Notes under the pieces: generated by a model
What the model was told of the DNA's origin: nothing
The model's database searches: none
The model's input: the letters and a program-made list of their open reading frames with translations, nothing else
Assembly: GCA_945893125.1 (NCBI GenBank)
Contig: CAMDDY010000003.1
Span: 1 to 35,159, forward strand
Source of the DNA: Bordetella parapertussis
GTDB lineage: Bacteria; Pseudomonadota; Gammaproteobacteria; Burkholderiales; SG8-41
Length of the DNA: 35,159 nt
Direction: 5' to 3'
Shown: piece by piece, positions 1-35,159 of the stretch
Position numbering within the stretch: position 1 is the first letter of the stretch
Layout: each line of letters begins with the position of its first letter
Translations under genes and position numbers: made by a program

Positions 1-173
1 AGCGCAGCGTATTCCGGGATTATTGCCACTCTCAAAACGCTCGCCCTTGCAGGGAAACCACTCGCCCCCTGAAAGCATACAGAGTTTGATGTTTGGACGC
101 ACCTTCATAAACGGTGGTAAGTACACTTGTCACGTACGTTTGTTTTCCCGGAATGCGCTGCGCTCCTTCCGGG
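1..173. repeat. Inverted repeat / REP-like palindromic sequence at left edge
   Basis: agcgcagcgtattccggga at 1-19 is the reverse complement (1 mismatch) of tcccggaatgcgctgcgct at 146-164; 147-173 also forms a local hairpin cccggaa...ttccggg. Confidence 0.55.
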
Positions 174-181
174 CTACGCAC

Positions 182-1171
182 TCAGTCGGCTTCTTCTGCC
201 CCCGCGCCCGCCGCCGCGCGCCCCAACCGATCCCGCACCGCGACCCATTCGATAGCCAGCGGCGGCTCTTCCACCAGCATCACATCACAGCCGGCGGCGT
301 CGAGTTGGCGCAGGTTGGCGTATAGGTCATGCGCGTAGCGCGCCAACGCATCGGGCGCGGCGATCCACACGAGTTTGTCGATCAGCGGCTGGCGTGCGTT
401 GCGCGCGAGTACTGCCACGCGTTTGCCTTGCCGCACGAAGCTGCGCGCGAGTTCGTCTATGAGATCGGCTTCGACCAGCATCACCGGCGTGCGCGGCGCG
501 TAGTGTTTTTCGAGGGTGCCGGGGGCGCGTGGCGAGGTCACGCCTGGCGCTGCCAGCGGTGCGTTGAGCGCGGTTTCGATCTGTGCTGCGGTGATGATGC
601 CGGGCCGCAACAGCGCGGGTTTGTCACCCGACAGATCAACGATGGTGGATTCAATGCCCACGTCGCACGCGCCGCCGTCGAGTATGCAATCCAGCGTTTC
701 ACCAAACTCCTGCCGCACGTGTTCGGCGGTGGTGGCGGATACGTGGCCGAAGCGATTGGCGGAGGGGCCGACCACGCCGCCACCGAAGGTTTGCAGCAGC
801 GCTTGCGCCGCCGGGTGCGCGGGCACGCGCAGCGCCACGGTGTCTTGCCCGCCGGTGATGAGATCGCTCACGTGTGCTGCGCGCTTGAGGATCAGCGTCA
901 GCGGGCCAGGCCAGAATGTTTGGGCCAATGTGTGCGCGGCGGGCGGGATGTCACGCGCCCAGTCGTTGAGTTGCGCCGCGCCGGCGATGTGGACGATCAG
1001 TGGGTGGTCGTGCGGGCGGCCCTTGGCGGCGAAGACTTTTTTGATCGCTTCGGGGTTGGACGCGTCGGCGCCGAGACCGTAGACGGTTTCGGTGGGGAAG
1101 GCGACGAGGTTGCCCGCGCGCAGGGTGGCTGCGGCTTGGGTGATGTCGGTGGTGGTGACGTCATGCACCAT
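182..1171 (-). CDS. L-threonylcarbamoyladenylate synthase (Sua5/YrdC/YwlC family, long form)
   Basis: N-terminal YrdC-like motifs LVAFPTETVYGLGADA, KGRPHDHPLIVHI, WPGPLTLIL, VALRVPAHP, GVVGPSANRFGHVS, plus a Sua5-type C-terminal extension. Confidence 0.9.
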   Translation of the reverse strand: MVHDVTTTDITQAAATLRAGNLVAFPTETVYGLGADASNPEAIKKVFAAKGRPHDHPLIVHIAGAAQLNDWARDIPPAAHTLAQTFWPGPLTLILKRAAHVSDLITGGQDTVALRVPAHPAAQALLQTFGGGVVGPSANRFGHVSATTAEHVRQEFGETLDCILDGGACDVGIESTIVDLSGDKPALLRPGIITAAQIETALNAPLAAPGVTSPRAPGTLEKHYAPRTPVMLVEADLIDELARSFVRQGKRVAVLARNARQPLIDKLVWIAAPDALARYAHDLYANLRQLDAAGCDVMLVEEPPLAIEWVAVRDRLGRAAAGAGAEEAD

Positions 1172-1174
1172 AAC

Positions 1175-1290
1175 CCGTCATTCTGGCGAACGCCAGAATC
1201 CAGTGCGTACTTTTATGCGAAGCATCTTGAATATAGATCCTTCGGATCGGGCTACGATCTGGATACCGGCTTTCGCCGGTATGACGGTGA
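1175..1290. repeat. Intergenic palindromic (REP/BIME-like) element
   Basis: Two hairpins, attctggcg-aa-cgccagaat (1180-1199) and ataccggc-tttc-gccggtat (1263-1282), with outer arms cccgtcat / atgacgg. Confidence 0.6.
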
Positions 1291-1308
1291 CTGGGGTGGG
1301 CAAGCTGT

Positions 1309-2454
1309 TCACACAGCCACCGGTGGCTTGAACTGCTTGGAGAGCTTTAACCCCTGCGCCTGATAATTCGAGCCGATGTTGACTCCGTACAGCCGCTGCG
1401 GTTTGTCGAGCAGGCGTTCGTAGATCAAGCGCCCGACGCCCTGCCCGTGTTCGATCAAAAACGGCACTTCGTGTGAACGCACTTCGAGCACCGCGCGGGC
1501 GCCGTTGACGTCGTTGTTGCCGTAGCCGAAACCGGGATCGAAAAACCCGGCGTAGTGGATACGAAACTCGCCCACCGACGGATCGTACGGCACCATCGAG
1601 GCGGCGAACTCTGGTGGGATGCGAATGCGCTCGCGCGACATCAGAATATAAAAATCGCCGGGGTTCAGCACCAGACTGCGATGCGCCTCGCTTTTCAACG
1701 GCTCCCAGAATTCCATCGGGTCGTAATAGTTGATGCGGGTCAGATCGATCAGCGGCGCATGTTGCTTGGCGCGATAGCCTACGATGCCGCCCCCGCCGTT
1801 GCCTGCATCCGCCTCCAGATCAACGCTGATCCACAGCCCATCGCTGATCATCGCGGCCATCGGCGCATCGTTGCCGGTGTAGACCATCGAGTCGGCGGAT
1901 GGCAGTTGATCGAGCTTTTGATTGGACGGCGGTGTGCCGCGCACGAAGCGCATTTGATTCAGCCGCGCGCCCTGTTGCGCCAGCACGCTGTAGGTGCGCG
2001 GCACGATTTCAATGTAGAGCTTGCCTTGATAGCCCTCGGGCACGCTTTCAAACTCGACGCCGCCGTCGGCGATGAGCCGTGTAAAAATATCCAGCCGTCC
2101 GGTGGAGCTTTTCGGATTGGACTTGCCGGAAATATCCGCCGGCAGCCGCAGCGTTTCCATCAGCTCGGCGATGTAGACGCAGCCTTTTTCAAACACCGTG
2201 GGCTGCGTGAGATCGATTTTGTGCATCATCATGCGCTCGATCTTGGCACTGACGGGGGTATCTTTCCCCGGCAAAAAACTCGCGCGCACGCGCCACGCGG
2301 TCGCGCCGAGACGCAGGTCCAGGCTCGCGGGCTGTATCTGCGCGTCGTCCACCTTGGCCGCGGCGCTGATCTGCCCGCTGCTCACCAGCCGCGCGATATC
2401 CTGATACGGCAGGATGCCGGCGGTGATGGGCGAGTTGCTGGTGTCGAGCTTCAT
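1309..2454 (-). CDS. dcd: 2'-deoxycytidine 5'-triphosphate deaminase (long ~380 aa form)
   Basis: ILPYQDIARLVSSGQI...DDAQIQPASLDLRLG; DISGKSNPKSSTGRLDIFTRLIADGG; second Dcd/dUTPase-like half AGFFDPGFGYG...VLEVRSHEVPFLIEHGQGVGRLIYERL. Confidence 0.85.
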   Translation of the reverse strand: MKLDTSNSPITAGILPYQDIARLVSSGQISAAAKVDDAQIQPASLDLRLGATAWRVRASFLPGKDTPVSAKIERMMMHKIDLTQPTVFEKGCVYIAELMETLRLPADISGKSNPKSSTGRLDIFTRLIADGGVEFESVPEGYQGKLYIEIVPRTYSVLAQQGARLNQMRFVRGTPPSNQKLDQLPSADSMVYTGNDAPMAAMISDGLWISVDLEADAGNGGGGIVGYRAKQHAPLIDLTRINYYDPMEFWEPLKSEAHRSLVLNPGDFYILMSRERIRIPPEFAASMVPYDPSVGEFRIHYAGFFDPGFGYGNNDVNGARAVLEVRSHEVPFLIEHGQGVGRLIYERLLDKPQRLYGVNIGSNYQAQGLKLSKQFKPPVAV

Positions 2455-2484
2455 GATGGTTTTTTGTTTTCCGGTGGCCGTATT

Positions 2485-2784
2485 TTAAAACTTCTCGCCG
2501 CGCAGCACGTCCACGTCGGACATATACAGCACCAGCGCGTAATGTTCAAAATAGGTTTTGTGCAGATGTTCGGCGATGTTTTCCGCCACTGCGGCTTCGC
2601 AGATCACCTCCATGCGGATGTTGCCGGAGGGGCTCCACGCGGCATCGCGTTCGCCGCCGGCGCCGCGGCCGCGCGCCTCGGTGACGGTGTAGCCGTGCGC
2701 GCCGAAGGCCATCACCTCATCGCCGAGTTTTTTTTCGAGATCGCTCTCGCACACAATGGTCAGCAGTTTGCGCCGTGTGGTCAT
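2485..2784 (-). CDS. PII-like signalling protein, SbtB-like
   Basis: MTTRRKLLTIVCESDLEKKLGDEVMAFGAHGYTVTEARGRGAGGERDAAWSPSGNIRMEVICEAAVAENIAEHLHKTYFEHYALVLYMSDVDVLRGEKF: short PII-like fold pattern. Start chosen at the ATG (cat 2782-2784) adjacent to the sbtA-like stop. Confidence 0.75.
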   Translation of the reverse strand: MTTRRKLLTIVCESDLEKKLGDEVMAFGAHGYTVTEARGRGAGGERDAAWSPSGNIRMEVICEAAVAENIAEHLHKTYFEHYALVLYMSDVDVLRGEKF

Positions 2785-2785
2785 A

Positions 2786-3712
2786 TCAGCCTCCGTTGAC
2801 CCAGATGGCCGCCCGATAATAAAGCGGTATTCCGACGATAAGGTTAAAGGGAAAGGTGATGCCCAGTGACGCGCCCAGCGACAGCGCCGGGTTGGCGTCC
2901 GGCACCGCAATGCGCATCGCGGCGGGCGCGGCAATATACGACGCGCTGGCCGCGAGTGTAGCCAGCAGGGTGAGGCCGCCGGTCGACAGCCCCAGCAGAT
3001 ATCCGGCGGCCAGCCCCAGCGCCGCCGACAGCAGCGGCATCACGATCGCAAACACCAGCAGAAAGGGGCCGAATCGCCGCAGCGCGGCGCTTTGCCGTGC
3101 CGCCACCAAACCCATTTCCAGCAGGAACAGCGCGAGCACGCCCTTGAAAAGATCAATAAACAAGGGGCCCAGCGGCGCAATGCCTTCCGGCCCGATGACC
3201 CAGCCAACCACCAGGCCGCCGAGCAGCAGAAACACGCTTTTGCCCAACACCACTTCGCGCACCAGGGGGCCAAACGATGTTCCGGTGCCGCGCGCCAGCA
3301 TCACGCCGATCAGTATGGCGGGCGCTTCCAGCAGCACCAGAAACACCGTGAGCAGTCCTTCGTGCGAGACGTTTTGCCGCACCAGAAACGCGCTCGCCAC
3401 CGCGAAGGTAACCACGCTCACCGAGCCGTAGTGCGCGGCGATGGATGCTGCATCCGCGCGCTTCAATCCGCCGACGTAACGCAGTATCGGATAAGCGGCG
3501 ACCGGGATCACCACGCCCAGCGCCAGCACCACCAGCGACGGCACAATCACGCTCGCCAGCGGATGACGCGCGAGCTCCACGCCGCCTTTCAAGCCGATGG
3601 CCAGCAGCAGGTAGATCGAAATCGCCTCGTAGAACGAGGGCGGGAATTTCAGATCGCTGCGCAGCAGGCCGCCGGCCACCCCCAGCAAAAAGAAAACGAC
3701 TACCGGCTCCAT
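2786..3712 (-). CDS. Sodium-dependent bicarbonate transporter family (SbtA-like) membrane protein
   Basis: Multi-TM protein with SbtA-family features: LLAIGLKGGVELA, AAHYGSVSVVTFAVA, LAASASYIAAPAAMRIAVPDANPALSLGASLGITFPFNLIVGIPLYY. Confidence 0.8.
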   Translation of the reverse strand: MEPVVVFFLLGVAGGLLRSDLKFPPSFYEAISIYLLLAIGLKGGVELARHPLASVIVPSLVVLALGVVIPVAAYPILRYVGGLKRADAASIAAHYGSVSVVTFAVASAFLVRQNVSHEGLLTVFLVLLEAPAILIGVMLARGTGTSFGPLVREVVLGKSVFLLLGGLVVGWVIGPEGIAPLGPLFIDLFKGVLALFLLEMGLVAARQSAALRRFGPFLLVFAIVMPLLSAALGLAAGYLLGLSTGGLTLLATLAASASYIAAPAAMRIAVPDANPALSLGASLGITFPFNLIVGIPLYYRAAIWVNGG

Positions 3713-3745
3713 GGCCGACTGGGCCGGTGCCCCGTGCTCACGGAA

Positions 3746-4642
3746 CTAACCATTGCCATTCACCAGCAACCGCATCACTTCATGATATTTGGCGGAAGTC
3801 TTGACGAGCACATCGGGCGGCGGCATGGGCGCGGGCGGTTTTTTGTTCCACGTCGTCGTTTCCAGCCAGTCGCGGATGATCTGTTTGTCGAAGCTCGACG
3901 GGCTGATGCCGGTGCGGTACTCGGCGGCGGGCCAGAAGCGCGACGAATCCGGCGTGAGGATTTCGTCGATCAGCACCAGGTTATTTTGCGCATCGACGCC
4001 GAACTCGAATTTGGTGTCGGCGATGATCACGCCGCACGTGGCGGCATAATCGGCGGCCTCGGAGTACAAGCGGATCGACACCTCGCGCACCCGTGCCGCG
4101 AGTGCCGCACCCACGATTTTTTCCACCTCGGCGTAGGTGATGTTTTCGTCGTGCTGCCCGGCGGGCGCCTTGGAGGCGGGCGTGAATATCACCTGCGGCA
4201 GTTTTTGCGCCTGCTGCAAACCGGCGGGCAACGCAATGCCGCATACGGCGCCGGTTTTTTGATAATCGCTCCAGCCCGATCCGATGAGATAGCCGCGCAC
4301 CACGGCCTCGACCATCAGCGGTTTTAATTTTTTGACCACCATCGAGCGCCCGGCTACCTGCGCGCGTTCGGCTTCCGACACCACCGATTCTGGCGCGATG
4401 CCGGTCAAATGATTCGGGATCACGTGACGCAGTTTATTAAACCAGAAATTCGACAGCTCGGTCAGCACGCCGCCCTTGCCGGGGATCGGGGTGGGAAGTA
4501 TCACGTCGAACGCCGACAGGCGATCCGTCTGCACCACCAGCAGTTTGTCGTCGCCCACGGCGTAAAGATCGCGCACCTTGCCGCGATGCAAAAACGGCAG
4601 GCTTTTGAGATCGCTCTGGAGCATGGGAATGGGTGTGGTCAT
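3746..4642 (-). CDS. purC: Phosphoribosylaminoimidazole-succinocarboxamide synthase
   Basis: [85 protein letters not shown]. Confidence 0.95.
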
Positions 4643-4654
4643 GGTTTGCTGTGA

Positions 4655-5791
4655 TTAGTGTGAAAGGTGCGAGCAGAGCACGGCGCGCAGCGCCAGCGCC
4701 TCGCCGAGCGTGGCGTCAATGTTGTCGCCGCACACGGTGTAGTGGCCCATTTTTCGGCCGGGGCGCGCTTCGTGTTTGCCGTAGAGATGCAGCTTCGCGC
4801 GCGGATTGGCAAAGAGTTTATCCCACGCGGGCTCGCCATTGCGCCACGATTCGCCGAGCAGGTTCACCATCACCAGCGGGGTGAGCAACCGCGTGTCGCC
4901 GAGCGGCAGGCCGCACAGCGCGCGCACCTGTTGTTCGAACTGCGAGGTGGCGCAGGCATCGATGGTGTAGTGCCCGCTGTTGTGCGGGCGCGGCGCGATT
5001 TCGTTGACCAGCAGCCGGCCATCGGGCGTGACAAAAAACTCCACCGCCAGTACGCCGAGGTAATTCAGATGCCCGGCAATATCCGCAGCGGCGCGCTCGG
5101 CCTGCCGCGCCAGATCAGGCGCGACACGCGCCGGCACGATGCACACATCCAGTATCGAGTGCGTGTGCTGATTTTCCGCCACCGGAAAACATTGCGTTGC
5201 GCCACCCGCACCGCGCGCGACCACCACCGATACTTCACATGCCAGTGTGACCAACTCTTCCAGCACGCAGGATTCCGCGCCCATCGCCACGAACGCCGCG
5301 CGTGCTTGTGCCGCGTTGGCGACGCGCGCCTGCCCCTTGCCGTCGTAGCCGAAACGCGCGCGCTTCAGAATGCCGGGGTAAAGCGCCGCATCGCAGCGCG
5401 TGAGATCGGCTTCGGTTTCGATCAGTGCAAATGCGGCGGTGCCAAAGCCGTTATCGCGCAAAAACTTTTTTTCGCGGCTGCGATCCTGCGCGATCGCCAC
5501 GCTGTCACCCGCCGGGCGCACGGTGCAGTGCGCGGCCAGCCAGCGCAGGCTGTCGGCGGGCACGTTCTCGAATTCGGTGGTGACGGCGGCGCAGGTATCG
5601 GCGAGTTGTTGCAGGGCTTCTTTGTCCTGATACGCGGCTTTCAGATGCACGTCCGCCATCGCGCCGGCGGGGCTCAAGGGATCGGGGTCGAGCACGGTGA
5701 CGCGATACCCCATGCTGTGCGCGGCCAGCGTGAACATGCGTCCGAGCTGACCGCCGCCCAGCATGCCGAGCATGGCATCGGGAAATATCAT
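4655..5791 (-). CDS. purK: 5-(carboxyamino)imidazole ribonucleotide synthase
   Basis: [95 protein letters not shown]. 4-nt overlap with purE. Confidence 0.95.
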
Positions 5792-6294
5792 TTTTTGATC
5801 GGTGGCAGTTTCATCGCGCGCACCGCGCGCACCTGCGCGCGGCGAAACGCGTCCAGCCGTTTAGCCAACGCGGGGGTCTCGCGCGCGAGCATCGCCGCCG
5901 CGAAGAGCCCCGCGTTAGCCGCGCCCGCTTCACCGACGGCAAAGGTGGCGACCGGCACGCCCTTGGGCATTTGCACGATGGAGAGCAGCGAATCCAGCCC
6001 GCGCAGTTGCCGCGTGGGCACCGGCACGCCCAGCACCGGCACGATAGTCTTGGCCGCCAGCATGCCCGGCAGATGCGCCGAACCGCCCGCGCCCGCGATG
6101 ATGCATTTCAACCCGCGCGCCGCCGCTGTTTCGGCGTATTGATACAGCAGATCGGGCGTGCGATGCGCCGACACCACGCGCGCCTCGTGCGCAATACCCA
6201 GCGCCTCGAGTTGCGCCACCGCGTGCTGCATCACGCCCCAATCGCTCTGGCTGCCCATGACCACGCCGACCAATGGTGCCCGTGCTTTGCGCAT
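5788..6294 (-). CDS. purE: 5-(carboxyamino)imidazole ribonucleotide mutase
   Basis: [77 protein letters not shown]. Confidence 0.95.
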
Positions 6295-6468
6295 GCTTGC
6301 TGCTCCGTGTCTGACAAGGGCGATATTTTAGCTGATGCAGGTGGCGTGCCCGCTAATTTTTACGGAGAGCAAACCTACGCCGTGGTTAAGGGCCGCGCGT
6401 GCTAGAATTTTTTGCATTCGGGTTTTTCATCGCGTTTCCCCTTTGTTTTTCAATTCAAAGGCCCTTCC

Positions 6469-7482
6469 ATGAGCAGTGCATCAGAGACGTGGCGTCATGA
6501 GCTGACCGCGTTGCTCTTGGGCGGTTGTTGCATGGGCTGCGCGCCGTTCGCCGGCGCCCAGTCCACGCAAGCCACGCCGGGGGCAACCTACCCCGCCAAA
6601 GCGGTGCGCATTCTCGTGGGCTTTCCGCCGGGCGCGGGCTCCGACATTGTGACGCGTCTGATCACGCCCGAACTCACCAAGGTGTTCGGCCAACCGTTCG
6701 TGGTGGATAACCGTCCCGGCGCCGCGGGCAATATCGCGATGGAACTGGCCGCGCGCACCGTGCCCGATGGCTACACGCTGGTCAACGTGCCAGCGTCGAT
6801 CACCATCAGCCATAACCTGCAAAAAAAGCCGACGTTTGATTTGCTGAAGGATTTTGATGCGATCGCGCCGAAAGCCTCGGTGCCGTTTACGCTGGTGATT
6901 CATCCGTCGCTGCCGGTGAAGTCGGTGCAGGAGTTGATTGCCTTCACCAAGGCGCGACCGGGGCAATTGACGTACGCCTCCACCGGGACCGGCGGCTCGC
7001 CGCATCTCACCACGGAGCTCTTCAAGCTGCAGACCGGGCTGGATATTCTGCATGTGCCCTACAAAGGCACGCCGCAGGGCAACACGGATGTGATCGCGGG
7101 GCAGGTGACGATGATGTTTTCCAATATGCTGTCGGTGATCCCGCATGTGCAAAGCGGGCGGCTGCGCGCGCTCGCCATCACCAGTCTGAAGCGCAGCAGC
7201 GCGGCGCCCACGGTGCCGTCGATGGCCGAAGCGGGCATCGCGGGGTTCGAAGCGGGCACGTGGTATACGCTGGGTGCGCCTGCGGGCGTGCCGCGCGAGA
7301 TCATCAACCGGCTCAACACTGAATTTAATCGCATCGTGCAGCTGCCGGAGATACGCGCGAAACTGGCGGCACTGGGCGCGGAACCCATGAGCGGATCACC
7401 GGAACAGATCGCCGCGTTCCTGCGCAGCGAAATTGCCAAGTGGGCGCGTGTCATCAAGGCGTCGGGCACGCGAGCGGAGTAG
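6469..7482 (+). CDS. TTT (Bug-type) substrate-binding protein 1
   Basis: YPAKAVRILVGFPPGAGSDIVTRLITPELTKVFGQPFVVDNRPGAAGNIAMELAARTVPDGYTL; HVPYKGTPQGNTDVIAGQV; PTVPSMAEAGIAGFEAGTWYTLGAPAGVP. ORF opens at 6412; ATG 6469 preferred. Confidence 0.9.
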   Translation: MSSASETWRHELTALLLGGCCMGCAPFAGAQSTQATPGATYPAKAVRILVGFPPGAGSDIVTRLITPELTKVFGQPFVVDNRPGAAGNIAMELAARTVPDGYTLVNVPASITISHNLQKKPTFDLLKDFDAIAPKASVPFTLVIHPSLPVKSVQELIAFTKARPGQLTYASTGTGGSPHLTTELFKLQTGLDILHVPYKGTPQGNTDVIAGQVTMMFSNMLSVIPHVQSGRLRALAITSLKRSSAAPTVPSMAEAGIAGFEAGTWYTLGAPAGVPREIINRLNTEFNRIVQLPEIRAKLAALGAEPMSGSPEQIAAFLRSEIAKWARVIKASGTRAE

Positions 7483-7525
7483 CATGGTAAGTATTTGTTT
7501 ATAAACTATTTTTTTGGAGCTCCTA

Positions 7526-8920
7526 ATGACTAAGAAATCCCCGCCCGATATCTCGCCCGTGATGAAAACGCTGGCAACCTACATTGCACAAGCGACAAAA
7601 AAACCGCTGCCGAAAAATGTCGTCGAGCGCACCAAGCATCACTTGCTCGACACCCTGGCGGCGATGGTGTCTGGCTCGCGTCTGCCGCCGGGGGTTGCTG
7701 CGATTTCGTATATCAAAACCTTGGGCGGCACGAAACAATCGGTGGTGATCGGTAGCCGGTTTGTCACCACCGCCGAACATGCGGCACTGGCCAACGGCAT
7801 GCTCGCGCACGCCGATGAAACCGACGATTCCCACGCGCCCTCGCTCACGCATCCCGGTTGCGGCGTGGTGCCCGCCGCACTCGCCATGGGCGAGCGCGAG
7901 CGCAGTAACGGCACGCAACTGCTGCGCGCGGTGGCACTGGGGTACGACGTCGGTTGCCGCTTGTCGCTGTCGCTGCATGCACACGATTTTCGCGAGGCGG
8001 GGCATTCCACGCACACCTTCGGCCCGATGTTCGGCGCGGCGGCGGCGGCGGGTTCACTCGCGAAATTGAATGTCGATCAATGCCGTTGGTTGTTGTCGTA
8101 CACCGTGCAGCAGGCGTCCGGCGTGTCGTGCTGGATGCGCGACGAGGAGCATATTGAAAAAGCCTTCGACTTCGGCGGCATGCCCGCGCGCAACGGCACG
8201 GCGGCGGCGGCGATGGTGTCACACGGCTTTACCGGCGTGGAAGACGCGCTCTCCGGCGAGCGCAATTTTTATCACGCCTACAACGAAGAGCGCCGCATCG
8301 GCAAACCGCCGATACCCGAACGCCTGATCGAAGAACTCGGAAGTCGTTACGAAGTGATGCGCACCAACATCAAGCGTTGGTCGGTGGGCTCGCCGATACA
8401 AGCGCCGCTCGACGGGCTGCTCGAATTGATTCGCGCGAACAACGTCACCGCCGATCAGGTGGAAAGCCTCACCGTGCGCGTTGCGCATCAGGGGGCGAAC
8501 ACCACCGACAACCGCCACATGCCCGACATCTGCATGCAGCACATGTGCGCGGTGATGTTGCTCGACGGCATCGTCACCTTTGAGTCGGCGCACGACGAAA
8601 AGCGCATGAAAAACCCGAAAGTGCTGGCGGTGCGCCGCAAAGTCACGCTGCTGGGCGACGACGAAATGGCCGCCGCCATGCCCTCGCGCCAATGCCGGTT
8701 GTCGCTAAAACTCAAGGATGGCCACGAACTCACTATCCACGTCACAGCCGTGCTCGGCACCGCGCAAAACCCGATGACGCGGGCACAGGTGGATGAGAAA
8801 TGTTTTCACCTGATGGCGCCGATCACCGGCAAAACACGCGCGCGCAAGCTGTGCGATGCGGTGTGGGGCATCGAGAAGATCAAGGACGTGCGGCAATTGC
8901 GGCCTTTGCTAGTGGCGTAA
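7526..8920 (+). CDS. MmgE/PrpD family protein
   Basis: KHHLLDTLAAMVSGSRLPPG; ALANGMLAHADETDDSHAPSLTHPGCGVVPAALAMGERE; RNGTAAAAMVSHGFTG; ORF opens upstream but ATG 7526 follows ggagctcct. Confidence 0.9.
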   Translation: MTKKSPPDISPVMKTLATYIAQATKKPLPKNVVERTKHHLLDTLAAMVSGSRLPPGVAAISYIKTLGGTKQSVVIGSRFVTTAEHAALANGMLAHADETDDSHAPSLTHPGCGVVPAALAMGERERSNGTQLLRAVALGYDVGCRLSLSLHAHDFREAGHSTHTFGPMFGAAAAAGSLAKLNVDQCRWLLSYTVQQASGVSCWMRDEEHIEKAFDFGGMPARNGTAAAAMVSHGFTGVEDALSGERNFYHAYNEERRIGKPPIPERLIEELGSRYEVMRTNIKRWSVGSPIQAPLDGLLELIRANNVTADQVESLTVRVAHQGANTTDNRHMPDICMQHMCAVMLLDGIVTFESAHDEKRMKNPKVLAVRRKVTLLGDDEMAAAMPSRQCRLSLKLKDGHELTIHVTAVLGTAQNPMTRAQVDEKCFHLMAPITGKTRARKLCDAVWGIEKIKDVRQLRPLLVA

Positions 8921-9005
8921 CAGTTCGCGGTTTTAGGGAGGGGAGGGCGTCTCCTCTTTCTTTGACGCAACCCTCTGTTCCTTCATAGAGCGCAAATTTC
9001 TCCCT

Positions 9006-9084
9006 GTCATTCCCGCGAAAGCGGGAATCCATACGTGGTCTCAAGTGGCACTGCGTTATGGATTCCCGCTTTCGCGGGAATGAC
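9006..9084. repeat. Paired palindromic (REP/BIME-like) element
   Basis: Perfect 27-bp inverted repeat gtcattcccgcgaaagcgggaatccat (9006-9032) / atggattcccgctttcgcgggaatgac (9058-9084), each arm itself palindromic, 25-nt spacer. Confidence 0.85.
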
Positions 9085-9175
9085 GGGGGGTGGTTTTTAG
9101 TGGCCCCACGCCATCCTCGACCGCGCAAGGGATAACGCGTATAAGCTTTCCCTCTCGATCATTCAGGGGACGACC

Positions 9176-10375
9176 TTGTCCACACCACCCGCCACACTCG
9201 AAGCGCAGGATGAAAACGGCGCGCTGATCGCGCACCCTTTCTCGGCATTGCGCACGATCGACGGCCTTGCCGCCGTGGGCTGGCGCTCGGAGGCCGGTTT
9301 GCCGCCGCCGAAGCGCGTGGTGCTGATCGACGACACCATGACAGCCGACACGGCCTACCGCCTGGCGTGCGAAGGCACGGCCATGCTGTGGCGCGGCGAC
9401 TTTCAGAACGCGAAGCTTTTTTTGCAGGCGCTGGCGCGGCGCGTGGATCACGAGAAGCGCCGGCCACGCAAACCCAAAGTCGTGGCCGAACCGTCAAAAT
9501 CCGACGGCTTTAACCGCTATCGCCTCGCCCGCTCACAACGCGCCCGCACGCTGGGCATGCTGTTGATTCCGTTCGATGCCGGTCACGGCATACCACTGCG
9601 GCGCGCGCCGGATGTGGCCGAGGCCTGTGAAGCGGCTTACGGCGCGGCAACCGAACCGTACGTGGCGTCGCTGCGCGAACTGCTGGGCATGATCGGCGCG
9701 TTTGAGTGGCAGAAAAAAGGCGTTGAAGTGTCCGTGCTCGGCGCGCGCATTTACCCGCACTACGGCGTGTTCGCGCCGGTGCGCAGCGAGTATGTGCAAC
9801 TGGTGGCCGGGGCGCTTTTCGCCACGCGCGAACCGCCGCCACTGGCCTTCGACATCGGCACTGGCACGGGGGTGCTGGCCGCGTTACTCGCAAAGCGCGG
9901 TGTGGCGCGTGTGATCGCCACCGAGAATGATCCGCGCGCCCTGGCCTGTGCGCGCGATAATGTGCGGCGCTTGGCGCTTACGGATCGTATCGAGGTAGTA
10001 GAGGCTGATTTATTTCCGGAGGGACGTGCCCCGCTGATCGTGTGCAATCCGCCGTGGATCCCCGCGCGGCCCGCCACGCCGCTGGAACACGCGGTGTACG
10101 ACGCGGATAGCCGCATGCTGCGCGGTTTTCTCGCTGGCCTCGCGGCGCATCTTGCGCCCGGCGGCGAGGGCTGGCTGATTTTGTCAGACATCGCCGAGCA
10201 TCTGGGCCTGCGCACGCGTGACGAACTGCTGGCGTGGATCGACAAGGCGGGATTGAAAGTGCTGGGCAAAACCGATATCAAACCAAAACACCCGCGCGCG
10301 TCGGACGCGAGCGACGCGTTGCACAACGCGCGCGCGGCAGAGGTGACTTCATTATGGCGATTGGCGAGTGTGTGA
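9176..10375 (+). CDS. Class I SAM-dependent methyltransferase (small MTase domain, NPPW motif)
   Basis: LAFDIGTGTGVLAALLAKRGVARVIATENDPRALACARDNVRRLAL...VVEADLFPEGRAPLIVCNPPWIPARPATPLEHAVYDADSRMLRGFLAGLAAHLAPGGEGWLILSD; TTG start. Confidence 0.8.
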   Translation: MSTPPATLEAQDENGALIAHPFSALRTIDGLAAVGWRSEAGLPPPKRVVLIDDTMTADTAYRLACEGTAMLWRGDFQNAKLFLQALARRVDHEKRRPRKPKVVAEPSKSDGFNRYRLARSQRARTLGMLLIPFDAGHGIPLRRAPDVAEACEAAYGAATEPYVASLRELLGMIGAFEWQKKGVEVSVLGARIYPHYGVFAPVRSEYVQLVAGALFATREPPPLAFDIGTGTGVLAALLAKRGVARVIATENDPRALACARDNVRRLALTDRIEVVEADLFPEGRAPLIVCNPPWIPARPATPLEHAVYDADSRMLRGFLAGLAAHLAPGGEGWLILSDIAEHLGLRTRDELLAWIDKAGLKVLGKTDIKPKHPRASDASDALHNARAAEVTSLWRLASV

Positions 10376-11409
10376 TTAAACAGGCGTTGCGTGGGCGCCT
10401 GCCGAATGGCGGGCGCGCGGTAGCCATGCTCGCCGCACTGGGACTGTTTTCGCATGCGCAGGCCCAGATGCCATCGACGCCTTCGACCCCTTCCGCCAAC
10501 GCGGCGCAATCCTACCCCGCCAAACCGATCCGCTTCATCATCCCCTTCCCCGCCGCCGGCCCGCGCGACATTCAGGCGCGGCTGATCGCGCCCAAGATCA
10601 CCGAGACGTGGGGACAAGCGGTGGTGATCGACAACCGCGCGGGTGCGAACGGCATCATCGGCACTGAGCTCGCCGCCAAGGCGCCGGCGGACGGCCATAC
10701 GCTGGTGCTGATTTCGGCGGGCTTTGCCTCCGCTCCCGCGCTGTATGCGAAATTGCCTTACGACACCGTGCGCGACTTTGTGCCGGTGGCGCCGCTGACG
10801 TCCGGCCCCGGCATCCTGGTGGTCAATAATTCGCTGCCGGTGAAATCGGTGAAGGAATTCATCGCCTATGCGCGCACACGGCCCGGCCAGTTGCACTACG
10901 GCTCGGCGGGCAACGGCGCCGCCAGTCATCTGTCGGTGGAGCTGTTCAGCGTGATGACGGAAACGCGCTTCGGCCATGTGCCGTACAAAGGTATGGCGCC
11001 GGCGTTAAACGATGTGATCGGCGGGCAAATTCAAGTCAGCCTGCCGACCATCCCCGGCGGCCTGCCGCACGCACAGGCGGGACGCGTGCGCGCGCTGGGC
11101 GTCAGCGGCGCCAAGCGCTCGCCCGCCGCGCCCGAGATCCCGACGGTGGCGGAGGCCGGCGTGCCTGGTTTTGAAGCCACCAACTGGTACGGCATGGCAG
11201 CACCAACGGGCACGCCGCGCGCGATTGTGCTCAAGCTGAATCAGGAATTCACCCGCATCCTCGGCCTGCCGGATGTGCGCGGCAAATTGCTGAGCATGGG
11301 CATGGAGCCGGAAGCCAGCAGCGCCGACGCGTTCGCGGACTATCTCAAGCTGGAGATCAGCAAGTGGGCGCGGGTGGTCAAAGCGTCGGGCTTACGGCTT
11401 GAGATGTAA
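10354..11409 (+). CDS. TTT (Bug-type) substrate-binding protein 2
   Basis: Signal peptide GRAVAMLAALGLFSHAQAQ then YPAKPIRFIIPFPAAGPRDIQARLIAPKITETWGQAVVIDNRAGANGIIGTELAAKAPADGHTL; start ATG 10354 after gaggtgacttcatt, overlapping the MTase 3' end. Confidence 0.88.
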   Translation: MAIGECVIKQALRGRLPNGGRAVAMLAALGLFSHAQAQMPSTPSTPSANAAQSYPAKPIRFIIPFPAAGPRDIQARLIAPKITETWGQAVVIDNRAGANGIIGTELAAKAPADGHTLVLISAGFASAPALYAKLPYDTVRDFVPVAPLTSGPGILVVNNSLPVKSVKEFIAYARTRPGQLHYGSAGNGAASHLSVELFSVMTETRFGHVPYKGMAPALNDVIGGQIQVSLPTIPGGLPHAQAGRVRALGVSGAKRSPAAPEIPTVAEAGVPGFEATNWYGMAAPTGTPRAIVLKLNQEFTRILGLPDVRGKLLSMGMEPEASSADAFADYLKLEISKWARVVKASGLRLEM

Positions 11410-11419
11410 ATTATGTAAA

Positions 11420-11438
11420 TATTTGTTTATAAACAAAT
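11420..11438. promoter_or_regulatory. AT-rich palindrome (possible operator or terminator remnant)
   Basis: Perfect 18-bp palindrome atttgtttataaacaaat (11421-11438); tatttgtttataaac is repeated at 7492-7506. Confidence 0.35.
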
Positions 11439-11479
11439 AATTAAGCATTCGCAGTGAGTTAGCCCGCGCTCACTCTCAC

Positions 11480-12388
11480 TTACTTTGTGGCGGCAATCGC
11501 ATCCCACACCGGCAAATCACGCGCCTCGAACGGCCGATCCCAAGCCGCGCAATTGGCGCGATCCACAATCTCCACCGGCAACAAAATCTCACGCGGCACA
11601 CGTTCGCCGCGCAGGTGACGCAGCGCCGCTTCGGCGGCCAGGCACGCCATTTTCATGGCGTCAAAACTGGCGGTGGCGAGCATCGTGCCGGCCTTGATGG
11701 CATCAATCGCGGCGGGCACGGCGTTCACGCCGACAATCGGGCACAGCGGCAGTTTCGCGGCGGACATCGCCTCGATTACGCCCAGCGCCATCGCGTCGTT
11801 GGCGGCCAGCACCGCGTCGAACGCAACGCCACGCTTGAGAAACTGCGCCATCTCGCGCGCCGCGGCATTCTGCAAAAACTCGCCGTGCAGATCCGCCACG
11901 CGCGTGATATTCGGTGCGGCGGCAAAGGCTTCGGCAAAACCTTTTAGCCGGTCGCGCCCCGAAATCGATCCGTGCGTGCCCGCCAGCACCAGCACCCGGC
12001 CCCGCTGTTCTAAATGCGCGAACAAATGGTTGGCGACGCGCACCGCCAGCGCGCGATCATCCGAGCCGGCGAAGCTCACCCACTCGCCGCCCTGCAAACG
12101 ATTCACAAACGCAAACACCGGTATGCCCGCCGCGTTGAGTTTTTTTACCGAGGGAATCATCGCCTCGGCATCGGTGGCCACGAACAGGCAGGCATCGGGG
12201 CGCGCAACGATGGCCTGCTCGACCAAGGCCTGCTGCTGCCCGGCGTGATCCGGGATGTCGGGTATGTAATGCACGGTGCGCGCACCCATGCGTGCGGCCA
12301 CGCGATCGGTGCCCAGGCGCGCGGCAGCATAGGCGGGATTGAGATGGTTCTTGGTAAATACTGCGAGAGTGGGGGTGGGGGTGGTCAT
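11480..12388 (-). CDS. Periplasmic-binding-protein-like (ribose/sugar type, Peripla_BP_4-like) protein without evident signal peptide
   Basis: LAVFTKNHLNPAYAAARLGTDRVAARMGARTVHYIPD; DACLFVATDAEAMIPSVKKLNAAGIPVFAFVNR; VLVLAGTHGSISGRDRLKGFAEAF; DAVLAANDAMALGVIEAM. N-terminus MTTPTPTLAVFTKN starts directly in the domain. Confidence 0.75.
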   Translation of the reverse strand: MTTPTPTLAVFTKNHLNPAYAAARLGTDRVAARMGARTVHYIPDIPDHAGQQQALVEQAIVARPDACLFVATDAEAMIPSVKKLNAAGIPVFAFVNRLQGGEWVSFAGSDDRALAVRVANHLFAHLEQRGRVLVLAGTHGSISGRDRLKGFAEAFAAAPNITRVADLHGEFLQNAAAREMAQFLKRGVAFDAVLAANDAMALGVIEAMSAAKLPLCPIVGVNAVPAAIDAIKAGTMLATASFDAMKMACLAAEAALRHLRGERVPREILLPVEIVDRANCAAWDRPFEARDLPVWDAIAATK

Positions 12389-13260
12389 GAGGCGGCAAAC
12401 CTTTCCTGAAGTTCCATCAGACCCAGTTGTTCGAGCAAATCATGCAGCCGTTGCGCCGGACGCGGGCGCGGCAAATCCTTGTAGCTCGCGATAATCAGTT
12501 CATTCTTCAGCGAGTGTTCCCAGCCCACCAGCTCGGTGACATTGACCTGATAGCCGTGCGCCTCGAGTTGCAGGCAACGCAACACGTTGGTGATGTGACT
12601 GCCGAATTCGCGCGTGTGCAGCGGATGCCGCCACGCTTCGGTCAGCGCGCCGGTGTGTGAATCGGCGAGCGCGGCGCCTTTGTTTTTACGCAGCGCCGCC
12701 GCGACTTCTGCCTGACAGCACGGCGCCAGCACGATGAAGCGCGCGCGTTTTTGCAACGCGAAACGAATCGCGTCGTCGGTGGCGGTGTCGCAGGCGTGCA
12801 GCGCGGTGACGAGATCGAATTTTTCGGACAAATCTACCGATGGCGCCGATGCAATGGCGCCGGCCACCGGCAGGTCGATAAACGTCATGCGCGTGAAGCC
12901 CAGCGTCTGTGCCAGCGCGGCTGATTTTTGCACCAGTTCGCCGCGCGCTTCAATGCCGACAATGTGCGAAGCATCGTCACGCGATTTGAAAAATAAATCG
13001 TAGAGTATGAAGCCCAGGTACGATTTTCCCGCGCCGATATCCGCCACCTGCACGCTGCCGTGTTCTTGTGTGATCTGGTTAAGCAGCGGTTCGATAAACT
13101 GCGCCAGGTGATACACCTGTTTCAATTTGCGGCGGCTGTCCTGATTCATGCGCCCGTCGCGCGTGAGGATATGCAGTTCCTTCAGCAGCTCGATGGATTG
13201 GCCGGGGCGGATTTCGGGCGCCGACGGCGGCGTTGTGGTTTTGCTGCTGTGACGGGGCAT
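12385..13260 (-). CDS. SAM-dependent methyltransferase, Methyltransf_32-like
   Basis: VQVADIGAGKSYLGFILYDLFF; DLVTALHACDTATDDAIRFAL; FIVLAPCCQAEVAAAL (HACDTATD and PCCQ motifs). Start chosen at MPRHSSK (13260); the ORF extends to 13362. Confidence 0.7.
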   Translation of the reverse strand: MPRHSSKTTTPPSAPEIRPGQSIELLKELHILTRDGRMNQDSRRKLKQVYHLAQFIEPLLNQITQEHGSVQVADIGAGKSYLGFILYDLFFKSRDDASHIVGIEARGELVQKSAALAQTLGFTRMTFIDLPVAGAIASAPSVDLSEKFDLVTALHACDTATDDAIRFALQKRARFIVLAPCCQAEVAAALRKNKGAALADSHTGALTEAWRHPLHTREFGSHITNVLRCLQLEAHGYQVNVTELVGWEHSLKNELIIASYKDLPRPRPAQRLHDLLEQLGLMELQERFAAS

Positions 13261-13392
13261 CAGGCGAAAAACGCAAATGAAATGGGAAATGGTATTCGTG
13301 GGATGAGAATATGGCTTCGGCGCAGTGTAGCTGAACTCGCGGATAGGGGTATGATCGTGCATACGATCGTTTTCACTCCGGGAGTTCTCACC

Positions 13393-13500
13393 ATGAAATC
13401 CACGCGTTCCAACAGCGCCAGCGCGTCTTTCGATGTGATGGGGCAGTCAAACTCCGGCCCTTGCTCGATAGGCGCGGCGCCGACGGATCAATACCCGTGA
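13393..13500 (+). CDS. Small ORF, 35 aa, unknown
   Basis: ATG at 13393 after gggagttctcacc; MKSTRSNSASASFDVMGQSNSGPCSIGAAPTDQYP; no recognisable homology. Confidence 0.25.
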   Translation: MKSTRSNSASASFDVMGQSNSGPCSIGAAPTDQYP

Positions 13501-13629
13501 CTAGGCCCAAGCAGCCGGACGAGAGCTGACCGCCCCGCGTCTATCGCGCCAATTGTGTTCACCGGTAAATCAAGGATTTTCGCAACAGCGGGATCACCGC
13601 GTTAGACGGCATCGCAAACGCTTTCATTG

Positions 13630-14136
13630 ATGAAATCGGCCATTCGCCCCATCACCGAATCCGACGCGGCGGCCACCTGCGCGATCTACAACGCTTACGT
13701 GCTCGAAACGGTTATCACCTTTGAACAAACGCCCGTTATCGAAACGGACATGGCACAGCGCATCCGCGACACCACGGCGTTGTATCCGTGGCTGGTGGCC
13801 GAAATCAATGAAAAGATAGTCGCCTACGCGTATGCCACGCGCTGGCGCACGCGCGCGGCATACGATCACACGCTCGAAAGCACGATCTACGTCGACCTGC
13901 ATTACACTGGACGCGGCATCGCAAAACCGCTTTATCTGGAACTGCTGCGCGAGCTCAAAGCGCGCGGCGTACATGTGGTGGTAGGCTGCATCGCGTTGCC
14001 CAACGATGCGAGTATTGCGCTTCACGAGAAGTGCGGCTTCGTCAAAGTCGCGCACTTCCCGCGGGTGGGGCGCAAGTTCGAGCGCTGGGTGGATGTGGGG
14101 TTCTGGCAGGCCACTCTCACTGAAACGATGATATAA
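13630..14136 (+). CDS. GNAT family N-acetyltransferase (phosphinothricin acetyltransferase-like)
   Basis: IRPITESDAAATCAIYNAYVLETVITFEQTP; STIYVDLHYTGRGIAKPLYLELL; ALPNDASIALHEKCGFVKVAHFPRVGRKFERWVDVGFWQ. Confidence 0.88.
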   Translation: MKSAIRPITESDAAATCAIYNAYVLETVITFEQTPVIETDMAQRIRDTTALYPWLVAEINEKIVAYAYATRWRTRAAYDHTLESTIYVDLHYTGRGIAKPLYLELLRELKARGVHVVVGCIALPNDASIALHEKCGFVKVAHFPRVGRKFERWVDVGFWQATLTETMI

Positions 14137-14172
14137 CTATTTATTTTTACACCTATTTTTTAAGGGGCGCGT

Positions 14173-14589
14173 ATGCCAACTTCACTGCTCGCCGGAAGTT
14201 GCCTTTGTGGCGGCGTTAAATTCGATGTGACGCCGCCGTTCACGGCGTTTCGCTATTGCCATTGCACGCGCTGTCAAAAAGCGTCGGGCAGCGCGCACGC
14301 GGCGAATGCGTTCGTGGCGGCGGCGCAATTCCAATGGCGCGCGGGCGAGTCGTTGATCACACGCTACGACCACGCGCCCGCGCAACGTTTCGCGGTGTGG
14401 TTTTGCGGCACGTGCGGTTCACGCGTGCCGCACCCGGTGCGCGGGCGCGACGACATGCTGATCCCGGCGGGCCTGCTCGATCAGCCGCCGGCGGACATGG
14501 CGCGCCCGCAAAACAGCATATTCTGGGGCTCGCGCGCGGCGTGGTATGTTGAGCCGCACGACATGCCTTGTTTGAATGAATACAAGTAA
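14173..14589 (+). CDS. GFA-family (glutathione-dependent formaldehyde-activating-like) protein
   Basis: GSCLCGGVKFDVTPPFTAFRYCHCTRCQKASGSAHAANAFV; WFCGTCGSRVPH: CxCG...CHCxxC zinc-binding pattern. Confidence 0.88.
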   Translation: MPTSLLAGSCLCGGVKFDVTPPFTAFRYCHCTRCQKASGSAHAANAFVAAAQFQWRAGESLITRYDHAPAQRFAVWFCGTCGSRVPHPVRGRDDMLIPAGLLDQPPADMARPQNSIFWGSRAAWYVEPHDMPCLNEYK

Positions 14590-14605
14590 CCAACGAGGAT
14601 TTACC

Positions 14606-15583
14606 ATGCAACGAATACTGAATGTCGCCGCAGCTACTCTGCTGGCGCTTACCGCCGGCGCGTCATACGCACAAACCGCATCGGTTGCGTATCCCGACCG
14701 CCCGATCCGGCTGGTGGTGCCGTTCCAGTCGGGCGGCTCGTACGACCCCGTGGCGCGTGTGGTGGCGCACTACATCGGTGAGTCGATGAAGCAGCAGATC
14801 GTCACCGACAATCGCGGCGGCGCCAGCGGGCAATTGGGCGGCGAGATCATCGCGCGCGGCAATCCCGACGGCTACACCGTGGGCATACTCGGCAACAATC
14901 ACACTATCACCGCCGCGTTGAAAACCAACATGCCGTTCGACGTGCTGAAGGATTTTGTGCCGCTGATGCGCGTGGGCGTGGTGGATAACGCGGTAGTGGT
15001 GCATCCGTCGGTACCGGCGAAGTCGCTGAAAGAATTTATCGTGCTGGTGAAGGCCAATCCCGGCAAATACAACTATGGCTCCGGGGGTGCGGCGGGCACC
15101 ACGCATTTCGCGGGTGAATTGTTCAATTCGCTGGCGGGCAGCAAGGTGACGCATGTGCCGTATAAAAGCGGCGGGCCTGCGGTGGTGGCGCTGGTGGGGA
15201 ACGAAACGCAGATGATGGTGCTCAATATGATTAACGCCGATCCGCATATCAAGTCCGGCCGTCTGCGCGGGCTGGCGATGGCCTCCAAGGTGCGCCACCC
15301 GCTGCAACCCGAGTTGCCGACCTCCGCCGAAGCCGGATTGCCGGGATTGGAAATGACGCAGTGGTACGGGCTGGTCACGCCGCTGGGCGTGCCCAAGCCG
15401 ATAGTTGCGCGCTGGCTCAGCGAATTAAAACGCATGGTCGATACGCCCGAAGTCAGCAAACGGCTGGCTTCGCAGGGCGTGACGGCGTATTCCGAAACGC
15501 CGCAACAATTTCTCGATTTCATGAAGGCCGATATCGAGGTGAATCGCAAGATCGCCAAGATAGCGAACATCAAAGCCGACTGA
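14606..15583 (+). CDS. TTT (Bug-type) substrate-binding protein 3
   Basis: MQRILNVAAATLLALTAGASYAQ signal peptide; YPDRPIRLVVPFQSGGSYDPVARVVAHYIGESMKQQIVTDNRGGASGQLGGEIIARGNPDGYTV; HVPYKSGGPAVVALVGNETQM. Confidence 0.9.
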   Translation: MQRILNVAAATLLALTAGASYAQTASVAYPDRPIRLVVPFQSGGSYDPVARVVAHYIGESMKQQIVTDNRGGASGQLGGEIIARGNPDGYTVGILGNNHTITAALKTNMPFDVLKDFVPLMRVGVVDNAVVVHPSVPAKSLKEFIVLVKANPGKYNYGSGGAAGTTHFAGELFNSLAGSKVTHVPYKSGGPAVVALVGNETQMMVLNMINADPHIKSGRLRGLAMASKVRHPLQPELPTSAEAGLPGLEMTQWYGLVTPLGVPKPIVARWLSELKRMVDTPEVSKRLASQGVTAYSETPQQFLDFMKADIEVNRKIAKIANIKAD

Positions 15584-15590
15584 GCCGCCG

Positions 15591-15956
15591 ATGATCGCCG
15601 TGATTTTTGAAGTGCTGCCCGCCGAGGGCAAAGCGGACGAATATTTTGCCATCGCGGCATCGCTGCGGCCCGCGCTGGCAACAATCGACGGCTTTATTTC
15701 CATCGAGCGTTTCGAGAGTGTCACCACGCGCGGAAAGTTTGTGTCGATATCGTTCTGGCGCGATGAAGCCGCCGTGGCCGCGTGGCGTAATGTCGAGGGC
15801 CATCGCGTGGCACAAGCGAAAGGGCGCGACAGTATTTTTGCCGATTACCGGATTCGCGTGGCGTCGGTGATGCGCGATTACAGCATGACCGCGCGCGATG
15901 AAGCGCCCACCGATAGCCGCCAGGCGCACGGCAAATCCGGGGAACGTCATTCATGA
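15591..15956 (+). CDS. Antibiotic biosynthesis monooxygenase (ABM) domain protein
   Basis: MIAVIFEVLPAEGKADEYFAIAASLRPALATIDGFISIERFESVTTRGKFVSISFWRDEAAVAAWRNVEGHRVAQAKGRDSIFADYRIRVASVMRDY. Confidence 0.82.
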   Translation: MIAVIFEVLPAEGKADEYFAIAASLRPALATIDGFISIERFESVTTRGKFVSISFWRDEAAVAAWRNVEGHRVAQAKGRDSIFADYRIRVASVMRDYSMTARDEAPTDSRQAHGKSGERHS

Positions 15957-16450
15957 TTCGTATCGCCTATGTCGTGTTGGCCTTGCTGCCGGCATTGGCC
16001 CAGGCACAATGGATTAACGAGATTGTTGCGGCCACGGAACCGAATTGTGCCGTCGAAAGCCCCCCTGCCGCGGCGGGCATCGCGGCCACGCCGGGTGGTT
16101 TTGTGATGGTGTATCCGCGCAATGACGCGCTGCCGAAGCAGTACACCGGTTGCAAAGCGATGTGGGTGGTGGATGGCGAGCGATTCCGGCGCATGGCGAC
16201 GCTGTATTTCAAGGACGGCAATCTGGTGACGGGGGCGGCGCACAACACGCGTGATGTCTCGGGCAAGCTCGACGGCGCCTGCGCGTTTCCGGAAGGCAAA
16301 TCCTTGCTGCCGAATGCCGGCCGCCAAATCAAGGATACCGGCTGCGGCGGTTTCGCCCGGGATCCGTTCTACGACCTGCACTTGCCGACGTGGCCGCGCA
16401 GTTGTCTGACCGATCCCAACGCAGCAATTTGTCAGCAGGCTCCGCGCTAG
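15953..16450 (+). CDS. Predicted secreted Cys-containing protein of unknown function
   Basis: N-terminal signal peptide MIRIAYVVLALLPALAQAQ; 4-nt ATGA overlap with the ABM gene. Confidence 0.6.
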   Translation: MIRIAYVVLALLPALAQAQWINEIVAATEPNCAVESPPAAAGIAATPGGFVMVYPRNDALPKQYTGCKAMWVVDGERFRRMATLYFKDGNLVTGAAHNTRDVSGKLDGACAFPEGKSLLPNAGRQIKDTGCGGFARDPFYDLHLPTWPRSCLTDPNAAICQQAPR

Positions 16451-16600
16451 CGCGTCGCTTTCCACGGCGCGGTTTGACCAAGGTGTCATAGCGCCCTAAC
16501 ATGCGCCCTCCTTGCCTGCGATAAGGCAGCAAAAGGTGGCAACATGAATCGGGGGAACGGTTTCGTGCGATGGCCGGCATCCGCGTCACGCAAGCGTTTT

Positions 16601-16672
16601 ACAAAGACGCGAAGAACACCACGCAAAGAAATTCAACACCGGTTTTCTTTGCGTTTCCTTTGCGTCTTTGCG
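16601..16672. repeat. Intergenic inverted-repeat element
   Basis: acaaagacgcgaagaacaccacgcaaagaaa (16601-16631) versus reverse complement of tttctttgcgtttcctttgcgtctttgcgg (16644-16672); imperfect long hairpin. Confidence 0.6.
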
Positions 16673-16713
16673 GTAAAGACGTTGACCTTATATTTATCTT
16701 ATAGAGAGCCGCC

Positions 16714-17520
16714 ATGCCCACACTACAAGTCACTCCCGATTGCAATATGTATTACGAAGTCACCGACTTCGCCGAGCCGTGGCGCAGCCACGAAACCATT
16801 TTGCTGCTGCACGGCAATGCCGAAAGCGGCGAGGCGTATTACGGCTGGATGCCGGAACTCGCGCGCGACAATCGCGTGGTGCGCCCCGACATGCGCGGCT
16901 TTGGCCGTTCGACGCCGATGCCGCGCGATCACGCGTGGTCGCTCGATCGCATCGTTGATGATTTCATCGCGGTGATGGATCACCTGAAGATCGATAAATT
17001 TTATCTCGTCGGCGCGAAAGTCGGCGGCACCATGGCGATGCATCTGGCGGCGCGCCATCCGTCGCGCGTAAAAACCGTGTCGGCGTTGTCTTCACCCACG
17101 CGCGGCGAGGACGCAGGCGAGCGCTACCGCGCCTGGGTGCGGCTCATCGAAAAAAGTGGTGTCGGCGGTTGGGCGCGGGAAACCATGGGCAAGCGCCTTG
17201 GCAGCAACTTTCCCTCCGCAGGTGTCGAGTGGTGGATTAACCTCATGGGCAAGACGGCGTCTTCAACGCAATTGGGGTTCATCGGCTCCGTGCCCAAGGT
17301 CGATGTCACGCAGGATCTGCCGAATATTCGTTGCCCCGCACAGGTGATCACCACGCAAAACAATCCCATGTATTCGGTGGAAGTGATCCGCGCGTGGCAG
17401 CAGAAAATCCCCAACTCGGAATTGCTGGTGCTGCCGGCGGATGGCTATCACGTGGCGGCAACCGCGCCGGTGGCGTGTGCCAAGGCGGTGCTGGATTTTA
17501 TTGCGCGGCATAAATCATAA
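16714..17520 (+). CDS. Alpha/beta hydrolase
   Basis: ETILLLHGNAESGEAYYGWMPELARDNRVVRPDMRGFGRSTPM; FYLVGAKVGGTMAMHLAARHPSRVKTVSALSSPT; GYHVAATAPVACAKAVLDFI. The nucleophile-elbow residue differs from canonical G-X-S-X-G (GAKVGG). Confidence 0.85.
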   Translation: MPTLQVTPDCNMYYEVTDFAEPWRSHETILLLHGNAESGEAYYGWMPELARDNRVVRPDMRGFGRSTPMPRDHAWSLDRIVDDFIAVMDHLKIDKFYLVGAKVGGTMAMHLAARHPSRVKTVSALSSPTRGEDAGERYRAWVRLIEKSGVGGWARETMGKRLGSNFPSAGVEWWINLMGKTASSTQLGFIGSVPKVDVTQDLPNIRCPAQVITTQNNPMYSVEVIRAWQQKIPNSELLVLPADGYHVAATAPVACAKAVLDFIARHKS

Positions 17521-17530
17521 ACCCCTTCGA

Positions 17531-17594
17531 CACAGATTTACGCGGATGAACGCAGATTTTTCCGCAGTTAATCTGCGTAAATCTGCATCTGACG
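17531..17594. repeat. Intergenic inverted-repeat element
   Basis: cacagatttacgcggatgaacgcagattttt / aatctgcgtaaatctgc: arms are imperfect reverse complements. Confidence 0.6.
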
Positions 17595-17612
17595 TTTTTG
17601 ACTTTACAGCCA

Positions 17613-19748
17613 ATGACACAACCACAAACCCCAACCTGGGCCAACGGCCCGCATCGTGTGCTGCTGCTCAACCTGCGCGAAGGCGACGAACCCAAGGTTG
17701 ACGCTGAAGCGCTGGTTGCCGGCGCCAAGGAATATCGCGCCACGGCGTTTTGTCTGAGCGGTGGCGGCATCGTGGCGTTTTACCAAACACGCATTGCGGG
17801 TCACCGCATTTCGAATGGCTTGGGCGCGCGCGATCTGTTGGCGGAAGTGATACCGGTCGCGCATCGCGAAGGCATGCGCGTGCTGGCGCGCATCGATCCG
17901 AGCTGCGCGCCGAAAGCGCTCGCACTCGAACACCCCGAATGGTTCACGCGTGACATCAACGGCAACTTCTGCGAAGTCAGCGAGCATTACGTCACCTGCC
18001 CCAACGCGGGTTACTACCGTGAGCGCATGGTTGAAGTGGTGCGCGAAATTCTGCAACGCTACGACGCCGACGGCATCTGGAACAATCAAGGCAAATTCGC
18101 CGCGTGGGAAACGGGCCTGTGTTACTGCAACACCTGCCAGTCGATGTTCAAGGCCGAATCGGGCCACGCCATTCCGCAAACTGAAAACTGGGACGATCCC
18201 GTCTGGCGGCAATACAACGAATGGCGCTACCGGCGCATTGCCGACTGGGTGGCGCTGATGCATCGCGAGATACACGCGGTGAAACAAGACGCGGTATTTA
18301 TCTCCGCCGTGCAGTTGATGGAGTCGCTCGAAACCATACGCCCCGGCGGCTGGGACATCGACTACTGGCTGGAGCATCAGGACATCCCCACCTTTGAATG
18401 CCAGCGCCGCCACGCAGCACCCTTCTGGCCGGGCATCCAGGCGAAATATCTCGCCACGCTTGCACCGGACAAGCCGCGCTGGATGACCGCGAGTTATTTT
18501 TATCCGTGGTGGCGGCTGTATGCGGCGCCTGAAGCGGAGAACCGGCCGTGGATCGCGCAGCAAGTCGCCAACGGCGTGAGCCCCTGGTTGCATATCAACG
18601 GCGGCTACTCCGATTTATTTGACCGGCGCAGCCTCGCGCCGATGAAAGCCGTGTTTCAGCGGCTTGAACGGTGGGAGAAATATCTTGACGGCGCGCAGTC
18701 GCAGGCGCGCGTGGTGCTGGTGTTGTCGCGCTACACGCAGGACAACTACGGCCGCGACAAACCGCAAGCGCGTTATCTCGACTTCATTCGCGGCTGGTAC
18801 TTGGCGTTGCAGGAAGCGCACATTGCGTTTGACGTTATCTCGGACAAATTGATTTCACCCGAGCGGCTTGCGCGCTACGGCGTGGTGGTGGTTTCCAATC
18901 TGGCGTGCGTGTCGGATGCCGCGGTTACATCGCTCGCGCAATACACCCAAGCGGGCGGCGGCCTGATCGCAAGCTACGAGGCCGGTCTCGCCGATGCCGA
19001 CGGCAAGCCGCGCGCCACGCCCGCGTTTGATGCGGTGCTGGGCATTTCCCGCAGCGGCAAACGCGAAGGGCTTAAATCGTCGTACGCCAAACTGGAATCG
19101 CGCGACGATCCGTTGCTCGATGGCATCGGCGATACCGACTTGATTCCGAACGAAGGCGCACTGATTGAAGTCACCACGGCAGCGGGGCACGCCGTGCCGC
19201 TGACGCTGATCCCGCCGGTGATCGCGCATGACGGCGCCACCATCAGCATTCCCGAATACAGCGCGATACGAGAGACCACTACTATCCCCGTAGTGACACG
19301 TGGCGCAAGTGGTGGTGGCAAGGGCCGCGTGGTGTATTTCGCCAACACCATGGAAGGTTTGTACTACCACTACGGTTTCCCCGATCTCGGCCGTGTGCTG
19401 GCGAACAGCGTGCGCTGGGCCTTGGGTGAGCCGATGGCGCTGGAAGTCGAAGCGCCCGATTACGTCGATGTCACGCACATGGGCCAGCCGGGGCGTGCGC
19501 TGGTGCATCTGGTGAATTTGCCGCTGGACAAGCCGCTGAACACCGGCTGGCGTCATCCGGGACGCAACCTGGTTGAAGTGCGTGATATCGTGGTGCGGCT
19601 GCGCCCGCCCATCGGCCAGCGTGTCCGTTCGGCGCGACTGGCGACGCACGAAACGGTGTTACCGCTGACATTTCAGCACGATACCTGCGAAGTCACTGTT
19701 CCCATGCTAGCCGATCATGAAATCGTTATTTTTGAACTGATCGAGTAA
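17613..19748 (+). CDS. Putative glycoside-hydrolase-like protein with C-terminal beta-galactosidase-trimerisation-like region
   Basis: HPEWFTRDINGNFCEVSEHYVTCPNAGYYRERMVEVVREILQRYDADGIWNNQGKFAAWETGLCYCNTCQSMF (TIM-barrel GH-like); later GVVVVSNLACVSDAAVTSLAQYTQAGGGLIASYEAGLAD (glutaminase-like trimerisation domain); ALVHLVNLPL. ATG 17613, alternative TTG 17598. Confidence 0.65.
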   Translation: MTQPQTPTWANGPHRVLLLNLREGDEPKVDAEALVAGAKEYRATAFCLSGGGIVAFYQTRIAGHRISNGLGARDLLAEVIPVAHREGMRVLARIDPSCAPKALALEHPEWFTRDINGNFCEVSEHYVTCPNAGYYRERMVEVVREILQRYDADGIWNNQGKFAAWETGLCYCNTCQSMFKAESGHAIPQTENWDDPVWRQYNEWRYRRIADWVALMHREIHAVKQDAVFISAVQLMESLETIRPGGWDIDYWLEHQDIPTFECQRRHAAPFWPGIQAKYLATLAPDKPRWMTASYFYPWWRLYAAPEAENRPWIAQQVANGVSPWLHINGGYSDLFDRRSLAPMKAVFQRLERWEKYLDGAQSQARVVLVLSRYTQDNYGRDKPQARYLDFIRGWYLALQEAHIAFDVISDKLISPERLARYGVVVVSNLACVSDAAVTSLAQYTQAGGGLIASYEAGLADADGKPRATPAFDAVLGISRSGKREGLKSSYAKLESRDDPLLDGIGDTDLIPNEGALIEVTTAAGHAVPLTLIPPVIAHDGATISIPEYSAIRETTTIPVVTRGASGGGKGRVVYFANTMEGLYYHYGFPDLGRVLANSVRWALGEPMALEVEAPDYVDVTHMGQPGRALVHLVNLPLDKPLNTGWRHPGRNLVEVRDIVVRLRPPIGQRVRSARLATHETVLPLTFQHDTCEVTVPMLADHEIVIFELIE

Positions 19749-19782
19749 CCCGGAAGAAAACCTTTAACTGCTAAATTTTCCT

Positions 19783-19863
19783 CGTCGTTCCGGCGCAGAC
19801 GGGAACCCATAGGGTGTCGCAAGTGGCACTGTGTTATGGGTTCCCGCCTGCGCGGGAACGACG
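19783..19863. repeat. Paired palindromic (REP/BIME-like) element, related to 9006-9084
   Basis: cgtcgttccggcgcagacgggaacccata (19783-19811) versus tatgggttcccgcctgcgcgggaacgacg (19835-19863), 2 mismatches; spacer contains caagtggcactgtgtt, like caagtggcactgcgtt of the 9006-9084 element. Confidence 0.8.
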
Positions 19864-19900
19864 AAGGGAAAGATCGTTTGTCCTTAATGAGATTCTGCCC

Positions 19901-20860
19901 ATGATCCGTATCGCATTCGCCGTTCTACTGACTACCGCCACGCTTGCTGACGCGCAGCAGGTGCAATACCCCGCCAAAACCGTGCGCCTCGTGGTGCCGC
20001 TGGTCGCCGGCGGCCCCACCGACATCCTCGCGCGGCTGATCGCGCAGCCGCTCGGTGAAAAACTCGCCCATCAGGTCGTGGTGGACAATCGTCCCGGCGC
20101 GGGCGGCAACATCGGCGCGGAAATGGTGGCGAAGTCGCCGCCGGACGGCCACACTTTGTTCATGGGCACCTCGGGCCCGATGTCGATCAACATCAGCCTC
20201 TATCCGAAATTAGGCTATGACCCGTTGCGTGATTTCGCGCCGATTATCCTGGCGGCCTCCGCGCCATTTGCCGTGGTGGTGCATCCCGCGTTGCCCGCCG
20301 GCAACATCAAACAGTTGATTGCGCTGGTGAAAGCCAAACCGAATCAACTGAACTACGGCGCGGTGCCCGGCAACGCCGCGCATCTAGCGACGGAGTTATT
20401 CAAGAGCATGGCGGGCCTCGACATGGTGTTCGTGCCGTACAAAGGCGCCGCGCCCGCCAATACCGATCTGGTGGCGGGGCAGATCCAGTTGTCGTTTGCC
20501 TCAACGCCGGGCGCAATGCCGCTGGTGAAAGGCGGACGCCTGAAAGCGCTGGCCATTTCGAGCGCCAAGCGTATCGCCAAGCTGCCCGATCTGCCGACCA
20601 TCGCCGAATCCGGCGTGGCGGGCTACGAAGCCAGCGTGTGGTACGGCATCGTTGCGCCGGCGAAAACCGCGCCGGAAATCATCGCGCGGCTGTACAAGGA
20701 AAGTGCCGCGATACTGCAAGACCGCGTGAGCCGCGAAAAATTCGACGCCAATGATTTCGAAGCGACGGTGCTGAATCCGGAGCAGTTCGGCGCACATATA
20801 CGCAGTGAAATCGCCAAGTGGGGCAAGGTGGTTAAGGCCACCGGCGCGCGCGCGGAGTAA
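19901..20860 (+). CDS. TTT (Bug-type) substrate-binding protein 4
   Basis: MIRIAFAVLLTTATLADAQQ signal; YPAKTVRLVVPLVAGGPTDILARLIAQPLGEKLAHQVVVDNRPGAGGNIGAEMVAKSPPDGHTL; FVPYKGAAPANTDLVAGQIQL. Confidence 0.9.
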   Translation: MIRIAFAVLLTTATLADAQQVQYPAKTVRLVVPLVAGGPTDILARLIAQPLGEKLAHQVVVDNRPGAGGNIGAEMVAKSPPDGHTLFMGTSGPMSINISLYPKLGYDPLRDFAPIILAASAPFAVVVHPALPAGNIKQLIALVKAKPNQLNYGAVPGNAAHLATELFKSMAGLDMVFVPYKGAAPANTDLVAGQIQLSFASTPGAMPLVKGGRLKALAISSAKRIAKLPDLPTIAESGVAGYEASVWYGIVAPAKTAPEIIARLYKESAAILQDRVSREKFDANDFEATVLNPEQFGAHIRSEIAKWGKVVKATGARAE

Positions 20861-20903
20861 GGGAAAAGCGCCGGCAGACCCGCTGACTATCGAGTGCCAC
20901 TCG

Positions 20904-22094
20904 TCACATGGTGTACGGAACGTGCGGCGTCGGGACGCGTTCGAGGCAATCGCGGTTCAACTCCGAAATACGGTTGCAGCCCAGATAGGCAATCGTGCGG
21001 CTGATTTCTTCGCGGTAAAAATTGATCGCGCGCGCAGCACCTGCTTCTCCGCCGACCGTCGTGCCCCACAGTGTTGCGCGTCCGACCATCACCAGCTTGG
21101 CCCCGATGGCGAGCGCCTTCACCACGTCGCTGCCGCGGCGAAATCCACTGTCGACGATGACGGTCGTCTTGTTGCCCACCGCATCCACGATCGGCGCCAG
21201 CGCTTCGATGGGCGCCATCGAACTGTCGAAGTTGCGACCGCCATGATTGGATACGATGACGCCATCGGCGCCGCGCGCAATGGCACGTTCGGCATCCTGT
21301 GGCGTGAGTATGCCCTTCACCAGCAGTTTGCCCGGCCACATATCACGCAGCACGCCAAGGTCGTCCCACGACAGCGCATCGTTCTTGGTCTTGCGCTCGG
21401 CATTGGAGACGTGCGTAAATTTCTCCGTCATGCCCTCGGGGTAGTTCGCGCGGGTGGGCATGCCGCCGGACATCCAGTAACGCATGATGACGTTGAGCAG
21501 CCAGCCCGGCCTCGCCAGCACCGCCGCCGTGTTCTTGCGGGTGTAACGGAACGGCACGGTGTAACCGTTGCGAATGTTGTATTCGCGGTTGGTGCCTACG
21601 GGGCCGTCCACGGTAACCACCAGCGCCTCGAATCCGGCGTTCTTCGCGCGCTCGACCAGAATATGCGACATGCGCACATCCGACCACATGTAGAGCTGAA
21701 ACCACAGCGTGCCGCCGACCAGTCGGGCGACATCCTCCATGCTGGTCTGCGAACCGGTGGCGAGGGTGAAAGGAATGTTTGCGGCCTTCGCCGCGCGCGC
21801 GAGTTCCAGTTCGCCCTGATACCACAGCATGCCCGCCGGACCGGTCGGCGCGATGCCCAGCGGCATGCCGTGTTGCTTGCCGAACAGCGTGGTCTCCTGG
21901 CTGCGCTGGGTGACGTTGACCAGCACCTGCGTCTTCAACTTGATGCGTTCGAACGCCGCGCGGTTGTTGCGCAAGGCCACCTCGTCCTCGGTGCCGCGAT
22001 CAACGAACTCAAACAGCCATTGCGGCAGGCGCCGCTTGGCCATAAGGCGCAAATCATGAACGTTAAGCGCTTCCATCTCATTACCATTAAACAC
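20904..22094 (-). CDS. FMN-dependent alpha-hydroxy acid oxidase/dehydrogenase (lactate/mandelate dehydrogenase-like)
   Basis: MPLGIAPTGPAGMLWYQGELELARAAKAANIPFTLATGSQTSMEDVA; KLLVKGILTPQDAERAIARGADGVIVSNHGGRNFDSSMAPIEALAPIVDAV; VIVDSGFRRGSDVVKALAIGAKLVMVGRATLWG. Confidence 0.93.
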   Translation of the reverse strand: MFNGNEMEALNVHDLRLMAKRRLPQWLFEFVDRGTEDEVALRNNRAAFERIKLKTQVLVNVTQRSQETTLFGKQHGMPLGIAPTGPAGMLWYQGELELARAAKAANIPFTLATGSQTSMEDVARLVGGTLWFQLYMWSDVRMSHILVERAKNAGFEALVVTVDGPVGTNREYNIRNGYTVPFRYTRKNTAAVLARPGWLLNVIMRYWMSGGMPTRANYPEGMTEKFTHVSNAERKTKNDALSWDDLGVLRDMWPGKLLVKGILTPQDAERAIARGADGVIVSNHGGRNFDSSMAPIEALAPIVDAVGNKTTVIVDSGFRRGSDVVKALAIGAKLVMVGRATLWGTTVGGEAGAARAINFYREEISRTIAYLGCNRISELNRDCLERVPTPHVPYTM

Positions 22095-22151
22095 GGGCTT
22101 TCCCTATATTTCGCGCGCACTTTCGGCGTACTGCGCAGCAAGCAAGCGGAA

Positions 22152-22718
22152 TTACTTGAACGCCGCGCCGTAATTGTCGCGATAGGTAAACTCGGCTATC
22201 GCCTTGCGCGTGCGCGGTTTCAAATCCTTGGCGCGCACTTCTTCGATCAAATCTTCCACGCGACCGCGATAACCCGCCGCCATCACCGCCACCGGCTTGG
22301 CATTGGCGGGAATATTAAAACCCTTGCAGATTTTGTCGTAATCAAACCCCGCCATGGCGTGAATGGTGAGGCCCATGGCGTAACCTTGCACCATCATGTT
22401 TTCCATGGCGAAGCCGACATCAAGCATGAAATTCTGCAAGCCGTTGCGTTCGGGTTGCTCTTCGGGCACGCCGATAATCACCATCTTCAGCGCGCCGGGC
22501 GGCGCCCATTGTTTGTTGCCCGCGGATAAGGCGTCGTCGAAGATGCGCTGGGCTTCCGCGCTCGACGCGATCAGCACGCGCCACGGTTGCCGGTTGTTGG
22601 ACGACGGCGCCCAGCGGAAGGCATCGAGCAGCGTTTCTATGGTTTCGGCTTCCAGCGGTTTGTTGGCGAAATGGCGGTCGCTGCGGCGGTCGCGGATGAC
22701 ATCGAGTAGTTTGGACAT
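22152..22718 (-). CDS. Nitroreductase family protein
   Basis: LLDVIRDRRSDRHFANKPLEAETIETLLDAFRWAPSSNNRQPWRVLIA; DVGFAMENMMVQGYAMGLTIHAMAGFDYDKICKGFNIP. Confidence 0.9.
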   Translation of the reverse strand: MSKLLDVIRDRRSDRHFANKPLEAETIETLLDAFRWAPSSNNRQPWRVLIASSAEAQRIFDDALSAGNKQWAPPGALKMVIIGVPEEQPERNGLQNFMLDVGFAMENMMVQGYAMGLTIHAMAGFDYDKICKGFNIPANAKPVAVMAAGYRGRVEDLIEEVRAKDLKPRTRKAIAEFTYRDNYGAAFK

Positions 22719-22859
22719 GAATTTTCCGTGGTTACAGTGAATAAATGACGCGCGGGTCTGGTTTGCGCGAAAACCGGCATTTTGGGCAATTTCCGGGGCT
22801 TGTCAATAAAATCACCGGCGTGTGTGACCGGTACTTGGGGTGGCCTATTTTAGAGGCTT

Positions 22860-22875
22860 TGTGACTTTTTTCACA
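22860..22875. promoter_or_regulatory. CRP/Vfr-family-type binding site
   Basis: TGTGA-CTTTTT-TCACA: perfect half-sites with 6-bp spacer, centre 22867.5, in a divergent intergenic region. Confidence 0.5.
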
Positions 22876-22902
22876 GACAGCACGGGCGCGCGGGCGGATA
22901 CT
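22874..22902 (+). promoter_or_regulatory. Putative sigma70-like promoter for the downstream hairpin RNA
   Basis: -35-like CAGACA (22874-22879), 17-nt spacer, -10-like GATACT (22897-22902); predicted start about 22908-22910. Confidence 0.4.
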
Positions 22903-22908
22903 TTGTTC

Positions 22909-22981
22909 TCGCAATCACTCCTCAACTCCTCCTTTGTTGATTGCCTTCACCGCGACGGGCTTCCCGCCGCGGTTTTTCTTT
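22909..22981 (+). ncRNA. Candidate small RNA (or attenuating leader) with anti-Shine-Dalgarno loop
   Basis: Perfect 7-bp stem gcaatca (22911-22917)/tgattgc (22938-22944) presenting loop ctcctcaactcctcctttgt, followed by an intrinsic terminator; no supported ORF. Confidence 0.5.
22950..22980 (+). terminator. Rho-independent terminator
   Basis: ccgcgacggg-ctt-cccgccgcgg (one internal mismatch) followed by tttttctt; T-run only on + strand. Confidence 0.75.
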
Positions 22982-23075
22982 GTGGGTCGGCATGATATGC
23001 GGACTGCCGAAAACCGGCGGCGTGAAATTGCTATGATGGCGGGCGATCCCTAGACCCCGCCAGCAGGAGCAGCCG

Positions 23076-24611
23076 ATGCCGTTTGAAGCCTTGATCCGCG
23101 ACTACGAAGAACGCACGCAACGTGCGCTGGCGATGGGCGGAGCGGAAAAACTCGCCGCGCGCAAAGCCGCCGGCGTGCTGAACGCGCGTGAACGGGTCGA
23201 TCATTTGCTGGATGCCGGCAGTTTTATCGAATCCGGTCGCTACGCCACTTCGGCGCGTGCAGAGGTGCGTCATAAAACGCCGGGTGACGGCAAGGTGGTG
23301 GGCTTTGGCCGCATCGACGGGCGCGAAGTGGGCGTGATTTCCAATGATTTCACCGTGCTCGGCGCATCCAGCGCGGTAATCAATCAGAAAAAAGTAAAAC
23401 ACGTTAAAAACGTCGCCACCAAACGCGGCTTTCCGATGGTGTTTCTGGGTGAAACCAGCGGCGCGCGCATGCCCGATCGCATGGGCGCGACGGGCCGCTC
23501 GATCGTCGGGCAGGACGGCGCGGAATATCAACGGCTGCGCAAATCGCCGTGGGCGTCGGCGCTGCTCGGCAGTTGTTTCGGCCACTCGGCGTGGTACGCG
23601 AGCCTGTCTGACTTTACCGTGATGCGCAAAGGCGCGGTGATGGCGGTGGCCAGCCATCGCGTGGCGGAAAAAGCCATCGGCCGGCCGATCACACCCGAGG
23701 AACTCGGCGGCTGGCGCATGCATACGCGCACCTCGGGGCTGGTGGATGTTGCGGTGGATACGGATGCGCAGGCGCTGGACGCCATCAAGAAATTTTTGTC
23801 GTATCTGCCGAGTCACTGTAACGAAGCGCCGCCGGTGTTGCCGGTTCCCGTGGGTTCGGACGACGCGATCCGGCAGGTGCTCGACATCCTGCCGGAAGCA
23901 CGCTCGCAGGTGTACGACGTGCGCAAAATCATCGACGCAATCGCCGATAAAGGCTCGCGCTTTGATCTGAAACCGGATTTCGGCAAATCGGTGGTCACCG
24001 CGTTGACACGCATCGACGGCCACACCACCGGCATCATCGCCAACAATCCGCTCTTTAAGGGCGGCGCGCTGGATGTCGATGCCTGCGCCAAGGTGACGAG
24101 TTTTCTGGTGTTGTGCGATTCGTTCAATATTCCCATCGTGTTTCTGGTGGATGTGCCGGGCTTTCTGATCGGGCTTGAAGGCGAACAGCGCGGCGCGCCG
24201 GGACGCATCATCAACTGGGTCAACGCGTTGTCGCTGGTCACCGTGCCGAAGATATCCATCATCCTGCGCAAGAGTTACGGCAAAGCGTATCTCAACATGG
24301 GCGGCGGCAAAAATTCCGATGAAGTCGCGTGCTGGCCCACGGCGGATCTGGGCTTTGTCGATCCATCTGTCGGTGTGAACATTTTGCATGGCCTCAAACA
24401 GGAAGATGATCCGGAACGTTTCAAACAACTCGCCGCCGAAATCGAGCAGGATAACTCGGTGTGGGGCCTCGCTGCCTTATACGAAACGCAATCAGTGATC
24501 GATCCGCGCGACACACGCGATTATCTGATCCGCACGCTGCAAGTGCATCGCATGCGGATGACGGGCGGCGTCGGCGAACATCTGATCAGCAACTGGCCGA
24601 CGACGTTTTAA
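23076..24611 (+). CDS. Acyl-CoA carboxylase carboxyltransferase (beta) subunit-like
   Basis: AARKAAGVLNARERVDHLLDAGSFIE; GEVGVISNDFTVLGASSAVINQKKVKH-type region; VFLGETSGARMPD; IANNPLFKGGALDVDACAK; FLVDVPGFLIGLEGEQRGAPGRIINW; RKSYGKAYLNMGGG. Confidence 0.9.
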   Translation: MPFEALIRDYEERTQRALAMGGAEKLAARKAAGVLNARERVDHLLDAGSFIESGRYATSARAEVRHKTPGDGKVVGFGRIDGREVGVISNDFTVLGASSAVINQKKVKHVKNVATKRGFPMVFLGETSGARMPDRMGATGRSIVGQDGAEYQRLRKSPWASALLGSCFGHSAWYASLSDFTVMRKGAVMAVASHRVAEKAIGRPITPEELGGWRMHTRTSGLVDVAVDTDAQALDAIKKFLSYLPSHCNEAPPVLPVPVGSDDAIRQVLDILPEARSQVYDVRKIIDAIADKGSRFDLKPDFGKSVVTALTRIDGHTTGIIANNPLFKGGALDVDACAKVTSFLVLCDSFNIPIVFLVDVPGFLIGLEGEQRGAPGRIINWVNALSLVTVPKISIILRKSYGKAYLNMGGGKNSDEVACWPTADLGFVDPSVGVNILHGLKQEDDPERFKQLAAEIEQDNSVWGLAALYETQSVIDPRDTRDYLIRTLQVHRMRMTGGVGEHLISNWPTTF

Positions 24612-24724
24612 TATAACTAATTGTTTTTATTGATTATTTTGTCCATGCGATCCATTGAATTCACGCACATGACGCGCTACGATGAACCGGACAAACTGAC
24701 AATCTCCATCAACCCGAGGCAGCC

Positions 24725-25615
24725 ATGGACAAGGTAACGAGCCGATTAAGAAAACTGATCAACGGCAGCGAGTTGGTAATCCAGCCGGGCATTTTCGACG
24801 GCTACAGTGCGCGCCTGGTGCAGCAGGCTGGTTTTCCATCCGGCTTTATCTCCGGCGCGGGTATTGCCGAAGCGCTGCTCGGCCAACCCGATATCGGCCT
24901 CATGGGTTTCGAACTCAATCTGAATGCGGTGCGTATGCTGGCGGCGTGCGTGGATATTCCGCTGCTGGCCGACGCGGACACCGGCTACGGCAATGCAATC
25001 AACGTGTTTCATCTGGTGCGCGCGTTCGAGCAGGCCGGGCTTGCCGGCGTGATGATCGAGGATCAGTCGTGGCCCAAGCGCTGCGGGCACATGGCGGGCA
25101 AAGCGGTGATCTCCGCCGGGGAAATGGTGGAAAAAATTCACGGCGCCGTGGCGGCGCGGCGCGATGCGGATTTTGTCATCAAGTCGCGCACCGATTCACT
25201 CGCCACGCACGGCATCGCTGAAGTGGTGCGGCGGCTGAATCTGTATGCCGAGGCCGGCGCGGATTTGCTGTTCGCCGACGCGCTGCTCTCCGAGCAGGAC
25301 ATCACCACCGTGATCCAAAACGTGTCGAAACCACTGTGTATCAACATGGGCTTCGGCATACGCCGCCGTGCCACCACGCCGCTGATTTCTCCGATGCGAT
25401 TGGCCGAACTGGGCGTGCGCGTGGTGATCTATCCGCGATTGCTCACCTCTTGCGCCATCAAGGGCATGCAAAACGGGCTGGACGCGTTACAGCAAGCCAT
25501 GCGCAGCAAACAACCCCTTGAGCGGCCGGAGCTGTTGCTGTCGTTTGAGGAACTCAATACGCTGGTGGGCTTCGATGAATTTCAGGCGCTGGAGCGCAAG
25601 CTGGTGAGCCGATAG
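24725..25615 (+). CDS. Isocitrate lyase/phosphoenolpyruvate mutase family protein
   Basis: VIQPGIFDGYSARLVQQAGFPSGFISGAGIAEALLGQPDIGLM; LLADADTGYGNAINVFHLVRAFEQAGLAGVMIEDQSWPKRCGHMAGKAVI; DFVIKSRTDS. Confidence 0.93.
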   Translation: MDKVTSRLRKLINGSELVIQPGIFDGYSARLVQQAGFPSGFISGAGIAEALLGQPDIGLMGFELNLNAVRMLAACVDIPLLADADTGYGNAINVFHLVRAFEQAGLAGVMIEDQSWPKRCGHMAGKAVISAGEMVEKIHGAVAARRDADFVIKSRTDSLATHGIAEVVRRLNLYAEAGADLLFADALLSEQDITTVIQNVSKPLCINMGFGIRRRATTPLISPMRLAELGVRVVIYPRLLTSCAIKGMQNGLDALQQAMRSKQPLERPELLLSFEELNTLVGFDEFQALERKLVSR

Positions 25616-25659
25616 TACGCCGCGTAACATCTGCTCGAAAGATCACGGAGGAACGTTCG

Positions 25660-26625
25660 ATGCGTATCGCATTAACACTGAGCGGCATTTTGATGCTCGC
25701 ACCCGCGCCGGCGCGCTCACAAACGGAGCCCGCGTATCCGGCAAAACCAGTGCGCATCATCGTGCCCGTTGCGCCCGGCGGCAGCACGGACATACTGTCC
25801 CGGCTGGTCGCGCAACGATTGACCGAGGTGTGGCGTACACAGGTCGTGGTCGAGAACCGGCCCGGTGGCGCCGGCGGCATTGTCGGCGTCGATTATGTGG
25901 CCAAGAGCGCACCCGACGGCTACACCCTGATCATGGGATACATCGGCACCTTCTCGTTTCTGCCGTCGGTATTTCCCAAGATGCCCTACGATCCGGTGCG
26001 GGATTTCGCGCCGCTGTCGCTGGTCGCGATGGTGCCCAACATGATGGCCATACACCCCTCGGTGCCGGCGAAAACCGTGAAGGAACTGGTGGCGCTGGCC
26101 CGCAGCCGCCCCGGCCAACTCAACTACGGCTCATCCGGCAACGGCAGCAACTCGCATGTGTCGGTGGAGTATTTCAAGCAATTGACCGGAACGGACATCC
26201 AGCAGATTCCCTACAAAGGCGCCGGTTTGACGATGATTGATCTGTTGGGCGGACACATCACGCTTACCGTGACCGGGGTGCCGCCGATCATCCCGCATGT
26301 GCGCAGCAACCGGCTGCGCGCGCTGGGTGTCGCCACCGACAAGCGGCTCGACATACTGCCCAATGTACCGACGATCGCGGAAGCCGGCGTGCCGGGTTAT
26401 GAAATTACCCAATGGTACGGCCTGCTCGCGCCGGTGGGCACACCGCGTGACATCGTGCGAAAGCTGAATAGCGAAATCGTGCGCTATCTGCAATTGCCGG
26501 ACACTGCGGCCAGGATGTCCAGCGGAGGCGCCATTCCGACCGGCAACACGCCGGAGCAATTTCACGAGCTGATCAAAGCAGAAATCCCGCGTTGGGCCAA
26601 GGTGCTTAAGCAGGCTGGGTTGTAG
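25660..26625 (+). CDS. TTT (Bug-type) substrate-binding protein 5
   Basis: YPAKPVRIIVPVAPGGSTDILSRLVAQRLTEVWRTQVVVENRPGGAGGIVGVDYVAKSAPDGYTL; QIPYKGAGLTMIDLLGGHITL. Confidence 0.9.
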   Translation: MRIALTLSGILMLAPAPARSQTEPAYPAKPVRIIVPVAPGGSTDILSRLVAQRLTEVWRTQVVVENRPGGAGGIVGVDYVAKSAPDGYTLIMGYIGTFSFLPSVFPKMPYDPVRDFAPLSLVAMVPNMMAIHPSVPAKTVKELVALARSRPGQLNYGSSGNGSNSHVSVEYFKQLTGTDIQQIPYKGAGLTMIDLLGGHITLTVTGVPPIIPHVRSNRLRALGVATDKRLDILPNVPTIAEAGVPGYEITQWYGLLAPVGTPRDIVRKLNSEIVRYLQLPDTAARMSSGGAIPTGNTPEQFHELIKAEIPRWAKVLKQAGL

Positions 26626-26670
26626 TTAGCGTGATGAAACTTTCCGCCGTTTGATAAGCCCGTCCACGCA

Positions 26671-27915
26671 TTGAAAAATCAAAGCGCAAGCCATCCCGGC
26701 GACGTGACGGACGAATCAGCACGCTATCCATACTGGCGCCGCAATCTGCAAACCCTGCCGGTGGCGACGCTGATGACTTCCATGGGGTTTGCGATTTCGT
26801 TTCCGCTTCTGCCGCTGATGGTGCGCAACCTCGGCGTGCATGAAAATCTGGAAACCTGGATCGGCAACATGATGCTGGTTTTTTACATCATCAGTTTTTT
26901 GTGCGGGCCGATCTGGGGCAGCATCGCCGATTATTTCGGCCGCAAGATCATGGTGCTGCGCGCCATGCTCGGCATGGGCTTTTTCATGGCGCTGATTCCC
27001 TTTGCGTCCACGCCGCTGTGGTTCGCCTGCCTGTTTTCCCTAGTGGGGTTTTTCAACGGCGGCACCATGTCCGCGCAGGCATTGATCGTGGCCAACACAC
27101 CGCCCCACCGGATCGGCAGCGCGCTGTCGCGTCTGCAAGCAGCGAACCTGATGGGCCAAACAACCGGGCCTGCGGTGGGCACGATGCTGGTGGCGATGGT
27201 CGACAAGCCGCATTGGCTGTTCTGGTTCAGCGGCGGGGTGCTGATCAGCGCCGGCATGCTGGTGATCGCCATGGTGCGCGAGACCAAGCAGCTCGCGCCG
27301 GGACGCTGGCGCCCGCAGTGGATCGGCAATCTGCGCGAGCTGCTTGCCGTGCCGCGTATCGGGCTGCTGTTTTTTCTGGGCTTTGTGTTCGCGATGCTCG
27401 CACCCGGCAACATCACCATACTCAGCGTGTTCGTGATGGACCTGAATGGCGGCGCATCGACGGACGCCGGATCACACGCCTTCTGGGCCGGCGCGGTGGC
27501 CATCGGTTATGCGCTTTCCAGCGCCATCGCTTTGACCGTGTGGGGGCGTGTGCTGGATCGCTTTGATCCGCGGCGGGTGTTGTTGTTCTCCGCCGCCGCT
27601 GCGGGGCTGACGCAGCTTCCCATGCTGTTCCTGCAAACGCCGCTGCAACTTACGCTGACGCGTATCGCATTCGGTCTGGCGGCGTCGCTGATGTTACCCG
27701 CCATCGTGCGCCTGTTGCGCAGCCACGCACCGCAGGGCATGGACGCGCGCGCGATTTCCTATGCCGCGTCGTTTCAGTTTATCGCCATGGGCATCGCGCC
27801 CTTCACCGCCGGCCTGATCGGGCCGCTGCTGGGGCTGCGCGCCTATTTCGCGCTGACTGCGGCACTGACGTTTATTGCGTTTGGGCTGTGGTTGCGCAGC
27901 GAGCGGCGCGCATGA
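26671..27915 (+). CDS. MFS transporter
   Basis: Multi-TM; GPIWGSIADYFGRKIMVLRAMLGMGFFMALIPFA (MFS motif A-like); RIGSALSRLQAANLMGQTTGPAVGTML; TTG start. Confidence 0.88.
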   Translation: MKNQSASHPGDVTDESARYPYWRRNLQTLPVATLMTSMGFAISFPLLPLMVRNLGVHENLETWIGNMMLVFYIISFLCGPIWGSIADYFGRKIMVLRAMLGMGFFMALIPFASTPLWFACLFSLVGFFNGGTMSAQALIVANTPPHRIGSALSRLQAANLMGQTTGPAVGTMLVAMVDKPHWLFWFSGGVLISAGMLVIAMVRETKQLAPGRWRPQWIGNLRELLAVPRIGLLFFLGFVFAMLAPGNITILSVFVMDLNGGASTDAGSHAFWAGAVAIGYALSSAIALTVWGRVLDRFDPRRVLLFSAAAAGLTQLPMLFLQTPLQLTLTRIAFGLAASLMLPAIVRLLRSHAPQGMDARAISYAASFQFIAMGIAPFTAGLIGPLLGLRAYFALTAALTFIAFGLWLRSERRA

Positions 27916-27916
27916 T

Positions 27917-27946
27917 TACAAACCACGCGAGTCACCACGGTTTGTA
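27917..27946. terminator. Possible hairpin between convergent genes
   Basis: tacaaacc (27917-27924)/ggtttgta (27939-27946), 14-nt loop, between convergent MFS and SBP genes; weak T tract. Confidence 0.3.
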
Positions 27947-27976
27947 CCTCTTACCCTGACGGCGCATGACCCCGCA

Positions 27977-28954
27977 TCAGTCTACCGTTGCGCCGGACTC
28001 GCGCACCACCTTCGCCCAACGCTGAACTTCCTGCTTCACAAATGTCTCCAGTTCCTGCGGCGTGCTGCTGGCCGCTTCCACGCCGACGGCGGTGAAACGT
28101 TCGATCACTTCGGGATCATTCATCAGCCGCACGATTTCCGCATTCAGCCGGGTTGTGATCGCGGTGGGGGTTTTTGCAGGTACAAACAAGGCGTTCCAGG
28201 TGGTCACGACGACATCCTTAAAGCCCTGTTCCACCAGGGTGGGCAATTCGGCAGCCGCCTTCGTTCGCTGCGCGCTGGTAATGCCCAGGGCCTTGAGCCG
28301 TTTGGTATTCACGAGTTGCAATGCCGAGCTGACACTGGCGAAGCCGATCTGCACGCGGCCACCCACCAGATCGGTCAACGCCTCGGACGCGCCTTTGTAG
28401 GGCACGTGAACCATCTTGATCCCCGCAGACATTTTGAAGACCTCCGCCGTCAGGTGCGGGCTGGAACCGTTACCCGACGAGGAATGCATCAGCTCGCCCG
28501 GATTTTTCTTCGCCAGAGCAACCAGTTGCTTCACATCGGCAATCGGCAGCGAGGGATGCACCACCAGCACATACGGAAACGAACTCAGCATGCCGACCGC
28601 GCCGAATTCTCTCGGAAAATCATATTGCAGCTTTTTGTACAGGCTGACATTCACCGCGTGCGTGTTGGTCGCGATCATCAGCGTGTGGCCATCGGGTGCG
28701 GCGCGCGCCACCAATGCCGCGCCCAGATTGCCCGCCGATCCCGCGCGGTTGTCGACGATCACCTGCTCCTGCAACGCGCGCGCCAACCGCTGGCTGAGGA
28801 TTCTGCCGACGATGTCGGCGCCGCCGCCGGGGCCATACGGTACGACCAGTGTCACCGGACGTACCGGGTAATTCTGCGCACTCGCAGTGCCACCCGCCAG
28901 TAAAACGCAGGCTGCGAGAGACACCCCGCAACGAAGCATCAACCATTCAAACAT
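27977..28954 (-). CDS. TTT (Bug-type) substrate-binding protein 6
   Basis: Signal LAACVLLAGGTASAQ; YPVRPVTLVVPYGPGGGADIVGRILSQRLARALQEQVIVDNRAGSAGNLGAALVARAAPDGHTL; HVPYKGASEALTDLVGGRVQI. Confidence 0.9.
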   Translation of the reverse strand: MFEWLMLRCGVSLAACVLLAGGTASAQNYPVRPVTLVVPYGPGGGADIVGRILSQRLARALQEQVIVDNRAGSAGNLGAALVARAAPDGHTLMIATNTHAVNVSLYKKLQYDFPREFGAVGMLSSFPYVLVVHPSLPIADVKQLVALAKKNPGELMHSSSGNGSSPHLTAEVFKMSAGIKMVHVPYKGASEALTDLVGGRVQIGFASVSSALQLVNTKRLKALGITSAQRTKAAAELPTLVEQGFKDVVVTTWNALFVPAKTPTAITTRLNAEIVRLMNDPEVIERFTAVGVEAASSTPQELETFVKQEVQRWAKVVRESGATVD

Positions 28955-29074
28955 CGTACGCCACCCGTATCACGTGATTACCCCTATTACAAATGGGCAC
29001 GGTATCGCGAGCCCGATGAACCGTCAACCGCGCGAAACTTCATGCAGATTATCCGTCGCCTCTGGTGCTTTGGA

Positions 29075-29080
29075 TATAAT
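29075..29080 (+). promoter_or_regulatory. Candidate -10 box upstream of enolase-superfamily gene
   Basis: Exact TATAAT 52 bp upstream of ATG 29132; no clear -35. Confidence 0.3.
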
Positions 29081-29131
29081 TTGTTCGGCGCGGCCTCACT
29101 CGCCTTCAGATAAATACTCACCGGGAAACCC

Positions 29132-30376
29132 ATGACTGACCACTCTTCAGGCGCCACGGCCATAGGTTCCGCCGCGTTGCCTCAACTCAAGATTGATGGC
29201 GTGGAGATTATCGGGTTGGACATCGTCCCCTCGCACCGGCGCCGCATGTCCACCGGTGCCTATGTCTACGGCGCCAAGGGCGGCTGGGCGGGCCGCCCGG
29301 TGATGGTGGGCATACGCGCGGGCGGCATCACCGGATGGGGTGAGGCGCGTCCGATCAATCCGTTCGTGGGCGAGACTGCGGCGGGCATGTTTAGCAATCT
29401 TCGCGATTACTACGCCCCCTTGCTGATAGGACGCAATGCCCTGCAAATCGAGGCCGCGATTCGCGCCTGCGAAAGCACGCTGCCCAACAACCCGGCGACG
29501 CTGGCGACTATCGATATGGCCTTGCACGATCTCGTCGGCCGCGCGCTGGGCGTGCCGGTGCATACCCTGCTGGGCGGCGCCTGCCGAGATGAAATTCCAC
29601 TCGAATGGTCGGTCAGCCTCGACGACGAAAAAGTGATGGTGGCCGAGGCGGTGTCTGCCGTGGAAAAATTTTCAGTCAAATACGTGTGCATCAAAATCGG
29701 TCCGCTGGATCGCAGAGATATCGATATCCGTGTCGCCAAGGCCATACAAAAAGAACTCGGTGCGGCGGTGCCGTTGGGTGTTGACGCCAACACCTGCTAC
29801 GACGTGCCCAGCGCGATTAGATTTGCCAATCAATTCAATGACTTGGGATTGGCTTACTTCGAACAACCCGTGCCCGCTGGTTCACTCACGGACATGCGGC
29901 GCATTCGCGACCGCGTGACGGTGCCCATCATGGCCGACGAATCCGTATACACGCTCGATGACGCCATGCGCGTGATCGAGCATGAGGCCGCCGACGTGCT
30001 CGCGGTCAAATGGTACAAATGCGGCGGCTTGCGCCGTTGCCGCGAAATCGCGGTGGTGGCGGAGGCAGGCGGGTTAAAGGCGAATTGCGCTGGCACGGCG
30101 AACGGCAGTTACATCGAGGCCATCGCCGCAGCGCATTTGTGTTCGACCATACCGAACCATGCCTTCGGTGCGGAATTTATACTGGGGCTGCCGTCGGTGA
30201 ACGAAAGCGAGACCATCCTCAATCGTCCCATCGATGTGCGCAACGGCTTTTGCAATTTGCCGCCCGGCCCGGGATTCGGCTTTGACATCAATCGCAAGGG
30301 CATCGCAAAACATGCGCTCGCGCACATGATGATTGACGCGACAGGGCAGCACGCCGTCGCCAATGGCGGCCTGTGA
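29132..30376 (+). CDS. Mandelate racemase/muconate lactonizing enzyme family protein (enolase superfamily)
   Basis: GITGWGEARPINPFVGET; ATIDMALHDLVGRALGVPVHTLLGGACRDEIPLEWSV; YVCIKIG; GVDANTCYDVPSAIRFANQFNDLGLAYFEQPVP; IMADESVYTLDDAMRVIE; DVLAVKWYKCGGL. Confidence 0.93.
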   Translation: MTDHSSGATAIGSAALPQLKIDGVEIIGLDIVPSHRRRMSTGAYVYGAKGGWAGRPVMVGIRAGGITGWGEARPINPFVGETAAGMFSNLRDYYAPLLIGRNALQIEAAIRACESTLPNNPATLATIDMALHDLVGRALGVPVHTLLGGACRDEIPLEWSVSLDDEKVMVAEAVSAVEKFSVKYVCIKIGPLDRRDIDIRVAKAIQKELGAAVPLGVDANTCYDVPSAIRFANQFNDLGLAYFEQPVPAGSLTDMRRIRDRVTVPIMADESVYTLDDAMRVIEHEAADVLAVKWYKCGGLRRCREIAVVAEAGGLKANCAGTANGSYIEAIAAAHLCSTIPNHAFGAEFILGLPSVNESETILNRPIDVRNGFCNLPPGPGFGFDINRKGIAKHALAHMMIDATGQHAVANGGL

Positions 30377-31374
30377 TGCGGCTGGAAGTAGTGCATCGGC
30401 GAAACCTCTTGGCGATACGCACAACCTTGGCGTTGCTGACGAGCTTCGCGGTCTGTACCGCGCAGGCACAGGAATATCCGGCAAAACCCATACGCATGAT
30501 CGTGCCCTTTGCGCCTGGCGGGCCCAATGACGTGCTGGGCCGCATCGTCGCGCAAAAATTGAGCGAACAAATGGGGCAACAAGTCATCATCGACAACCGC
30601 AGCGGCGCGGGCGGTGGCACTGGTACGGTGGCGGTCAGTGTCGCGCCGCCGGATGGATATACCTTGCTGTTCTCTGGCACGTCATCGTTGGCGATCAATC
30701 CGAGCCTCTACAAGGTGCCCTATGATCCGATCAAGGATTTTGCGCCTATCGGCTTGGCCGGCACGGCGCCGAGCCTGCTCGCGACGCATCCTTCGGTGCC
30801 CGCCAAATCCATTAATGATTTGATCGTTCTCGCCAAGGCCAAATCGTCGGGGCTGAACTACGCGTCAGGCGGCATTGGCGGTACGCCGCATCTGGCTGCC
30901 GAGTTATTCAAGACCATCTCGCGGATTCAAATGGAGCACGTGCCGTTCCGGGGCGCCGGGCCCGCATTGACAGCGCTCGCCTCCGGCGAAGTGGATGTCT
31001 ACATTGGCGGCATAACCTCGGTGCTGCAACTGGCCAACGCCGGCAGAATTCGGGCCATCGCCGTCACCAGTGCGCACCGCACACCCCTGATGCCGCAGAT
31101 GCCGACGTTTATGGAATCCGGCGTGCCCGGATACGAAATCGTCAATTGGTATGCCATGGTCGCGCCGGTGGCGACCCCGGCTTCCATCGTGAAGCGGCTC
31201 AATGCCGAATTGGTCAAAGCGCTCGCGACACCCGATGTCACCAAGCGATTTGCGGACCTGGGTACGGACGCCATCAGCGGCACGCCGGAACAGCTAGCCG
31301 CCTACCATCGCCAGGAACTGGCGAAATGGGCGAAGCTGATCAAGGTCTCCGGGATCAACGTCAGCGGAACCTAA
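30376..31374 (+). CDS. TTT (Bug-type) substrate-binding protein 7
   Basis: YPAKPIRMIVPFAPGGPNDVLGRIVAQKLSEQMGQQVIIDNRSGAGGGTGTVAVSVAPPDGYTL; HVPFRGAGPALTALASGEVDV; ATG overlaps the upstream TGA (tgatg). Confidence 0.9.
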   Translation: MRLEVVHRRNLLAIRTTLALLTSFAVCTAQAQEYPAKPIRMIVPFAPGGPNDVLGRIVAQKLSEQMGQQVIIDNRSGAGGGTGTVAVSVAPPDGYTLLFSGTSSLAINPSLYKVPYDPIKDFAPIGLAGTAPSLLATHPSVPAKSINDLIVLAKAKSSGLNYASGGIGGTPHLAAELFKTISRIQMEHVPFRGAGPALTALASGEVDVYIGGITSVLQLANAGRIRAIAVTSAHRTPLMPQMPTFMESGVPGYEIVNWYAMVAPVATPASIVKRLNAELVKALATPDVTKRFADLGTDAISGTPEQLAAYHRQELAKWAKLIKVSGINVSGT

Positions 31375-31414
31375 CGTCGCGCGATTTGCGCACGACGCTT
31401 CCCGCGAATCCGTC

Positions 31415-32845
31415 CTATCCCTTGTTGGCCAGCACCGCCAAAAACTCACGCGCCGACAACGATTCGACGCCGAGGATGGCGTCGCGCACTTGCTCGACGC
31501 GCCGTGCCGGCAACACCATCGCGGCATTGTCGCGATACTTGGCGGAGATTTCGTCGCCAGTGAGCGCGCGTTCGCCCGTGCCGCGATTGATCGGCTCATG
31601 ATGCCGAAGGGTCTTGCCATTGCGCAATTTGATGACCACGCCGCCGGAGAAATATTTCGGATAGGTGGTGTCCGGATCGGCGGCGTAACTCACGCGCGAC
31701 GCCAGATCGAGAATCGTGGTGTTGCTTAAGGTGTCTTGCTCCAGTTCCGCCAGGCCGAAGCGGCCCAGCACCAGGCACGCCGCCGTGACGAACTGCACGC
31801 TGAATTTGGCGTCGTAGTCGTTGGCGGGTTTCACCTTGTTCGCTTCGGGCTGCGCGATGATGTGGATGGTCGGTTCGGGAATCAGCGCCTGCACAAACTC
31901 GATGTCTTCGGGCTTCAAGTTGTGCTTCTCGCGCAGCACCAGCGCGGCGTCGGCGCAGGCGTGGATCAGGTGGCAGATCGGATACGGCTTGATCGCCACT
32001 TCGCTGGTCTCCCAGCGTTCGCCCAAGCCGGCGGTGACGTCGGCGTAATCCACGTCGTCCTTCAAGCTTTGCAAATGACTTTGATACAAACCGAAGCGGC
32101 CTTCGTAGGTTTTGCTCGGCCCCACATAACCGTTGCGCGCGAGGTGCGCGGCGGTGATGCCCGCAACCCCCGCCCAGCCCGGATGCAGGCGCTTGTTCCA
32201 GGCGCCTTCTTCGAGAAACTCCTGACTGGCGGCGGCGGTGCTGCCGACGAAACCCTGTGCCATGGTCAACTGCCGGGCGTTGAGCCCATACAGCCAGCCG
32301 GCTTGCAGCGCACACGAAAAGTGCGCAGTGATGCCTGTCGGATGAAAACCAAAATGATGAAACCCGCCCTTGGCCGCGCCGCACACGCGCACCACGGTTT
32401 CGACGCCGAGGATGTACGCCGCGAGCAAATCACGCCCGCTGGCGTCGATGGATTCCGCCACACCCATGGCGCACGGCAACGCGCTGGCGGTCGGATGCAC
32501 GATCGCGCCGACGTGGGTGTCGTCGTAATCGAGGCCATGCACCAGCGCGCCATTCATCAGCACCGCGTCACGCAGCGGCAGTTTATCCGACAGGCCGATC
32601 AGGCTGCTGCCGCCGCTGCCCGCGATGCTGCGGATGCCCGACAGAATGTGATGCGCAAAGGCGTAGTGCGTGGAGGCGTAGGCAATGCCGATGGCGTCGA
32701 GCATCAGATACTTGGCGCGTTCGCGCACCGCCGGCGGAATCGCGTCGTAACTGAAACCGGCGACGTAATCGCTGAGTTTTTGCGAGACGGTGGGTTGTTT
32801 GGCCGATTGCGCGGCGACGGGGGTGTGTTTCTCAGGTGCGTTCAT
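31415..32845 (-). CDS. MmgE/PrpD family protein
   Basis: RAKYLMLDAIGIAYASTHYAFAHHIL; AVLMNGALVHGLDYDDTHVGAIVHPTASALPCAMGVAESIDASGRDLLAAYILG; HFGFHPTGITAHFSCALQAGWLYGLNARQLTMAQGFVGS. Confidence 0.93.
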   Translation of the reverse strand: MNAPEKHTPVAAQSAKQPTVSQKLSDYVAGFSYDAIPPAVRERAKYLMLDAIGIAYASTHYAFAHHILSGIRSIAGSGGSSLIGLSDKLPLRDAVLMNGALVHGLDYDDTHVGAIVHPTASALPCAMGVAESIDASGRDLLAAYILGVETVVRVCGAAKGGFHHFGFHPTGITAHFSCALQAGWLYGLNARQLTMAQGFVGSTAAASQEFLEEGAWNKRLHPGWAGVAGITAAHLARNGYVGPSKTYEGRFGLYQSHLQSLKDDVDYADVTAGLGERWETSEVAIKPYPICHLIHACADAALVLREKHNLKPEDIEFVQALIPEPTIHIIAQPEANKVKPANDYDAKFSVQFVTAACLVLGRFGLAELEQDTLSNTTILDLASRVSYAADPDTTYPKYFSGGVVIKLRNGKTLRHHEPINRGTGERALTGDEISAKYRDNAAMVLPARRVEQVRDAILGVESLSAREFLAVLANKG

Positions 32846-32858
32846 GACGGCTCCTTGG

Positions 32859-33812
32859 TTAATTGCTGCGTATACCCGCTTCCTGAATCAGCTTGCGCCA
32901 GCGCGCGATTTCCTCGGACAAAAACTTGCCTAAATCCTGCGGCGTACCGCCGCCGGGGATCAAGCCGTGCCCCGACAGCCGCTCGCGGGTTTCCGGCGCT
33001 TTCAGCGTCTTGACGATTTCGCCGTTGATTTTTTGAATCACGGCAGCCGGCGTGCCCGCCGGCGCAAACAAACCAAACCAGCCGATCACCTGAAAACCCG
33101 GCAACCCCGATTCTGCCACTGTTGGGTATTCCGGGATTTCCGCCACGCGCGTGGTGCTGGTCACCGCCAGCGCGCGCAACTTGCCCGCCTTGACCTGCTG
33201 CAGCGCCGCCGGAATCGTCGAAAAATAAATCTGCACATTGCCCGCGATCAAATCGATCACCGCCGGCCCGCCGCCTTTGTACGCGATGCTGACGATATCC
33301 ACACCGGCTGTGCGTTTGAACAACTCGCCCGCGAGATGCGCGGTGGTGCCGCTGCCGGAATTGGCGTAATTGAGTTGGCCCGCGCGCGCCTTAGCGAGCG
33401 TAATCAACTCGCCGACGGATTTTGCCGGCACCGACGGGTTCACCACCAGCAGCAACGGCGCCGAGGCCACCAGCGCAATCGGCGCGAAATCTTTTTCCGT
33501 GTTGAACGGCAGTTTGGAATAGAGACTCGGATTCACCGGGAACGAGGTGATCGGCATCACCAGCGTGTGGCCATCCGGCACGGCGCGCGCCGCCAGCTCA
33601 ACACCGATGTTGCCCGATGCGCCGCTGCGGTTGTCGATGACCACGGTTTGCCCCCACGCCTCGGCGAGTTTCGCGCCGATCAGCCGCGCGGAAAAATCCG
33701 TGCCGCCGCCAGGTGCGGTGGGCACGATGAGGCGTATGGGTTTGGTCGGATAACCTTGTGCGGCGGCGGGCAGCAGCAGTGCGAGAATCATCAAACTGGC
33801 GAGACGTTTCAA
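32859..33812 (-). CDS. TTT (Bug-type) substrate-binding protein 8
   Basis: YPTKPIRLIVPTAPGGGTDFSARLIGAKLAEAWGQTVVIDNRSGASGNIGVELAARAVPDGHTL; SIAYKGGGPAVIDLIAGNVQI. TTG start (MKRLASLMILALLLPAAAQG) preferred over the extended ORF to 33860. Confidence 0.9.
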   Translation of the reverse strand: MKRLASLMILALLLPAAAQGYPTKPIRLIVPTAPGGGTDFSARLIGAKLAEAWGQTVVIDNRSGASGNIGVELAARAVPDGHTLVMPITSFPVNPSLYSKLPFNTEKDFAPIALVASAPLLLVVNPSVPAKSVGELITLAKARAGQLNYANSGSGTTAHLAGELFKRTAGVDIVSIAYKGGGPAVIDLIAGNVQIYFSTIPAALQQVKAGKLRALAVTSTTRVAEIPEYPTVAESGLPGFQVIGWFGLFAPAGTPAAVIQKINGEIVKTLKAPETRERLSGHGLIPGGGTPQDLGKFLSEEIARWRKLIQEAGIRSN

Positions 33813-33945
33813 TGGGTTGCCCTTTTTCGGAATGCGCAGTTTGCCACATCCTGCGGCCACACGGGCGCAAGCAAAAAGTTCAATAAAAACATATGCTTAT
33901 AATACATCGTCTGAAGAGACAGGCCGCCGCGGCACGAATTCGCGT

Positions 33946-34719
33946 TTACCGCCCCTTGAACACCGGCTTGCGCTTCTCGGCAAACGCCTGCTGCGCTTCG
34001 CGGGCATCCTCGGTGTGCGATAGCTGTTCGGTGATGTTCTGCTCGTAGCGGTAACCGTCGCGTTGCGGCATGTTCTCGACCACGTTGTAAGCCTCCTTGG
34101 CCAGCCGGATCGCGAGCGGACTTTTACCGGCGATGTTACGCGCGATTTTCATCGCCTCATCCATCAACTGCTCGCGCGGGCCACACCACTCGATCACGCC
34201 CAAGCGATACAACTCCGCCGCGCTAAAACGCTCGCCAGTAAACACGATGCGCCGCCCGCGCGATTTGCTGAACAGCCGCGAGATAAACGCACAGCCGCCG
34301 GCGAGGCCCACGTCGATTTCCGGCATGCCGAACACCGCGTTGTCCGACGCCAGCATGATGTCGCAAGCGGACATCATGCCGAAGCCCGCGCCGAGCGCCG
34401 CGCCATTCACCGCCGCGATCACCGGTTTTTTGCATTCGCGGATCGCGTTGGCGTACTCGCGCGCGCCGCGATTGTGCCGCCAGTAGTCGCCCGGCTGCTT
34501 GGCCAAGCCGATGCGCTCTTTGATATCCGCACCCGCGCAGAACACCTTGCCCGCGCCGGTGAGCACAGCCACACGCACGTCGTCACGGTCGCTGAAGCTG
34601 TCGAAGGCATCAATGATTTCTTCGCGGAACTGCGCGTTTTGCGCGTTCACCGGCGGGCGATCCATGGTGACCACGGCGATATAGTCGCTGACTTCGACCT
34701 TGATGCATTGGTACGGCAT
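33946..34719 (-). CDS. Enoyl-CoA hydratase/isomerase family protein
   Basis: VAVLTGAGKVFCAGADIKERIG; KPVIAAVNGAALGAGFGMMSACDIMLASDNAVFGMPEIDVGLAGGCAFISRLF; start ATG 34719 (MPYQCIKVEV). Confidence 0.93.
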   Translation of the reverse strand: MPYQCIKVEVSDYIAVVTMDRPPVNAQNAQFREEIIDAFDSFSDRDDVRVAVLTGAGKVFCAGADIKERIGLAKQPGDYWRHNRGAREYANAIRECKKPVIAAVNGAALGAGFGMMSACDIMLASDNAVFGMPEIDVGLAGGCAFISRLFSKSRGRRIVFTGERFSAAELYRLGVIEWCGPREQLMDEAMKIARNIAGKSPLAIRLAKEAYNVVENMPQRDGYRYEQNITEQLSHTEDAREAQQAFAEKRKPVFKGR

Positions 34720-34786
34720 GGCGGGATTCCTGACGAGTTGAATGGAATCATTATGCCGGACAACGCTTCGCTGCCGCCACTGCGGA

Positions 34787-35013
34787 GTGCGATTCAAACT
34801 GATGCATGAGCATATTCATCGGCGCTTCTCTGCTACACGGCTCCTTCCCCTTCAGGGGGAAGGCGGGGATGGGGGTGGGGTGGAACAACGAGCAACGCGG
34901 ACTTGCTGTGCTGACGTCCAACCCCACCCCCATCCTAACCTTTCCCCTGAAGGGGAAGGGACTGTCTTTTGGGTTATGAAATCCATGTGCTTAGACATCA
35001 GTTTGAATCGCAC
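34787..35013. repeat. MITE-like nested inverted-repeat element
   Basis: Perfect 18-bp terminal inverted repeats gtgcgattcaaactgatg (34787-34804)/catcagtttgaatcgcac (34996-35013), enclosing a near-perfect ~43-bp inverted repeat (34841-34884/34917-34960: ccttccccttcagggggaaggcggggatgggggtggggtgg ...). Confidence 0.65.
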
Positions 35014-35020
35014 GGCGGAT

Positions 35021-35159
35021 TCAAGTCTGAAGTGCAACCGCGTTATGATGCGAGTGTAGCTTCTTCCAGAAGACTTCGTGGGGTGTTTTGAAGCCGAGGC
35101 ATTTTCTGGGGCGATGGTTGAGGTAGTGCATGGCGGCAGAGATGTCTTTTTTGGTGATT
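35021..35159 (-). mobile_element. IS30-family transposase, C-terminal fragment (truncated by window end)
   Basis: Minus-strand translation ITKKDISAAMHYLNHRPRKCLGFKTPHEVFWKKLHSHHNAVALQT*: the LNxRPRKCLGFKTPxEVF motif is characteristic of IS30-type transposases. Confidence 0.85.

Follow-up and report, generated by a model that had tools for sequence, protein, structure and literature searches.

The window analyzed here, a 35,159-nucleotide stretch of DNA, comes from an uncultured freshwater-type betaproteobacterium whose own assembly is 84% complete (5.0 Mb). A small RNA (sRNA) locus lies in it between two genes, with the following features:

22152..22718, minus strand: divergent nitroreductase gene (Pfam PF00881)
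22860..22875, no strand assigned: CRP-type palindrome TGTGACTTTTTTCACA; the predicted transcription start near 22909 lies 41.5 bp downstream of its centre
22874-22879: -35 region CAGACA, poor and overlapping the palindrome
22897..22902, plus strand: -10 element GATACT, conserved in orthologues as [GC]A[TAC]ACT
22909..22981, plus strand: sRNA gene of about 73 nt with predicted ends, from an orthologue-built covariance model and covariation
22911..22944, plus strand: hairpin 1, a 7-bp stem (GCAATCA/TGATTGC) with a 20-nt CU-rich loop
22926..22934, plus strand: anti-Shine-Dalgarno (anti-SD) core CTCCTCCTT, invariant in 12/12 copies
22949..22981, plus strand: intrinsic terminator, a GC stem-loop and T-tract
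23076..24611, plus strand: downstream acyl-CoA carboxylase carboxyltransferase subunit gene (Pfam PF01039)

A first-pass annotation had described much of this arrangement, and its reading of the letters was accurate. The palindrome TGTGA-CTTTTT-TCACA is present at 22860-22875, and the -35-like CAGACA (22874-22879) and -10-like GATACT (22897-22902) are separated by a 17-nt spacer. The perfect stem GCAATCA (22911-22917)/TGATTGC (22938-22944) encloses the 20-nt loop, the loop carries the anti-SD-matching stretch CCTCCTTT at 22928-22935, and a GC stem (22949-22973) runs into the T-run TTTTTCTTT, which ends at 22981. A tandem ACTCCTC was also described; both copies exist (22917-22923 and 22925-22931), but the first is particular to the window's genome and is not conserved. 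The -35/-10 pair was not listed by a sigma-70 consensus scan because each element matches the consensus at only 4/6 positions. The palindrome followed 35-60 nt later by CTCCTCC occurs once in the window and in none of 100 dinucleotide shuffles, and only two sites in the whole 5.0-Mb genome carry the perfect palindrome. The window RNA folds with a z-score of -3.4 relative to dinucleotide shuffles. The observed arrangement is far beyond chance.

What most strongly shows the element to be real is that 12 congeneric genomes conserve it. A BLAST search recovered the unit from seven congeners, and a covariance model built from these and the window detects the sRNA in 12/14 genomes of the genus at 62-97 bits, while anything else in the taxonomic family scores about 35 bits or less. 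Over the alignment of 12 sequences, standard pairs fill 96% of pairing cells (98.8% over the seven modelled pairs of hairpin 1 and 94.7% in the terminator stem), and compensatory changes occur in four pairs, two in hairpin 1 and two in the terminator stem. None of the 500 shuffles and none of the slid controls reaches the covariation score. Identity per column ranges from 0.78 to 0.92 over the sRNA (0.88-0.92 in the terminator) and from 0.78 to 0.90 over the palindrome. It is 0.2-0.5 just upstream of the unit and, declining past the terminator, 0.2-0.6 from 22990 on. Conservation is thus confined to the palindrome, the -10 element and the RNA, and collapses on both flanks. The loop core CUCCUCCUU (22926-22934) is invariant in 12/12 copies, and in the predicted fold of every orthologue CUCCUCCU has a mean unpaired probability of 0.97-1.0. 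Covariation in both stems and conservation of the loop among relatives, which the first-pass annotation had proposed looking for, are therefore both found in the 12 congeneric copies, and its proposal of a discrete sRNA with its own promoter and terminator is supported, at a length of about 73 nt, by the genus-wide conservation and the covarying stems. On comparative sequence evidence, this is a real and uncatalogued sRNA gene, conserved across the genus, and represents a new family.

Its place between two genes would fit a leader or an operator. The nitroreductase gene adjoins the sRNA in all 12 sRNA-bearing genomes of the genus, and the palindrome shares bases with a weak promoter-like pair on the minus strand. 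However, the nitroreductase gene has a better promoter-like pair of its own nearer its start (TTGACA-16-CAAAAT at 22806-22779). In the G018 genome the palindrome and sRNA are kept with no nitroreductase gene close by, and in the G005 genome the nitroreductase is present and both palindrome and sRNA are missing. Palindrome and sRNA are therefore retained or lost jointly, irrespective of the nitroreductase, which argues that the palindrome goes with the sRNA and makes an operator of the nitroreductase unlikely. On the other side, the carboxylase gene lies downstream in just one other congener and in the diverged copy on L049, and where a different gene could be recognized there, as in several congeners, it encodes a TctC/Bug receptor and lies on the opposite strand. 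Because the downstream gene differs between genomes, and with the RNA closed by a terminator, a leader of the carboxylase was rejected in favor of a free-standing sRNA gene. We consider both readings, a leader or attenuator acting on the downstream gene and a palindrome serving as operator for the divergent nitroreductase, extremely improbable.

Beyond the genus, a diverged copy in another genus of the taxonomic family (G018, L049) retains CGTGACATAGTTCACA, GATACT, UCCUCCU and the terminator. In 300 genomes of the order, the palindrome-plus-loop combination was confined to this genus apart from one chance-like match. The GTDB species collection gave eight congeneric matches and three in unrelated taxa, which is about the estimated chance level. 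Named records among the matches are metagenome-assembled betaproteobacteria. Two metagenome-assembled records (L067 and L071) bear the sRNA and nitroreductase of this genus under the title "Bordetella parapertussis", which looks like a misassignment.

The sequence TGTGA-N6-TCACA is the CRP consensus, and a palindrome centred at -41.5 together with a poor -35 element is the pattern of a class II activator-dependent promoter, as established for CRP. None of the 12 congeneric copies departs from the palindrome by more than one mismatch. Its centre lies 29.5 bp from the first base of the -10 hexamer in each of them, also in the diverged G018 copy and in G002, where the palindrome reads TGTGAAACAGTTCACA. 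The class II geometry proposed in the first-pass annotation, a CRP-consensus palindrome at -41.5, is thus fixed throughout. A single CRP-family orthologue, sharing 72-100% identity with the query, is encoded in 11 of the 14 congeners; it has a cNMP-binding domain and a helix-turn-helix (HTH), with SREMVSR as the recognition helix. Among solved structures it is closest to Vfr, whose helix reads SREMVGR, and it carries the RSA signature of the cyclic-nucleotide pocket. Comparison among the congeners therefore identifies an RNA unit with its structure, an invariant exposed loop and a fixed promoter geometry, with a matching CRP in most of the genomes.

The CRP orthologue is missing in the window's own assembly (84% complete), in G009 (62%) and in G010 (97%), and no CRP/FNR-family HTH at all was found in the window's own assembly. 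The near-complete G010 lacks both CRP and sRNA, and G005 retains CRP though the sRNA is lost. Across the CRP/FNR family, G010 has no PF13545 HTH match; other near-complete congeners have 2-10. Over 0.82 Mb of the window's own genome the palindrome shows no excess, so that a CRP regulon does not stand out, and a rough inspection around the crp genes of the congeners turned up no site with one mismatch or fewer. The CRP claim has two main weaknesses: CRP is missing from the own assembly, and palindromes are not in excess in these 0.82 Mb. Both could indicate that the sRNA is real but a different factor binds the palindrome, or that the promoter does not depend on cAMP, and the right half, TTCACAG, is indeed more strictly conserved than the left. 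Against this, the palindrome is the CRP consensus at exact class II spacing, and 11 congeners encode the CRP/Vfr recognition helix. We regard a factor other than CRP, or a cAMP-independent promoter, as unlikely. CRP control, as first proposed, is therefore strengthened by the class II site and the matching CRP of 11 congeners and weakened by the absence of any CRP/FNR protein from the 84%-complete assembly; judged from these sequences, it is plausible but unproven.

Rfam families group RNAs by covariance models with a gathering score for membership. The statement that this RNA is not a named family was formally right, as no Rfam family reaches its gathering score. The nearest families (RF02278, NmsRb, ncS54 and anti-hemB) are mostly CU-rich betaproteobacterial sRNAs. 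The best bit score for the window RNA is with RF02877 NmsRb (24.1 bits, E 0.51, gathering score 52), followed by RF02278 (21.8 bits, and up to 28 in congeners, against 50) and RF02871 ncS54 (21.3 bits, E 0.068, against 43). RF02837 anti-hemB matches two congeners only (31.6 and 30.3 bits, against 49.5). RF02344 ar14 does not match the window RNA at E up to 10 and reaches 22.5-29.1 bits in congeners (against 58.8), matches to suhB/mmgR stay below gathering scores, and CyaR has no Rfam match to the window RNA at E up to 10. On these scores, membership in each of these families and homology with CyaR were rejected.

RF02278 deserves closer attention. It comprises the double-hairpin RNAs ncS03, ncS05, ncS27 and ncS62 of Burkholderia cenocepacia, one of which is called bdhR1 (PMC5688073). 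The window RNA has the same layout of two hairpins, a CU-rich anti-SD loop and a terminator, and an S17-like inner hairpin lies only 1.3 kcal/mol above its optimum fold. The covariance model of this sRNA also finds RF02278-like RNAs, with E of about 1e-5 to 6e-4 in a 19-kb search. Together with the sub-threshold RF02278 scores, this suggests that the sRNA could be a plain double-hairpin/S17 member that arose from a duplicate of the genome's RF02278-like gene and merely has another promoter. However, all of these scores are below 60% of the 50-bit gathering score, the genome retains a distinct RF02278-like RNA that is itself sub-threshold (30.4 bits), and the likeness may stem from the anti-SD core and terminator alone. 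Such a duplicate origin is possible but, on balance, doubtful.

The retained RNA is a second anti-SD sRNA, of the RF02278/S17 type, at G000:C50:4998-5064 on the minus strand (L025, 1501-1567). Its 27-mer core TCCTCCAAAACCTCCTCCTTTGGTGGA (G000:C50:5034-5060) recurs without a mismatch in genomes from two families of the order. No such palindrome was seen upstream of this RNA in the own genome. Tandem pairs of RF02278-like sRNAs, in an arrangement like that of NmsRA/NmsRB, occur in L050 (G010; 1501-1566 and 1857-1922, minus strand) and L053 (G075; 1223-1288 and 1501-1567, plus strand).

The double-hairpin RNAs consist almost only of two hairpins, the second a terminator, with CU-rich unpaired stretches complementary to the ribosome-binding sites that they are predicted to cover, and overexpression of ncS27 slows growth (PMC5688073). 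The window sRNA shares this plan but differs in its first stem and in its conserved CRP-type class II promoter. In Bordetella pertussis, S17 is a processed RNA of about 67 nt with anti-SD sites and a terminator; it is related to the RF02278 group, is widespread in Betaproteobacteria and represses mRNAs by pairing near the start (PMC11722255). Unlike the window sRNA, S17S results from RNase E processing of a 190-nt precursor with an activator-independent promoter (PMC11722255). S17, compared here by description, has a very conserved 27-nt core, whereas the window sRNA has a different core and its own promoter just upstream. In Neisseria, NmsRA/NmsRB and NgncR_162/163 carry anti-SD CU-rich stretches in a hairpin loop and act in global metabolic repression (PMC5362039, PMC9973317), the NmsRs repressing TCA-cycle mRNAs (PMC5362039). 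The NmsRA/NmsRB genes differ from the window sRNA in being tandem, with stringent-response-linked expression and no link to a CRP-type site.

By mechanism, the nearest case is CyaR (RyeE) of enterobacteria, which is CRP-activated and whose seed pairs with the Shine-Dalgarno sequence of ompX and blocks ribosome binding (PMC11795201). The geometry and loop of the window sRNA would fit this mode of action. CyaR differs in structure and lineage, and it is an analogue rather than a homologue. The first-pass annotation had pointed to the alphaproteobacterial cuckoo/CcsR RNAs, which like ar14 have a CUCCUCC-type loop; the nearest relatives are instead betaproteobacterial (RF02278 double-hairpin RNAs, S17 and NmsR), and CyaR, the functional analogue, had been missed. 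No CRP-controlled double-hairpin RNA appeared in the literature found, a search that stopped short of supplements, most subscription papers and the "common upstream motif" figure of PMC5688073. The parts of this locus are of known kinds and so is the mechanism; their combination is new.

Taken as a whole, the locus probably encodes a free-standing, CRP-family-activated, trans-acting sRNA of about 73 nt that would occlude Shine-Dalgarno sequences through its exposed loop. A CRP-family dimer (cAMP-CRP or a close equivalent) would bind the palindrome at -41.5 and act as a class II activator of RNA polymerase at a promoter whose -10 element is fair and whose -35 element is poor. The transcript would fold into a stem with an exposed CU-rich loop, followed by the intrinsic terminator. 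The core of this loop would then pair with the Shine-Dalgarno sequences of selected mRNAs and block ribosome binding, probably with Hfq. Expression, CRP binding, the role of Hfq and translational repression are what we infer; among the traits of an Hfq-type trans-acting sRNA, those seen are the terminator with its T-tract and the exposed seed. By analogy with the double-hairpin RNAs, S17, NmsR and CyaR, the targets probably belong to uptake and carbon metabolism.

Targets were surveyed in one genome, using 715 crude gene calls over 0.82 Mb. Loop pairing averaged -10.3 kcal/mol at translation starts and -8.4 kcal/mol in internal coding sequence, a difference expected of any anti-SD sequence. 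Among the 715 gene calls no functional class exceeded the result for shuffled loops, and no specific target emerged. TctC/Bug receptor genes, which made up 10 of the best 30 predictions, were dropped as targets, as the top 50 held 15 of them compared to 9-22 with shuffled loops. The adjacent nitroreductase and carboxylase genes are not predicted targets (ranks 685 and 252 of 715). Because an anti-SD core does not predict one outstanding target, the missing target list says little. It does leave room for an RNA that does not repress mRNAs and instead serves, say, as a sponge for a protein or titrates 30S subunits by generic mimicry of the anti-SD, as no specific mRNAs are singled out in this genome and the loop copies the generic anti-SD sequence. 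However, the characterized relatives of this layout work at ribosome-binding sites (PMC11722255, PMC5362039), and 30S titration would require an SD-like rather than an anti-SD sequence. We consider such an action very unlikely.

The same 0.82 Mb (L158-L197) shows two further features. TctC/Bug solute receptors are hugely expanded, with 150 of the 715 gene calls matching at E < 1e-10; within the window, such genes lie at 19814-20860 and 25660-26625. An interspersed repeat, GGTGAAACCCATCACA / TGTGATGGGTTTCACC, often occurs as close inverted pairs and looks like a REP element; sites are found in L191 (823/854 and 17372/17414), L197 (4050/4089) and L170 (2162/2260), and also in L162, L172 and L176.

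With this locus comes an sRNA that has sharp boundaries, is supported by covariation and falls outside every Rfam family. The genome also has an RF02278-like RNA with a similar loop, so the pair allows asking how near-identical anti-SD loops divide their targets. If CRP control is true, betaproteobacteria would have reached a CyaR-like link between a CRP-family regulator and the blocking of ribosome-binding sites. Tentatively, and at somewhat less than even chance, we suggest that in this genus a CRP-family regulator drives a dedicated anti-SD sRNA, a convergent counterpart of CyaR wired apart from the older RF02278/S17-like RNA, and that nutrient status may in this way directly control a wide-ranging post-transcriptional restraint of mRNAs whose Shine-Dalgarno sequences are strong.
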